Origin: a virus | Reading direction: 5' to 3' (one strand) | IMG/VR virus record: IMGVR_UViG_3300010354_000122 | Coordinates: 1 to 53,060 of that record | DNA length: 53,060 nt | In this document: positions 1 to 53,060 of the stretch, piece by piece | Layout of the letters: each line of letters starts with the position of its first letter | How positions within the stretch are numbered: position 1 is the stretch's first letter | Notes under the pieces: model-generated | What the model saw: the letters and a program-made list of their open reading frames with translations, nothing else | What the model was told of the DNA's origin: nothing | The model's database searches: none | Program-made: the position numbers and the translations under genes

Positions 1-1
1 G

Positions 2-487
2 ATGTTCCAACTTGAGCGTGAAGCTAACCAAATCGCCAAAGACACACGTCGCGGCAAGGGTAACATCGTTATCTGCTCGTCGGATGTTGCATCCGCTCTG
101 CAGATGGCCGGTGTTCTCGACTATGCTCCAGCTCTTAACTCCAACGCCCTGAACGTTGACGACACAGGCAATACATTTGCTGGTGTTCTTAACGGACGTA
201 TCAAGGTCTACATCGACCCATACTCAGCTGGTGGAAACTATATGACAGTCGGTTATAAGGGTGCTAGCGCATTTGACGCCGGTCTCTTCTACTGCCCATA
301 TGTTCCTCTCCAGATGGTTCGTGCTGTTGATCCAAGCACATTCCAGCCAAAGATCGGCTTCAAGACACGTTATGGAATGGCACCAAACCCATTCGCTAAG
401 GGTGCAACTGTCGCTGATGCAAATGCTGCTATCGAGAAAGACTCCAACGTCTACTATCGTCGCGCAATCGTTCTTAACCTCCTATAA
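2..487 (+). CDS. 23: major capsid protein gp23, C-terminal part
   Basis: This is the 3' part of a T4 gp23-type major capsid gene; the 5' end lies outside the window, so the first ATG here is internal. The fragment (about 161 residues) ends as gp23 proteins do: a stretch reading MVRAVDPSTFQPKIGFKTRY, then NPF and a terminal YYRR segment just before the stop. The HK97-fold protein forms the hexamers of the head shell and is cleaved by the gp21 protease during maturation. A strong intrinsic terminator follows the stop codon, as expected for a highly expressed late gene. Confidence 0.95.
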   Translation: MFQLEREANQIAKDTRRGKGNIVICSSDVASALQMAGVLDYAPALNSNALNVDDTGNTFAGVLNGRIKVYIDPYSAGGNYMTVGYKGASAFDAGLFYCPYVPLQMVRAVDPSTFQPKIGFKTRYGMAPNPFAKGATVADANAAIEKDSNVYYRRAIVLNLL

Positions 488-510
488 TAATATTAATAGA
501 GGTAAGTCAA

Positions 511-537
511 AGGGGGCCTTAGGGCCCCCTTTTTTTA
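511..537 (+). terminator. intrinsic terminator after gp23
   Basis: A GC-rich hairpin (GGGGGCC, short TTA loop, GGGCCCCC) is followed by a run of seven T. It begins 23 bases after the gp23 stop codon. Confidence 0.9.
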
Positions 538-539
538 TG

Positions 540-547
540 CATAAATA
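540..547 (+). promoter_or_regulatory. candidate late promoter motif CATAAATA
   Basis: CATAAATA lies between the gp23 terminator and the next gene, whose ATG is at 566. T4 late promoters recognised by the gp55 sigma factor are a single TATAAATA -10 element, and this phage encodes gp55. The function is inferred from motif and position. Confidence 0.5.
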
Positions 548-565
548 GGTGATGGAGGTTAAAAC

Positions 566-1081
566 ATGTCCCAAGTAGACCGCTTACCAGTAAATAAAAA
601 CTTTCTTTCACCACTAGGATTTAAGTTCCTATTAATGAAGGCTCCTACTGTTGAGTACTTTGTACAAAACGTCAACATTCCTTCTCTTGGCTTCCAATCA
701 GCCGATGTTCCTACGCCTTTTGTGGCCCTTCCATTTCCCGGTGACCATCTTAGATTTGGTGAGTTTGAGCTAACATTTAAAATAGATGAAGACATGAAAA
801 ACTACTTGGAAATATTCAATTGGTTAAATGGGCTTGGTTTCCCAGATAATTTTACTCAATATAAAAACCTCACAACTGTATCTACAAGAGACGGTGTTGT
901 GTCTGACGCTTCGTTAATGATTTTGACGAGCGCTAAAAACACAAACATTGAAGTAAAATTTAAAAATTTATTCCCAATCACTCTCAGCTCAGTTCAATTT
1001 GATACAACACAAACTGACGTTGAGTTCGTCAATGCGACCGTATCATTTAAATATCAATCATTTACTATAACGAAACTATAG
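566..1081 (+). CDS. tail tube-like protein (gp19 family)
   Basis: A 171-residue protein directly after gp23, with RBS GGAGG upstream and a late-promoter-like motif 18 bases before the start. The core reads as a tail-tube fold: APTVEYFVQNVNIPSL near residue 25, then alternating beta strands and a C-terminal strand pair. T4 gp19 is 163 residues and builds the inner tube through which DNA passes; related proteins include the tube initiator gp54. I cannot tell from sequence alone whether this is the main tube subunit or a paralogue, since gp18 and gp19 would normally lie upstream of the capsid genes, outside this window. Confidence 0.6.
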   Translation: MSQVDRLPVNKNFLSPLGFKFLLMKAPTVEYFVQNVNIPSLGFQSADVPTPFVALPFPGDHLRFGEFELTFKIDEDMKNYLEIFNWLNGLGFPDNFTQYKNLTTVSTRDGVVSDASLMILTSAKNTNIEVKFKNLFPITLSSVQFDTTQTDVEFVNATVSFKYQSFTITKL

Positions 1082-1110
1082 TTGACTTATTTGTATTAGT
1101 TAGTTATTAT
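1082..1110 (+). promoter_or_regulatory. sigma70-type promoter before uvsY
   Basis: TTGACT (1082-1087), a 17-base spacer and TATTAT (1105-1110) form a near-consensus host promoter starting right after the upstream stop codon and 24 bases before the uvsY start. It would separate the early or middle recombination operon from the late genes before it. Confidence 0.75.
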
Positions 1111-1133
1111 GGAAAGAATTTATGTGAGGATGT

Positions 1134-1568
1134 ATGAAACTAGACGAATTATACCAACTGTGGGAACAAGATAGTAAAGTAGACCGCTCTGAGCTTGCCG
1201 AAGAGAGTCTTAAGATTCCCCAACTTCACCACAAATATTACAAGATCTATACAAACGAGAAGCTGATTCTCAACAGGCTCAACTATTCATTTAAAGAATT
1301 GTATAGAAAAAAACACGAGTACTATCGTGGTGTTCTGCCAGAAGAAGAACTTCAAGAATATGGTTGGGATCCTCAACAGATGACTATCCTCAGACAAGAT
1401 CTCCCAATCTATCTCGAGGCCGACAAAGAACTAGATGCTCTTGAAAGTAAAATTGACACACAAAAAGAAAAAATTGAACTTCTTGAATCTATTATCAAAT
1501 CGTTACAAACACGTGGATACCAAATTAAATCAGCAATTGATTTTATTAAGTTTCAGATGGGAGCTTAA
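1134..1568 (+). CDS. uvsY: UvsY recombination mediator
   Basis: A 144-residue homologue of T4 UvsY (137 residues). UvsY loads the UvsX recombinase on gp32-coated single-stranded DNA. The T4-like pattern is clear: an N-terminal LYQLWEQDSK segment, ELAEESLKIPQLHHKY around residues 20-35, EYYRGVLPEEEL in the middle and YGWDP near residue 77. The C-terminal third is a predicted coiled coil rich in Lys and Glu. It shares its last base with the start of uvsW and heads a recombination operon behind a sigma70-type promoter. Confidence 0.95.
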   Translation: MKLDELYQLWEQDSKVDRSELAEESLKIPQLHHKYYKIYTNEKLILNRLNYSFKELYRKKHEYYRGVLPEEELQEYGWDPQQMTILRQDLPIYLEADKELDALESKIDTQKEKIELLESIIKSLQTRGYQIKSAIDFIKFQMGA

Positions 1569-3019
1569 TGGATATTGTTTGTAAGCCGCTAAACGACGTT
1601 TATTTGAAAGTAGATTGTGAGCCTGGCATAGCACTAGAGCTTAGTGATTTTTTCACGTTTAAAGTGCCAGGATACAAGTTTATGCCGGCCTACCGAAACA
1701 AGTTTTGGTCTGGAGATATTAAGTTATTCAACGCAATGAATAAAACAATCTATGTTGGATTGTTGTCTCATATACAAGAATTTGCAAGACAGCGTAATTA
1801 TACAGTTGAAATTGATCCAGCATTTGCAGATAGTGAGTTTAGTGTCAAAGAAGCAGAAGACATAGTTAAGAAACTTAAAATTCCTGCATCCCTCAAGCCT
1901 AGGGAATACCAGCTCGAAGCTTTCGTTCACGGCGTAAGAAAGAAGCGAGCTTTGCTATTATCTCCTACTGGCTCAGGCAAATCGTTAATAATTTATTTGT
2001 TAACACGTTACTTTAGAAGCAGGACACTGATTATCGTACCAACAGTTTCGCTCGTTCATCAAATGTATTCTGACTTCGAGTCGTATGGTTTTTATAGTGA
2101 GAAATACATCTATAAGATTCTTTCTGGTGTAGAGAAACAAACAGAGCATCCGGTCGTTATTTCTACATGGCAATCAATCTACAAGATGCCTAAGCAATGG
2201 TTCGCTCAGTTTGATGTATGTATTGGTGATGAAGCCCACTTGTTCAAAGCAAAGTCGCTAACAACGATAATGACAAAGCTTGAAAAGTGTAAACACAAGT
2301 TTGGATTTACGGGAACGTTGGATGGAACGAGTACACACAAGTTAGTCCTCGAAGGATTGTTTGGTGACGTAAAGAAAGTAACTACAACAGCTGAGCTAAT
2401 CGAACAGAAGCATCTTTCAGACTTTTCTATTAAGGCAATTGTCCTTCAATACAAAGATGAGGAAAGAAAGCTGTTAAAAGATTACACGTATCATGATGAG
2501 ATAGAGTGGATTGTATCTAACCAAGCACGTAATAGATTTATTACTAACTTGGCTTTATCCCTTAAAGGAAATACTCTATTATTGTTTAAGTTTGTTGAAA
2601 AACATGGTGAAGTCCTTTATAATAAATTGAAAGAGTCAAAAAAGAACGGATTGTTTTTTGTCCACGGGGGGGTAGAGGGGGAAGAAAGAGAAGATATAAG
2701 AAAGATTGTTGATGGCAACGACAATGCTATTATTGTTGCGTCGTTTGGTACTTTTAGCACGGGAGTGAATATAAGAAACCTCCACAATATTATTTTTGCT
2801 AGTCCGTCAAAGTCTCGAATAAGAAATCTACAGTCAATTGGTCGTGGACTGCGTACTAGTGAAACGAAGACCCGGTGTATACTCTATGATATAGCAGATG
2901 ACCTTTCTTGGAAATCGAGACGTAACCATACACTCAATCACTTCAGTGAACGAATATCAATATATAACGAAGAGAAGTTTCAATATAAAATATACAACGT
3001 AGAATTAACGAAAGGCTAA
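1568..3019 (+). CDS. uvsW: UvsW recombination helicase
   Basis: A 483-residue superfamily 2 helicase matching T4 UvsW (503 residues). It unwinds branched DNA, including R-loops and stalled forks, and helps switch replication from origin-dependent to recombination-dependent mode. Walker A SPTGSGKS is at residues 132-139, DEAH at 221-224 and motif VI QSIGRGLR at 422-429. The N-terminal 100 residues match the UvsW substrate-binding domain. The start codon overlaps the uvsY stop (TAATG), indicating coupled translation. Confidence 0.96.
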   Translation: MDIVCKPLNDVYLKVDCEPGIALELSDFFTFKVPGYKFMPAYRNKFWSGDIKLFNAMNKTIYVGLLSHIQEFARQRNYTVEIDPAFADSEFSVKEAEDIVKKLKIPASLKPREYQLEAFVHGVRKKRALLLSPTGSGKSLIIYLLTRYFRSRTLIIVPTVSLVHQMYSDFESYGFYSEKYIYKILSGVEKQTEHPVVISTWQSIYKMPKQWFAQFDVCIGDEAHLFKAKSLTTIMTKLEKCKHKFGFTGTLDGTSTHKLVLEGLFGDVKKVTTTAELIEQKHLSDFSIKAIVLQYKDEERKLLKDYTYHDEIEWIVSNQARNRFITNLALSLKGNTLLLFKFVEKHGEVLYNKLKESKKNGLFFVHGGVEGEEREDIRKIVDGNDNAIIVASFGTFSTGVNIRNLHNIIFASPSKSRIRNLQSIGRGLRTSETKTRCILYDIADDLSWKSRRNHTLNHFSERISIYNEEKFQYKIYNVELTKG

Positions 3020-3020
3020 T

Positions 3021-3434
3021 ATGATAGTTCTTTTTAAGCTTGTTACTGGTGATGAGATTATTGGTGAGATTGTAGACTATCATGATGACAAAGACAAAAT
3101 GATCTTGATCAATAATCCTCTCAAGGTTGTATACCAGCAAACTCCTCGAGGAGTTCCGAACACAGTTGTTGCTCGATTTATGGTCTTTGGTAATCCAAGA
3201 AATGTTGTAATTAATGCTAACTCTGTTGTCGCAATATCGGAACCAAGGGATACTTTCATTCACTACTATCGTACTGCATTAAAGCATTATGAAGAGATTG
3301 ACCAAGAGTTGGATGAGCAATTGATCTACGCAAGCAAAATTAACGAAGACGAAACATCTGAGAAAGCTGAAAAAATAGTACAAGACATTTTTACTAATAT
3401 TCTTAACAATATGCCTAAATCGAAACCAAACTAA
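3021..3434 (+). CDS. Sm-like (LSm fold) phage protein, first copy
   Basis: A 137-residue protein opening with a short beta-barrel-like domain: LVTGDEIIGEI near residues 7-17, then NPLKVVY and FMVFGN. This spacing resembles Sm/LSm domains, and Sm-like proteins of putative cyanophage origin have been described. The C-terminal half is helical and acidic. A second protein at 17064 has the same opening, LINGDELIGD. Role unknown; RNA binding or a structural ring is possible. It sits between uvsW and the late sigma gene, so it is likely co-expressed with them. Confidence 0.55.
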   Translation: MIVLFKLVTGDEIIGEIVDYHDDKDKMILINNPLKVVYQQTPRGVPNTVVARFMVFGNPRNVVINANSVVAISEPRDTFIHYYRTALKHYEEIDQELDEQLIYASKINEDETSEKAEKIVQDIFTNILNNMPKSKPN

Positions 3435-3435
3435 A

Positions 3436-3990
3436 ATGAAACTAAATGATGCACATTACGTAGACAATAAAAAATTCTACCAAGCTATTATTGAATATAG
3501 AACAGCAGTAGCTGACGCTATTACCCACAATCAGCCTCGCCCGCGGATTCCTGAATATATTGGTGAGTGCATTTTTCTAATCGCTAATAGGTTGGCAACA
3601 AAGCCTAACTTTGCAAACTATTCATACAAAGATGATATGATTGCAGACGGAATAGAAAACTGCATTTGTTATATTGATAACTTTGATCCTGCTAAGTCTG
3701 ATAATCCTTTTGCATATTTTACGCAGATCATTTACTTTGCATTTTTAAAGAGACTACAAAAAGAAAAGAAGCAACTTTATATTAAACATAAGTCGCTTGA
3801 GAATGCATCCATTTATCATACGACGTTTACACATGATGAAGAAGAAAATGGCGAAGTAACGTTTGATCCGTTGCTGGACAACCAAGTAATGCATGATTTT
3901 ATCAAGAGCTTTGAGAATGATCTTGAAAAGAAAAAACAAAAACGCAAGAAAGGTTTAGAAAAGTTTATTGAGGACGATATTGAAGAATGA
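3436..3990 (+). CDS. 55: gp55 sigma factor for late transcription
   Basis: A 184-residue homologue of T4 gp55 (185 residues), the divergent sigma factor that directs host RNA polymerase to late promoters. The region-2-like core is visible: DDMIADGIENCICYIDNFDP around residues 66-85, then NPFAYFTQIIYFAFLKRLQKEKK, which corresponds to the promoter-melting and core-binding helices. The C-terminus is highly charged. Its presence supports reading the ATAAATA motifs elsewhere in the window as late promoters. The stop overlaps the gp47 start (ATGA). Confidence 0.93.
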   Translation: MKLNDAHYVDNKKFYQAIIEYRTAVADAITHNQPRPRIPEYIGECIFLIANRLATKPNFANYSYKDDMIADGIENCICYIDNFDPAKSDNPFAYFTQIIYFAFLKRLQKEKKQLYIKHKSLENASIYHTTFTHDEEENGEVTFDPLLDNQVMHDFIKSFENDLEKKKQKRKKGLEKFIEDDIEE

Positions 3991-5045
3991 AAGTACTTTT
4001 ACTTGGTGATACTCATTTTGGCGCGCGAAATGATAGTCAAATATTTCATGATTTTTTTGAGCAATTTTATTCGGAGTTCTTTTTCCCATACCTCGAAACA
4101 AATCATGTAGACCACATTATTCAGCTGGGGGATGTCTTTGATAGAAGAAAGTACATCAATTTTCAGTCACTGCATCGAGCAAAGAAATACTTTTTTGATC
4201 CTTTAGCAAAGACAAAAATACCCGTCGACTTCCTTGTTGGTAATCATGACACTTTCTTTCGTAACACCAACGAAGTAAACTCGCTTGGCTTATTGCTTAA
4301 GCAGTACAATTTCAATCTATGGAAAGCTCCAGCTGACATTAACGTTGGAGGCCTTTCCATGCTTCTTGTGCCTTGGATCAATAGTGAGAACGAACAAGAA
4401 GCCCTGGAAGCATTAAAGATTACTAAGTCTCAGATTGCAATTGGTCACTTTGAGATTCAAGGATTTGAAATGTATAGGGGGGCTGTAAGCGACACTGGTC
4501 TTCCTACAACGGTGTTTGATAAATTTGATGCTGTGTACTCAGGACATTTCCATCACAAATCTTCCCGCAAAAATATTCATTATGTTGGTACACCTTATGA
4601 AATGACATGGTCTGATTTTGGTGATCCACACGGCTTCCATATCCTTGATACCCATACACGAGAAGTAGTGTATGTCGAAAATCCGTTCAAGATCTTTGTC
4701 AAGATGTGGTACGACGATGCTGGTAAAGAGATGAGTGATTGTGTTGCTGATGACTACACAAGCTTCAAGAACAAAATGGTTAAGATGATTGTTACCAATA
4801 AAACAAATCCATATTGGTTTGATATGGTAATAGATAAGCTTGAAAAGGCTGGTGTAGCAGATCTACAGGTGGTCGATGACCACCTCAACCTCAACCTAGA
4901 GAATGATGAAGATATTGTTAGTGAAGCTGAAGACACTCTAACAATTCTTAACAAGGTGGTTCAACAAACCAACGTACAGACGGATAAAGAACGCCTTGAT
5001 AAACTAATAAAAGATCTATATAATGAAGCATTAACTATGGAGTAG
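3987..5045 (+). CDS. 47: gp47 recombination endonuclease subunit
   Basis: A 352-residue Mre11/SbcD-type metallophosphoesterase, close to T4 gp47 (339 residues). It resects double-strand ends with gp46 to start recombination-dependent replication. The metal-binding motifs appear in order: GDTHFG at residues 7-12, LGDVFDRR, GNHDTFF and GHFHHKS. A helical C-terminal tail probably contacts gp46. It is four bases into gp55 and is followed by gp46 after three bases, the usual gp47-gp46 pairing. Confidence 0.96.
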   Translation: MKVLLLGDTHFGARNDSQIFHDFFEQFYSEFFFPYLETNHVDHIIQLGDVFDRRKYINFQSLHRAKKYFFDPLAKTKIPVDFLVGNHDTFFRNTNEVNSLGLLLKQYNFNLWKAPADINVGGLSMLLVPWINSENEQEALEALKITKSQIAIGHFEIQGFEMYRGAVSDTGLPTTVFDKFDAVYSGHFHHKSSRKNIHYVGTPYEMTWSDFGDPHGFHILDTHTREVVYVENPFKIFVKMWYDDAGKEMSDCVADDYTSFKNKMVKMIVTNKTNPYWFDMVIDKLEKAGVADLQVVDDHLNLNLENDEDIVSEAEDTLTILNKVVQQTNVQTDKERLDKLIKDLYNEALTME

Positions 5046-5048
5046 TTT

Positions 5049-6761
5049 GTGATCCTTTTTAAGAAGATACGCTACAAAAATTTTCTTTCTACTGGTAACC
5101 AATTTACAGAGATTGCTCTTAACAAGCATCGCTCTGTATTAATCGTTGGTGAGAATGGAGCTGGTAAGTCCACAATCCTTGACGCATTGTGTTTTTCCCT
5201 CTATGGAAAGCCTTTTCGTAAAGTAAACAAAGCTCAGCTGATTAACTCGATCAACGAAAAAGGAACGTTAGTTGAGATTGAGTTTGCAATTGGTAAGCGC
5301 GAGTATTTGATCCGGAGAGGAATCAAACCCAATGTCTTTGAGATCTTTCAAGACGGAAAGTTAATCAATCAGAATGCTGAGTCTCGAGATTATCAAGCAT
5401 ATCTTGAAACAAACATTCTCAAGCTAAACTTCAAGTCGTTTTCTCAAATTGTTATTTTGGGAAGCGCTTCGTTTGTTCCCTTTATGCAACTTCCTGCAGC
5501 CCATCGCCGAGAGATCATCGAAGATCTTCTTGATATCGAGATCTTTTCTAAAATGAATGCTTTGTTGAAAGACCGCATCTTTATTAACAAGTCAAAGCTT
5601 TCTGATGCTGATCATAAAATTGACATGGCTGATCAGAAAGTAGAGTTGTTTAAAAAGCACATACAAGATCTTAAACAAAACAATGACGAACTGATTCAAG
5701 CTAAACAAGTTAAAGTTAAACAGCTAAAGAAAGAACTCAAGGCTACAATTTCAATTACAGAAGAAGTAAAACAATCAATTGGTACACTGCTTGATCAGAT
5801 TACAGACCGATCTTCCGTCGAAGAACAGTCACTTGACGTTGAAGTAAAGAACAAGTCGTTGTTGAGTGACGAGAAGAAATGTGATCACGAGATTCAATTC
5901 TTTAACACCAAAGACAGCTGTCCTACGTGCAAACAAAACATTGAAGAAAAGCACAGAACAAAGCTCGTCAAGGAAATACAAAAGAAGAAAGGTACCATCG
6001 AAAAAGAAAAACAATCTCTTTCTGATCAGCAGTCAAAACTCGAAAGCAGACTTGAACAGATTAAATTAATTGACGAAAAGATTAAAGAGAAACAAAAGCA
6101 GTTATCTGATTATGTTGTTCAAGTACAAACAAATGGTTCGTTTGTCAAGGGACTGCTTGAGGAAATTGAGACGCTTTCAAAGAACACAAAACAGATAGAT
6201 ACTAATAACGAACAAATTGCTGCAACAGAGCAAGAATTGCTCAATCTCCAAAACGAAAAAGAAGAGCTTGTTAAAGAAAAGCAGGCAATGGACATTGCAG
6301 CCTCTCTTCTTAAAGATACAGGAATCAAAACAAAGATTGTTCGTCAGTATGTCCCTGTAATGAACAAGCTAATCAACAAGTATCTTGCAGCAATGGACTT
6401 CTTCGTCAATTTTGAACTGAATGAAAACTTTGAAGAAAAGATCAAGTCGAGATTTAGAGATGACTTTAGTTACGAATCGTTCTCTGAAGGTGAGAAGCTT
6501 AGGATTGACTTAGCATTGTTGTTTACATGGAGAGCCATTGCTAAGTTACGTAACAGCGCTAGTACAAATTTGCTAATTATGGATGAAGTGTTTGACAGCT
6601 CTCTCGATGTTGGTGGTACAGAAGAGTTTTTAAAGATTCTCAATGGCATAGTAAATGACACAAACGTGTTTATTATTAGCCATAGAGGGGATCAGTTGTT
6701 TGAAAAATTTGAACATACAATTAAATTTGAGAAGCATAAAAACTTTAGTAGAATGGCATGA
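5049..6761 (+). CDS. 46: gp46 recombination endonuclease subunit
   Basis: A 570-residue Rad50/SbcC-type ATPase (T4 gp46 is 560 residues). Walker A GENGAGKS is at residues 34-41, a long coiled coil spans roughly 170-430, and the zinc-hook CPTC is at 291-294 near its apex. The ABC signature SEGEKLRIDLA and Walker B LLIMDEVFD are near the C-terminus. Translation appears to start with GTG at 5049. With gp47 it forms the end-resection nuclease. The stop overlaps the deformylase start. Confidence 0.96.
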   Translation: MILFKKIRYKNFLSTGNQFTEIALNKHRSVLIVGENGAGKSTILDALCFSLYGKPFRKVNKAQLINSINEKGTLVEIEFAIGKREYLIRRGIKPNVFEIFQDGKLINQNAESRDYQAYLETNILKLNFKSFSQIVILGSASFVPFMQLPAAHRREIIEDLLDIEIFSKMNALLKDRIFINKSKLSDADHKIDMADQKVELFKKHIQDLKQNNDELIQAKQVKVKQLKKELKATISITEEVKQSIGTLLDQITDRSSVEEQSLDVEVKNKSLLSDEKKCDHEIQFFNTKDSCPTCKQNIEEKHRTKLVKEIQKKKGTIEKEKQSLSDQQSKLESRLEQIKLIDEKIKEKQKQLSDYVVQVQTNGSFVKGLLEEIETLSKNTKQIDTNNEQIAATEQELLNLQNEKEELVKEKQAMDIAASLLKDTGIKTKIVRQYVPVMNKLINKYLAAMDFFVNFELNENFEEKIKSRFRDDFSYESFSEGEKLRIDLALLFTWRAIAKLRNSASTNLLIMDEVFDSSLDVGGTEEFLKILNGIVNDTNVFIISHRGDQLFEKFEHTIKFEKHKNFSRMA

Positions 6762-7249
6762 TACATCCTTTAGTCTCAGAAAATAATCAAGTATATAATA
6801 GCAAGCTCGAGGATTTTGATTTTACGAATCCTCCAGTAAATCCTGTGGAGTTTGCCCAAGAGCTAATCGAAAACATGAAACACTATAAAGGCATGGGTCT
6901 TGCTGCAAACCAGCTTGGCTTTCCCTATAGAGTGTTTGCTTTCGACGGTAAGCCTCCTTTTGTTTGTTTCAATCCAGTGATAATTTCTTCCTCAACAGAA
7001 ACAGCAAACCTTGTTGAGGGATGTTTGACCTATCCCCATCTCTGGATAAAAATGAAGCGCCCAGATCATGTTAGAGCACGGTTTCAAGATCCTTTTGGTA
7101 ATGTAATAACAAAAGTGTTTGGTGGTTATAATGCCAGATGTTTCCTACACGAGCTTGACCATTTAAATGGAATCAATTATACTATGAAAGCTGATCGTTT
7201 CCATTTAGACCAAGCAAGACGCAAGCAAAAAGTATTATTAAGGAGATAG
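6758..7249 (+). CDS. def: peptide deformylase
   Basis: A 163-residue peptide deformylase, which removes the formyl group from new polypeptides. All three family motifs are intact: GMGLAANQLG at residues 45-54, EGCLTYP at 87-93 (Cys89 as metal ligand) and HELDHLNG at 131-138 with the two His ligands and catalytic Glu. Phage-encoded deformylases are known from marine T4-like phages. It overlaps gp46 by four bases and lies before the deazaguanine genes, so it is part of the same early operon. Confidence 0.95.
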   Translation: MIHPLVSENNQVYNSKLEDFDFTNPPVNPVEFAQELIENMKHYKGMGLAANQLGFPYRVFAFDGKPPFVCFNPVIISSSTETANLVEGCLTYPHLWIKMKRPDHVRARFQDPFGNVITKVFGGYNARCFLHELDHLNGINYTMKADRFHLDQARRKQKVLLRR

Positions 7250-7251
7250 TG

Positions 7252-8175
7252 ATGAAGCAGTATGCCTATTCAGAAATATTCCACTCGATCCAGGGTGAGG
7301 GAAGCTATACTGGTGTCCCTACAGCCTGGGTTCGTTTCTTTCTTTGTAACTTACAGTGTGATGGCTTTGGTCAGAAAGATCCAACAAATCCTGACACGTA
7401 TATTCTTCCATATAAAAATATCGACGTTAAGCAGTATACAAAGCTAGAAGATTTGCCAGTGTGGACTCATGGTTGTGATTCCTCTTACTCGTGGTCTGCA
7501 AAGTTTAAACATCTTCAACGCAAAGCGACAGCTGAAGAGATCTGCTCGAGAATTCGTCAATCGATGTATCATCCAAACAATCCTGAGGGGTTGTTTAATC
7601 CATCTAGTCCTGGAAAGCCTCATCATCATTTGTGCTTTACGGGTGGTGAGCCACTAATGAAGCATGCACAGGAAGCAGCTATTGAGATTGTGGACCACTT
7701 CTATACTGAGAAAGATCATCCTCGTTCAATTACGTGGGAAACTAATGGCACACAGGAACTGACATCAGAATTCATTTACTTCTTTGATCACTATCACCAC
7801 CATGAGGGTGAGGTGTTCTTTTCAGTCTCTCCAAAGCTTTTCTCTGTTAGTGGTGAGACAAGGGAGAAAGCAATCAAACCAGAACTCGTACAAACATATT
7901 ACAAAGAAGTATCTTCACGTGGACAATTGAAGTTTGTTGTTAATGGTACTCCCGAAGCATGGAAGGAGATGGAAGACACGATTGAAGAGTTTAGAGACTA
8001 TGGTATAACGTATCCTGTATGGGTAATGGGTGTTGGTGCTACTCTTGAGGGTCAGAAAGGTACGTTGCCCGGATATTGTGGAGAAGCAGCTATCGCAACA
8101 GAAGCATTTAAACGTGGCTATAACTACTCGTCCCGTGTGCATGTTCATATCTGGGGCAACACAATGGGAACTTAA
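7252..8175 (+). CDS. queE: QueE-like 7-carboxy-7-deazaguanine synthase
   Basis: A radical-SAM enzyme of the QueE family, about 307 residues, expected to convert 6-carboxy-tetrahydropterin to 7-carboxy-7-deazaguanine. It has the N-terminal SIQGEGSYTG and a later CFTGGEP motif. The iron-sulphur cysteines are Cys33 and Cys37 (CNLQC) and Cys76 (HGCDSSYSW), so about 38 residues lie between the second and third cysteine where standard QueE has two. Start chosen at ATG 7252 with AGGAG six bases upstream; a GTG at 7249 is in frame. FolE, QueD and a DpdA-like gene are nearby. Confidence 0.88.
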   Translation: MKQYAYSEIFHSIQGEGSYTGVPTAWVRFFLCNLQCDGFGQKDPTNPDTYILPYKNIDVKQYTKLEDLPVWTHGCDSSYSWSAKFKHLQRKATAEEICSRIRQSMYHPNNPEGLFNPSSPGKPHHHLCFTGGEPLMKHAQEAAIEIVDHFYTEKDHPRSITWETNGTQELTSEFIYFFDHYHHHEGEVFFSVSPKLFSVSGETREKAIKPELVQTYYKEVSSRGQLKFVVNGTPEAWKEMEDTIEEFRDYGITYPVWVMGVGATLEGQKGTLPGYCGEAAIATEAFKRGYNYSSRVHVHIWGNTMGT

Positions 8176-8655
8176 ATGGAGAAGATATATTACTCGTTTG
8201 ATGACTTTTCCGTAGATGTACGCTCGATTTATAGGGAGTGTAACCTACGTGGTTGGAACTTTGATTGTATTGTAGGTATTCCGCGTGGTGGTGTAATACC
8301 TGCTGTACAACTTTCTCATATAATGAAAACAAAGTTTGCTTCGGCAGGAATAACGACAAGGGATAATGCAGCCTCTCAAATTAATGTTGGAGAAATTGTT
8401 GGATTCGTCGATAAGATTAACCAAGGGCAAAAGTTTTTGTTTGTTGATGACATTCTCGACTCAGGAAAGACATTATCAATTTTAATGGACCAGTTGCAAA
8501 AGAACGGTGTCCGAGAAAACTATAAAATTGCCACGTTATTCTACAACCCGCATAACCCTGCTTTAATTAAGCCTGATTTATTCTGCCGCACTATTGATAG
8601 ATCTCAAGATGATAGATGGATTGACTTTTGGTGGGAAAATGACAGCGTCGCCTGA
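8176..8655 (+). CDS. phosphoribosyltransferase
   Basis: A 159-residue type I phosphoribosyltransferase resembling the hypoxanthine/xanthine-guanine group. The PRPP-binding motif is FLFVDDILDSGKTL at residues 87-100, and VGIPRGGVIPA at 33-43 is the early pyrophosphate-binding loop. A purine-salvage role is likely, but the base used cannot be read from sequence. It directly follows queE with no gap, which leaves open a link to deazaguanine metabolism, though no such role is established for this family. Confidence 0.85.
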   Translation: MEKIYYSFDDFSVDVRSIYRECNLRGWNFDCIVGIPRGGVIPAVQLSHIMKTKFASAGITTRDNAASQINVGEIVGFVDKINQGQKFLFVDDILDSGKTLSILMDQLQKNGVRENYKIATLFYNPHNPALIKPDLFCRTIDRSQDDRWIDFWWENDSVA

Positions 8656-8908
8656 ATTAATTGAGCAACTCATTAAAGAAGCTAAATCCTATAGACCCGA
8701 AGAACCAGTTACGAGGTTTTATAAATGGGTTCCAGATGGCGTATATGATTGTGTAAAAGACAAATGTCGTCATTTCATACATGATGGTTTTTCTTACTTT
8801 ACAGCTTCAAAGATGTGGATTGAAAATCCTAATCAAAACCACAGACTACCCGACTGGATGAAGCTTCCTTGGCTCGCCTATCCTGACTTCCCTCCCAAAC
8901 AAAAATAG
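8639..8908 (+). CDS. hypothetical protein
   Basis: An 89-residue protein I do not recognise. An in-frame ATG at 8594 lies deep inside the phosphoribosyltransferase gene; the ATG at 8639 reduces the overlap to 17 bases and gives a natural start. It is rich in Trp, Pro and aromatic residues (RFYKWVPDG, MKLPWLAYPDF), has no membrane segment and contains two Cys near the middle. It is the last gene before the folE promoter. Confidence 0.65.
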   Translation: MTASPELIEQLIKEAKSYRPEEPVTRFYKWVPDGVYDCVKDKCRHFIHDGFSYFTASKMWIENPNQNHRLPDWMKLPWLAYPDFPPKQK

Positions 8909-8909
8909 A

Positions 8910-8938
8910 TTGACTTATATAAATAAAGTCTTTATAGT
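8910..8938 (+). promoter_or_regulatory. sigma70-type promoter before folE, overlapping a TATAAATA
   Basis: TTGACT (8910-8915), a 17-base spacer and TATAGT (8933-8938) precede folE by 24 bases. The spacer contains TATAAATA (8918-8925), an exact T4 late-promoter consensus, so the gene could be read in both early and late phases. The overlap is seen in sequence; dual use is inferred. Confidence 0.72.
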
Positions 8939-8962
8939 TGTAACTTTGTAATGGAGAATTTT

Positions 8963-9652
8963 ATGACTGATAAATCTTATATTAGTAATGTAATTCGTGC
9001 GCGTGCTAAGAAAGCTGGCTCGCGTCTTTTTGCGTGTGATAATCTTTCTGAACATATTAAAGATGGTGAACTTGATAAGCTCGTTACAGAAGTGGAAGAC
9101 AAGTTCAGGGGTGTTCTCCAATCTCTAATCATTGATACTGACAACGATCCTAACTCTGCAGATACTGCTAAACGTTTAGCAAAGATGTATGTGTATGAAT
9201 TGCTTGAGGGTCGTTTCAGTCCCCCTCCTACTGTTACATCGTTTCCTAATGAAGGTTCTGAACGCTACGAAGGAATGCTTTGTGTGCGTGCTGAACTTGT
9301 TTCCATGTGTTCCCATCATCATCAACCAGTCAAGGGTGTAGCAATTATTGGTATTATTCCTACTGGTTATGTGATTGGCCTTTCTAAGTATGTTCGGATT
9401 GCTCAGTGGTGTGCTCGTCGTGGTACTCTCCAAGAAGAACTTTGTAACCAGATTGCAAGGGAGATCATGAAGGCAACTGATACCGAAAACGTTGGTGTGT
9501 ACATCCAAGCAACTCATGGTTGTATGGAGCATCGTGGTGTGATGGCTCACTCAAGTCTCACGCAGACTACGGTTGTTCATGGATTGTTCCATAACGATTC
9601 TGTTAAGTCTGAGTTCTTTAATAATGTCAAGATGCAGCTGAACAATGGGTGA
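8963..9652 (+). CDS. folE: GTP cyclohydrolase I (FolE)
   Basis: A 229-residue GTP cyclohydrolase I, giving dihydroneopterin triphosphate from GTP, the first step of deazaguanine (and folate) synthesis. Zinc and active-site motifs are complete: CSHHHQP at residues 116-122, GLSKYVRIAQWCARR at 139-153 and THGCMEHRG with Cys187. ATG 8963 is preferred over 8951 because GGAG sits six bases upstream of it. It has its own promoter and is followed, with an eight-base overlap, by genes that end in a DpdA-like transglycosylase. Confidence 0.95.
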   Translation: MTDKSYISNVIRARAKKAGSRLFACDNLSEHIKDGELDKLVTEVEDKFRGVLQSLIIDTDNDPNSADTAKRLAKMYVYELLEGRFSPPPTVTSFPNEGSERYEGMLCVRAELVSMCSHHHQPVKGVAIIGIIPTGYVIGLSKYVRIAQWCARRGTLQEELCNQIAREIMKATDTENVGVYIQATHGCMEHRGVMAHSSLTQTTVVHGLFHNDSVKSEFFNNVKMQLNNG

Positions 9653-10115
9653 GCGACTTACAAAACGGTGGACGAAAACAACTGAAGAGGCTTTTGGTCC
9701 TAGGGGCAAGCAAGGCCGCGATGCTGAATTGTTTTTAATGAAAGTGTTGTCAGAACAATTCAAGTGGGAAGTGTGTGACCAAGAAGCCGAACGTGAAGAC
9801 CAGATTAGTGGTGTTGATGTTGCATTTAAAGCTCCGACGTGGTCCAATTGGTATACAGCAGACGTAAAAGGTAATATTCAAGAAAACGGTCGCTTTTACG
9901 TCGACACTGATGTCAATGGGTGGCTGTTTGACTCTAGAAAGATATCACATAGAATTTGGCACGTCAATCCAAAGACAGGGTGGATGGTGTGGTATGATAG
10001 AAATGATATGAAAGAGCATGTAAAAAAGATTGGAAAGTTTAATCAGGGGTTACTTCCAATCAATACTTGGGATAAGCTTGATTTTATTACTAGACGTAAA
10101 GCAAAGGTTGATTAA
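9645..10115 (+). CDS. putative PD-(D/E)XK-fold protein
   Basis: A 156-residue protein without a firm family assignment. It has a nuclease-like arrangement: an N-terminal helix with EEAFGPRGKQGRDAELF, then ISGVDVAF near residues 54-61, and TADVKGN at about 72-78, matching the D...(D/E)xK spacing of restriction-type nucleases and resolvases. It overlaps folE by eight bases and precedes the T-fold protein and DpdA-like gene. It could act on DNA in modification or repair; this is inference from motif and context. Confidence 0.55.
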   Translation: MGERLTKRWTKTTEEAFGPRGKQGRDAELFLMKVLSEQFKWEVCDQEAEREDQISGVDVAFKAPTWSNWYTADVKGNIQENGRFYVDTDVNGWLFDSRKISHRIWHVNPKTGWMVWYDRNDMKEHVKKIGKFNQGLLPINTWDKLDFITRRKAKVD

Positions 10116-10489
10116 TGATGAAAAGTTTTATTTGGGTTACCTTTCAGAAAGAAGGCATTCATTGTTATCCGGATGCTGGAACCAATCCTAAGTTAAAGAC
10201 AGGCCAGTGGGATGACGTCAGCTTCCTTGCATCTCCCCACCGCCATGTGTTTCATTTTCGAGTTGAGCTCGAGGTATTTCATGATGATAGAGACATCGAG
10301 TTTATTCAGCTCAAGCGCTGGTTACAACGAGCATATGACACACAGGTATTATCGTTGGATTACAAGTCGTGTGAGATGATTGCAAGAGACTTATATGGTG
10401 TTATTGTAGCAAAGTATCCTGGTAGGATGTGTGTTATTGAGGTTTCAGAGGATGGCGAAAACGGGTGTAGACTTTATTTCGGAGAATAA
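10115..10489 (+). CDS. QueD-like T-fold protein, degenerate
   Basis: A 124-residue protein whose pattern resembles 6-carboxytetrahydropterin synthase. PHRHVFHFRVELEVF at residues 41-55 aligns with the QueD HGH-strand region, DIEFIQLKRWL at 60-70 with the IDFxxLK helix, SCEMIARDLYG at 85-95 with the second helix, and CVIEVSE with the final V-x-V-x-E strand. The catalytic Cys before the His motif and the Asp-His pair are missing. It starts inside the upstream stop (TAATG) and lies one base from the DpdA-like gene. Assignment rests on eye alignment only. Confidence 0.5.
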   Translation: MMKSFIWVTFQKEGIHCYPDAGTNPKLKTGQWDDVSFLASPHRHVFHFRVELEVFHDDRDIEFIQLKRWLQRAYDTQVLSLDYKSCEMIARDLYGVIVAKYPGRMCVIEVSEDGENGCRLYFGE

Positions 10490-10490
10490 T

Positions 10491-11396
10491 ATGGCTCGTG
10501 TATTTAATAATTTTTATGATCGTGAGTATGCCTTCAATGAACCAATCAAATTCTGTCACATTTCACCAACGAAGTATCTAAGGCATTTTGTTCACACCAA
10601 CGGAGCTCATCTTCTTCTTGCCCATTTAGTTGAGAATGATATTGACTATCGTGACTTCTATGCTAATCTACCAGATGACAAGTACAGGATTCTCGATAAC
10701 AGCGCTTTCGAAATGTTTAAGCAAGGTAGGGAGATGTACGACTCAAGTAAGCTAATTGAGATGGGCAAGTTGTGTAAGGCTGACTGTATTGTAATGAGTG
10801 ACTACCCAAAAGAGCCAGCAGAAAAAACTATTAACAAAGCCAAAGAGCTGATTCCTCAGTTTAAGGATGCTGGGTTCCAGACATTCTTTGTTCCTCAGAG
10901 CCGTGTTGGTCAGCTTGATGAATATCTTGATTGTTTTGAGTGGGCACTTAATAATGAAGAGATTGATGTGATTGGGGTATCCATCCTAGGCTGTCCTATT
11001 GCTCTCAATGTAGAAGAGACAACCTATTATGAGGGAAATAAGTCTGATAGTTACAAAATGCAACGGTTCCTTTCACGGTGGGAGGTGATGAGACAACTGG
11101 ATCAGCGCGAACTTCTCGATGGCAAGGCTATAAAGCGTTTTCATTTTCTCGGGATGACCGATGGTCCTAAAGAGATCTCTCTCATGAGAGATTACGGGTA
11201 CGATCAGTTTATCCATACGTGGGATTCAAGTGCTGCTATTTGGGCTGGTCTACACAACATTAGCTTTGACTCCTCCCCAACTGGTTTGAAGAGTGGTAAG
11301 TTTGAGAAGGAAGTTGATTTCAGTTTTGATAATGGGGATACTTTCAATTCAATTGTGTCGTACAATATTGACTACATCAACACACTAGTTAAATGA
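10491..11396 (+). CDS. dpdA: DpdA-like DNA deazaguanine transglycosylase
   Basis: A 301-residue protein resembling the phage branch of tRNA-guanine transglycosylases. DpdA enzymes exchange guanine in DNA for a 7-deazaguanine. Features include RILDNSAFEMF at residues 66-76 with the conserved Asp, a second Asp in VMSDYPKE (101-107), VPQSR, IGVSILGCP, and a late FLGMTDGPKEI segment typical of the TIM-barrel end. ATG 10491 has GGAG upstream; the longer frame from 10431 overlaps the previous gene and lacks an RBS. The context of FolE, QueE and QueD strongly supports a DNA-modification role. Confidence 0.72.
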   Translation: MARVFNNFYDREYAFNEPIKFCHISPTKYLRHFVHTNGAHLLLAHLVENDIDYRDFYANLPDDKYRILDNSAFEMFKQGREMYDSSKLIEMGKLCKADCIVMSDYPKEPAEKTINKAKELIPQFKDAGFQTFFVPQSRVGQLDEYLDCFEWALNNEEIDVIGVSILGCPIALNVEETTYYEGNKSDSYKMQRFLSRWEVMRQLDQRELLDGKAIKRFHFLGMTDGPKEISLMRDYGYDQFIHTWDSSAAIWAGLHNISFDSSPTGLKSGKFEKEVDFSFDNGDTFNSIVSYNIDYINTLVK

Positions 11397-11932
11397 GAAA
11401 GATTATAGCATTTACAGGAACCAAAGGCAGCGGTAAAGACACCGCTGCCATTCTACTTTGCAAACATTATAACAATTTTAAACAGGTTGCGTTTGCTGAT
11501 CCAATTAAAAAGTTTGTAATGTCGTTGTTTGACCTACCGACCGTAATTGATTATGATGTGTTCAAGCGAAGCACGATTCATTACAACTACACGCGTGTAA
11601 TGTCAGGCCGACATATTGTAAGAGAGATTGGTATGTTAATGCGTAACTATGATGTAGATCAGTTTACACGTTATGTGTCTAAACAATTTGATAACAATCG
11701 GGAAACCAACTTTGCTGTAACAGATTTGCGGTTTCTTAACGAAATTGAAATGCTAAAGAAGTATAATGCAACTGTTGTAGAAATTGTTAATCCTCGTACT
11801 CCGAGAGGGGATGATGGCCATATTACTGAGCAAGGAATAGATCCTCGGTTCATTGATCATAAGATATATAATGATAGTACGATTGAAGTTTTTGAGCAGA
11901 GATTGATTGAGTTGTATAAACAAATATTATGA
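11393..11932 (+). CDS. 1: deoxynucleoside monophosphate kinase
   Basis: A 179-residue P-loop kinase of the T4 gp1 (dNMP kinase) type, though shorter than T4 gp1 (241 residues). Walker A GTKGSGKDT is at residues 9-17; FADPIKKF and VTDLRFLNE are typical of the family, followed by RGDDGHITEQGID. It phosphorylates dNMPs for phage DNA synthesis, possibly including unusual ones. It overlaps the DpdA-like gene by four bases, so translation is coupled. Confidence 0.85.
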   Translation: MRKIIAFTGTKGSGKDTAAILLCKHYNNFKQVAFADPIKKFVMSLFDLPTVIDYDVFKRSTIHYNYTRVMSGRHIVREIGMLMRNYDVDQFTRYVSKQFDNNRETNFAVTDLRFLNEIEMLKKYNATVVEIVNPRTPRGDDGHITEQGIDPRFIDHKIYNDSTIEVFEQRLIELYKQIL

Positions 11933-11939
11933 GGTTATT

Positions 11940-12434
11940 ATGAAACACATTCTAGGTCCGAATTCCCGTTCCACTCTCACCAATGTTCTTGAAGGCGATT
12001 CCCAGCCAAACGCTGTAGACTTGCGTCTGGGAAAGGTTTTCAAGATTCACCCCAATCGTTTTGAACTAAGCAATGAAATTAAAAAGCATCGAGGCACTGC
12101 TGAGATTCAGCATGACCCTGAGGGTTGGTTTACTCTAGAGCCTGGACACTATGAAGTGGTGATGGAAAACATTGTCCATGTCGGTGAGAACGAGGCTGGG
12201 TGGGTAATTACAAGGTCAACGTTGAATCGCAACGGTGTGTTCTTGACATCGGGTCTCTATGACACAGGTTATCATGGAGTGATGGCTGCAGTAATGCACG
12301 TAACAATTGGACAGATTAGAGTTATGAGGGGTACAAGGATTGGTCAGTACATTAGCTTTGATGCAGAGGCGTTGCACAAATACGATGGTGACTATGGTAT
12401 TAACAAACAACACGACAAAAAGTACGGAGTATAA
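11940..12434 (+). CDS. dcd: dCTP deaminase / dUTPase family protein
   Basis: A 164-residue member of the dCTP deaminase-dUTPase superfamily. NAVDLRLGKVF at residues 24-34, RSTLNRNGVFLTSGLYDTGY at 92-111 and GTRIGQYISF at 131-140 match the Dcd order of motifs. It would help supply dUMP and keep dCTP and dUTP in balance. ATG 11940 is preferred to the upstream frame because GAGG lies just before it. It follows dNMP kinase, in keeping with a nucleotide-pool operon. Whether it deaminates or only hydrolyses is not settled. Confidence 0.82.
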   Translation: MKHILGPNSRSTLTNVLEGDSQPNAVDLRLGKVFKIHPNRFELSNEIKKHRGTAEIQHDPEGWFTLEPGHYEVVMENIVHVGENEAGWVITRSTLNRNGVFLTSGLYDTGYHGVMAAVMHVTIGQIRVMRGTRIGQYISFDAEALHKYDGDYGINKQHDKKYGV

Positions 12435-12436
12435 TT

Positions 12437-13285
12437 ATGCAAATACAAGTTTCCATTGATGAGCTGCGAAAGAATAAGCTATTCGTCGCAACACCTATGT
12501 ACGGAGGTCAGTGTGCTGGAATGTATACGCGCTCTATTGCTGATCTTGCAGCTATGTGTGCAAAGTATCAGATTCCTCTTCAGATCTACTATCTGTTTAA
12601 TGAATCGTTGATCACTCGGGCACGTAACTATTGCGTTGATGAGTTTATGCGTTCAGGTGCTACACATTTAATGTTCATTGATAGTGACATTGGATTCAAT
12701 CCTAACGATGTCCTGGCTCTCCTTGCTCTTGCTAAGGATGATAGTGATTATCATGTGATTGGCGGTCCGTATCCGAAGAAGTGTATCTCTTGGGAAAAGA
12801 TTAAGCAGGCTGTTGATAAGGGTGTTGCTGACGAAGATCCTAACGTCCTGGAGAAGTATGTTGGGGATTATGTGTTCAATCCTAAGTCTAGTCAGAGAGA
12901 GATTCCTCTCGGCCAACCAGTCCAGGTGATGGAGATTGGTACTGGATTCATGTTGGTACAGAGAAAGGTGTTTGAAGCTTACGAGAAGGCATATCCACAT
13001 CTGCATTACAAGCCTGACCACGTTCGCACAGAGCACTTCGATGGTAGTCGTGAAATCATGGCTTACTTCGATTGTATCATTGATCCGGAATCCAAGCGTT
13101 ACTTGTCTGAAGACTACAACTTCTGCTATCATGTGGATAAGATGGGGATGAAGGTATGGTTCTGTCCGTGGATGCAGCTTAAGCACGTTGGCTCTTATAT
13201 CTTCGGGGGAAGCTTGGCTGACCTTGCACAGATTGGTGCTTCAGCTACTGCTGATCCTTCGAAGATTAAGAAGAAAGGAAAATAA
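12437..13285 (+). CDS. GT-A type glycosyltransferase
   Basis: A 282-residue glycosyltransferase-like protein. The N-terminal strand LFVATPMYGG, NESLITRARNYCVDEFM and FIDSDIGF with a DSD metal motif at residues 82-84 are typical of the GT-A fold. YLSEDYNFCYHV near the C-terminus is the usual acceptor-side Asp region. The substrate is unknown. Its position between nucleotide-pool genes and the sliding clamp makes a DNA-base or surface-sugar role possible, but nothing here decides between them. Confidence 0.78.
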   Translation: MQIQVSIDELRKNKLFVATPMYGGQCAGMYTRSIADLAAMCAKYQIPLQIYYLFNESLITRARNYCVDEFMRSGATHLMFIDSDIGFNPNDVLALLALAKDDSDYHVIGGPYPKKCISWEKIKQAVDKGVADEDPNVLEKYVGDYVFNPKSSQREIPLGQPVQVMEIGTGFMLVQRKVFEAYEKAYPHLHYKPDHVRTEHFDGSREIMAYFDCIIDPESKRYLSEDYNFCYHVDKMGMKVWFCPWMQLKHVGSYIFGGSLADLAQIGASATADPSKIKKKGK

Positions 13286-13944
13286 TGAAACTCTCGCCGA
13301 GGACGATGCAACTTCTAAAAAACTTTGCATCGATCAACCAATCTATCTTGTTTCGTCAGGGAGATGTCCTTGCTACAATATCTCCAGGCAAAACTGTTCT
13401 TGCAAAAGCAAAGATAGCAGAAACGTTTGAACGCGAATTTGCTATTTTTGACTTAGCAAGGTTTATTGGTGTGATGTCGTTGTTCAATGAGCCTGCTATT
13501 GTCACGCATGAGAAGTATTGTGAGATTAAAGATGATAAGCAGAAGCTCCACTACACGTATACTGATCCTTCTATGATTGTTGTTGCTCCTGAAAAGGAAG
13601 TAAAGATTGAGCAACCTGAGATTGAGTTTACATTAACAAGTGATACGTTCAGTCGAATGATGAAAGCGGTCGCTGTGTTACAGACAGCAGAGCTTGCTGT
13701 TGTTGGTAATGGTCAGAACATTTCTCTGCAAACGTTTGACTCAAAGAACTCAACCAGCGACAACTTTAGTATTGTGGTTGGTACGACAGCTCACACGTTC
13801 GAGATGATCTTCAAAGTTGACAACCTCAAGCTACTGGCTGGTGATTATGAAGTAAAGATGACAAAAAAGAAGTTTGGACATTTTAAAGGTAATGATGTAG
13901 AATATTGGATCACTGCAGAAGTAAATTCAACATTTAGCGAGTAA
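13285..13944 (+). CDS. 45: gp45 sliding clamp
   Basis: A 219-residue clamp homologous to T4 gp45 (228 residues). It opens with KLSPRTMQLLKNFASINQS, the usual gp45 start, and continues with two beta-rich repeats and an SRMMKAVAVL helix in the second half. The trimeric ring tethers DNA polymerase to DNA and, in T4, also activates late transcription together with gp55 and gp33. It begins within the stop of the glycosyltransferase gene and is followed by the clamp-loader genes. Confidence 0.94.
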   Translation: MKLSPRTMQLLKNFASINQSILFRQGDVLATISPGKTVLAKAKIAETFEREFAIFDLARFIGVMSLFNEPAIVTHEKYCEIKDDKQKLHYTYTDPSMIVVAPEKEVKIEQPEIEFTLTSDTFSRMMKAVAVLQTAELAVVGNGQNISLQTFDSKNSTSDNFSIVVGTTAHTFEMIFKVDNLKLLAGDYEVKMTKKKFGHFKGNDVEYWITAEVNSTFSE

Positions 13945-13951
13945 TTATATT

Positions 13952-14896
13952 ATGAGTATTGGTGAGGATTTTCTTTGGACGGAGAAATACCGACCGAAAG
14001 ATATTGAGCATTGTATTCTTCCCTCGGATCTTAAAAAGACATTTCAACAATTCGTTGACGATAAAAACGTACCTAATCTGTTGTTAAGTGGTAGGGCCGG
14101 TGTTGGTAAAACAACTGTAGCTCGTGCAATCCTTGAGCAGTTGGATTGCGACTATATGATCATCAACGGTTCGTTGAACGGAAACATTGACACATTAAGA
14201 AATGAGATTCATTCGTTTGCTTCTGCCGTTTCATTTTCCGGTGGTCGCAAGTATGTAATTCTTGATGAGGCTGATTATCTTAATGCCAACTCTACACAGC
14301 CTGCTCTTCGTAACTTCATGGAGCAATACTCCAAGAACTGCGGTTTCATTCTAACTTGTAACTTCAAGAATAAGATTATCGATCCGCTACACTCTCGTTG
14401 TAGTGTGATTGACTTCAAGATCGACAATAAAGAAAAGCCAAAGCTGGCCGCCGATTTCTTCAAGCGTGTTATTTCGATTCTTGATAGTGAAAATGTTAAG
14501 CACGATAAAGCAGCCGTTGCAGAAGTAATTAAGAAGTTCTTTCCCGACTGGCGTAGAGTACTGAATGAGTTGCAAAGGTACAGTGCTACAGGTAGTATTG
14601 ATAGTGGAATCCTTGCTAATCATGCTGAGACTACGATCAAAGAGCTTGTTGGATTTATGAAGGAAAAGAACTTCACAAACGTTCGTAAATGGGTAGCAGA
14701 ACACAGTGATGTCGAGTCTGCTGTATTGTTTCGTCAATTCTACGATAATGCTACTCAATACTTAAAAGCTGGATCTATTCCAATGCTTGTTTTGTTGATT
14801 GGAGAATATCAGTACAAAGCAGCATTTGTTGCGGATCCAGAAATTAATCTTGCTGCATTTTGTGTCAATTGTATGACAGAGCTGGAATTTGCATGA
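13952..14896 (+). CDS. 44: gp44 clamp loader large subunit
   Basis: A 314-residue AAA+ ATPase matching T4 gp44 (319 residues). Walker A GRAGVGKT is at residues 47-54, the DEAD-type Walker B at 105-108 and the SRC arginine-finger motif at 148-150. Four gp44 and one gp62 load the gp45 ring at primer ends. The stop overlaps the gp62 start by four bases. Confidence 0.96.
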   Translation: MSIGEDFLWTEKYRPKDIEHCILPSDLKKTFQQFVDDKNVPNLLLSGRAGVGKTTVARAILEQLDCDYMIINGSLNGNIDTLRNEIHSFASAVSFSGGRKYVILDEADYLNANSTQPALRNFMEQYSKNCGFILTCNFKNKIIDPLHSRCSVIDFKIDNKEKPKLAADFFKRVISILDSENVKHDKAAVAEVIKKFFPDWRRVLNELQRYSATGSIDSGILANHAETTIKELVGFMKEKNFTNVRKWVAEHSDVESAVLFRQFYDNATQYLKAGSIPMLVLLIGEYQYKAAFVADPEINLAAFCVNCMTELEFA

Positions 14897-15306
14897 ATCC
14901 GTTCGATTTCGTTAACTCCATCAGCCTTACCAAGAAAGACATGATGACCAATACGGAAAACGACGACCTTGCTGAAAAGAGTTACGTTCCGTTTATTGTT
15001 AACAAGTCTTTGTCGTATTTTGCTGATACATTGCTGTATGCTAACGAAATCAATGCGTTATCTAGTATTGATAACAAACTCCAATATCATTTTCTTCTAA
15101 ATAGTGTCAGGCCTTCAAAGCGATTTGCAAAATGGGCTAAAAAGCACGATAGCGAAGATATGGAGAATGTTAAGGCATTTTATCATCTTAACAATGAAAA
15201 GGCACAACAAGCCCTAACCTTGCTATCACGTGAACAACTTGATGTGATAAAACAAAAATTACAAAAAGGTGGGGAAATAAATGGGAACAGTAGAAAACAT
15301 GGTTGA
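14893..15306 (+). CDS. 62: gp62 clamp loader small subunit
   Basis: A 137-residue protein in the gp62 position between gp44 and RegA. It opens with NPFDFVNSISLTKKDMM and contains YVPFIVNKSLSYF and an ADTLLYANE-LNALSSIDNKLQYHFLL-type segment, the usual start of this subunit in T4-like phages. T4 gp62 is 187 residues, so this copy is short. The ATG at 14893 overlaps the gp44 stop; the longer frame from 14860 would lie inside gp44. Confidence 0.9.
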   Translation: MNPFDFVNSISLTKKDMMTNTENDDLAEKSYVPFIVNKSLSYFADTLLYANEINALSSIDNKLQYHFLLNSVRPSKRFAKWAKKHDSEDMENVKAFYHLNNEKAQQALTLLSREQLDVIKQKLQKGGEINGNSRKHG

Positions 15307-15685
15307 GGTGCTTTTAAAGGAACAAGATGATTTCTTGAAGATCAAAGAAACGCTAACACGGATTGGCGTTGCTTCAAGGAAAGACAGGAAGTTGTTCCAA
15401 TCGTGCCATATCCTTCACAAGCAAGGAAAGTACTATATTGTTCATTTTAAAGAACTTTTTATGCTTGATGGCAAGCCATCAAACTTTTCTGATGATGACA
15501 AAGCAAGAAGAAACACAATTGTTGATTTACTAAAGCAGTGGGGACTAATTACTGTTTGTAATCCTGACATGATCAAAGATCCTGTTGCATTGCTGAGTCA
15601 AATAAAAGTGTTGTCGTACAAAGAAAAAGATGAGTGGGAACTTGTAACAAAGTATAACATTGGCAAGAAAAACTACCAAAGATAG
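15281..15685 (+). CDS. regA: RegA translational repressor
   Basis: A 134-residue RegA homologue (T4: 122 residues), an RNA-binding protein that blocks translation of many early messages by covering their start regions. DDFLKIKETLTRIGVASRKD and FQSCHILHKQGKYYIVHFKE align closely with T4 RegA. The N-terminus is uncertain: ATG 15281 has GGTGGGG upstream, while ATG 15299 would give an N-terminus more like T4 RegA (MVEVLLKEQDDF). It overlaps the gp62 end by 26 bases and precedes a small membrane-protein gene. Confidence 0.94.
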   Translation: MGTVENMVEVLLKEQDDFLKIKETLTRIGVASRKDRKLFQSCHILHKQGKYYIVHFKELFMLDGKPSNFSDDDKARRNTIVDLLKQWGLITVCNPDMIKDPVALLSQIKVLSYKEKDEWELVTKYNIGKKNYQR

Positions 15686-15694
15686 GAGAATGCT

Positions 15695-15805
15695 ATGTTT
15701 ACACTAACAGTCGGATTCATCGTAGGTCTACTAGTTGGTTGGAATGTACCACAACCAGGTTTTATCAAGAGCCTCGTTGATAAGGTTAAATCGAAGTTTT
15801 CCTAA
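15695..15805 (+). CDS. small membrane protein
   Basis: A 36-residue open frame too short for most gene callers, with AGGAGA six bases upstream of its ATG. It starts with a single hydrophobic helix (LTVGFIVGLLVGWNV) followed by a short basic amphipathic tail containing KVKSK. Similar tiny membrane proteins occur beside the replication genes of other marine T4-like phages. Function unknown. Confidence 0.7.
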   Translation: MFTLTVGFIVGLLVGWNVPQPGFIKSLVDKVKSKFS

Positions 15806-15820
15806 TTTACTTACTATATT

Positions 15821-16264
15821 ATGAAGTGGGATAAGCGTTTTTTAGATTTAGCATGTTTAGTGTCAGGATGGTCAAAAGACCCAGCAACCAAGGTTGGTGC
15901 TGTAATTGTCAATGAGCGTAAGCAGATTCTTGGCATAGGTTTTAACGGTTTTCCTCGTGGTGTAGAAGACAAACCAGAGCTCTATGCCAACAGAGAAATA
16001 AAGCTTCTCTACGTTTCTCATGCTGAGCGCAATGCTCTTGACAATTGTCTTGTTGACTTATTTTCTCAAAACGCTACAATATACTGTACGTTGTTTCCAT
16101 GCCCCGATTGTGCAAAGGGCATTATTCAACGCGGTATAAAGCGTCTAGTTTCGTTTTATCCCGATTCTGACCGCCATAGGCCAGAGATATCCACAGACAT
16201 GTTTAAACAGGCTGGTATTGAGGTTATACTGTATCCTGGAGGATATAATCATGGAACAAATTAA
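15821..16264 (+). CDS. cd: dCMP deaminase
   Basis: A 147-residue zinc-dependent deaminase that makes dUMP from dCMP. HAERNALDN (HAE at residues 67-69) and PCPDC at 93-97 supply the zinc ligands and catalytic Glu. The length is that of bacterial ComEB-type enzymes and shorter than T4 cd (193 residues). It lies between RegA and Hsp20, separate from the other pool enzymes at 11.4-12.4 kb. The last 14 bases overlap the next small gene. Confidence 0.93.
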   Translation: MKWDKRFLDLACLVSGWSKDPATKVGAVIVNERKQILGIGFNGFPRGVEDKPELYANREIKLLYVSHAERNALDNCLVDLFSQNATIYCTLFPCPDCAKGIIQRGIKRLVSFYPDSDRHRPEISTDMFKQAGIEVILYPGGYNHGTN

Positions 16265-16463
16265 ATGCATGCGTGATGATGGTTCTGTATTTGCTATTAT
16301 TGAGACATATGTGGAAGATGATGGCAAACGATTTATACGGCTGAATGTAGTTGAGGATAGTGACTGGTTGTACATCGATGATATGCAATCCCTAGCCATG
16401 CAACTAAACACAGCTGTTCTGAAATTATATTATCGAGATGACAAAAATCTAGTTAAATCTTGA
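16251..16463 (+). CDS. hypothetical protein
   Basis: A 70-residue acidic protein with no recognised domain. ATG 16251 is preceded by GGAGGA at a good distance; the in-frame ATG at 16218 lies deeper in the deaminase gene and lacks an RBS. Residues alternate in a beta-strand pattern (VFAIIETYVEDDGKRFIRLN). It ends immediately before a terminator. Confidence 0.68.
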   Translation: MEQIKCMRDDGSVFAIIETYVEDDGKRFIRLNVVEDSDWLYIDDMQSLAMQLNTAVLKLYYRDDKNLVKS

Positions 16464-16472
16464 TAAATATAA

Positions 16473-16503
16473 TATGCAACGCCCATATGGGGTTGCATTT
16501 TTA
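16473..16503 (+). terminator. intrinsic terminator
   Basis: ATGCAACGCCC and GGGGTTGCAT form a stem with a short ATAT loop, followed by five T. It closes the gp45-to-deaminase transcription unit ahead of Hsp20. GATAAATA lies just upstream at 16462-16469 but overlaps the previous stop codon. Confidence 0.75.
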
Positions 16504-16530
16504 ACTTAACCTGCCTAAAAGGAGGCTATT

Positions 16531-17013
16531 ATGACGAAACTTACTCTGAACTCGATGTTCCCCGATATCAAAGCATTCGATCAATTCTTCGTTGGGTTTG
16601 ATGATGTTATTCAACGTGCCCACAAGATGCAAGAAGAGATCGCTAAGAATGTTCCTAACTACCCCCCATACAATATCAAAAAGGTTGATGATAACAAGTA
16701 CGTTATCGAGTTGGCCGTTGCTGGTTTTGATCAGCAGGATATTGAAATTGAGCTTGCTGATGAAAAGCTGGTTGTTAAGGGTAGTGTCAAGGGAGATTCT
16801 GAAAATCTAGCAGATTACCTGTTCAAGGGTATCGGTATGCGTGCTTTCACACGTACCTTCGCTCTTTCTGACCACATCGAAGTCGACAATGCTGAGCTTG
16901 TTAATGGCATGCTTCGTGTGTGGCTTGAGCGTATTATTCCTGAGCATAAGAAGCCAAAGAAGGTTCCTGTTAACGCCAAGAAGTCTGGCAAACAAGAACT
17001 CCTTGCTGAGTAA
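16531..17013 (+). CDS. Hsp20 family small heat-shock protein
   Basis: A 160-residue IbpA-like chaperone. The alpha-crystallin domain spans about residues 45-145: YPPYNIKKVDDNKYVIELAV, AGFDQQDIEIE, and a final NGMLRVWLERIIPE strand corresponding to the usual GxLxIxL region. Small Hsps hold unfolding proteins and are common in T4-like cyanophages. It is flanked by terminators on both sides, so it is a monocistronic unit, with AGGAGG upstream. Confidence 0.93.
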   Translation: MTKLTLNSMFPDIKAFDQFFVGFDDVIQRAHKMQEEIAKNVPNYPPYNIKKVDDNKYVIELAVAGFDQQDIEIELADEKLVVKGSVKGDSENLADYLFKGIGMRAFTRTFALSDHIEVDNAELVNGMLRVWLERIIPEHKKPKKVPVNAKKSGKQELLAE

Positions 17014-17020
17014 CAAACAA

Positions 17021-17045
17021 GGGGCCGGGCAACCGGCCCCCTTTA
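17021..17045 (+). terminator. intrinsic terminator after hsp20
   Basis: GGGGCCGG and CCGGCCCC pair around a GCAA tetraloop, followed by CTTT. The stem is strong but the T-run is short. Confidence 0.8.
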
Positions 17046-17063
17046 TAATCTAAGGAGACGACC

Positions 17064-17369
17064 ATGGCAGTGATGATAGTGCGTTTAATTAATGGTGATG
17101 AGTTAATTGGTGATTGTGAAGTTAATGAAACTGGCGTTCGTATGAAAGAGCCTGCACAAATTCATCTTGGCATGAATCCACAAACAGGAAAAATCAACGT
17201 AGGCTTTTTACCATATGCTAACCTTCTTAAAGAAAACTTTATCAATATTAAATCTGATCACATCATCTATACTGGAGAGCCGATCCAGGACGCATACAAC
17301 CAGTACAACACGATGTTTGGGTCCGGATTGGTAGTTGCTGGACCTGGTAGTATTGATCTGAAGCAATAA
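17064..17369 (+). CDS. Sm-like (LSm fold) phage protein, second copy
   Basis: A 101-residue protein beginning MIVRLINGDELIGD, the same opening as the protein at 3021, then RMKEPAQIH and GFLPYANL in the arrangement of Sm-fold strands. A C-terminal DHIIYTGEP strand follows. It lacks the long acidic tail of the 3021 protein and ends in a flexible Gly-rich segment (FGSGLVVAGPG). It has AAGGAG upstream of ATG and lies between two terminator or promoter elements. Role unknown. Confidence 0.5.
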   Translation: MAVMIVRLINGDELIGDCEVNETGVRMKEPAQIHLGMNPQTGKINVGFLPYANLLKENFINIKSDHIIYTGEPIQDAYNQYNTMFGSGLVVAGPGSIDLKQ

Positions 17370-17375
17370 TAAATA
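17368..17375 (+). promoter_or_regulatory. candidate late promoter motif AATAAATA
   Basis: AATAAATA overlaps the upstream stop codon and lies 25 bases before the endolysin start. Late expression would suit a lysis gene. Evidence is motif and position only. Confidence 0.45.
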
Positions 17376-17400
17376 TGGGGATCACTAGGAGGTGATTCCC

Positions 17401-18021
17401 ATGTTACCATTAACTGTACAACAGCTGCAAAAGTTATTCCCATCCACAAAAGTTGACGTTCTAACAAGCTATGTCGATCCTCTCAGCTTTTTTATGGGAG
17501 AGGAAAAGATTGACACAAAGCTTCGGATTTGTGCTTTCCTTGCTCAAGTTGGACACGAGTCTGCTGGACTTGCCATAACTAAAGAAAATCTCAATTATGG
17601 TGCCCAGGGATTAATGAATACCTTTAAAAAATATTTCCCTACAATGGACCTTGCTCTTCAATATGAGCGTCAGCCTGAAAAAATTGCAAATCGTGTCTAT
17701 GCAGACAGAATGGGAAACGGTCCCGAAAGTTCAGGAGATGGTTGGAAGTATCGTGGTAGAGGATTGATCCAACTTACTGGCAAAGAAAACTACACAAACT
17801 TTGCAGCAGAGAGAGGTCTTGCTTTTAGTGAAGTTATTTCCTACCTCGAGACCCCAGACGGAGCTTCAGAATCAGCTGTGTGGTTTTGGAAAAAGAACAA
17901 CCTCAATCAATATGCTGATATCAGCGACATGCTGACAATTACAAAAAGAATAAATGGTGGTACAAACGGCCTTGACCACAGAATGTCGTTGTATAAACAA
18001 GCACTTGATATTTTTGTTTGA
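17401..18021 (+). CDS. endolysin, GH19 chitinase-like
   Basis: A 206-residue glycoside hydrolase family 19-like lysin. FLAQVGHESAGL at residues 46-57 carries the putative catalytic Glu53, and KENLNY places a second acid near 62. GDGWKYRGRGLIQLTGKENY and RINGG are typical of the family. There is no signal peptide, so export needs a holin, and one is encoded at 50370. Start ATG 17401 follows an excellent AGGAGGTG; the GTG at 17392 is inside that RBS. It cleaves host peptidoglycan. Confidence 0.92.
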   Translation: MLPLTVQQLQKLFPSTKVDVLTSYVDPLSFFMGEEKIDTKLRICAFLAQVGHESAGLAITKENLNYGAQGLMNTFKKYFPTMDLALQYERQPEKIANRVYADRMGNGPESSGDGWKYRGRGLIQLTGKENYTNFAAERGLAFSEVISYLETPDGASESAVWFWKKNNLNQYADISDMLTITKRINGGTNGLDHRMSLYKQALDIFV

Positions 18022-18055
18022 ATCGTGTAAGGTGGTAGTTTCGTTATGAGGTCTT

Positions 18056-20614
18056 ATGAGTCGATTTTATACAAACGTCTATCAAGATAGAAGTCAATTT
18101 CTTATTCGTGGTTACGAAGACGGTGAGCCAATCGCCGTCTCCGTTCCATGTCAGCCGTTCCTCTTTGTTCCTTCCAAAAGTCAAAATGGTGAGTATAGGA
18201 CAACGAAAGGCAAAAAGCTTGACCGTCTTGACTTTGACGATGTCTTTGAAGCCCAAAAATATATTAAGCTAGCTCGTTCTACTTCCAACATGGAAGTGTA
18301 TGGAATGACTAACTTCGTCTATCCTTTTATTCACGAATACTACCCTGGTCAGATTGATTATGATCCCAAGCTGATTTCTGTTGTCACGATCGATATTGAG
18401 TGTGAGTCGAAAGATGGCTTTCCTGACATTGTTGCTGCAGATAATGAGATAACTGCTATCTCATTGCGTAAGAATGATAAGATTGTTGTGTTTGGTAAAG
18501 GCGAGTTTACAGCGGCCGACAAGAATATTCACTATGTAAAGTGCGAGAGTGAAGTAGTACTTCTTCAGAAGTTTCTGAAAGCATGGAACAGTGAATACTT
18601 CTTGCCGGATGTTGTAACAGGATGGAACATTGAGTTCTTTGACGTTCCTTATCTCGTTAATAGAATTACAAAAGTTCTTGGTGACTATGCTGCCAAGAAA
18701 CTATCGCCGTGGGAGAAACTTGACACACGCGAGATTGAGATCTTTGGTAAGCCACAAACAATCTATACTCCAGTTGGTGTAACTGTACTCGACTATCTTC
18801 AGTTGTATAAGAAGTTTTCATTCTCTCAACAAGAAAGCTTTAAGCTTGATCACATTGCATTCATTGAGCTTGGTGAGAAGAAGGTCGACTTCTCCGAGTA
18901 TGAGTCTTTGGACGAGTTGTGTGAAAAAGACTTTCAGAAGTTTATTGAGTATAACATTAAGGACGTTGATCTTGTTTATAGGCTTGAAGACAAACTAAAG
19001 TTTATTGAGCAAGTATTCGCGATTGCCTATGACGCAAAAGTGAACTTAATTGATGCGTTTACTTCTGTTCGTATGTGGGATGTAATTATTCACAATTACT
19101 TGCTCGACAAAAAGATTGCTGTACCAAACAACTTTACTAAGGGTGAGAAGAGTGAAACGATTGTTGGCGCCTATGTTAAAGATCCTCAAGTTGGAATGCA
19201 TAACTGGGTTGTGTCGTTCGACTTGAATAGTCTGTACCCTCACTTGATCATGCAGTACAATATCTCTCCTGAAACATTTAGAGGGGTGAATGAGCGTGTA
19301 ACGGTGGATGGAATTCTCAATGGTATGTTGAGTGATCCAAACCTTAAGAGTGAGCTCGAAGTTAACAACGTTACGATGGCTGCATCCGGATGCATGTTCG
19401 ATAAGGACTATCAGGGATTCTTACCAATCTTAATGCAGAAGATGTACGACGATCGAGTCGTATATAAGAAGCGAATGATCGAAGCAAAGCAACAGTATGA
19501 AAAGAACAAGACGTATGATCTAGAGAAGGAAATCGCAAGATGCCACAATATTCAGCTTGCAAAGAAGATTCAGCTGAATAGTTGTTATGGTGCTCTCTCG
19601 AACGTATACTTTCGATGGTTCGACACAAACCTTGCAGAGTCGATTACAAAGTCCGGCCAGCTTGCTATTCGGTGGATGGAGAACAGGATCAACGCTTACC
19701 TCAACAATGTTCTCAAAACGAAAGATGTCGATTATGTGATTGCATGTGATACCGACTCAATGTATATCACGTTTGATGCTGTGATGGATAAATTAATTTG
19801 GAAGCCCAATCAAACGGTCCATGATAAGGTGAAGTTTCTTGATAAGGTTTGTCAGGAGAAGATTGAACCCTACATTGATAAGTGTTATGAAGAGCTTGCT
19901 GAACGAGTCAATGCGTATGATCAGAAGATGAAGATGAAACGTGAGTGTATTGCTGACAAAGGAATTTGGACTGCAAAGAAGCACTACATTCTTAATGTGT
20001 ATAACCAAGAGGGTGTTGTTTACGAAAAGCCAAAGTTGAAGATGATGGGTATCGAAGCAGTACGGTCTTCAACACCCAGCGCTTGTCGGTCCAACATTAA
20101 GAAGTCTCTTGAGATTATTATGACGTCAACTGAAGATGAGTTGATCGCGTTTATTGAAAAGTTTAGGACCGAGTTTAGTAAGCTGCCGTTCGAGGAAGTC
20201 GCTTTTCCAAGAAGCGTTCGTGGTATGCAGGAGTATGATGAACGTGACAGCATGGGTCGTGTTGTCCAGAAGGGATATGCTGATGCTTCGACAATCTACA
20301 AGCTGGGTACACCTATCCATGTTAAGGGAGCGCTCGTCTACAACCATTACTTGAAGAAAAATAAGCTCACACTAAAACATCCGATTGTTAGAGATGGTGA
20401 AAAGATTAAGTTTTGTTACTTGAAAGAGCCGAATCCGTTCATGTGTAAAGTAGTGTCCACTTCGGGCACTATGCTTAAATCTGTCGATATTGCTAAATAT
20501 ATAGATTATAACACACAATTTGAGAAGTCATTTCTTGAACCACTCAAAACCATCTTGGATGTTATTGGATGGCACACCGAAAAGAAAGTAACTCTGGAAG
20601 ACTTTTTTAGCTGA
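18056..20614 (+). CDS. 43: gp43 DNA polymerase, family B
   Basis: An 852-residue polymerase close to T4 gp43 (898 residues). Exonuclease motifs: TIDIEC with DIE at residues 113-115 and TGWNIEFFDVPYL at 188-200. Polymerase motifs: DLNSLYP at 389-395, KIQLNSCYGALSN at 504-516 and CDTDS at 564-568. The C-terminal TLEDFFS fits a clamp-binding peptide. It has both proofreading and polymerase activity and works with gp45, gp44/62 and the gp41/61 primosome in this window. The gene is uninterrupted by introns. Confidence 0.97.
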   Translation: MSRFYTNVYQDRSQFLIRGYEDGEPIAVSVPCQPFLFVPSKSQNGEYRTTKGKKLDRLDFDDVFEAQKYIKLARSTSNMEVYGMTNFVYPFIHEYYPGQIDYDPKLISVVTIDIECESKDGFPDIVAADNEITAISLRKNDKIVVFGKGEFTAADKNIHYVKCESEVVLLQKFLKAWNSEYFLPDVVTGWNIEFFDVPYLVNRITKVLGDYAAKKLSPWEKLDTREIEIFGKPQTIYTPVGVTVLDYLQLYKKFSFSQQESFKLDHIAFIELGEKKVDFSEYESLDELCEKDFQKFIEYNIKDVDLVYRLEDKLKFIEQVFAIAYDAKVNLIDAFTSVRMWDVIIHNYLLDKKIAVPNNFTKGEKSETIVGAYVKDPQVGMHNWVVSFDLNSLYPHLIMQYNISPETFRGVNERVTVDGILNGMLSDPNLKSELEVNNVTMAASGCMFDKDYQGFLPILMQKMYDDRVVYKKRMIEAKQQYEKNKTYDLEKEIARCHNIQLAKKIQLNSCYGALSNVYFRWFDTNLAESITKSGQLAIRWMENRINAYLNNVLKTKDVDYVIACDTDSMYITFDAVMDKLIWKPNQTVHDKVKFLDKVCQEKIEPYIDKCYEELAERVNAYDQKMKMKRECIADKGIWTAKKHYILNVYNQEGVVYEKPKLKMMGIEAVRSSTPSACRSNIKKSLEIIMTSTEDELIAFIEKFRTEFSKLPFEEVAFPRSVRGMQEYDERDSMGRVVQKGYADASTIYKLGTPIHVKGALVYNHYLKKNKLTLKHPIVRDGEKIKFCYLKEPNPFMCKVVSTSGTMLKSVDIAKYIDYNTQFEKSFLEPLKTILDVIGWHTEKKVTLEDFFS

Positions 20615-20621
20615 GGACAAT

Positions 20622-20936
20622 ATGGCTACCAAAAACGATGATTGGAGTTTTGACTTTGGATTTTCAACAGTAAGTGAGGAGGAGCTCGAACAGCTCACGA
20701 TGCAAGCTGTTGAAGAGGGAGTCAAAGAAGCAGAAACACGTCTCAAGGGTCAGATCAAAGACGCTGAAAAGACAATCGAATACTATCAAGCAAAAATGGG
20801 TAAGCTCGAAAAGATGCTTATTCCATTTCTCAATAACCTGGCTTCTAATCCTGAGAAAACTTATATCTTTTGGCCCAATCGCCAACAGAAGCTTAATCAG
20901 TTTAAGGAGCTTCTGTTAGATGAGCTACGTAATTAA
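20622..20936 (+). CDS. coiled-coil hypothetical protein
   Basis: A 104-residue, mostly helical protein. Residues 18-70 form a probable coiled coil (EEELEQLTMQAVEEGVKEAE and beyond), followed by a compact C-terminal segment with YIFWPNRQQKLNQF. Similar C-terminal motifs occur in small proteins of other T4-like phages, but I do not know a function. It starts seven bases after gp43 and overlaps the next membrane-protein gene by 17 bases. Confidence 0.75.
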   Translation: MATKNDDWSFDFGFSTVSEEELEQLTMQAVEEGVKEAETRLKGQIKDAEKTIEYYQAKMGKLEKMLIPFLNNLASNPEKTYIFWPNRQQKLNQFKELLLDELRN

Positions 20937-21705
20937 TTACATCGTACTTGCAACAGCATTATTACTGTCAGGTATTAGTGCGTATTATTCTGTAATTGGT
21001 CTTACTGCAATTTTTCCTGCTTCATTCTGGCCAATCGTCATTATGGGCGGATCGCTTGAGCTTGCAAAGATTGTAGCTGCTTCGTGGTTATACAGAAACT
21101 GGAAGACGTGTCCAAAGCTGATGAAGGGTTACTTGTTGGGTGCGATTGTTACGTTGATTATGATTACCTCAATGGGAACTTTTGGCTTTTTGTCAAAAGC
21201 CCATATAGAACAAAATGTACAGCAATCATCGACAGGTCATCAGATATCTGCATTACAAATACAAGTAACAAACGAAGAGCGTAGAATTAAGAACGCTCAG
21301 CGTGCATTGGATAATTTAGATACCGTTGTTGAAAAGGTAGATGCAGACAAAGCAATTACAGTACGTCAAAGACAAAAGCCTGAGCGCGATAATCTGCAAC
21401 GTGAGATAAAGCAAGCTTCCGACACAATAACCAATCTCAATAAAGAGCTACTACCTCTAAAGCAGCAAAACGATATTGCTACAGCAGAGTTAGGTCCGAT
21501 CAAATATATTACTGAGATGATTTATGGTGAGGAATCTAATAAGTATCAAGACAAAGCTGTGAGGTTGTTAATTATTATCATTATTTTTGTTTTTGATCCA
21601 TTAGCAATATTGTTAATCATAGCAGCAAACATTGGTTTTACAGGTAACATTTACATGAACAAATACAAGAGCTTGATTCGAAACGGATTATCTAGTAAAG
21701 TATAG
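20920..21705 (+). CDS. integral membrane protein with central coiled coil
   Basis: A 261-residue membrane protein. Three hydrophobic segments lie at roughly residues 4-24, 28-58 and 70-93, then a long charged coiled coil (about 100-205) and a final hydrophobic hairpin at 215-245 (LLIIIIIFVFDPLAILLII). The pattern SYVINYIVLATALLLSG with GGSLELAKIVAASWLYRNW is seen in many T4-like phages. Function is not established; membrane anchoring of replication or host takeover is possible. Confidence 0.78.
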   Translation: MSYVINYIVLATALLLSGISAYYSVIGLTAIFPASFWPIVIMGGSLELAKIVAASWLYRNWKTCPKLMKGYLLGAIVTLIMITSMGTFGFLSKAHIEQNVQQSSTGHQISALQIQVTNEERRIKNAQRALDNLDTVVEKVDADKAITVRQRQKPERDNLQREIKQASDTITNLNKELLPLKQQNDIATAELGPIKYITEMIYGEESNKYQDKAVRLLIIIIIFVFDPLAILLIIAANIGFTGNIYMNKYKSLIRNGLSSKV

Positions 21706-21720
21706 CAAATGGAGGTTATT

Positions 21721-21897
21721 ATGAGTGAATTGCCATCGTATTATATGTTGCTGTCTGAAGAAGAGAAGAAGAACTACGTTGCAATGTTAATGACTAAAGG
21801 GTCAATGCAAAAGTGGGTGACTGAAGAGGCAAATAGGTTTGGTTTGAAATTTTTGAGTGAATTTTATAAAGAGCGTGAGAATGGAGAATTCCTATGA
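21721..21897 (+). CDS. hypothetical protein
   Basis: A 58-residue mostly helical protein. ATG 21721 follows GGAGG with good spacing, whereas the in-frame ATG at 21709 lies upstream of that RBS. It is charged and has no recognised motif ([16 protein letters not shown]). The stop overlaps the uvsX start, so it is likely co-translated with the recombinase. Confidence 0.68.
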
Positions 21898-22919
21898 GTG
21901 ATTTTTTTCGTGGATTGATTAAGGAGGTTGGAGATGAAGATACTTCTCTTGCCAGTGACGGGCTTGGTAGTGCTGAGTTTGGGTCTTATATTGATACTGG
22001 GAGCTATGCTCTCAATGCTGTTCTCTCAGGCAGCCTCTTTGGCGGCGTACCTGATAATAAAATTACTGCTTTTGCAGGAGAGTCCGCTACTGGTAAAACT
22101 TTTTTCGTTCTTGGGATCGTCCGAGCTTTCCTTGAAAAGAACCCAACCGGAGGAGTTGTCTACTACGACACCGAAGCGGCGGTCACGAAAGGAATGATGG
22201 AGCAACGTGGTATTGATGTAAAGCGTGTGATCATTTCTGAGCCAGATACAATCCAGAAGTTTAAGACCCATGCGTTGAAGATGATTGAAGCATATGAGAA
22301 GCAGCCAGAAGACAAGCGTCCTCCCATGATGTTTGTTCTTGATAGTCTTGGCCTGTTGTCGTCTACTAAGGAAATGGAAGATAGTCTTGAAGGTAAAGAA
22401 GCTAGAGACATGACCAAGGCTCAGGTGATCAAGGCTGCGTTTCGAGTCTTAACCCTCAAGCTTGCGAAAGTCAAGGTACCGATGCTTGTAACTAACCATG
22501 TGTATGAGCTTGTTGGCAGTTATGTGCCTACAAAGGAACTTGGTGGTGGTACTGGTCTCAAGTATGCAGCAAGTACTATTGCCATGCTGTCAAAGAAGAA
22601 AGAGAAAGATGGCGATGGTGATGTAATTGGTAGTCTTGTCAAAGTGAAGATGTATAAGTCTCGTATCTCTAAAGAGAACCAGGATGTGTCTGTTTTGGTA
22701 ACTTACGATAAGGGTCTTGACAAGTACTATGGTCTTCTCGATCTTGCTGAGAAATGGGAAGTGTTCAAGAAAGTGTCTACTCGTTTTGAGTTGCCTGATG
22801 GACGTAAGGTATTCGGTAAGGAAATCAATACAGAACCTGAGAAGTTCTTTACTGCAGAAGTATTACAGTTATTAGAGGAGCATGCTAAGAAAGAATTTAG
22901 CTACGGTTCTCAAATCTAA
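21894..22919 (+). CDS. uvsX: UvsX RecA-like recombinase
   Basis: A 341-residue RecA-fold strand-exchange protein (T4 UvsX is 391 residues). Walker A GESATGKT is at residues 62-69; [10 protein letters not shown] and [13 protein letters not shown] are the following ATPase strands, and VTNHVYE corresponds to the switch region. It pairs single strands with homologous duplexes, assisted by UvsY. It overlaps the preceding small gene by four bases and precedes the gp41 helicase, a common T4-like order. Confidence 0.96.
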
Positions 22920-22927
22920 GGTATATC

Positions 22928-24313
22928 ATGATTGAAAAATTGATCTTTAGTCATCTTGTTTATGATGACAACTACGCTCGAAAAGTACTTCCGTTCGTTA
23001 AGGAAGACTACTTTGCTGATCATCTTGATAGAACATTATTCAAACTAATCTACGAATTCGTTAATAGGCATAACAAGCTTCCATCGAAGGAGGCGTTAGC
23101 AATCGAGATTAACAACATCGACAGTGTCTCTGATGATGGTTGTAAGACTCTCTTGAAGTTTGTTGATGAGCTGAACTATGACCAAGCAACCGATAGAGAG
23201 TGGCTTGTCACGCAAACTGAGAAGTTCTGCCAAGACAAAGCAATCTACAATGCAATCATGCAGTCGATTCAGATTCTTGACGATAAGACCGGCCAGAAAC
23301 CTAAGGGAGCTATTCCTCAACTGTTGTCTGATGCGTTAGCTGTTTCGTTTGATACAGCTGTTGGCCACGACTTCTTTGCTGATGCTGATAAGCGATATGA
23401 CTTTTATCATATTAAGGAAAAGCGGATTCCGTTTGACCTTGACTACATGAATAAGATTACCAAGGGTGGTATCCCTTCAAAGACACTAAACATTGTATTG
23501 GCTGGTACCGGTGTTGGTAAGTCGTTGTTTATGTGTCATTGTGCTGCTGCTAATCTGACAAAGGGATATAATGTTCTCTATATCACCTTAGAAATGGCTG
23601 AGGAACGAATTGCTGAAAGAATCGATGCAAACATGATGAACTTGTCGATTGATGAGCTTTCTACATTGCCAAGGGATGTCTATCATAAAAAGCTTGATCG
23701 TGTCAAGTCTTCGATTGCTGGAAAGTTGGTGATTAAGGAGTATCCTACCGCTTCAGCTGGAACTGGTCATTTCAGACATTTACTTAACGAGTTGAAAATA
23801 AAGAGGAATTTTATTCCTGATATCATATACGTAGATTACCTAAATATAGCGGTCTCTTCAAGGTTGAAGTTTGGTTCTAACGTAAATTCATATAGTTACG
23901 TAAAAGCAATTGCTGAAGAATTGCGTGGTTTGGCAGTAGAATTCAATGTTCCGATCTTTAGTGCTACTCAGACTACAAGATCTGGATATTCAAGTACAGA
24001 TGTGGGTCTTGAAGATACTTCTGAGAGTTTTGGTCTTCCGGCAACGGCTGATTTAATGATTGCCCTGATGGCGCCAGAAGAACTACAGGACTTGAACCAA
24101 ATGCTTGTTAAGCAGCTTAAGAATCGATACAACGATCCGAACATGAACAAGCGATTTGTTGTGGGTGTAGATCGTCCGAAGTTCAAGCTGTATGATGTTG
24201 AGCAGCATGCTCAGAATGATATCGTTGATGATGGTCCTTCTTTTGACAAGACGCCTTCTGGTAAATCTTTTGGAGAGAAACTTTCCAAAAATGTGTTCGA
24301 CGATTTCAAATGA
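22928..24313 (+). CDS. 41: gp41 replicative helicase
   Basis: A 461-residue DnaB-family helicase (T4 gp41 is 475 residues). Walker A AGTGVGKS is at residues 192-199, LYITLEMAEERIAER follows, and DIIYVDYLNI is the Walker B strand; SATQTTRSGYS contains the sensor region. A helical N-terminal domain for hexamer formation spans about 1-140. With the gp61 primase at 50709 it forms the primosome. The stop overlaps the next small membrane-protein gene. Confidence 0.96.
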   Translation: MIEKLIFSHLVYDDNYARKVLPFVKEDYFADHLDRTLFKLIYEFVNRHNKLPSKEALAIEINNIDSVSDDGCKTLLKFVDELNYDQATDREWLVTQTEKFCQDKAIYNAIMQSIQILDDKTGQKPKGAIPQLLSDALAVSFDTAVGHDFFADADKRYDFYHIKEKRIPFDLDYMNKITKGGIPSKTLNIVLAGTGVGKSLFMCHCAAANLTKGYNVLYITLEMAEERIAERIDANMMNLSIDELSTLPRDVYHKKLDRVKSSIAGKLVIKEYPTASAGTGHFRHLLNELKIKRNFIPDIIYVDYLNIAVSSRLKFGSNVNSYSYVKAIAEELRGLAVEFNVPIFSATQTTRSGYSSTDVGLEDTSESFGLPATADLMIALMAPEELQDLNQMLVKQLKNRYNDPNMNKRFVVGVDRPKFKLYDVEQHAQNDIVDDGPSFDKTPSGKSFGEKLSKNVFDDFK

Positions 24314-24504
24314 CCAAAGTTTTGTTCTACGCATTGTTTGTACCAATAGTATTCTGTTGCATGGTTGGGTTCGTGTTTGTCGACTTTATGATGGCAATTT
24401 GCAGAGCGATTGGAATTGCTTTTTTTAACTTATTCACAATGCCGAATTGGATTTGTGATTGCTCAAGGGACATTCTTAACGCACTAGTAGACGGAGACGA
24501 ATAA
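24310..24504 (+). CDS. small membrane protein
   Basis: A 64-residue protein with one long hydrophobic span at about residues 4-45 (LFYALFVPIVFCCMVGFVFV then MAICRAIGIAFFNLF), possibly two helices, and several cysteines. It overlaps gp41 by four bases and its stop is joined to the next start (TAATG). No function recognised. Confidence 0.7.
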   Translation: MTKVLFYALFVPIVFCCMVGFVFVDFMMAICRAIGIAFFNLFTMPNWICDCSRDILNALVDGDE

Positions 24505-24995
24505 TGAGGATAGCAGTATACAACTGTACCGATCCTTATATCAAAAAGCTTTTGAAGCTTGCTGTCGATGATTATTGTGAAAGATTGTTTGGTGGAGACA
24601 AAAGAAGACTTAAAGGCCTTAGGTTTTCTATACACCTTAAAAAGGAACTTGAGGATAAAAGCGAGGGTGAATGTGAAGTTATTGATTATGAAACGAATGA
24701 GCTTCCAAAAAAATTCAGAATCAATCTTGTAAAAGTGAATCCACCTAGACTTTTTTCTTCGCTTGCCCATGAGATTGTACATGCGTGGCAATTTGCTCAT
24801 GGTTATGTAGACGGGGACTTAAAGAAGTGGAGAGGAAGATGGATTCCTCAATCAACTGATTATTGGGACGAGCCGTGGGAAGTAGAAGCGTATGGTCGTG
24901 AACCTGGTCTCTATGTTAGATTCAAAAGACGTTATCAGTTGGAAGAATATTTTAAACAATTTGACTTAGAACAAGATTTTAAGCCAACGTATTGA
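24504..24995 (+). CDS. SprT-like zinc metalloprotease-fold protein
   Basis: A 163-residue protein with the SprT-like core HEIVHAWQ (HExxH at residues 89-93), followed by a downstream PWEVEAYGRE segment that supplies the third acidic ligand. SprT/Spartan proteins act in DNA-protein crosslink repair in cells. No zinc-ribbon tail is present, so this is a core-domain version. It is the last gene before a strong promoter and structured RNA. Confidence 0.72.
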   Translation: MRIAVYNCTDPYIKKLLKLAVDDYCERLFGGDKRRLKGLRFSIHLKKELEDKSEGECEVIDYETNELPKKFRINLVKVNPPRLFSSLAHEIVHAWQFAHGYVDGDLKKWRGRWIPQSTDYWDEPWEVEAYGREPGLYVRFKRRYQLEEYFKQFDLEQDFKPTY

Positions 24996-25020
24996 TATAT
25001 AAATTTATATGTGGTATAAT
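24992..25020 (+). promoter_or_regulatory. strong sigma70-type promoter for the queD leader RNA
   Basis: TTGATA (24992-24997), a 17-base spacer and TATAAT (25015-25020) match the sigma70 consensus closely. Initiation would fall near 25027, right at the first base pair of the structured RNA. It overlaps the end of the SprT-like gene. Confidence 0.85.
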
Positions 25021-25027
25021 TTTATTA

Positions 25028-25132
25028 TGGTAGGCAGCACTGGTGTGCGGCCGGGTCTTATAAACCCGGGAGACTGGCTAGATGGGCTGGAACGGCAGGG
25101 ATCGTAACCCTGGCCTACTACCAGATTTTTTT
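25028..25132 (+). ncRNA. tRNA-like structured RNA upstream of queD
   Basis: This segment begins at the predicted transcription start and ends in seven T. GGTAGGC (25029-25035) pairs with GCCTACT (25113-25119), followed by ACCA. Inside are GCAC/GTGC (25037-25048), a 6-bp stem with seven-base loop CTTATAA (25051-25069; UAU in anticodon position with U33) and CAGGG/CCCTG with loop ATCGTAA (25096-25112). This resembles a 95-nt tRNA, but the D-loop has only four bases, about 26 G-rich bases fill the variable region, and the T-loop lacks TTCGA. It could be a degenerate tRNA-Ile(UAU), a distinct small RNA or a leader controlling queD; CTGG (25087-25090) can alternatively pair with CCAG next to the T-run. 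Confidence 0.6.
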
Positions 25133-25149
25133 GTTAATGAGGTGATATT

Positions 25150-25599
25150 ATGGCTCGATATAGAAGTACTAAAACTTTTGGTCATGATCTTGGATTCAGT
25201 GCTGCTTTCCGTCAGTGGCGAGCAGACAGCCATTGTAGGTTTATTCATGGTTATGCTTTAGCGTTCCGTTTTGAATTCGAAGCCGACGAGCTCGATCATC
25301 GTAATTGGGTTGTCGACTTTGGTGGTCTCAAAGGTCTCCGTAAGATGTTAGAAGATACGTTCGACCATAAACTTCTCGTAGCGAAAGATGATCCCGAGAT
25401 TGAATGGTTCCGTGAGGCCCATCGCAAGGGTATTGCTGACATTGTCGAAGTCGAGGCCGGCGGTTGTGAGAAGTTTGCTGAGCTTGTGTTTGAATATACA
25501 GAGCAATGGTTGAAGGCGGCTGGGTTCTCTCCTCGATGTCGTCTAGTGTCGGTCGAAGTTAAAGAGCATGGATCTAACTCTGCGATCTGTAGGAAATAG
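25150..25599 (+). CDS. queD: QueD-like 6-carboxytetrahydropterin synthase
   Basis: A 149-residue T-fold enzyme that turns dihydroneopterin triphosphate into 6-carboxytetrahydropterin, the QueE substrate. Cys29 precedes HGYALAFRFEFEA, the position of the catalytic Cys and zinc His; the usual HGH is HGY here, so one zinc His may be replaced. VVDFGGLK at residues 54-61, DH at 72-73 and the late Glu in VSVEVKEH complete the active site. ATG 25150 has GAGGTG upstream. It lies 14 kb from folE and queE, behind its own strong promoter and structured leader. Confidence 0.87.
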   Translation: MARYRSTKTFGHDLGFSAAFRQWRADSHCRFIHGYALAFRFEFEADELDHRNWVVDFGGLKGLRKMLEDTFDHKLLVAKDDPEIEWFREAHRKGIADIVEVEAGGCEKFAELVFEYTEQWLKAAGFSPRCRLVSVEVKEHGSNSAICRK

Positions 25600-25600
25600 C

Positions 25601-26125
25601 ATGAAGGTTAACATTGGTCCCTATCCGGAGGGCAGAGATGAACAACAGGTCATTAATGTTCAAATAGAAGAACATGATACTTGGTCAATGGATTTAACGC
25701 TTGCTCACATTATTGTTCCGATGCTTAAACAGCTAAAAGAAACAAAGCATGGCGCTCCAGGATCGTTACCTGAGTTTGCGTTGACGTCAACGGGCAGTTC
25801 CCAATATTGTTTTGATTTCTACAGTGAAGAGGACAACGCAGCATGGGAAGCTGGTCACATGCATTGGGATGAGCTGATGGATAAAATGATCTGGTCTTTT
25901 GAGCAAGTGCTTATTAACTGGGAAGATCAGTATTGGACTGTAAAACCTAAGATCGATCTTGATGCAATGTTGAATCAAAAAGATAATGATAGCGAGGTTA
26001 ACACTCATCCTCTTATCTGGGAGGAGCACGGCGTGTGTGATTGGATAGGTGTGGACAATCATAGGAAAAAAATGCAAGAGGGTTTTGATTTGTTTGGGAA
26101 GTATTTTTGTGATTTGTGGGACTAG
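25601..26125 (+). CDS. conserved hypothetical protein
   Basis: A 174-residue protein rich in Trp and acidic residues, with no family I can name. It contains DTWSMDLTLAHIIVPMLKQL near residues 27-46, then ETKHGAPG, a pattern I associate with uncharacterised proteins of marine T4-like phages. ATG 25601 is chosen because AGGAAA precedes it and the frame from 25568 lies within queD. The last base of its stop codon is the first base of tRNA-Leu. Confidence 0.75.
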   Translation: MKVNIGPYPEGRDEQQVINVQIEEHDTWSMDLTLAHIIVPMLKQLKETKHGAPGSLPEFALTSTGSSQYCFDFYSEEDNAAWEAGHMHWDELMDKMIWSFEQVLINWEDQYWTVKPKIDLDAMLNQKDNDSEVNTHPLIWEEHGVCDWIGVDNHRKKMQEGFDLFGKYFCDLWD

Positions 26126-26208
26126 CCCAAGTGGTGAAACGGCAGACACGCTTGCCTTAGGAGCAAGTGCCGAAAGGCGTGGGGGTTCGAGTCCCTCTTT
26201 GGGCACCA
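26125..26208 (+). tRNA. tRNA-Leu (anticodon UAG)
   Basis: Acceptor GCCCAAG pairs with TTTGGGC, the T-arm has GGTTCGAGTCC, and the anticodon loop CTTAGGA reads UAG for CUA codons. A variable arm is present and CCA is encoded. The first base is shared with the upstream stop codon. Confidence 0.96.
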
Positions 26209-26215
26209 TTTCAAA

Positions 26216-26293
26216 CGGAGTGTAGGTCAGCCTGGTCAGACCGCCTGCTTTGGGAGCAGGATGTCGGGAGTTCGAATCTCTCCACTCCGACCA
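26216..26293 (+). tRNA. tRNA-Pro (anticodon UGG)
   Basis: Acceptor CGGAGTG pairs with CACTCCG; the anticodon loop TTTGGGA reads UGG for CCA codons; the T-arm has GTTCGAATC. CCA is encoded. A run of T follows directly. Confidence 0.96.
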
Positions 26294-26326
26294 TTTTTTT
26301 TTATTTTTAACCGTAAGGAGTATATC

Positions 26327-26761
26327 ATGGAGTTGAAGGGAAGCAAGACTGCAGAATGTTTAAAAGAAGCGTTTGCTGGTGAGTCGATGGCTAACCGTCG
26401 TTATCTTTACTTTGCAAACATGGCCGACATTGCTGGTGCACAGGAAGTGGCTAACGTGTTCCGTAACACGGCTGAGGGTGAGACCGGTCACGCTCATGGC
26501 CACATGGAGTATTTGTTGAACCTTGGCGCTGGTGATCCTGGTACTGGCGAACAAGTTAAGAACGTCGAACAAGCTCTCCATTCTGCAATTGAAGGAGAAA
26601 CCCACGAGTATACCGACATGTATCCTGGTATGGCTAAGACTGCTCGCGAAGAAGGGTTTGATGAAATCGCTGACTGGTTCGAGACACTTGCTAAAGCTGA
26701 GCGTTCACACGCCGGCAAGTTCAAGCGTACTCTTGACGCCTATAAGGCTGAAGGAAACTAA
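26327..26761 (+). CDS. rubrerythrin-like diiron protein
   Basis: A 144-residue ferritin-like protein of the rubrerythrin family. The four-helix bundle shows the usual diiron ligands: Glu19 in AFAGES, ExxH at 52-55 (GETGH), Glu91/Glu94 in EGETHEY and ExxH at 125-128 ([10 protein letters not shown]). The C-terminal rubredoxin domain with two CxxC pairs is absent, making this the short form. Rubrerythrins reduce peroxide, so an oxidative-stress role during infection is plausible. ATG 26327 follows AAGGAG; the longer frame starts inside tRNA-Pro. Confidence 0.9.
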
Positions 26762-26764
26762 ACG

Positions 26765-27259
26765 GTGAAAGTATTTAAAAATGTATTATCCGAACAACTC
26801 CACCAAGTTATTTTTGAAAAGGTAGAGAAAAAACTTGGTGATAATTGTTGGGCACCAAGCTCTTTATTTTGGCACCCTGGATTAAGAACAGGAATACAGG
26901 GTTCTACTTATCAAACTGTGGTTGATAATGATATTCATGATAAAATATCGAAAGAAATAACACACCTCTTACCTACTCATAACTTTTTAATTATTCAACA
27001 TTATTTGTGGGACAAAAATGCGGGAATTGCTTTGCACAACGATGATAATTATTTGTTTGGTGCCACAATCTATATGAATAGGCAATGGAGCATTAACGAT
27101 GGTGGTATTTTTATACACCAGCATGAAAATGAATATAAAGCTATCGTACCAGAATTTAATACCATGGTACTAAATGACAGAAAAACTTATCATCTTGTCA
27201 CACCTGTTAGTCCTTTCACTTCCAATTTAAGAATGACTATTCAAGTGTGGGGACGTTAA
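26765..27259 (+). CDS. 2OG-Fe(II) oxygenase
   Basis: A 164-residue double-stranded beta-helix protein of the prolyl-hydroxylase-like group. The iron triad is His91, Asp93 (LHNDD) and His143 (KTYHLVTPV), with Arg156 in NLRMTIQVW as the 2-oxoglutarate anchor. The substrate may be protein or nucleic acid and cannot be read from sequence. Such enzymes are frequent in marine T4-like phages; a second one follows at 28106. It begins three bases after rubrerythrin. Confidence 0.82.
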   Translation: MKVFKNVLSEQLHQVIFEKVEKKLGDNCWAPSSLFWHPGLRTGIQGSTYQTVVDNDIHDKISKEITHLLPTHNFLIIQHYLWDKNAGIALHNDDNYLFGATIYMNRQWSINDGGIFIHQHENEYKAIVPEFNTMVLNDRKTYHLVTPVSPFTSNLRMTIQVWGR

Positions 27260-27273
27260 TCTAATGTATTTAT

Positions 27274-27348
27274 TCCTCGATAGCTCAGCGGTAGAGCAGT
27301 TGACTGTTAATCAATTGGTCCGTGGTTCGATCCCACGTCGAGGAGCCA
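27274..27348 (+). tRNA. tRNA-Asn (anticodon GUU)
   Basis: Acceptor TCCTCGA pairs with TCGAGGA; the D-arm is AGCTCAGCGGTAGAGC; the anticodon loop CTGTTAA reads GUU; the T-arm has GGTTCGATCC. CCA is encoded. Confidence 0.96.
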
Positions 27349-27369
27349 CCTCTGCTCCTGGGAGATATT

Positions 27370-28116
27370 ATGTTTTTCTGGTTTAAGCGAAAAAAGATTG
27401 TATTGGATTGTTTTACCTATGACTCCATAGTGTATGATAGACATAAGATACAAAAAGCTGTGTATTCTTTACCTGATTGGTTCAAAAATCTTGACATAAA
27501 CATTCCGGGAAATATGAAATATTGTGAGGGATTTAAACAATATTTTAAAAATGCAATTTCTCTTAATATGTGGTGCACTCTCGATTTTCACATTGACAGC
27601 AAAAATAAAAAATGGGAATGGAATGCTGCCATGCCACTAAGAGCACATGGTGAGCATAAGCCTAAACAATATGGTTCTTTTCTTCCCCCAGATAACTACG
27701 ACCATTTTAAAATAGGCACTCCCTGGTTCTTCAAGACAAGCAGGCATGTTAAGTTTGCCTGGGTTGATAGTTTCTGGTGTAGGAATACAATGGCTTATTT
27801 TTTTCCAAATGCTATTGTAGACTACTTTTATCAGCATACCACAGACGTGAACATGTTTTTTAGTTACGGAGATAAGCCTTATTCATTCACAATTCAAGCC
27901 GGCCAGCCGATGATTTTTTTAATTCCTCTCACGGAAGAAAAAGTTGAGATAAGAAACCACCTTGTTTCCGTACAAGAAATTGAGCGGTATGCACCTGTTG
28001 ATGTTGGTGTGTCCTCCGCCTTTAACAGATACCAGATAAGAAAAAAACACACAGACAAACTTTTAAGTCAGCAAAAGAAATGCCCATTTGGTTTTGGAAA
28101 CAAAGATGAAATCTAA
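27370..28116 (+). CDS. hypothetical protein
   Basis: A 248-residue protein with beta-rich character and many aromatic residues (FTIQAGQPMIFLIPL near residue 180), which might suit a cupin-like or jelly-roll fold, but no metal motif is clear. The C-terminus has CPFGFGNK. ATG 27370 is used because the longer frame starts inside tRNA-Asn. It lies between two 2OG oxygenase genes and overlaps the second by 11 bases, so the three may act together. Function not recognised. Confidence 0.72.
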   Translation: MFFWFKRKKIVLDCFTYDSIVYDRHKIQKAVYSLPDWFKNLDINIPGNMKYCEGFKQYFKNAISLNMWCTLDFHIDSKNKKWEWNAAMPLRAHGEHKPKQYGSFLPPDNYDHFKIGTPWFFKTSRHVKFAWVDSFWCRNTMAYFFPNAIVDYFYQHTTDVNMFFSYGDKPYSFTIQAGQPMIFLIPLTEEKVEIRNHLVSVQEIERYAPVDVGVSSAFNRYQIRKKHTDKLLSQQKKCPFGFGNKDEI

Positions 28117-28708
28117 CTTAGTTAAATCTGACAAATTTAATTTTGTGGTGTTTGAGAACATTTTTAATGAAGAAGAGCTGGGAAAAATTTGGATTGAAGT
28201 AACATTCTTGAGTGATTTCAACAAACTAAAAAATGAACAGCAGCTGGGAAGCGCTTATGAAGGTAACAAGCTTCTAAAAAAAGGATACGGCATATGGCTC
28301 GACGAGATGTACACGAACAGACACACGTCTAATTATCTTAGATTGTATAAAAAACCTTTTAGCTGCGAAGAAATGGATGATTACTTTAAACAAGATTACA
28401 CACTAAATCTTTTTAGAAATACAAATAGAGATAACACATTAATAAACTACTATGCGGATTCTAATTACTATGAGCCGCATTTAGATAATGCGTGTTATTC
28501 GTATGTATTTTGGTTATTTCGGGAGCCAAGGATGTTTACCGGTGGAGAATTTTATTTTCCCGATATAGACTGTGAATTGTCGGCAGCAAGTAATTGCGGA
28601 GTTCTATTTCCTTCATGGGCTAAACACGGCGTAAAACAAATAGAAAATAATGTAGATGGTACGGAATTTGCTGGTCGCTTTAGTTTCTCAACTTTTTTTC
28701 ATATATAA
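28106..28708 (+). CDS. 2OG-Fe(II) oxygenase, second copy
   Basis: A 200-residue prolyl-4-hydroxylase-like oxygenase. The triad is His125, Asp127 (EPHLDNA) and His174 (WAKHGVKQ), with Arg191 in GRFSFSTFF. FTGGEFYFPD at 145-154 is the usual strand before the distal His. It shares only the motif order with the oxygenase at 26765, so the two are not recent duplicates. ATG 28106 lies inside the end of the previous gene. Confidence 0.85.
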   Translation: MKSNLVKSDKFNFVVFENIFNEEELGKIWIEVTFLSDFNKLKNEQQLGSAYEGNKLLKKGYGIWLDEMYTNRHTSNYLRLYKKPFSCEEMDDYFKQDYTLNLFRNTNRDNTLINYYADSNYYEPHLDNACYSYVFWLFREPRMFTGGEFYFPDIDCELSAASNCGVLFPSWAKHGVKQIENNVDGTEFAGRFSFSTFFHI

Positions 28709-28710
28709 AA

Positions 28711-28914
28711 ATGTCTCACCTCAATAATTTAAAAAAATGGGTTCTCCAGCCTGCTTCAGATGAAGTACAGGCTGAAAGACTCGCCATTTGTCATGCGTGT
28801 CCTGAATACAAAGCACAGATAAATTTATGTAACATGTGCAAATGTCTTGTCGGTCTAAAGGTGGGGCTTGCACGTCAAAAGTGTCCACTTGATAAATGGA
28901 TGGATATTAAGTAG
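28711..28914 (+). CDS. small zinc-ribbon protein
   Basis: A 67-residue protein with six cysteines: Cys27, Cys30, Cys40, Cys43, Cys45 and Cys58, fitting one or two zinc sites. ERLAICHACPEYK and CKCLVGLKV are typical of a widespread family of small phage zinc proteins with no assigned role. It begins two bases after the 2OG oxygenase, and its stop codon shares its last base with tRNA-Tyr. Confidence 0.78.
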   Translation: MSHLNNLKKWVLQPASDEVQAERLAICHACPEYKAQINLCNMCKCLVGLKVGLARQKCPLDKWMDIK

Positions 28915-28998
28915 GGTGCCGAGAAGCATTGGTGACTTCAGCAGACTGTAAATCTGTCGCCTCAGGCATACGGGGTTCGAATCCCTGGGCACCCACCA
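28914..28998 (+). tRNA. tRNA-Tyr (anticodon GUA)
   Basis: Acceptor GGGTGCC pairs with GGCACCC; the anticodon loop CTGTAAA reads GUA; a class II variable arm is present; the T-arm has GGTTCGAATCC. CCA is encoded. The first base belongs to the upstream stop codon. Confidence 0.96.
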
Positions 28999-28999
28999 T

Positions 29000-29073
29000 G
29001 CGGGATTAGTTTAATGGTAGAACGAGAGCCTTCCAAGCTCACGACAGCGGTTCGATTCCGCTATCCCGCTCCA
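29000..29073 (+). tRNA. tRNA-Gly (anticodon UCC)
   Basis: Acceptor GCGGGAT pairs with ATCCCGC; the anticodon loop CTTCCAA reads UCC for GGA codons; the T-arm has GGTTCGATTCC. CCA is encoded. It lies one base after tRNA-Tyr. Confidence 0.96.
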
Positions 29074-29075
29074 AA

Positions 29076-29169
29076 GGAGACATGGCTGAGTGGTCGAAAG
29101 CGGCTTCCTGCTAAGAAGTTATACGGTTTAAAAACTGTATCGAAGGTTCGAATCCTTCTGTCTCCGCCA
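29076..29169 (+). tRNA. tRNA-Ser (anticodon GCU)
   Basis: Acceptor GGAGACA pairs with TGTCTCC; the anticodon loop CTGCTAA reads GCU for AGC/AGU; the long variable arm pairs ATACGGTTT with AAACTGTAT; the T-arm has GGTTCGAATCC. CCA is encoded. It lies two bases after tRNA-Gly. Confidence 0.96.
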
Positions 29170-29174
29170 ACTAA

Positions 29175-29209
29175 GAAGGATATATATCTTATACCTAGTG
29201 ATGGGTGAT
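29175..29209 (+). repeat. leader repeat copy A with GNRA hairpin
   Basis: A 35-base leader element 20 bases before the start of the secreted-protein gene. It matches copy B at 30056-30090 in 29 of 35 positions. ACCTA, loop GTGA and TGGGT (29193-29206) form a small hairpin. A perfect palindrome GATATATATC lies just upstream. Confidence 0.7.
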
Positions 29210-29229
29210 CATATTATAAGGAGAGATAT

Positions 29230-30045
29230 ATGTTTTTTGTTAAAGCTTTTTTTGCTGGTTTGATTATTACAATTGCTTCTTTATTTCAAACAGCTGAAGC
29301 TACACCAATTGTAATGCTAAAAACAACTACAGCTGGTACAGTAGCTAGAATTGTTGACATAAAGTTAGCAATGTCAAACGCAGTCGTGACACACGATGTG
29401 CCATTTTACAACTGGGAGCATGGGTTTGGCAGTTTTATCACTGCACCCTGGGGCAGCTGGGAAGGGTACATAGCCACACCAAACTCGAATCCACCTGCAG
29501 GAGCGTTGGAACACGTAATTCAGTTTGAGTTTAGATCAGAAAATTTCTTTGTAGAACAAAATACCGGTCATTTTGTTGTTGGTCTTCGTAGCAGAATTGA
29601 TGGTAACAAGCTAAACAGTAACGGTATCATACTTGGCAACGTTTCTGAATATTACAATCCTGAAACATTATGTGGACCAGCTGATAAACGAAACGCAGCA
29701 TCGATGGCAGTTTTCTTTACAGGTGGCAATTGTGTGCTGGGCTCTCAAACAACATCTGTTGCTTTGAAAGACAAGACTGATTACTTTGTCATTTTTGTTG
29801 CTGGTGAATACCGACAGAAGGTAGCTAAAAACGCTGACGGTTATCTACGTTATTTTCTAATGGAAAAAGTCGCCGATCAGTGGGTTGTCGTTGATCAAAA
29901 ATCGTATGACATACCACTTGTAAACTTTGCCCCATCATCGTTTAGAATTATGCCACATGGCGGATGGTTTATAGCAGAAAACCTGTCACAGCATTATTGG
30001 CAGTTTAAGATTAAAGATCTTAAAGCGTATTGGGTAGTTGAATAA
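29230..30045 (+). CDS. secreted protein of unknown function
   Basis: A 271-residue protein with a classic signal peptide: charged start, hydrophobic core AFFAGLIITIASLF and a probable cleavage after AEA near residue 24. The mature part is beta-rich with many aromatic residues (WEHGFGSFITAPWGSWEG), a pattern consistent with a lectin-like or jelly-roll fold, though I cannot assign a family. It would act in the periplasm or outside the cell. RBS AAGGAG upstream. It shares a leader element with the outer-membrane gene that follows. Confidence 0.72.
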   Translation: MFFVKAFFAGLIITIASLFQTAEATPIVMLKTTTAGTVARIVDIKLAMSNAVVTHDVPFYNWEHGFGSFITAPWGSWEGYIATPNSNPPAGALEHVIQFEFRSENFFVEQNTGHFVVGLRSRIDGNKLNSNGIILGNVSEYYNPETLCGPADKRNAASMAVFFTGGNCVLGSQTTSVALKDKTDYFVIFVAGEYRQKVAKNADGYLRYFLMEKVADQWVVVDQKSYDIPLVNFAPSSFRIMPHGGWFIAENLSQHYWQFKIKDLKAYWVVE

Positions 30046-30055
30046 AAAAAATTGG

Positions 30056-30090
30056 GAAGGCTATATATCTTGTACCTAGCAATAGGTGCT
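30056..30090 (+). repeat. leader repeat copy B with GNRA hairpin
   Basis: The second copy of the 35-base leader, 24 bases before the outer-membrane protein gene. ACCTA, loop GCAA and TAGGT (30074-30087) form a hairpin; compared with copy A, a T-G pair becomes T-A and the loop stays GNRA. Flanking G and C add two further pairs. Confidence 0.7.
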
Positions 30091-30114
30091 TTTATTAACA
30101 AAGGAGGTAGTAAC

Positions 30115-30558
30115 ATGAAGAAACTCGTAATTAGTGCTGTTTTAGCTCTTGCTGCTGGCTCAGCTTCTGCTTTTGAAGTTGGTGTCACCGGTCACCGTAA
30201 CTACGACACAGATCGTAATGCTGTTGGCGTTACTGTTGGTCAAAGCTTCAAGGGTCTTGATCTTACCGCAGGTTTCGATCGTACTACAAAGGATAGCAAA
30301 GTAGATCGTTGGAGCCTTGTTGGTGGTCTCAATGTCCTCAAGCTTGGTGATGCAAGAGTTGCAGTGAAGGCAGGTGCCGCACATGTTAACGCTAAGGATG
30401 GTCCAAGTGGCCTTGCTGGTGTTGCTGGTGTTGGTCTCAAGCTGCCACTTGATAAGAAGCTTACAGCCACTGTTGATGTAATGCGTCAGTGGGGTGAGCC
30501 AGCCGTTAAGACTCTTGACGGTAACCTCGTCGTGCTTGGTGTCAAGTACAAGTTTTAA
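30115..30558 (+). CDS. outer-membrane beta-barrel protein
   Basis: A 147-residue exported protein. The signal peptide (MKKLVISAVLALAAGSASA) ends with an ASA cleavage site. The mature part has alternating amphipathic strands with GVTVGQSF, LDLTAGFD and VAVKAGAAHV, and ends VVLGVKYKF with a terminal Phe, as the BAM insertion signal requires. About eight strands fit an OmpA/OmpX-size barrel. Phage-encoded barrels can mask receptors or exclude superinfecting phages; that role is inferred. ATG 30115 follows AAGGAGG; the longer frame from 30052 is not needed. Confidence 0.8.
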   Translation: MKKLVISAVLALAAGSASAFEVGVTGHRNYDTDRNAVGVTVGQSFKGLDLTAGFDRTTKDSKVDRWSLVGGLNVLKLGDARVAVKAGAAHVNAKDGPSGLAGVAGVGLKLPLDKKLTATVDVMRQWGEPAVKTLDGNLVVLGVKYKF

Positions 30559-30576
30559 TTTGTTATAAGCTCCGAC

Positions 30577-30606
30577 ACAAACCCGCTTCGGCGGGTTTGT
30601 TTTTTT
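30577..30606 (+). terminator. intrinsic terminator
   Basis: ACAAACCCGC and GCGGGTTTGT form a 10-bp stem with a TTCG loop, followed by seven T. It lies 18 bases after the outer-membrane gene. Confidence 0.92.
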
Positions 30607-30624
30607 CTGGAGTTAATGTATAAT
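30597..30624 (+). promoter_or_regulatory. possible promoter for tRNA-Arg
   Basis: TATAAT at 30619-30624 lies nine bases before tRNA-Arg. The only -35 candidate is TTGTTT (30597-30602) in the terminator tail, with a 16-base spacer. The -10 is strong and the -35 weak. Confidence 0.45.
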
Positions 30625-30632
30625 ACGAACAT

Positions 30633-30708
30633 CTGCCCGTAGCTCAGTGGATAGAGCAACGGCCTTCTAAGCCGTTGGTCGGACGTTCGAATCGTCTCGG
30701 GCAGGCCA
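30633..30708 (+). tRNA. tRNA-Arg (anticodon UCU)
   Basis: Acceptor CTGCCCG pairs with CGGGCAG; the anticodon loop CTTCTAA reads UCU for AGA codons; the T-arm has GTTCGAATC. CCA is encoded. Confidence 0.96.
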
Positions 30709-30714
30709 TAAATA
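30707..30714 (+). promoter_or_regulatory. candidate late promoter motif CATAAATA
   Basis: CATAAATA starts inside the encoded CCA of tRNA-Arg and lies 24 bases before the next start codon. Overlap with the tRNA end makes chance occurrence possible. Confidence 0.35.
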
Positions 30715-30738
30715 CATTTATTTGCACTGAGGTACATC

Positions 30739-31590
30739 ATGAACTTAGCATTGTTTCTTCTCATCATAGTAATGTTGGTTGTTATAGTGTATCTCAAATT
30801 AACAGCCAAAGATTCTTATTCTGGTTTACGTGATCAAATCTACTTTGGTTACTATGGAGATATGTCTTATCAGTTAGAAGAAACCAAAGATCATACCAAC
30901 ATGGTTTGGATTGCTGCATGGGATAGACATCCTTTGTCCTGGGGAGATTGCGTTTATCAGCGTGTTCAACAAGCAAGCAATGTAGGAAAAAAGTCGGTAA
31001 TCATGATGACAAATGATTGCTATGTTGACCGTAAATTTAATCCTAAGGCAGTTGAAGAATTAGATGATTTGTTTCGTAAGTTGAGTAAAGATGATTATTT
31101 GAACGACGTCATTGCAATTTACCCCACTGACGAACCTGATGGAGCTAATATTAGCTCAGAAGAAATTGCAAAAGCAAACAACGCCATAAGAAATGTAATG
31201 AAAAAATATTCAGAATTGAAAAACACAGCTTTGGCTGTTTTTTATACCGGGTCAGAAAAATACCCAGGTATGGAATATTATGACTGGGTTGGTTTTGATG
31301 AATACCATGTGGGGGCAAAGGCATTAGGAGCAAAGTATAGACGAATGGTTTCCAAGCTTCGTGGGGATCAACGGACAATGATTATACCTGGAGGATGTGA
31401 TAAGTGGAGACAAGATCCCAAACCGTTTGTTAATTTTGCTTTGAAAAATCCTCGTGTTGTCGCAATAGTACCATTTATTTGGTTCGACAATGCTGATCCA
31501 GGAAATACAGATGTCGGGCATGGTATTAGAAGCAACGGAATGAAAGAAGCTTATAAGGAGGCAGGTTTGACTATAATTAAGCCTCGTTAG
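30739..31590 (+). CDS. membrane-anchored glycoside-hydrolase-like protein
   Basis: A 283-residue protein with an N-terminal hydrophobic anchor (LALFLLIIVMLVVIVYL) and a domain resembling a TIM-barrel glycosidase: IAIYPTDEPDG near residue 128 with acidic residues at the strand end, DWVGFDEYHV, MIIPGG and VAIVPFIWFDN. The substrate is unknown; action on the envelope or surface sugars is plausible. The last ten bases, including the stop codon, form the start of tRNA-Val. Confidence 0.62.
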   Translation: MNLALFLLIIVMLVVIVYLKLTAKDSYSGLRDQIYFGYYGDMSYQLEETKDHTNMVWIAAWDRHPLSWGDCVYQRVQQASNVGKKSVIMMTNDCYVDRKFNPKAVEELDDLFRKLSKDDYLNDVIAIYPTDEPDGANISSEEIAKANNAIRNVMKKYSELKNTALAVFYTGSEKYPGMEYYDWVGFDEYHVGAKALGAKYRRMVSKLRGDQRTMIIPGGCDKWRQDPKPFVNFALKNPRVVAIVPFIWFDNADPGNTDVGHGIRSNGMKEAYKEAGLTIIKPR

Positions 31591-31655
31591 TTTAATGGTA
31601 AAACGTCGCCTTTACACGGCGAATAGTGGTGGTTCGATTCCATCACGAGGCACCA
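31581..31655 (+). tRNA. tRNA-Val (anticodon UAC)
   Basis: Acceptor GCCTCGT pairs with ACGAGGC; the anticodon loop TTTACAC reads UAC for GUA codons; the T-arm has GGTTCGATTCC. CCA is encoded. The first ten bases overlap the upstream coding sequence. Confidence 0.96.
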
Positions 31656-31671
31656 CTAATCGGAGAATAAA

Positions 31672-31881
31672 ATGAAGCTTACACAAGAAGAAGCGGAGAA
31701 GTTTTTGAATCCTGATGGAACAATCAACGCAAGAAAAGTTCGTAGGTCTTGTGGTGGTAGACGTGGTCGTAAGGAAGGTACGAAGTCGCTTAAAAATAGA
31801 CAAGCAGGAAAAGCCAAGGTTAGCACAAGAACTGTAATACGTGCAAAATATAATGCTATGAAGAATTACTTACAACAATGA
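31672..31881 (+). CDS. small basic protein
   Basis: A 69-residue, strongly basic protein. The central segment RKVRRSCGGRRGRKEGTKSL is rich in Arg and Gly, as in nucleic-acid-binding tails, but no defined motif is present. It has GGAG upstream of ATG and overlaps the cupin gene by four bases. Function unknown. Confidence 0.65.
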   Translation: MKLTQEEAEKFLNPDGTINARKVRRSCGGRRGRKEGTKSLKNRQAGKAKVSTRTVIRAKYNAMKNYLQQ

Positions 31882-32321
31882 GTACACCCGAAATTAAAAT
31901 CTTAGCTGTAAGCAATGTATACTGCAGGTTAATGTATTTTAAAAATAGGGGTGATGTACAGGCAGGCCATTGTCACACGTATGACCATGGTACTTTGCTG
32001 TCAACTGGCCGTTTACAAGTAGATATGTTCAGCGAAGATAATATACACCAAGGCACAAAAATTTTTGAAGCGCCAACATTTATTTTTATACGTAAAGATG
32101 CAAAACATCAATTAACAGCTCTTGAAGATAATACTGTAGCGGTGTGCATACATGCTCTTAGAACAATTGAAGATGATATTATAGATTCTAGCTTTTTTGT
32201 AACAGCAATGCAAGATGAACAAAGTGTTGCCAGATCAATGATTAGAAAAGATATGATGCGTAAACATTTTACTTGTAGTGAAAGTATACCAGTGGATAAG
32301 CTTAAAGAACCAGAAGCATAA
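31878..32321 (+). CDS. cupin-domain protein
   Basis: A 147-residue protein with a single cupin-like core. GHCHTYDHGTLLSTGRLQVD at about residues 30-49 resembles cupin motif 1 with possible metal His residues, and FIFIRKDAKHQLTALED at 68-84 fits motif 2. The C-terminus is helical. Substrate unknown. It begins in the end of the basic-protein gene and is followed by tRNA-Ser. Confidence 0.68.
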   Translation: MSTPEIKILAVSNVYCRLMYFKNRGDVQAGHCHTYDHGTLLSTGRLQVDMFSEDNIHQGTKIFEAPTFIFIRKDAKHQLTALEDNTVAVCIHALRTIEDDIIDSSFFVTAMQDEQSVARSMIRKDMMRKHFTCSESIPVDKLKEPEA

Positions 32322-32323
32322 AA

Positions 32324-32412
32324 GGAAACGTGGCAGAGCCCGGTTTATTGCAACAGTCTTGAAAACTGTCGACTGTAAAGGTCCGTAGGTTCGAATCCTA
32401 CCGTTTCCGCCA
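32324..32412 (+). tRNA. tRNA-Ser (anticodon UGA)
   Basis: Acceptor GGAAACG pairs with CGTTTCC; the anticodon loop CTTGAAA reads UGA for UCA codons; a class II variable arm is present; the T-arm has GGTTCGAATCC. CCA is encoded. Confidence 0.96.
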
Positions 32413-32414
32413 AA

Positions 32415-32422
32415 CATAAATA
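32415..32422 (+). promoter_or_regulatory. candidate late promoter motif CATAAATA
   Basis: CATAAATA lies three bases after tRNA-Ser and overlaps the 5' arm of a hairpin. Evidence is motif and position only. Confidence 0.4.
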
Positions 32423-32455
32423 CCCTAATAATATCAACGTTATTGGGGTATTTTT
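32418..32455 (+). terminator. hairpin terminator directly before a start codon
   Basis: ATACCCTAATAA and TTATTGGGGTAT pair around a short loop and run into five T that abut the ATG at 32456. This either ends the tRNA-Ser transcript or covers the start of the next gene. Confidence 0.65.
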
Positions 32456-32818
32456 ATGCCTACGAAAAACATTGAGTACGTTAAATTCGTAAAGGAGAAT
32501 TTAGGTATGGTATCGAGTGCTATTGCCGTTGTCACAGCTATTGTAGTTTCTGTGATTTCCATAGAATCACGGTACGCTCATGCTCAAGATGTTAAAGAAC
32601 TTGTTAGAAACCAGGGTGAGCAGATTAAGCTGATGAATCAAAACAGCGCTCGCAACCTGATGTTTCAGCTTGAATATTATGACAATGCAATCAAGCAACG
32701 CGAGCGGCTACTTCTTTCAACGCAGAACCAAGTGACACGTCTAGAAATAACACGCGAAATTGACGATCTGAAAATGAAAAGAGAATTTGTCCGTAAACAA
32801 ATTATAGATAGCAAATGA
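32456..32818 (+). CDS. single-pass membrane protein with coiled coil
   Basis: A 120-residue protein with a hydrophobic segment at about residues 18-38 (MVSSAIAVVTAIVVSVISI) and a long charged coiled coil after SRYAHAQ. The start is uncertain: the ATG at 32456 abuts a terminator hairpin and has only GGGG in the hairpin stem as RBS, whereas ATG 32507 has AAGGAG nine bases upstream and would give 103 residues. The layout resembles other phage proteins with a short cytoplasmic tail and an external coiled coil. Role unknown. Confidence 0.68.
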   Translation: MPTKNIEYVKFVKENLGMVSSAIAVVTAIVVSVISIESRYAHAQDVKELVRNQGEQIKLMNQNSARNLMFQLEYYDNAIKQRERLLLSTQNQVTRLEITREIDDLKMKREFVRKQIIDSK

Positions 32819-33294
32819 GATACGATCAATTCAGAGAAGTAGCCAAGGATGGAGATATTCTTTTTCTTCACGTTAATAGAAAAGATTTCCTTTCAACTCT
32901 GACCTCGTGGTTTACGAAGTCTGAGTACACTCACGCGGCTTTCGTCTTCTGGTACAAAGATAGACTAATGGTTGTTGAGTCAACGACACATGGCGGTTTA
33001 CGAATTGTTACTGCTTCCCAGTATCAAGACAGAGAGCTAGATATTGTTGCTGCTCCAAAAGATTGGAACACAATCAGTGCAAGAGCTTTAGAGAAATCAG
33101 GAACAGCTGAGTATGGGTGGTTTAGTGCAGCCTACATAGGACTGCGTGAGTTTATGTTTACGCACTTCGATATTAAGCTGCCTGAAGATAAAACAAATAG
33201 AAACCAAGCATGCTCGGAGTTTGTTGCTGAAATGCTTGGGTTACCGGACAACGACATTTCTCCAGGAATGTTAATGAAATATTTGAGAGGATGA
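32815..33294 (+). CDS. permuted papain-fold (YiiX/NlpC-like) hydrolase
   Basis: A 159-residue protein with catalytic residues in the order of circularly permuted NlpC/P60 enzymes: His40 in YTHAAFVFW, Glu55 in VVESTTHGG and Cys133 in NQACSEFVAEML. Members of this group cleave amide or ester bonds in cell-wall peptides or lipids. No signal peptide is visible. It overlaps the membrane protein before it by four bases and precedes another membrane protein, which suggests an envelope role. Confidence 0.72.
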   Translation: MRYDQFREVAKDGDILFLHVNRKDFLSTLTSWFTKSEYTHAAFVFWYKDRLMVVESTTHGGLRIVTASQYQDRELDIVAAPKDWNTISARALEKSGTAEYGWFSAAYIGLREFMFTHFDIKLPEDKTNRNQACSEFVAEMLGLPDNDISPGMLMKYLRG

Positions 33295-33295
33295 T

Positions 33296-33640
33296 ATGAT
33301 AACATTGCAAATTATTTTCTGGGTTTTTATAGCGTGTTTCTTTACTTGGGGAATGTATCTTGCTGTCATGAATCTAATGGCTGCAAGAAAGACAATGCCT
33401 CTCGCTACAAAATTTTTTGCATATCCTTTAGCAGCAATTGGAATCATTATGGATGTGTTGATTAATATTGTGGTTGGTACTATACTGTTTCTCGAATTGC
33501 CAAAGACGTGGTTGTTAACATCGAGACTGCAAAGTCATATGGATGACCCTAACTGGAGGGGAGCAATTGCTATTTGGATTTGTGCCAATCTACTAGATCC
33601 GTTTGATGCTCGTGGATATCATTGCAGGAAACCGAAATGA
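33296..33640 (+). CDS. integral membrane protein
   Basis: A 114-residue protein with two hydrophobic segments (about residues 5-29 and 42-67), then a conserved-looking C-terminal half: LELPKTWLLTSRL, WRGAIAIWICANLLDPFD and a final HC. The same arrangement is common in many tailed phages. Function unknown. The stop overlaps the next start (ATGA). Confidence 0.78.
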   Translation: MITLQIIFWVFIACFFTWGMYLAVMNLMAARKTMPLATKFFAYPLAAIGIIMDVLINIVVGTILFLELPKTWLLTSRLQSHMDDPNWRGAIAIWICANLLDPFDARGYHCRKPK

Positions 33641-33840
33641 GAGAAGCTGGAAAAGGATCAAAGCCAAGACCGTTTTCTGTTGATCAGCAAACATTCGACG
33701 CTAACTGGGAAAGAGTTTTTGGTAATGCAAAAGTTCGTAAAGAAATAGAAGAACAACGTAAACTTAAAGACCCAAGAACCGATGCCGAGCGACAAAAAGA
33801 AGCTTGGATGAAAGATGAATACTACGACCTAGAGGACTGA
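33637..33840 (+). CDS. conserved hypothetical protein
   Basis: A 67-residue charged protein opening with MREAGKGSKPRPFSVDQQTF, an N-terminus I have seen in many uncharacterised phage proteins, followed by NWERVFGN and a helical Lys/Glu-rich tail. ATG 33637 overlaps the previous stop, and the frame from 33622 is inside that gene. Function unknown. Confidence 0.75.
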   Translation: MREAGKGSKPRPFSVDQQTFDANWERVFGNAKVRKEIEEQRKLKDPRTDAERQKEAWMKDEYYDLED

Positions 33841-33841
33841 C

Positions 33842-34213
33842 ATGGCACTTGTACATAAGCACGTAATAATAAGAGCAGAAGTTAATAATCCACCAACCGA
33901 TCGCAACTGGCTACACACATGGTTGAATGAACTTGTTGCTAAGATTGGTATGAAGGTGTGTCAAGGTCCTATCGTAAGCTATATCGATGTACCAGGCAAT
34001 CGTGGTTTGACCGGAGTTGTTATCATTGAAACAAGTCACATAGCAATTCACGTTTGGGATGAGTGTAAGCCAGGACTGATTCAGTTCGACGTTTACACGT
34101 GTGGTCCGTTTGACCCCCAAGTTGTTTTTAATGAGATGAAAGTATTTGATCCTGTCAAGCTTCAGTTTAAGTATCTTGATAGAGAGCACGATTTAGTTGA
34201 GGTGGCAGTTTAG
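33842..34213 (+). CDS. speD: S-adenosylmethionine decarboxylase (SpeD)
   Basis: A 123-residue SpeD-type proenzyme for polyamine synthesis. IETSHIAIHVWDE corresponds to the self-cleavage region, with Ser65 as the residue that becomes the pyruvoyl group and His70 as processing base; Cys87 in VYTCGPF is the active-site acid. The residue before Ser65 is Thr, where the family usually has Glu. SpeD genes are known from T4-like cyanophages. It begins one base after the preceding stop and ends just before tRNA-Ala. Confidence 0.85.
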   Translation: MALVHKHVIIRAEVNNPPTDRNWLHTWLNELVAKIGMKVCQGPIVSYIDVPGNRGLTGVVIIETSHIAIHVWDECKPGLIQFDVYTCGPFDPQVVFNEMKVFDPVKLQFKYLDREHDLVEVAV

Positions 34214-34214
34214 G

Positions 34215-34290
34215 GGGAGTGTAGCTCAGTTGGGAGAGCGCCAGCTTTGCAAGCTGGATGTCGCGGGTTCGATCCCTGTCACTTCCACCA
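34215..34290 (+). tRNA. tRNA-Ala (anticodon UGC)
   Basis: Acceptor GGGAGTG pairs with CACTTCC, with the G3-U70 wobble that marks alanine tRNAs. The anticodon loop TTTGCAA reads UGC; the T-arm has GGTTCGATCC. CCA is encoded. Confidence 0.97.
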
Positions 34291-34293
34291 ATC

Positions 34294-34368
<75 letters not shown>

Positions 34369-34383
34369 ATTTTAGGAGTAGTA

Positions 34384-35226
34384 ATGTTTGACTGTATGAT
34401 GATAAATGATGAGCTTGATCTTCTTGAGATCCGACTCCACACTTTGGATCCGATCATAGAAAAGTTTGTCATTGTTGAATCTCTTACTACTCACTCTGGT
34501 AAAGACAAGCCGTTACACTTTGCCAAAAACCAAAAACGTTTCCAGCAGTTTGAATCAAAGATTATTCATGTTGTTTATCCTGGCTACAATGCCCAGCATG
34601 GCTACGAAGTGTGGGGCAATGAGAACGGCCAGCGGGATTGGTTTCTCCATGCACTAGATCACGTGAGGCCCAGCGACAATCTTTGTTTCTATAGTGATCT
34701 AGATGAAATTCCCAGACCAGAAAAATTACTTGAGGCAAAACAACTCTATGAGCAAAACAACACGCCTGTGGCTTTCAATATGCATTATTGCATGTATTTT
34801 TTTAATTATTCTTTTGACGTTCCTTCACGAGGACCAATTCTTTACAATCCTGACCATGCAAAAGCATTCCACGCAAGAATCGGTAGGGATCTGCATTCCC
34901 CCACAGACGTTAGATGGCATTCCAACACCCCAGGATACGAACACGACTTTCAGAATCTAGATGATGCTGGCTGGCATTTCTCTTCAATGGGTGGCTACGA
35001 ACAGTTGAAAAGTAAGATTGCAGCGTGTGCTCATGTTGAGTATAATAAAGATGAAATCGTTTCAGAAGAAAACATTCAAAAGGCTATTGAAGAAGGCAGA
35101 TTGTACTTTGGAGATAACACATCAGCAAATGCAAGTGGAGAGCGTTGCAAGAAGCGTAGTCTAGATTTTCTTCCCCTTTATGTTCAACAAAACCTAGATA
35201 GGTTCAAACAATATATTTTGCAATAG
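34384..35226 (+). CDS. GT17-like glycosyltransferase
   Basis: A 280-residue protein resembling glycosyltransferase family 17, which includes beta-1,4-mannosyl-glycoprotein N-acetylglucosaminyltransferases. The hallmarks are an early MINDELDLLEIRL, FVIVESLTTHSG, and SDLDEIP at residues 104-110 with the metal-binding Asp residues; DAGWHFSSMGG occurs later. The acceptor is unknown; host surface glycan or a virion protein is possible. RBS AGGAG precedes the start, 15 bases after tRNA-Thr. Confidence 0.85.
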   Translation: MFDCMMINDELDLLEIRLHTLDPIIEKFVIVESLTTHSGKDKPLHFAKNQKRFQQFESKIIHVVYPGYNAQHGYEVWGNENGQRDWFLHALDHVRPSDNLCFYSDLDEIPRPEKLLEAKQLYEQNNTPVAFNMHYCMYFFNYSFDVPSRGPILYNPDHAKAFHARIGRDLHSPTDVRWHSNTPGYEHDFQNLDDAGWHFSSMGGYEQLKSKIAACAHVEYNKDEIVSEENIQKAIEEGRLYFGDNTSANASGERCKKRSLDFLPLYVQQNLDRFKQYILQ

Positions 35227-35235
35227 GAGATTCAA

Positions 35236-35814
35236 GTGTATCCAGCAATCCTTGTGACAGACATTTCGGGAACTCCAAAAGAATGGACTGATGTCGAAAC
35301 TGCAATTTGTTATTACGCTAAAAACAAGGTTGCTTGGGAAGCTGGATCGCCGATCAAAGTATTTTATGGTGGAATCAATGCAATTACTAATAAAAGATCG
35401 TTTATCGAAGTTAATTCAATCGTTGCAGTCAATGGACCGCAGGTTACTGATAGATTATTTCGCGCTGTTCCTACTCTCGATCGTCGCACTTTGTTTGCAC
35501 GCGATCGGCATCTTTGTGCTTACTGTGGCAATAATTTTTTAGATTACCAGCTGACAAAAGAACACGTGATTCCGCAAAGTCGTGGAGGTCCAGACACTTG
35601 GACGAATGTTGTGTCAGCTTGTGTGCCATGTAACCACGAAAAAGAAGATATGACGCCTGAAGAGGCTGGAATGAAGCTGTTATATGTTCCATACACTCCA
35701 AACATGTTTGAGACGATGATTTTGCAGAATCGCAAGATACTTTTTGACCAAATGGAGTTTTTATTGTCAAGAGTACCAAAACATAGTAGATTACACCAAA
35801 ATCAAGCCGCTTAA
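35236..35814 (+). CDS. HNH endonuclease
   Basis: A 192-residue HNH nuclease. Zinc pairs are CAYC (residues 94-97) and CVPC (129-132). The HNH core reads EHVIPQSRGG, then TWTNVV with Asn124 and CNHEK with His134. An N-terminal 80-residue domain of unknown type precedes it. The start is GTG with AGGAG upstream. It may be a free-standing mobile nuclease or a DNA-processing enzyme. Its stop codon lies in the loop of the terminator. Confidence 0.88.
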   Translation: MYPAILVTDISGTPKEWTDVETAICYYAKNKVAWEAGSPIKVFYGGINAITNKRSFIEVNSIVAVNGPQVTDRLFRAVPTLDRRTLFARDRHLCAYCGNNFLDYQLTKEHVIPQSRGGPDTWTNVVSACVPCNHEKEDMTPEEAGMKLLYVPYTPNMFETMILQNRKILFDQMEFLLSRVPKHSRLHQNQAA

Positions 35815-35827
35815 CGCGGCTTTTTTG
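35804..35827 (+). terminator. intrinsic terminator overlapping the HNH gene end
   Basis: AAGCCGC and GCGGCTT pair around TTAAC, followed by a T-run. The HNH gene's TAA is in the loop, so the stem's left arm is coding. Confidence 0.82.
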
Positions 35828-35830
35828 TTG

Positions 35831-35838
35831 GATAAATA
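35831..35838 (+). promoter_or_regulatory. candidate late promoter motif GATAAATA
   Basis: GATAAATA lies between a terminator and the first gene of the virion-region cluster, 27 bases before its GTG. This is one of the better-placed late-motif candidates in the window. Confidence 0.5.
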
Positions 35839-35865
35839 TATTACAACTAACACTGGGAGACAGCA

Positions 35866-36846
35866 GTGACGATACAACGTTTTTCCACTTTTCTTGTTGA
35901 AGCAAGAGGATTTATTAGCGCTTCGGGGGCCGACGCCGCCAGACATAAGACAAAGTATATTGATCCTCATGTTGGTTCTTCAGAGCCTACACATGAGGTA
36001 GGAAAACAAGCAGGAAATCTCTCTCCAGGTACGATGGTTCGTATCCACAGCACCCATGACGTCGAGGGTAAGCTGCATGCCGTTGTGTCTCCTGCTGGTT
36101 CAAAAGAAAAGAGTACAATCCCTGTTAATAAATTGCATAAGCCAGGTGAAGAAGCAAAAAATAAAGGGTTAGCTTACGAACACAATTTTGTAGAAAGAAT
36201 GAAACAGCATGGCTTAGCTGATCCAAAAGCATCAGGGGCTGGATCAACAGCTGGAACTGATGTAACACTAATTAACAAGAAAAAGCGTACCACACATCCA
36301 GGAAAAGTTTCTTCGTCTCAGAGTGTCTTTCGTGGAGAAGTAAAAGAAGGCGTCACAGCTGCTATGGGACAATTAACAATCAAGCACACTTCAGAAAAGG
36401 GTTGGCACGTTCCCGATAGCGCGAGAGAAAAGCGGCCCGAATATGCGAAGCACATTGAGCGTTCAGGAATTCTTGAACATATGAATGAGCATCATAACCC
36501 CGATAAGGGAGTGCAAACAACAGCTAGTGGGAGAGCTAAAACAGTCGTAATGAAACATCCAAACATGCATCCCGCTGAGGCTTATCTCCAGGATCATCAT
36601 GCCCAATTTGTTCATGTTGGTGGTCATGGAACGTACCGTGTTGGAGAAAAAGACGCCACTGGTCATGGGTTACCTCGACTCGAAGGAGAAGGAAAGTTTG
36701 TTGTTCGTGAAAAACATCTTGGCAACAAAAAAGCTCGCACGGTTATGTTCCAACCAGCCGGAAAAAAAGCTCTAACGCCAAGCCACGTAGATTTGGATAA
36801 AGATGAACATCTCGAGGATTTTAAGAAAACACTAGGCCACAAATGA
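35866..36846 (+). CDS. putative internal head protein
   Basis: A 326-residue protein rich in Lys, His and Gly, with no recognised catalytic motif. Its N-terminus MTIQRFSTFLVEARG resembles capsid-targeting sequences that send T4 internal proteins into the prohead and are removed by the gp21 protease after an acidic residue. A central GSGAGSTAGTDVTLIN-type segment (GAGSTAGTDVTLINKK) hints at a nuclease- or endonuclease-like core, but this is weak. Start GTG with GGGAGA upstream; it heads the virion-region cluster and overlaps the next gene by four bases. Confidence 0.6.
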   Translation: MTIQRFSTFLVEARGFISASGADAARHKTKYIDPHVGSSEPTHEVGKQAGNLSPGTMVRIHSTHDVEGKLHAVVSPAGSKEKSTIPVNKLHKPGEEAKNKGLAYEHNFVERMKQHGLADPKASGAGSTAGTDVTLINKKKRTTHPGKVSSSQSVFRGEVKEGVTAAMGQLTIKHTSEKGWHVPDSAREKRPEYAKHIERSGILEHMNEHHNPDKGVQTTASGRAKTVVMKHPNMHPAEAYLQDHHAQFVHVGGHGTYRVGEKDATGHGLPRLEGEGKFVVREKHLGNKKARTVMFQPAGKKALTPSHVDLDKDEHLEDFKKTLGHK

Positions 36847-37490
36847 GTTTCCAAAACTTCCTTACAGAAGAGTCAAACGAACAAAAGCTAACACACTTAG
36901 CCCACCCTGGCGATCATGTAATTGATGCAAAAGGGGCCGGTGTTGCCCATGCGTTAAACACTCTTCGTGAGGTGCATAAGACTCTTCAAGGTAAGCCATC
37001 AAAAGCAAAGATAGCAACGAAGTATGATGGTTCTCCTTCTCTCGTGTTTGGCCATCATCCTGAGACAGGAAAGTTTTTTGTTGCTTCAAAGTCAGCATTC
37101 AACAAAAACCCAAAGCTGAACTACACGAGAAAAGATATTGAAGAGAATCATGGCCATGCTCCTGGTCTTGTGGAAAAGCTTCACCAGGCATTAAAGCACC
37201 TTCCAAAAGTAACTCCTAAGCACGGTGTGTTTCAAGGAGACGTAATGCAGACGCACGGAGATGTGCAAGAGCACGGTGAGCACCTACACATGACACCAAA
37301 CACTATTACGTACAGCGCTCATAAAGATTCCCCACACGGTAAGGTAATGAGTCGTGCTAAAGTCAGTGTTGCTGTCCACACAAAGTATGAGGGCAGCGAT
37401 CTTCAGAACATGAAGGCTAAGTATAATTATAAGCCAACAGAGTTTGGTAGCCATCCGGACGCTCACGTTATTGATACTGAGACAAAATGA
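36843..37490 (+). CDS. KxDG ligase-like nucleotidyltransferase domain, upstream half of a gene pair
   Basis: A 215-residue protein. IATKYDGSPSLVFG at residues 57-70 carries KxDG (Lys60), the nucleotidyl-lysine motif of ATP-dependent ligases and capping enzymes; FFVASKSAF at 78-86 fits the next strand, and VAVHTKYEG near the end fits motif V. The N-terminus MSFQNFLTEE looks like a capsid-targeting sequence. Similar proteins in other T4-like phages are, as I recall, about 450 residues long in one gene; here the remainder appears to be the next ORF. Activity is inferred. Confidence 0.55.
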   Translation: MSFQNFLTEESNEQKLTHLAHPGDHVIDAKGAGVAHALNTLREVHKTLQGKPSKAKIATKYDGSPSLVFGHHPETGKFFVASKSAFNKNPKLNYTRKDIEENHGHAPGLVEKLHQALKHLPKVTPKHGVFQGDVMQTHGDVQEHGEHLHMTPNTITYSAHKDSPHGKVMSRAKVSVAVHTKYEGSDLQNMKAKYNYKPTEFGSHPDAHVIDTETK

Positions 37491-38203
37491 ACATCACACC
37501 AGAAGCTTCTAAGCAAGTCGACAGACATCTTGATACAGCTGAAAGGCTTGCTAAAGGTCATGACTTTGGCCACATTGAAGGTCATGAAGAACACTTAAAA
37601 GCTTACATCAATCAAACTGTCCGTACTGGGGAAGCTCCTACGACAGAAGGTTATGTTGCTCATATTGTCAAGCGTCGGGACAAGGCAGTCGAAGAAAAGA
37701 AGTCTGAAGCTGGTAAACAGAAGACGAAAGATACACATAATGCAATGGTTGATCACATTCGTAGCAACAAGAAAAACTTTGACAGAACATTGCAAATACA
37801 TCATCATATTGAAAAAGCAAAAGATGTTTTAACAACTGCACTCAACTCGTCAGCTGATCACGATTTTGACCATACAATCAATGGCAAGCAGACAAATCCA
37901 GAAGGATATGTTGCTACAGTAAACAACAGACCGACGAAGCTTGTTCACAGAGAAGAGTTTAGCAGAGCAAACTTTGCAAAGGTTAGAGAAGAGGTTGAGC
38001 AGAAAGCTCAATCGTTAAATGAAAACTTCGATTATAAACTTGGTCCTACAGTTTATGATCTTGGTATGAAAATGCGTGGAGCCTTTGCTTATCATCCTTC
38101 AGTGTATAAGTATCTTTCAGATGAGCAAATTGATAACCTTGATGAACACGATAAAGTCTTGTTTGCAAGAACAATTAGACAACGAAACGTGGTGGATGAA
38201 TAA
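37487..38203 (+). CDS. downstream half of the ligase-like gene pair
   Basis: A 238-residue, mostly helical, His/Lys-rich protein beginning in an ATGA overlap with the upstream gene and in a different frame. It includes HDFGHIEGHEEHLKAYIN and TNPEGYVATVNNRPTKLVHREEF near residue 150, then a C-terminal segment with LGPTVYDLGMKM. The two ORFs together give about 453 residues. The short junction suggests either a coupled two-gene version of one ancestral protein or a frameshift-split gene. No separate function is recognised. Confidence 0.6.
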   Translation: MNITPEASKQVDRHLDTAERLAKGHDFGHIEGHEEHLKAYINQTVRTGEAPTTEGYVAHIVKRRDKAVEEKKSEAGKQKTKDTHNAMVDHIRSNKKNFDRTLQIHHHIEKAKDVLTTALNSSADHDFDHTINGKQTNPEGYVATVNNRPTKLVHREEFSRANFAKVREEVEQKAQSLNENFDYKLGPTVYDLGMKMRGAFAYHPSVYKYLSDEQIDNLDEHDKVLFARTIRQRNVVDE

Positions 38204-39519
38204 TGGCACAATTTAGAACTGATATTAAGAAGCTTGATGGCTCCAATCTTGTAACGAGATTTGAAGTACAGATGTTGAATGACAGGCTAACGCCGGCAGG
38301 TACTTTGACGGATGCGTTTGGACGCATGCGCGTATCTGAGCCACTAACCCTCTTTGACAGCCAGCATCGCTATCAAGATAATGGTAAGTTCAATACGGCA
38401 AACAGCGCTGGCTGCAACACGGTATATCAAGCAAACGAATCCACTATAGATCTCAACGTTGGCACAACAGCAAACACTCACGTTTATAGAGAAACAACAA
38501 AAGTGTTTGCTTATCAGCCTGGCAAGTCGTTGCTTGTAATGAATACATTTGCAATGAACACACCTAAAGCTAATCTGAGACAACGCGTTGGATATTTTTC
38601 TACACAAAACGGAATATTTTTAGAAAACGACGGAACGACCAATTATCTTGTTCTGAGATCGTATGCTAACGGCACGGTCGTAGATACGAGAGTTGCTCAA
38701 ACAAACTGGAACGTTGACACGTTTGATGGTAACGGATACTCTGCACAAGGTAGTGGGCCAGAACACGGTAGTGGTCTTGATGTTTCAAAAACAAACATAT
38801 TTTGGATTGATGTGGAGTGGCTTGGAGTAGGAGATGTGCGGTGTGGATTTGTTGTTGATGGTAAGTTGGTTCCTGCTCATATTTTTCACAATGATAACCT
38901 AAGAACAACCGTCTACATGACGACAGCATGCTTACCAATTCGTTATGAGATTGAAAACACAGGTACAACAGCGTCCAACTCAACAATGAAGCAGATTTGC
39001 TCTACTGTGATATCAGAAGGCGGGTATCAACTTTTTGGTAAGCAGTTTGGTATTGGCCGCCCTCTTGCTTCTCCGAAAGATCTAACAACTGCGGCAACGT
39101 TTTACCCTGTTGTAAGTATACGCCTTCATGCAAACCGACTTGACTCAATCGTTATACCGAGAAAAGTAACGTTCGTCGGCGTGACAAACAATACAAACTA
39201 CAGATACAAGGTTGTTGTGAATCCCACCTTAGACGCAAACGCTAGCTGGGTTAATGCAACCTCCGATGGTGTATCTTCAGTTGAGTATGATTTCTCAGCA
39301 ACTGGTTATACAGGTGGTCGCGATGTTGTGATTGGATACTCAACCGTATCTAGCGGTGAGAAAGCCCAGGCGACAACACTTGAGGACGGATTGTTTAGAT
39401 TCCAGCTTGAACGAAACTCATTTACAAACACAGCTGTTGTGTTTTCATTAGTTGCAACAGGTGCAGCAAACGGTGACGACGCTCTTGGTGCAATTGAATG
39501 GGAAGAAATATTCCAATGA
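38203..39519 (+). CDS. virion structural protein, fibre-like
   Basis: A 438-residue beta-rich protein. DAFGRMRVSEPLTLFDSQHRY near residues 38-58 is a signature I associate with structural proteins of T4-like cyanophages and other marine phages. The rest has Asn/Thr-rich strands typical of fibres or head decorations, and it ends with an ALGAIEWEEIFQ segment. Its start overlaps the previous stop by one base, and its end overlaps the spanin gene. Confidence 0.75.
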   Translation: MAQFRTDIKKLDGSNLVTRFEVQMLNDRLTPAGTLTDAFGRMRVSEPLTLFDSQHRYQDNGKFNTANSAGCNTVYQANESTIDLNVGTTANTHVYRETTKVFAYQPGKSLLVMNTFAMNTPKANLRQRVGYFSTQNGIFLENDGTTNYLVLRSYANGTVVDTRVAQTNWNVDTFDGNGYSAQGSGPEHGSGLDVSKTNIFWIDVEWLGVGDVRCGFVVDGKLVPAHIFHNDNLRTTVYMTTACLPIRYEIENTGTTASNSTMKQICSTVISEGGYQLFGKQFGIGRPLASPKDLTTAATFYPVVSIRLHANRLDSIVIPRKVTFVGVTNNTNYRYKVVVNPTLDANASWVNATSDGVSSVEYDFSATGYTGGRDVVIGYSTVSSGEKAQATTLEDGLFRFQLERNSFTNTAVVFSLVATGAANGDDALGAIEWEEIFQ

Positions 39520-39899
39520 TTAGTAATATACTCTCTCTTGTTTCAGGATGGAAACTATACCTTGGTATAGCTGCAATCACAGCTGTTGCTCTTGGCTTGA
39601 TAGTTAACAAAGCTTACAACGCTGGTGAAGATAAGGCAAATGCTGAGTGGCTCGAAAAAGAACTTAAAAGAACAAAGCAACACGAAGAACAAGTGAGAAG
39701 ACAACAAGAAGAGTTGGCAAAGCTGAATGCTAACCTCGAAGCAGCGTTGAAAAATACCAAAACAATCATAAGAGAAGTGGAAAAGAAAGTCGAAGTTGAG
39801 GTCGACAAGCCAATCTATATCAATTGCAAAATGCCAGAAACAGGTACTGAAATTGCTAACGAGCTTGTAAGAAAATTGAATAAAGAGCGATCCAAATGA
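39516..39899 (+). CDS. inner-membrane spanin subunit (Rz-like)
   Basis: A 127-residue type II membrane protein: one N-terminal helix (LYLGIAAITAVALGLIV, about residues 14-30), then a periplasmic coiled coil of Lys/Glu/Gln and a C-terminal part with a Cys in INCKMPE. This is the i-spanin layout. ATG 39516 overlaps the structural gene's stop by four bases, and its own stop overlaps the o-spanin start. Together they fuse inner and outer membranes at the end of lysis. Confidence 0.82.
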   Translation: MISNILSLVSGWKLYLGIAAITAVALGLIVNKAYNAGEDKANAEWLEKELKRTKQHEEQVRRQQEELAKLNANLEAALKNTKTIIREVEKKVEVEVDKPIYINCKMPETGTEIANELVRKLNKERSK

Positions 39900-40144
39900 T
39901 AAAGTATCTACCCTTTCTGTTGCTTTTATCTGGCTGCACAACAATCGAATATCAGAAAGAATATCTGACTCTTTCCAATGAACTTCTCCAAAAATGTCCT
40001 GAAATTCAAGAAATAGGTAAGGGTGAAGTCCCTCTAGGAGATCTGTTAAAATACACGCTTGCGCTAATGGGACAATATAATGAATGCGCAGTTCGCATGG
40101 ATAAGGTAATTGAGGCCAACGAAAAGCTAAAGAATACTAAATAA
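39896..40144 (+). CDS. outer-membrane spanin lipoprotein (Rz1-like)
   Basis: An 82-residue lipoprotein. A short hydrophobic signal ends in the lipobox LLLSGC, placing the lipidated Cys at position 14. The mature chain is helical with two further cysteines. The separate, overlapping layout with the i-spanin gene is common. Lipoprotein spanins require an outer membrane, so a Gram-negative host is implied. Confidence 0.85.
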   Translation: MIKYLPFLLLLSGCTTIEYQKEYLTLSNELLQKCPEIQEIGKGEVPLGDLLKYTLALMGQYNECAVRMDKVIEANEKLKNTK

Positions 40145-40177
40145 GACATCAAAGGATAAGGCTTCGGTAAACTCCTC

Positions 40178-41698
40178 ATGTCAACACCTGATTTGCTTAA
40201 TCGGACCACAGATAGGCCGATTGTACCATCAAAATACCGCCCTCGAGGCGCCAAACCTGTTCAAGACAAGATTATTGTCAATCCACCAGACACTCCTGTA
40301 AACGAGGAGGCTGAGAAAACTGCCGTAATGACGTTTGGCAGAATGAATCCCCCAACTATTGGTCATGAAAAACTTCTCAACAAAGTTGCTGAAGTTGCTA
40401 ACGAGCACGGCGGATCAGCTCATGCGTTCGTTAGCCATTCCCAAGACAAGAAAAACCCGCTTTCTCAAGATGATAAGATTGGATACGTGAAGAAGTTTGC
40501 TCCAGAAGGAGTACACGTCCACGGATCATCAAAAGACTCCCCTTCTATTATTCAGGCTGCAAAAAAGCTGCACGATAGCGGCAATAAGCATCTTGTTGTG
40601 GTTGCTGGAGAGGATAGAGTTGGAGAATATCACAAACTTCTTCACAAATATAACGATCATCCAGATCATTATAGCTTCAAGTCAATAAAGGTCGTGTCAG
40701 CTGGTAGTAGAGACCCAGATGCAGAGGGTGTTGAGGGAATGTCTGCTTCAAAAATGAGAGCTCATGCAGCTGCAGGAGAACATAAAGAGTTTAAGGCTGG
40801 ATTACCAAAAGCTTTGCATCCTCATGCAAAAGAAATGATGGATAAGGTCCGTGAAGGTCTTGGCGTTAACGAAGATGTAGTCAATGAGGTAAATCTTGAG
40901 ACGCGAATAAAGCGTGCAATGAATCTTAGACGTTACCGTGCAAAGATTCAGCAATACAAAAAGCGTGCTCAAATGCGCTATGCTTCTCCATACAATCTTC
41001 ACAAAAAAGCATTAAGATATGCAAGAATGGCTCTTAAGAAGCGATTAGCTGGTGATAAAGGACAGGCTTATACAAGCCTACCTCCATCCCAGAAAAAAGC
41101 AATCGATAGAGTTTTAACACAAAGAGTGAAACAAGTTAAACAGATTGCTACAAGAATTCAACCACGTGTAACTCAGGCTGAATTTGCAAGAATGGCATCA
41201 GCTCACGTTGGTAAGCCAAAATCTGGAACTAAAGCATTCTTTAAGGGAAAAATTCAAGTTCAAAGCTATGATGCGTTAGAGAAAAAAGCTAACGAATCCG
41301 GTTTTGATATCAAAATTATCCAAGAAGTGTTTGAAAGAGGTTATAATAGTTGGAACAACCATCTGAAAACCCGCGAACAACTCGGTTTCGAGCGTGTAAA
41401 CTCGTTTATCAATCAAGGCAAGACATATTTTGACGAAGATAAAGATCTTGCTGAGTCAGCTCTTACATATGACCGCTATGCCAAAATAACACAATTACTA
41501 AGGCTGGGTCTGGTCGATGATGACAAAAAGAAGCGTTTTCTCTCTATCCTAAATAAGATGAGGAATATCAGTGATGTAGACAAACTTCAGCTAACAGACA
41601 AAATCTTTTTAGCAAATTTGTTTGATGATATTATGGAAAAAATTGTCGATGACAATCAGTTGTTTAACAGAATGCTGTACCTGCTAAGGAGACGATAA
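40178..41698 (+). CDS. nucleotidyltransferase with long C-terminal extension
   Basis: A 506-residue two-part protein. Residues about 48-215 form a cytidylyltransferase/NMN-adenylyltransferase fold: GRMNPPTIGH at 54-63 is the HxGH-type motif (T-x-G-H here) and SASKMR at 189-194 corresponds to the ISSTxxR motif. The remaining 290 residues are very basic in the first part (about residues 240-350) and helical. Phages use such domains in NAD salvage, yet the gene lies among virion genes. The RBS is weak, so the true start could be later. Confidence 0.72.
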   Translation: MSTPDLLNRTTDRPIVPSKYRPRGAKPVQDKIIVNPPDTPVNEEAEKTAVMTFGRMNPPTIGHEKLLNKVAEVANEHGGSAHAFVSHSQDKKNPLSQDDKIGYVKKFAPEGVHVHGSSKDSPSIIQAAKKLHDSGNKHLVVVAGEDRVGEYHKLLHKYNDHPDHYSFKSIKVVSAGSRDPDAEGVEGMSASKMRAHAAAGEHKEFKAGLPKALHPHAKEMMDKVREGLGVNEDVVNEVNLETRIKRAMNLRRYRAKIQQYKKRAQMRYASPYNLHKKALRYARMALKKRLAGDKGQAYTSLPPSQKKAIDRVLTQRVKQVKQIATRIQPRVTQAEFARMASAHVGKPKSGTKAFFKGKIQVQSYDALEKKANESGFDIKIIQEVFERGYNSWNNHLKTREQLGFERVNSFINQGKTYFDEDKDLAESALTYDRYAKITQLLRLGLVDDDKKKRFLSILNKMRNISDVDKLQLTDKIFLANLFDDIMEKIVDDNQLFNRMLYLLRRR

Positions 41699-41859
41699 TG
41701 TTAGATTGGTTCAAGAAATTGCTCGAAGTAAAGAGAACAGCAAGTATCAAACCACAACCAAAAGTTGAAGAGCCAGCCGTAAAGCCACGCCGCAAGGTTA
41801 AGGCTATCAGCGGTCCAGCTAAGAAGAGTCCAGCTGGAAAGGGCATCAAGAAAAAATGA
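41698..41859 (+). CDS. small basic protein
   Basis: A 53-residue open frame with TAATG coupling to the previous gene and AAGGAG upstream. It starts MLDWFKKLLEVKR, an amphipathic helix like capsid-targeting peptides, followed by a Lys/Pro/Ala-rich tail ending in KGIKKK. The composition suggests DNA or RNA contact inside the head. It is too short for a family call. Confidence 0.65.
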   Translation: MLDWFKKLLEVKRTASIKPQPKVEEPAVKPRRKVKAISGPAKKSPAGKGIKKK

Positions 41860-42971
41860 AACTGTTGCGGTTCAATGAAGATCTGCGACAGTGGTTTGAT
41901 CCAAGCCATCCGAAAGGTGGCTGGAAAAGGATCAACACAAAAGGTGAGGTAGTAGGTCCTTGTGCTAGAGAGCCAGGAGAAGCAAAGCCTAAGTGTATGT
42001 CTAATGAAAAGATAGCATCACTTAGCAAGAAGGAAAGAGCAGCTGCGGTTCGTGCAAAACGTAAGCACGATCCCAACCCAGAGAGAAAGGGTAAACCAAT
42101 TAACGTTTCCAATTATGGAAAAGGAAAGTTGAGTGAGAATATGGAACAGCTAGACGAAAAGAGCACACCAACAAATCCAAAGCTTTGGTCAAGAGCCAAG
42201 GCTCTAGCTCGTTCTAAGTTTGATGTGTATCCTTCTGCTTATGCAAATGGCTGGGCAGCAAAGTGGTACAAGTCGAAAGGTGGAGGGTGGAAATCTATGA
42301 ACGAAGCAGCTGATAAAGATCCCCGTGAGTATAACTATGAGGGGGACATGACAAAGTCTGATCTCCGTTCAATCATGGCAAATGCTCAGAAGATTCACGA
42401 CATGCTCGAGGATGATACCAACCTTCCTGAGTGGGTACAGTCGAAGGTAACGTTGGCAGAAGATTACATTTCCACAGTTGCCAACTATCTTACTGCTGAA
42501 ATGAATGAAGAAAAGATGCCTGAATTAAAGCGTCTTGGTTCTAATCCCGGAAAGTTTAAAAAGCTTGTTGCAAGAGTTCTTGGCCAAAGAGCTGCCAAAA
42601 AGATTGATGGAACAGATGGATCTAGAATCATGGCCAAAGCCAAGAAAGATGGAAACACAGATTTGTTCCGCAAGGGCTCTTTCATTAAGAACTTTTATGG
42701 TGAAGAAACTGACCTTGAAGAAAAGACAATGGGAAAGCCATTCCGTACACCAGGCGGTCCTAAGAAGTTTGCTGTTTACGTTAAGAATCCAGAATCTGGA
42801 AACGTAAAGAAAGTGACGTTCGGTGATCCAAACCTTTCAATCAAAAGAGACAGTCCTGAAAGAAGAAAGTCTTTCAGAGCAAGACACAATTGTGAGAATC
42901 CAGGTCCAAGAACAAAAGCCAGATATTGGAGCTGTAGACAGTGGAGAGCTGGCGCAAAGGTGGAGGCATAA
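41856..42971 (+). CDS. virion-region protein, multi-domain, possible internal head protein
   Basis: A 371-residue protein with two or three blocks: FDPSHPKGGWKRI near residues 14-26, a small block around STPTNPKLWSRAKALARSKF and YANGWAAKWYKSKGGGW (about 103-147), and a C-terminal cysteine-containing block KSFRARHNCENPGP. Each block occurs in uncharacterised phage protein families. It is Lys-rich throughout. It lies between the small basic protein and Dps-like genes, overlapping the former by four bases and the latter by one. Confidence 0.68.
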   Translation: MKLLRFNEDLRQWFDPSHPKGGWKRINTKGEVVGPCAREPGEAKPKCMSNEKIASLSKKERAAAVRAKRKHDPNPERKGKPINVSNYGKGKLSENMEQLDEKSTPTNPKLWSRAKALARSKFDVYPSAYANGWAAKWYKSKGGGWKSMNEAADKDPREYNYEGDMTKSDLRSIMANAQKIHDMLEDDTNLPEWVQSKVTLAEDYISTVANYLTAEMNEEKMPELKRLGSNPGKFKKLVARVLGQRAAKKIDGTDGSRIMAKAKKDGNTDLFRKGSFIKNFYGEETDLEEKTMGKPFRTPGGPKKFAVYVKNPESGNVKKVTFGDPNLSIKRDSPERRKSFRARHNCENPGPRTKARYWSCRQWRAGAKVEA

Positions 42972-43420
42972 TGGACGAACTGCATAGACTATTAAATAAA
43001 GTACTTGCTGATACGTTTGTGTTGGCGCTAAAGACTCAGAACGTTCATTGGAATGTTGAAGATCCAGACTTCTACGCTTACCATAAGTTCACACAAGATA
43101 TGTACGAAGAGCTTTTTGGCGCTGTTGATCCTATTGCTGAACATATTAGAAGCACAGATGGATATGCTGTTGGTTCGCTCGGCCAGTATCTTCAAATGAA
43201 ATCGATTGATGAGTTTGTTGTGTTGCCTCGTCCATTGCAGGCATTCAGTGAGCTATTGAACGATCACCAAAAAGTAATTAATGTTTTGATGGAAGCTTTC
43301 CATATGGCTGAAAAGTTTATGGAGCACGGCCTATCAAACTTTATACAAGATAGAATGGATGCACACAAAAAGCATATGTGGATGTTAAGAGCAACTGTAA
43401 AGAACAGAGAAGATGAATAA
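42971..43420 (+). CDS. Dps-like ferritin-fold protein
   Basis: A 149-residue protein of the Dps/ferritin-like family. The ferroxidase residues fit Dps: His26 in NVHWNV, His38 in AYHKF, then Asp53 and Glu57 in AVDPIAEHIR. The N-terminal helix LLNKVLADTFVLALKTQ is typical. Dps forms 12-mers that store iron and protect DNA. ATG 42971 overlaps the previous stop; the frame from 42941 has no RBS. It lies inside the virion cluster, so it might be packaged or used late in infection. Confidence 0.85.
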   Translation: MDELHRLLNKVLADTFVLALKTQNVHWNVEDPDFYAYHKFTQDMYEELFGAVDPIAEHIRSTDGYAVGSLGQYLQMKSIDEFVVLPRPLQAFSELLNDHQKVINVLMEAFHMAEKFMEHGLSNFIQDRMDAHKKHMWMLRATVKNREDE

Positions 43421-44021
43421 ATTTAAAAGTTTAGAAAGCAAGATCAGAGACATTTTTAGAGGCCTGCGTACCGAAGCCTCTTATGTTAGTATGCGTACTG
43501 CAATTAGGCAAGTTGCAGAAGCAAAGAAGCATAGAATTGAAACACATGCTCTCGATCAGATTTCTGCTGGCACATATCAGACAAAACATTTTGAGATGTG
43601 CCCATCAGCTCAGAAACTATACACAAACCTTCCGAAAAGTGTTGATCCAATGGATGCTGAGGAAGGCGCTATTTTACAAGATAAATTGTTTGCGTTAGAA
43701 AAAGCTGTTCTATCCAAGGGTCGTTCATCTCAACAGGACGTAGATACTGCAACACAATTAGTTGATAAGACGTTACGTGTTGCTGATAGAATGGGATTGC
43801 GTAAACAGCACGATCAATATTTGCAAATGCATCTTGGAAAAATTGAAAGCCACCTAAAGCCTGATAAGATGGAAACTGGCAAGATGGAAAAAGCAAGATT
43901 CAAGCATGCCTCTTACGAACCAACAATAGAGACCCCAGATATGGATATTGACAACTCGAAGTTTAAGATTTCGAGAAGTATCAAGGGTCAACGCAAACTA
44001 AAGATTATAGATAACGACTAG
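43413..44021 (+). CDS. hypothetical protein of the virion cluster
   Basis: A 202-residue, helical, basic protein. The N-terminus MNKFKSLESKIRDIFRG is amphipathic and might act in head targeting. MDAEEGAILQDKLFALEKAVL in the middle forms a clear helix, and the C-terminus has a KFKISRSIKGQRKLKI segment. It overlaps the Dps-like gene by eight bases. I do not recognise a family. Confidence 0.65.
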   Translation: MNKFKSLESKIRDIFRGLRTEASYVSMRTAIRQVAEAKKHRIETHALDQISAGTYQTKHFEMCPSAQKLYTNLPKSVDPMDAEEGAILQDKLFALEKAVLSKGRSSQQDVDTATQLVDKTLRVADRMGLRKQHDQYLQMHLGKIESHLKPDKMETGKMEKARFKHASYEPTIETPDMDIDNSKFKISRSIKGQRKLKIIDND

Positions 44022-44031
44022 GAGCAACAAA

Positions 44032-46080
44032 ATGAAGTTAACGGACCAACCAAAAGATCTTTTGAAGGCTGTTCAAGAAGTTATTAAAACCTCAACACCT
44101 GCAGCCAACGAAAAAGCTAAAGATGTTAGCGATAAGCTTTCTGCTCGCTATGAGTCGATGAGACCAAAACAGCTAAAAGAATATTTGCAGCCTGGTCCTA
44201 ATGGAAGACCTGTCCCGCCTCATGGAGAAAAGGCCGATAGAGAATTAAGAAAGCAACAGGCAGCAGATCTTGCTCAAGACCGTCGCGACGCAGCTGCCCT
44301 TAAGAGAGCAGAAGTAGATACCAACAGACCAATTGGTGCAATGACACCGAAAGAGGTAGAGCTTCGTAATAAAGCAAATGTCGAAATGAACAGGCCTATG
44401 GATGCTACGGGTCGTGCCAAGAAATTGAAAGAGGAACAAAAAGAAGGAGCCAAAAAACATCCTGCAGAAGGAACTTTCGGATTTCCTATTGATACTTCAA
44501 ATCAACCAAGAAGGCCAGTCAAACCAGCACAAAAACAAGAAGCACCCAAATCACCACAAAAGCAAGAAACGTCTGCTGAAATCATGAAAAGAATTCAAAA
44601 GCAAATTGATGATATGAATAAGCAGATGGATGCTACCGAGAAGAAGTTGCAGGCTACTGAAAGAGCTCAGGAAACAAAAAAGAAGCCTGTTGCAGTTGTT
44701 ACACCAACAGATATGCAAGGCAGACCTGTTAATAGACCTGAACCATCAACTAAGACCGAACCTCCTCCTGCATGGATGCAAAAACCAGCATATAAAAAAT
44801 CACTTCCACTTGGAACTGATGTTGACGCAGCTGAAAGAGAAGCGGAACGGACAAAGCCATCAAAGGTTGAGCCAGCTAAGATTGCAACAGTTAAGGCTGA
44901 ACCAATTGAAGTTCCTAAGACCGATATGTCAGAGCCTAAGTTAGCTGAGTTGCCAAAGATGGAACCAATTAAAGCAAAAGCTAAAGAAGATGAGGCTGAT
45001 CAAGACATGAAGCGTCCAATGGGTGCTGAAAAAGAAAAACCAAAAGCAGCAGAGGCCGAGCCAGCAAAGGTTGGTAAGGTTCAAGCCGAAAAACCAAAAA
45101 TGCGTTATTTCGATCCATACCAAGGAGCTGAAACAGAAGCAGGTCATGGTTTTCAAGGAAACGTACCCTACTACGACAAACCTTATGAGCCTGGAATGAA
45201 GCCAGCCGGTTATCAACAAGACGTTGCTCCTCGCTCACCAGTTCCTGAACCCGAAAAAGGTGAGGAAGAGGATGTTGTCACGAAGGGTGTAAAGAAGGTT
45301 GCTGGTAAGCTTGCTTCATTCTTTAAAAAGAAAGAAGAACCAGACCAAGATATGAAGCGTCCAATGGGTACTCAAAAAGAACACGTTGAGATTGAAGAAG
45401 CAGAGCTTCGTCCAGATATTGAGAAGAAGTTTGCAGAAAATCCAAAAGGTGTTGAAGTTCATATGAAGCATAAAAAGACTGGAAAAATAGAAGTTACAAA
45501 ATTCCCAGGCACCTTCACTGCTGTCAAGGCTGCGAAGCGTCACATTGCAGATATGGAAAAGCAAGGATATAAACTTCACGCTAAAAAATTAATGGAAGAT
45601 GACAACCAAGAACAAGAGGAAATAAGTATGGATAAGAAACAGCTCGTTGTTGAAAAGATGATGAAAAAGCTTAGAGGTAAGCTCGATCCTGTTGGTAAAG
45701 AAGATGCCGACATTGATAATGATGGTGATTCAGACAAGTCTGATTCTTATTTGAAGAATCGCCGTGAAAAGATTGCAGCTGCCATGAAAGAAGAGCTTGT
45801 TGGCAAGCAACATAAGATAGATGCAAACAAAAACAACAAGATTGATGCTGAGGACTTTGAATTACTTCGTAAGCGTCGTAAGCTTGCTAAGGAAGAAGTC
45901 GAACAAGTTGATGAGGCCTCATATTCAGCAAAGCAAGCACGTGCTGGTAAGGATATTGGCAAGCCAGGCAAGATGTTTGGTAAAATTGCTGCTTCAGCTG
46001 CAAAGCGTTATGGTTCAGAAGAAGCTGGCAAGCGTGTTGCTGGTGCAATTCTCAAGAAACTACGTGGAAAGGGAAAATAA
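44032..46080 (+). CDS. large low-complexity internal head protein candidate with EF-hand-like loops
   Basis: A 682-residue Lys/Glu/Pro-rich protein, largely disordered in composition. Short motifs recur: DMKRPMGA near 44998 and again near 45343, with related EMNRPMDA near 44385. EF-hand-like loops are DADIDNDGDSD (from 45703) and DANKNNKIDAED (from 45820). The C-terminus resembles a small helical domain found at the ends of many phage virion proteins (RAGKDIGKPGKMFGKIAA). T4 packs similar charged proteins in its head core, so an internal or scaffold role is likely but not proved. Confidence 0.65.
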   Translation: MKLTDQPKDLLKAVQEVIKTSTPAANEKAKDVSDKLSARYESMRPKQLKEYLQPGPNGRPVPPHGEKADRELRKQQAADLAQDRRDAAALKRAEVDTNRPIGAMTPKEVELRNKANVEMNRPMDATGRAKKLKEEQKEGAKKHPAEGTFGFPIDTSNQPRRPVKPAQKQEAPKSPQKQETSAEIMKRIQKQIDDMNKQMDATEKKLQATERAQETKKKPVAVVTPTDMQGRPVNRPEPSTKTEPPPAWMQKPAYKKSLPLGTDVDAAEREAERTKPSKVEPAKIATVKAEPIEVPKTDMSEPKLAELPKMEPIKAKAKEDEADQDMKRPMGAEKEKPKAAEAEPAKVGKVQAEKPKMRYFDPYQGAETEAGHGFQGNVPYYDKPYEPGMKPAGYQQDVAPRSPVPEPEKGEEEDVVTKGVKKVAGKLASFFKKKEEPDQDMKRPMGTQKEHVEIEEAELRPDIEKKFAENPKGVEVHMKHKKTGKIEVTKFPGTFTAVKAAKRHIADMEKQGYKLHAKKLMEDDNQEQEEISMDKKQLVVEKMMKKLRGKLDPVGKEDADIDNDGDSDKSDSYLKNRREKIAAAMKEELVGKQHKIDANKNNKIDAEDFELLRKRRKLAKEEVEQVDEASYSAKQARAGKDIGKPGKMFGKIAASAAKRYGSEEAGKRVAGAILKKLRGKGK

Positions 46081-47045
46081 TGGCTAGATCAGCTACATAC
46101 CAGCTAATTAGACGTGTCCTTGATGAAAAAGTTCAAGGCATGAAAGGTCGTTCGAGTCCAGAGAAAGAAGACGAAACTGACGAAGAAGAACTTAAAAAAC
46201 TTCTTGCTACCAAACAAAAAAACAAATCAGCCAAAAAAGATGAGGCTGAACCAGACGCAGACATGAAGCAACCAATGGGAGCTGAGGACGAGAAAAAGTC
46301 TTTGAAAGCTAAACCAGTCAAGTCTGAAGAAGATGAGGAGGAAAAAGAGGGAGAGGAAGAAAAGGAAGAGAAGGCTGAAAAAGTCGAGCCTCCTAAAAAA
46401 GATAAGGAAACAACTTCCATGAAGGATAAGGAAGAAAAGCCAAAACAAGCTAAATCTTCTGAAGATGAAGATGAGGAAGATGAGGTTTATGCTGGTCCCA
46501 AGGGCGCGCGCGCAGGTAAAGTGTATGCAGGCCCAGATGGAGCACGTGCTGGTGATGTATATGCAGGTCCAGACGGAGCTCGAGCAGGCAACGTATACGC
46601 AGGTCCAGAAGGAGCTGGCGTACGCAAGAGTTCTACAAAAAAAGTACAAGAACAAAGATCTTCATTGTATAGCGTAGTAATGCGCGTTATTGAAGAAGGT
46701 CGTGGACGTCCTCGTAAGAACCCAAACGATCCGAAGTGGCAGAAAAAGACAGCCAACAGCGACGATAGCGAGGAAATGGAAGGTCTTCAGCCTGATTCTG
46801 GAAGGGAAGCTGATCAGCACATCCATGTTCGTCTCAAAGCAGTGACAGATAGCTCTGAAAAAGGAGGAGCTGACGTTACGTTTGATAACGGGAAAAAACA
46901 TTTTGTAAAGCAAAATGTTGCAAAAACAGTGCTTTCCGCTTTGGATAAGATGAAACCAGAGGCTCGTAAGCAAATACATGATCATATTGCACAGTCGCAT
47001 GAGAATTTAATGCAAGTGCACTCAATGCTTACTGGTAAAAAATAA
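46080..47045 (+). CDS. virion-region protein with tandem repeats and AT-hook
   Basis: A 321-residue protein starting MARSATYQLIRRVLDEK. An acidic Lys/Glu-rich stretch contains DMKQPMGA, shared with the preceding gene. From 46485 a 12-residue unit (VYAGPDGARAGx) occurs three times plus a partial fourth. RGRPRK at residues 208-213 (46701-46718) is an AT-hook core. The C-terminal 100 residues form an alpha/beta domain with VTFDNGKKHFV. AT-hooks bind the minor groove of AT-rich DNA, which suits a protein packed with DNA. Confidence 0.65.
   Translation: MARSATYQLIRRVLDEKVQGMKGRSSPEKEDETDEEELKKLLATKQKNKSAKKDEAEPDADMKQPMGAEDEKKSLKAKPVKSEEDEEEKEGEEEKEEKAEKVEPPKKDKETTSMKDKEEKPKQAKSSEDEDEEDEVYAGPKGARAGKVYAGPDGARAGDVYAGPDGARAGNVYAGPEGAGVRKSSTKKVQEQRSSLYSVVMRVIEEGRGRPRKNPNDPKWQKKTANSDDSEEMEGLQPDSGREADQHIHVRLKAVTDSSEKGGADVTFDNGKKHFVKQNVAKTVLSALDKMKPEARKQIHDHIAQSHENLMQVHSMLTGKK
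46485..46616 (+). repeat. tandem 36-bp repeat coding VYAGPDGARAG
   Basis: Units begin at 46485, 46521 and 46557, with a partial unit at 46593. The DNA differs between units mostly at third codon positions, so selection acts on the peptide. Confidence 0.85.
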
Positions 47046-47051
47046 TAAATA
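47044..47051 (+). promoter_or_regulatory. candidate late promoter motif AATAAATA
   Basis: AATAAATA overlaps the upstream stop codon and lies 32 bases before the next structural gene, which has its own leader with TAGGAG. Confidence 0.5.
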
Positions 47052-47083
47052 CAAGTAATTAGAACGCTTTTTAGGAGAAAAAA

Positions 47084-47923
47084 ATGGCACAATGGGGAAC
47101 TACAGACGACGCAGCAAACTCAGTTATCTGGGCTGTTGCAGGTTACGGAAAAAGAGCAAATTCTGCAAACCGTGACGAATTTTTCGGCAACACAACTGCT
47201 GACGGTTATGTCACTGGCCTGACCGTTGGTCAGTTTGGTGTTGATAAAGACGAAATTGCAGTTGCACGTACAGGTAACGTTGCATCAGTTACTATTACAT
47301 CGGCTGGTTCAGGCTATTCCGCCAACGCCACAGTAACAATTGGTGGTGTAGTAACTGGTGGTGGTACAGGTGCTACGGCTAACGCCCAAGCAAATGCTAC
47401 AGGCCGTATTTCTGTTGTTAATATCACAGCCGAAGGTTCAAGTTTTGAATCAGCTCCAGACGTTGTGATTGCAGCTCCAACAGCAAAGACATTCAATGCT
47501 AACACAGCTGTTGATGGAACAGAAGACTTTATCACACTTGCAAGTAATGTGTTCCAAAATGGTGACTATGTTAAGTATCTTGTTGCAGCTGGCAATACAG
47601 CACTTACAAACCTTGCTAACAACACTTCATATTATGTCGTTGGTGCTAACTCAACAGGTGTTAAGCTTGCAAACACAGCTGGTGGTACAGCAATTGACCT
47701 TACAAAAGGTGCTTCTGAAACAGGTCACTCGTTAACAGGCGAGACAGCCACCGGTGTTGCAATCCTCCGTCAGGAATCTGGCGATCTTGGATACGCCCAC
47801 GTTGGTTGGAACGTTCGTAAGGTTCTTTCGAACGGTCGTGTTCAAACAGAAACTCTTGTTGCCTTGTCGAAAAACGGCATGACGACAGATGCATCTGATG
47901 ACACACAGTTGCCTGACGCCTAA
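47084..47923 (+). CDS. virion structural protein
   Basis: A 279-residue Gly/Ala/Thr-rich protein. MAQWGTTDDAANSVIWAV with GNTTADGYVTGLTVGQFGV near residues 35-53 is a pattern common to structural proteins of T4-like marine phages. A middle part with GSGYSANATVTIGG and the C-terminal AHVGWNVRKV...GRVQTETLVAL segment fit that group. It may decorate the head or tail. TAGGAG and a late motif precede it. Confidence 0.78.
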   Translation: MAQWGTTDDAANSVIWAVAGYGKRANSANRDEFFGNTTADGYVTGLTVGQFGVDKDEIAVARTGNVASVTITSAGSGYSANATVTIGGVVTGGGTGATANAQANATGRISVVNITAEGSSFESAPDVVIAAPTAKTFNANTAVDGTEDFITLASNVFQNGDYVKYLVAAGNTALTNLANNTSYYVVGANSTGVKLANTAGGTAIDLTKGASETGHSLTGETATGVAILRQESGDLGYAHVGWNVRKVLSNGRVQTETLVALSKNGMTTDASDDTQLPDA

Positions 47924-49017
47924 TGACTGATAAAGCAAAAAAGATATCTGAGTTAACGGCCGCTACTTCGGTAGCGGCCAATGACCTTTTTGTCATTGTT
48001 GGCAACACATCAGGAACCTCGACAACAAAGAAGATTACAATGTCGAACTTGTTTGCTAACGTTGATTCAAACACAACGTTCAAGCAAGTAGTTAATGTTG
48101 GTGCAAACGTTTCTGTAAACACAACAGCACTCAAAATTGGTAATAGCACTGTCTATGCAACGGTAAATTCAACTGTTATCAGTCTTAGCAATAGTGTAGT
48201 AACAAATGCAACAACCATAATGGTTGGCACAGATCTTTCTGTTAATACAACAGCAATCAAGATCGGTAACAGCACGGTCAACACAGTTGTTAACTCTTCT
48301 GTGTTCTATGTTGGAGCCAACGTTGTTATTAAGGCTAATACGTATGCATGGACATTCCACGACTCAGATGGGTTGTTATATTTGCCAAACGGTTTTGGTA
48401 ACACTTCTGGTTTTATATTTCCCGATAACCCAGCTGGTGGTAGCGGGGACGAAGCCCATATCATATATGAGCCATTAAGTGGTGAAAATATGGTTTTGGA
48501 ACTGCGTGTCCATAACGACAACGACGATTTAATTAGTCTTGATTCGTCGGGGACTGTAAAAATTATTACCAATGGTGCTACAGCTCCTAATACGTGGATC
48601 TTCCAAGCTAACGGTCAACTAACAGCTCCAGGAACAATTTCTTCAAATTTCCTTTCAGTAGGTAAAGTGGAAGAAACGTTCAGCTCAATAACAGGAGCCA
48701 ACGGTGCTGTTACACATGATTGTACAAGCAATCATATTTTTAATCACTCGTCTGTAGCAAACAACTTCACGGCAAACTTTACCAATCTCAATCTTGCTAA
48801 TAACAAAGCAACAGCTCTCACTCTTGTAATTAATCAAGGGGCAACAGCTTATGTTGCTAACGCTGTCCAGGTAGGAGGAGCTAGCCAAACTGTAAATTGG
48901 CAAGGAAACACTTCCCCGCCAACTGGTAATGCCAATAAGAAGGATATTATGACGTTTAGTATTCTTAATTCTTCTGGCGCATATACGGTGTTTGGTCAAC
49001 TCACATCTTTCGGATAA
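47923..49017 (+). CDS. tail fibre-like protein with Asn/Thr repeats
   Basis: A 364-residue protein starting KKISELTAATSVAANDLFVIV, a common fibre adhesin N-terminus. A repeat of the form NTTALKIGNSTV appears at about residues 66 and 109 (NTTAIKIGNSTV), followed by beta-rich segments typical of fibre shafts. The C-terminus (NSSGAYTVFGQL) resembles other marine-phage fibre ends. It overlaps the previous gene by one base. Receptor binding is inferred. Confidence 0.75.
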   Translation: MTDKAKKISELTAATSVAANDLFVIVGNTSGTSTTKKITMSNLFANVDSNTTFKQVVNVGANVSVNTTALKIGNSTVYATVNSTVISLSNSVVTNATTIMVGTDLSVNTTAIKIGNSTVNTVVNSSVFYVGANVVIKANTYAWTFHDSDGLLYLPNGFGNTSGFIFPDNPAGGSGDEAHIIYEPLSGENMVLELRVHNDNDDLISLDSSGTVKIITNGATAPNTWIFQANGQLTAPGTISSNFLSVGKVEETFSSITGANGAVTHDCTSNHIFNHSSVANNFTANFTNLNLANNKATALTLVINQGATAYVANAVQVGGASQTVNWQGNTSPPTGNANKKDIMTFSILNSSGAYTVFGQLTSFG

Positions 49018-49019
49018 TT

Positions 49020-49703
49020 ATGTTTGGCTCGTTTAGTGGCTCTTTTAGCTTCGGCCGCAAAAGAAAAATTATTACTGGTGGCATCAGCGATCCGAACCTC
49101 TCACTCGGAACACAAGTAGAGTGGACTAATAGCACCATATGGTATACAGCTGGTGCATCCAATCCTGGAGGTGGTTTTGCTTCAGCTGTTAGGCCTCTTA
49201 TCCAAGTAATGTATGCCCACAAGGCAATAAAAATTAGTGTTGGAGCCACAACAAGTCTTGGTATTAAGACAACACAGACTGGTGGTCAGTGGCGTTGGCA
49301 GTTCTCTGTAAGTTCTGCAGAAAATACAATTGGTAGTTTTTCAGCACCATTTTTTGGATCTCAATTAATTGGACAAAATAGTGTTGTAGGAGGTCAAACT
49401 TATACAGGTGTGACAGACACACTATTTGAAATACCGGCAAACAGATACTTTTTAATTATACGTAGCCCCGGGCCCCTTTACACAGCGTCAACCGCTTCTC
49501 CAGGCAACGGCGGCACTAATAGAACAGCCGTAATAAGCGGTGATCCAATATTCACAACTCTCAGCTCCCACATACAAGGATATTCAACGGGTGTCACTAA
49601 CCAAGTAACCAATTTGCCTACACAATTGGGTGGTAGTGATTCAGGATACATTGAAGTTGCCAATTATAACCCAGCTTTTGGTTTAACATTTACATTAGCA
49701 TAG
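49020..49703 (+). CDS. minor structural or receptor-binding protein
   Basis: A 227-residue Gly/Ser/Thr-rich beta protein starting MFGSFSGSFSFGRK. The rest alternates short strands and Gly turns (GGQWRWQFSVS, NRYFLIIRSPGP), like small fibre-tip or decoration proteins. It lies two bases after the fibre gene, so a joint role in adsorption is plausible. No family is assigned. Confidence 0.68.
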   Translation: MFGSFSGSFSFGRKRKIITGGISDPNLSLGTQVEWTNSTIWYTAGASNPGGGFASAVRPLIQVMYAHKAIKISVGATTSLGIKTTQTGGQWRWQFSVSSAENTIGSFSAPFFGSQLIGQNSVVGGQTYTGVTDTLFEIPANRYFLIIRSPGPLYTASTASPGNGGTNRTAVISGDPIFTTLSSHIQGYSTGVTNQVTNLPTQLGGSDSGYIEVANYNPAFGLTFTLA

Positions 49704-49709
49704 TTTATA

Positions 49710-49717
49710 CATAAATA
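49710..49717 (+). promoter_or_regulatory. candidate late promoter motif CATAAATA, very close to a start
   Basis: CATAAATA ends six bases before the ATG at 49724. If used as a -10 element, the message would have almost no leader. Chance or a different role is possible. Confidence 0.3.
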
Positions 49718-49723
49718 GGCATT

Positions 49724-50116
49724 ATGATAGAAAAACTTGACGAATCAAATGCATTATTATATGCAGCAAAACATTATGATAACCCGCAATGTTTTGATAC
49801 TCTTGAGTTCTACGAAGATCTTAGTAGGTTTAAGTATCTGAAAAGATTGTTTAAACGCTATGAAGAGACTGGTGAGTTAAAAGAAAGACTAATTATAAAC
49901 CACCTGGTTGTAATTTATAATGTATTTGGTGTTGAGCCTGCTACAAGGCTATTATTTCTAAAAATGGACGGATTTTATCATTATCTCAAACCGTTTTTAG
50001 AAATGATGGGAACATTGCCGCTGATCGTAAAAAATATTGGCGTAACAAATAAAGACGTTATTTGTAGTAACATTGTTTCTGATCCTGACATAGAAAAGAT
50101 TGTTAAACAAATATGA
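49724..50116 (+). CDS. conserved phage protein of unknown function
   Basis: A 130-residue protein with a compact helical core: KERLIINHLVVIYNVFG (about residues 53-69) followed by EPATRLLFLKMD and LKPFLEMMGTLP. This pattern recurs in many T4-like phages, usually near structural genes, with no known role. It ends in an ATGA overlap with the next gene. Confidence 0.8.
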   Translation: MIEKLDESNALLYAAKHYDNPQCFDTLEFYEDLSRFKYLKRLFKRYEETGELKERLIINHLVVIYNVFGVEPATRLLFLKMDGFYHYLKPFLEMMGTLPLIVKNIGVTNKDVICSNIVSDPDIEKIVKQI

Positions 50117-50373
50117 AATCATTCAAGCAATTTGTTAACGAAGAAGATGGTGGAATTCCAACAAACAACGCAAGCGGTGGCAACATTGCTGGCATTGGTG
50201 TTGGACCACAAGGTGAACCTCCAGGAATTCCTTTTGGTGGGGGACGTGCTTATGTAAGTTCAAAAGGAACAATGAAGACACAGCAAAAGCGTGGATATCG
50301 TAGGAAGCGCAAAAAAGAACAGCAAGACGTTGTTCCATTGTTACCAGCCTCTTCAATAATATTAGCAAGATGA
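50113..50373 (+). CDS. small protein with capsid-targeting-like N-terminus
   Basis: An 86-residue protein whose first residues, MKSFKQFVNEEDGG, closely resemble the capsid-targeting sequence of T4 internal proteins. The rest is a Gly/Pro-rich linker (IAGIGVGPQGEPPG) and a strongly basic patch (KRGYRRKRKKEQ), with a hydrophobic end. It may be packed in the head with DNA. It overlaps both neighbours by four bases. Confidence 0.65.
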   Translation: MKSFKQFVNEEDGGIPTNNASGGNIAGIGVGPQGEPPGIPFGGGRAYVSSKGTMKTQQKRGYRRKRKKEQQDVVPLLPASSIILAR

Positions 50374-50648
50374 ACGACACGAAATTTCATAGATATTGGC
50401 GACCTGCAATGGGTTGGAGTTATCTAATTGTTTGTCTATGGGATTTCCTATTAGCTCCTTTATTTTTTACATGGTGGGCAGCCAAAACAAAAACCTCCTT
50501 TGAGATGTGGAAACCTCTGACACTTGCAGAGGGAGGATTGTATCATCTAGCAATGGGTGCAATTGTTGGTGTGACTGCTTGGTCACGAGGTCAAGAAAAA
50601 ATTTCTTTTTCCAACAAGACGACCGCCTCTGAAGAACACCTAGACTAA
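50370..50648 (+). CDS. holin
   Basis: A 92-residue membrane protein with three candidate helices (about residues 12-36, 45-60 and 52-70) and a charged C-terminus. RPAMGWSYLIVCLWDFLLAP and GLYHLAMGAIVGVTAWSRGQEKI are typical of a phage holin family with that layout. It would open the inner membrane so the GH19 endolysin (17401) can reach the wall. It lies far from both endolysin and spanins. Confidence 0.78.
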   Translation: MNDTKFHRYWRPAMGWSYLIVCLWDFLLAPLFFTWWAAKTKTSFEMWKPLTLAEGGLYHLAMGAIVGVTAWSRGQEKISFSNKTTASEEHLD

Positions 50649-50651
50649 CCC

Positions 50652-50680
50652 TTGATTTAATTAAACTAGTGTAGTATGAT
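50652..50680 (+). promoter_or_regulatory. sigma70-type promoter before the primase gene
   Basis: TTGATT (50652-50657), a 17-base spacer and TATGAT (50675-50680) precede gp61 by 28 bases. The leader holds a small CCCT/AGGG hairpin (50684-50695) just before the AGGA RBS. It separates early replication genes from the late block. Confidence 0.72.
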
Positions 50681-50708
50681 TGCCCCTGTCTAGGGTCAGG
50701 AATTTATT

Positions 50709-51731
50709 ATGCATTGGATTGATCAAAAATATGTTTTGTTGTTGAGCAACCGTCTACCTCTCTTTAAGAAGGTCGGTAACACTTCTTACAATTGTCGTTG
50801 TATTCTCTGTGGTGACTCAAAAAAGAATAAAACAAGAGCTCGTGGTTACTTACTTGGTGACTCAAAAGGGACAAGATACTTTTGTCATAATTGTGGTGCC
50901 TCCCTTTCATTGAAAAAGTTTCTTGGCCAGGTTGATCCTCTTTTGGAACAACAATATAGTCAGGAAAGATTTTTTGAGAAACGAAATGAAAAGATAAATC
51001 ATACTCCCCTTCCACCTCCAGATGTGACAGTCATTGAAAAGCCTGACTATTTGAAAGCATTTGGAAGCCTTAAAAAAATATCTCAGCTCCCTCCAACTCA
51101 CAAAGCAAAACGTTATGTTGAACAAAGATTGATACCGTCAAAGTTTCACTATAAAATATTTTTTGCACAAAATTTTGCTAAGTTTGTTAATGAAATCATA
51201 CCAAATAAATTAAACGAGAAGAATCAAGAAGAAAGAATAATCCTGCCATTTCTCACTCGAGAAAAAAAGTTAATCGGCTTTACTGGACGGTCGTTAGACA
51301 ACAACAGTTTGAGATACATAACAATCATGATCGATACTGAAAGCCCAAAACTTTTTGGTATTGATACTGTAGACTTTCAAAAGAAGATCTACATTACAGA
51401 AGGTCCAATAGACTCTTTCTTTATTGAAAACGGCATCGCAATGGGTGGTTCTGATATGTCCAAATCATTCAAGGCGTTAGATGTAGAACCTAGAAAATGT
51501 GTTATGATCTTCGATAATGAGCCGCGAAACAAAGAAATAGTTTCAAAGATTAGCAAGGCTATTGATCAGGGATTCAATGTTTTTATTTGGCCAGAAAAAA
51601 TTAAATGCAAGGATCTAAATGAATTAGCATTAGATGGATACATAGTGCCCCAAATTAAAAAATTAGTAGATGATCATACATCTTGTGGAATTGAAGCAAA
51701 ACTAAAACTACAAAGCTGGAAGCGGATATAA
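50709..51731 (+). CDS. 61: gp61 DNA primase
   Basis: A 340-residue primase matching T4 gp61 (342 residues). The N-terminal zinc-binding part has Cys31 and Cys34 (CILCGDS) with Cys59 and Cys62 (YFCHNCG). The Toprim core starts with IYITEGPIDSFF and continues with MIFDNEPRN. It makes RNA primers on the lagging strand together with gp41. It has its own promoter and is followed after 12 bases by the reductase gene. Confidence 0.95.
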   Translation: MHWIDQKYVLLLSNRLPLFKKVGNTSYNCRCILCGDSKKNKTRARGYLLGDSKGTRYFCHNCGASLSLKKFLGQVDPLLEQQYSQERFFEKRNEKINHTPLPPPDVTVIEKPDYLKAFGSLKKISQLPPTHKAKRYVEQRLIPSKFHYKIFFAQNFAKFVNEIIPNKLNEKNQEERIILPFLTREKKLIGFTGRSLDNNSLRYITIMIDTESPKLFGIDTVDFQKKIYITEGPIDSFFIENGIAMGGSDMSKSFKALDVEPRKCVMIFDNEPRNKEIVSKISKAIDQGFNVFIWPEKIKCKDLNELALDGYIVPQIKKLVDDHTSCGIEAKLKLQSWKRI

Positions 51732-51743
51732 TAAGGAATCACA

Positions 51744-53060
51744 ATGAAAAATACTGTCCATGGTATTGAAGTAGACTATTCTCGTGACAAACTGTTTGAT
51801 GAGCTTGGAATAAAACGGTTGCGAGAATCGTACATGAGGCCAGAGGAACAGTCACCACAAGAACGATTTGCATTTGTGTCTAATGCATTTGGTTCAAATA
51901 AGGAACACAAGCAACGTCTTTATGAATATGCTTCTAAACATTGGTTGAGTTATGCTACTCCTATTCTTTCTTTTGGTCGCAGTGAACGTGGTCTACCTAT
52001 ATCCTGTTTCCTTCCTTATCTTCCTGACAGTTCTTCTGGTCTTGTTGATACGCTTTCGGAAGTAAACTGGCTATCAATGTTGGGTGGTGGAGTTGGTATT
52101 GGTTTTGGTATTCGCTCTGCTGATGATAAATCAACCGGAATCATGCCTCACCTAAAAACTTATGATGCGTCTTCACTCGCTTATAGACAAGGTAGCACCC
52201 GTCGCGGCTCTTACGCTGCTTACCTTGACATTAGTCATCCAGACATTGAGCTATTTCTGGAGATGAGAAAGCCTACAGGCGATCCAAACTTTAGAGCTCT
52301 TAACCTCCACCACGGAATTAATATTCCTGATTCGTTCATGCAAATTCTTGAACGATGCATGTTGGATAAAGATGCTGACGATGGTTGGCAACTAATTGAC
52401 CCACACAACGGTGAGGTCAAGGATACAGTATCAGCAAGAGCATTGTGGCAAAAGATTCTCGAATTGAGAATGCAAACTGGTGAACCATATCTTCATTATA
52501 TTGATACATCTAACAGAAAGATGCCTGAGTTTCAAAAGAAGCTTGGACTATCGATTAAGCAGTCTAATCTTTGTTCTGAAATTATTTTACCTACAGACAA
52601 GAAGCGTACGGCTGTTTGCTGTCTCTCTTCTGTAAACTTGGAGTACTACGATGAGTGGAAGAAAGATCCTTTATTTCTTCGTGATATTGCAGAAATGCTT
52701 GATAATGTACTCCAGTATTTTATTGATCATGCACCCTCACCTATTCATAGAGCAAAGTACTCTGCTCAGCGTGAGCGCTCTATTGGTGTTGGTGCCCTTG
52801 GTTTTCATGCTTTTTTACAACGACACAACGTGCCTTGGGAAAGTGCCCAAGCGACAGGACTAAATGCTAAAATATTTAAACACATTAGGGGAAAACTGGA
52901 TGAAGCTAATCATGAACTTGGCCGACTACGTGGAGAGGCGCCTGATGCACAAGGTACCGGTCTACGCTTTAGCCACCTTATGGCTATTGCTCCTAACGCT
53001 TCTAGTTCTATTATCATGGGGAATACTAGTCCTTCTGTCGAACCATATCGGGCTAACGCA
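51744..53060 (+). CDS. nrdA: ribonucleotide reductase large subunit (NrdA), 5' part
   Basis: The open frame runs from ATG 51744 (AAGGAATC upstream) to the window end, 439 codons, and continues beyond. Class I reductase landmarks are present: Cys88 (SCFLPYLPD), Asn275/Cys277/Glu279 in QSNLCSEI, and CCLSSVNLE with the second redox Cys near 292. GGGVGIGFGIRS and YRQGSTRRGSYAAYL are typical. The N-terminal ATP-cone is absent, since the chain opens directly before the ten-stranded barrel, as in other marine T4-like phages. It reduces NDPs to dNDPs with a small subunit expected downstream. Confidence 0.95.
   Translation, partial: MKNTVHGIEVDYSRDKLFDELGIKRLRESYMRPEEQSPQERFAFVSNAFGSNKEHKQRLYEYASKHWLSYATPILSFGRSERGLPISCFLPYLPDSSSGLVDTLSEVNWLSMLGGGVGIGFGIRSADDKSTGIMPHLKTYDASSLAYRQGSTRRGSYAAYLDISHPDIELFLEMRKPTGDPNFRALNLHHGINIPDSFMQILERCMLDKDADDGWQLIDPHNGEVKDTVSARALWQKILELRMQTGEPYLHYIDTSNRKMPEFQKKLGLSIKQSNLCSEIILPTDKKRTAVCCLSSVNLEYYDEWKKDPLFLRDIAEMLDNVLQYFIDHAPSPIHRAKYSAQRERSIGVGALGFHAFLQRHNVPWESAQATGLNAKIFKHIRGKLDEANHELGRLRGEAPDAQGTGLRFSHLMAIAPNASSSIIMGNTSPSVEPYRANA

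Follow-up and report, generated by a model that had tools for sequence, protein, structure and literature searches.

Introduction

Bacteria generally read the AUA codon with a tRNA whose CAU anticodon has been modified to lysidine. Isoleucine tRNAs that carry UAU instead have also been described. According to work cited in PMC9976931, Lactobacillus plantarum holds redundant CAU and UAU forms of tRNA-Ile, and recognition of UAU by isoleucyl-tRNA synthetase (IleRS) is described in lactic acid bacteria; a tRNA-Ile(UAU) of Mycoplasma mobile is cited in PMC11938285. The main isoleucine determinants of a tRNA are the discriminator base, the anticodon and A37 (PMC9976931). A second group with UAU members is that of the allo-tRNAs, whose defining marks are a D stem of 6 bp and a branch of the 8/4 or 9/3 type (Mukai 2017, as presented in PMC7609411 and PMC11231383). 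As described in PMC7609411, UAU ranks among the leading anticodons in the 8/4 group, and an acidobacterial UAU form has an unknown function.

Here we describe a tRNA gene with a UAU anticodon in 53,060 nucleotides of viral DNA (IMG/VR record IMGVR_UViG_3300010354_000122), a stretch that we refer to as a whole as the window. An earlier reading had taken the locus for a promoter-driven, tRNA-like RNA that might control the neighboring gene, queD. We conclude that it is a genuine and complete tRNA gene and not a regulatory switch, and that it belongs to a family in which the UAU anticodon is linked to a hairpin with an AGAU loop.

Results

The window encodes a complete tRNA with unusual loops

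ARAGORN called the gene as tRNA-Ile(tat) and found 11 further tRNAs in the window (Table 1). The minimum free energy structure of the RNA is the entire five-stem cloverleaf (-39.6 kcal/mol; shuffle z -2.0). It coincides with the centroid and accounts for about half of the ensemble. The acceptor, anticodon and T arms and the CCA end described in the original prediction are all found in this fold, and the D-loop of four bases (UGGU), the variable region of 26 bases and the T-loop AUCGUAA are each present as claimed. The variable region itself folds into a 6-bp hairpin with the loop AGAUG. The proposed span, 25027 to 25132, did hold the tRNA but misplaced the mature 3' end, as the CCA sits at 25121-25123. 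The RNA was also said to be unlike the 11 other tRNAs of the window, and this is supported. It scores under the threshold of the Rfam tRNA model, and its best Rfam model is tRNA-Sec (RF01852), at 27.0 bits against a gathering score of 47. The window is a fragment of a T4-like phage, and a rubrerythrin gene (26261-26761) and a glycosyltransferase family 17 gene (34384-35226) also lie among its tRNAs.

Table 1. Features of the UAU tRNA locus, in window coordinates
Feature	Position	Strand	Remarks
Promoter TTGATA-17-TATAAT, TG before the -10 box	24992..25020	+	8 nt ahead of tRNA base 1
tRNA gene, type-1 member of the UAU/AGAU family	25029..25123	+	95 nt including encoded CCA; anticodon UAU
Acceptor stem, 5' strand GGUAGGC	25029..25035	+	7 bp; partner 25113-25119; G1.U72 wobble
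Linker A8 (single base) and D arm GCAC-UGGU-GUGC	25036..25048	+	4-bp stem, 4-nt loop
Anticodon arm, loop CUUAUAA	25051..25069	+	6-bp stem
Anticodon UAU	25059..25061	+	Matches codon AUA; called by ARAGORN; invariant in 80/80 distinct type-1 relatives
Variable region GAGA-(CUGGCU AGAUG GGCUGG)-AACGG	25070..25095	+	26 nt with AGAU hairpin; covariation
T arm CAGGG-AUCGUAA-CCCUG	25096..25112	+	Loop AUCGUAA
Discriminator A73 and encoded CCA	25120..25123	+	Invariant in 80/80 type-1 relatives, found by a scan that required CCA
T7 run after the tRNA (CCA, then GA-T7)	25126..25132	+	Not conserved
queD, neighboring gene, PHROG 2389	25150..25599	+	Nothing ties queD to the tRNA feature

The near-consensus promoter said to drive the RNA is indeed present. 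It matches the consensus at 11 of 12 positions (-35 box at 24992-24997, -10 box at 25015-25020) and is the best of seven promoter-like sites in 2 kb. Seven stand-alone phage copies of the gene, the window's among them, place the -10 box exactly 8 nt ahead of base 1, and TTGACA or TTGATA stands 17 nt above it in 6 of the 7, as read from the printed sequences. The six other copies that share the window's geometry (L002, L005, L012, L067, L087 and L097) mostly have TTGACA-17. Since the -10 box is 8 nt from base 1, the transcript should have almost no 5' leader. At the other end, the T7 run may aid 3' end formation in the window copy; a T-run follows the gene in only 3 of 90 copies, and a search around the window tRNA showed no terminator-like site.

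The fold and the loops are conserved in phage relatives

A pattern scan of IMG/VR with the D arm and anticodon loop returned mainly full-length relatives. Two more scans that placed no demand on the anticodon added others, every one of them UAU, and a structural parse left 80 distinct type-1 sequences that were aligned for covariation. The cloverleaf is paired in 97.8% of alignment cells, compared with 31-47% in slid-register controls, and double changes are seen at 24 of the 28 pairs, with every helix represented and the variable hairpin among them. The acceptor helix is 99.8% paired with double changes at all 7 pairs; the variable-arm hairpin has double changes at all 6. The acceptor-T branch is 7/5, as pair 49:65 covaries (AU/CG/UA/GC) and A8 is unpaired.

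The loops are conserved far more than the stems. A8 is kept in 93%, and the D arm GC..UGGU..GC with the GG behind it, the anticodon loop YUUAUAA, the flanks GAGA and AACGG, and the AGAU loop are invariant or close to it. U72 is found in 97%, usually as G1.U72. Relatives thus keep the unusual loops, and neither outcome named with the original prediction as refuting it, a fold as ordinary tRNA-Ile or a lack of conserved structure in homologues, was observed. The type-2 sequences, parsed with no demand for CCA, encode it in 42 of 78 cases.

Two further features of the alignment were observed. Pair 31:39, next to the anticodon loop, is paired in the window and unpaired in 42/80 relatives, mainly as A.A, C.A, C.U or A.C. 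ARAGORN detects the type-1 form at about half of loci, and those that it tends to miss are probably the ones with 31:39 unpaired; Rfam's tRNA threshold misses type 1. In the T-loop (25101-25107 in the window), positions 54, 58 and 60 switch together, as U..A..U in 51 sequences and A..U..A in 24, and each class includes several acceptor types. In the A..U..A class the usual m5U54 site would be lost and the 54:58 tertiary pair swapped.

The UAU anticodon and the AGAU hairpin travel together

At locus L137, the same anticodon loop and AGAU hairpin sit on an ordinary D arm. Immediately after this tRNA (G011:C1, about 224816-224919) comes the 3' half of a type-1 copy, and the tandem is likely a remnant of recombination or decay. 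With the anticodon loop and a following CGCCAGATNAGCG as the scan pattern, at least 120 stretches matched, and the matches listed include two further bodies: in one the D stem has 3 bp (AGAC-UUGGUA-GUC), in the other the D arm is canonical. In the converse scan, for the commonest form of the AGAU hairpin plus the T arm, the anticodon was left free; 109 distinct tRNAs were recovered, all UAU. The parse assigned UAU to 107 of these and misread the remaining two, in which the same UAU loop is present; a single non-tRNA match was left unparsed. A73 is present in 107/109 of this set and G1.U72 in 93/109. Because every tRNA found with a free anticodon is UAU, the hairpin and the anticodon travel together across different bodies.

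The gathered loci hold 207 distinct UAU-loop tRNAs, 197 with a long arm and an [AG]GA[TC] motif and 7 ordinary, a proportion that is no census because the loci were gathered with such patterns. An ordinary short UAU tRNA and a long-armed one occur on the same phage contigs at L307, L326, L331, L345 and L286, often with a CAU tRNA adjacent.

The family is found mainly in the tRNA arrays of large phages

Carriers are mostly large uncultured phages in which the gene lies within arrays of up to 44 tRNAs, often adjoined by Ser and Cys tRNAs. Among cultured phages, type 2 is carried by the Synechococcus phages S-SRM01 and S-SKS1, where the gene is unannotated, and by Sinorhizobium phage Phosso, where it is annotated as tRNA-Ile(tat). 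In Phosso (L421, 3959-5087) a gene for translation initiation factor IF-3 lies about 0.5 kb upstream. Type 1 was not found in cultured phages, where only T-arm matches to ordinary tRNAs were returned.

A type-1-like copy is present on three Cereibacter plasmids. On plasmid p1 of Cereibacter azotoformans (L243, 6001-7351), and likewise at L242 and L244, this lone tRNA stops 37 nt short of an AAA-ATPase gene, and toxin-antitoxin genes (Fic, HipA-like, ParDE-type) are numerous around it. The arrangement is possibly a defence or toxin-antitoxin unit.

In Terriglobia, 8 of 399 genomes match the model. Some copies are in arrays on chromosome-like stretches and one is in a phage-like stretch (L202, 11060-12685), where a Ro60/TROVE RNA-binding protein and a PurZ-like synthetase are encoded beside the tRNA array. 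Two lone copies lie near metG-larC or near cinA and a radical-SAM gene. One array copy has the same body with the anticodon GAU, also an isoleucine anticodon, and is the only Ile tRNA called there; no GAU version with the type-1 D arm was found in phages.

AUA remains an isoleucine codon and is not in excess

The ORFs of the window contain 174 AUA codons (11 per 1000). In alignments with cyanophage ACG-2014d, AUA falls on isoleucine just as AUU and AUC do, with 47-52% Ile for the window. AUA still means isoleucine in these phages, and a reassignment of the codon was rejected on these columns. The main tRNA-Ile determinants are present in the 80 relatives, A35, U36, A37 and A73 at 100% and A38, which is also a determinant, at 93%. 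The minor E. coli IleRS determinants C4-G69, C29-G41 and D-loop G16/20/21 were not found in the window tRNA, which has A4-U69, G29-C41 and a 4-nt D-loop at these sites.

Among other potential readers of AUA, CAU tRNAs were sorted as Ile2, eMet or fMet by simple loop and 1:72 rules. In G004, a phage of 172 kb, no tRNA-Ile2(CAU) is recognisable, which leaves the odd tRNA as its only recognised AUA reader, whereas G005, G008 and G009 have both, and an Ile2-like CAU tRNA is also present in at least 21 of 54 tRNA-rich loci. Some type-2 phages also have an ordinary short UAU tRNA, and in some carriers the possible AUA readers number two or three. Domain searches of 15 phage records gave no IleRS and a single weak TilS-family match (PF01171 in G007), so that the host's enzyme would have to serve.

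At equal GC3, carriers showed no excess of AUA over control loci (effect 0.00 ± 0.14 for type 1 and -0.35 ± 0.14 for type 2), the controls being a crude set of chance-hit loci and a few others. Compensation for AUA codon usage was rejected for want of this excess. Since tRNA-Ile2(CAU) or ordinary UAU tRNAs occur alongside, AUA supply alone does not explain the odd tRNA.

Discussion

Because AUA means isoleucine, the main determinants are in place, G004 lacks a recognisable tRNA-Ile2(CAU) and no phage IleRS was found, the gene is most likely a divergent tRNA-Ile(UAU), predicted to be charged by host IleRS and to read AUA without lysidine. We hold this reading with moderate confidence. The tRNA would be transcribed from its own promoter, with a start that coincides with the mature 5' end or lies no more than about two bases from it, and after processing would be charged with isoleucine by host IleRS through the anticodon loop (A35, U36, A37, A38) and A73. 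On the ribosome U34 would read AUA with no need for TilS. Such a tRNA could provide the phage with its own or a spare AUA reader when tRNA-Ile2(CAU), of host or phage, is short, under-modified or cut. The AGAU hairpin may bind a synthetase or a maturation factor, or may shield the tRNA from a tRNA-cutting defence. The tRNA would often be a spare beside tRNA-Ile2(CAU), and this redundancy would fit either a spare that resists tRNA-cutting defence (PMC10264068) or a decoy.

We also put forward, more tentatively, that these tRNAs form a distinct class in which UAU, the AGAU hairpin and G1.U72 are combined on at least three D-arm bodies, with the hairpin as a dedicated recognition or protection element and with AUA decoded independently of lysidine. 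If so, the hairpin would allow charging by a non-standard route, be recognised by a binding factor or protect against tRNA-cutting defence, and phages would own an AUA-decoding line that relies neither on lysidine nor on the tRNAs of the host.

The alternative that survives best, though we consider it unlikely, is a guard or decoy RNA that takes no part in translation, whose UAU loop and AGAU hairpin mimic a tRNA and so engage or withstand a tRNA-targeting nuclease of the host or other tRNA-binding protein during infection. The redundancy with Ile2(CAU) and ordinary UAU tRNAs, the lack of AUA enrichment in carriers and the far stronger conservation of loops than of stems would all suit such a role, as would the position of the Cereibacter copy directly upstream of an ATPase gene among toxin-antitoxin genes. 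Phage tRNAs are able to counter tRNA-cutting defences (PMC10264068, PMC11555353), and E. coli synthetases failed in vitro to charge an acidobacterial allo-tRNA(UAU) that is possibly related (PMC7609411). Against a decoy stand the full tRNA anatomy, with its covarying acceptor, encoded CCA and invariant A73, the place in tRNA arrays, and one array in which the GAU version, again with an isoleucine anticodon, replaces the ordinary tRNA-Ile.

It is still less probable that the RNA is a missense tRNA charged by LeuRS, TyrRS or SerRS through its long variable arm, such that AUA is partly read as another amino acid. Leu and Tyr tRNAs typically combine a long variable arm with A73, and the best Rfam model is tRNA-Sec. 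Yet AUA columns align with isoleucine and show no excess of Leu, Ser or Tyr, and the linker after the hairpin is about 5 nt, as opposed to 1-2 nt in tRNASer and tRNALeu. The anticodon also never drifts, although none of the three synthetases would read it. Charging through body elements and not the anticodon does have a precedent in allo-tRNAs (PMC7609411).

A switch governing queD, in which the cloverleaf alternates with a CTGG/CCAG-T7 hairpin, is very improbable. The letters and the T7 run do exist in the window, but pairing of CTGG (25087-25090) with CCAG is not favored, as the cloverleaf wins with or without the T-run, and neither a conserved alternative fold nor linkage to queD is seen in homologues, which have differing neighbors and sit mostly in tRNA arrays. 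The region yielded no terminator-like site, and T-runs are rare behind the gene. In addition, tRNA substrates for queuosine need a GUN anticodon, a type to which UAU does not belong. Fold, conservation and gene context are thus all against a queD switch, which we reject. Least credible is a decaying or chance tRNA-like gene without function, because the covariation and invariant loops of 80 distinct sequences and the conserved promoter geometry outweigh the sub-threshold Rfam score of the window RNA and the half copy at L137 and lead us to reject decay at the level of the family.

The literature searched describes no phage tRNA of this kind, and neither the 7/5 build, nor an AGAU hairpin strictly linked to UAU on three bodies, nor their wide distribution among phages came up in it. 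The size and poor annotation of the UAU family suggest that many phages carry their own unusual means of reading AUA, and an isoacceptor class with an invariant anticodon and a shared hairpin is largely unannotated in phage genomes. As bacterial reading of AUA generally depends on lysidine, this family makes TilS-independent decoding, and a partner of the hairpin, testable. The cultured carriers (S-SKS1, S-SRM01, Phosso and the Cereibacter plasmids) put experiments within reach now.

Overall, the UAU family is a divergent version of a known kind of tRNA, and it is excluded from the two nearest kinds, tRNASec and allo-tRNA, by those of their defining features that were compared. With tRNASec it shares the 4-nt D-loop UGGU, the 6-bp anticodon stem and the long variable arm, and RF01852 is the best Rfam model for the window and its relatives (27-37 bits). 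In contrast, tRNASec has a UCA anticodon and a 13-bp (8/5) acceptor-T branch, where the family has UAU with A73 and a 7-bp acceptor plus a 5-bp T stem. Membership in tRNASec was rejected on the anticodon, the branch and a score below the gathering value.

Similarly, the family resembles allo-tRNAs in its tRNASec-like body, small D-loop and long variable arm; UAU is among the leading anticodons of the 8/4 group, and relatives of the window tRNA occur in Terriglobia genomes. It differs in the 7/5 branch, the 4-bp D stem and the invariant anticodon. An 8/4 register fails because pair 49:65 covaries, and with neither an 8/4 or 9/3 branch nor a 6-bp D stem, membership was rejected. The family is set apart by the description of allo-tRNAs, and part of it may overlap their UAU set.

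The remaining systems are more distant in build. The one-base linker between acceptor and D stem, the 6-bp anticodon stem and the small D-loop are also those of tRNAPyl, which differs in its CUA anticodon and tiny variable loop. As far as they are described in the citing papers, the tRNA-Ile(UAU) species of L. plantarum and M. mobile likewise use U34 for AUA without lysidine, with CAU redundancy in L. plantarum. To our knowledge they have ordinary bodies, with neither the AGAU hairpin nor a 4-nt D-loop. Finally, the lysidine-bearing tRNA-Ile2(CAU) reads the same codon and occurs in many of the same phages, and is distinguished by its canonical body, its CAU anticodon and its dependence on TilS.
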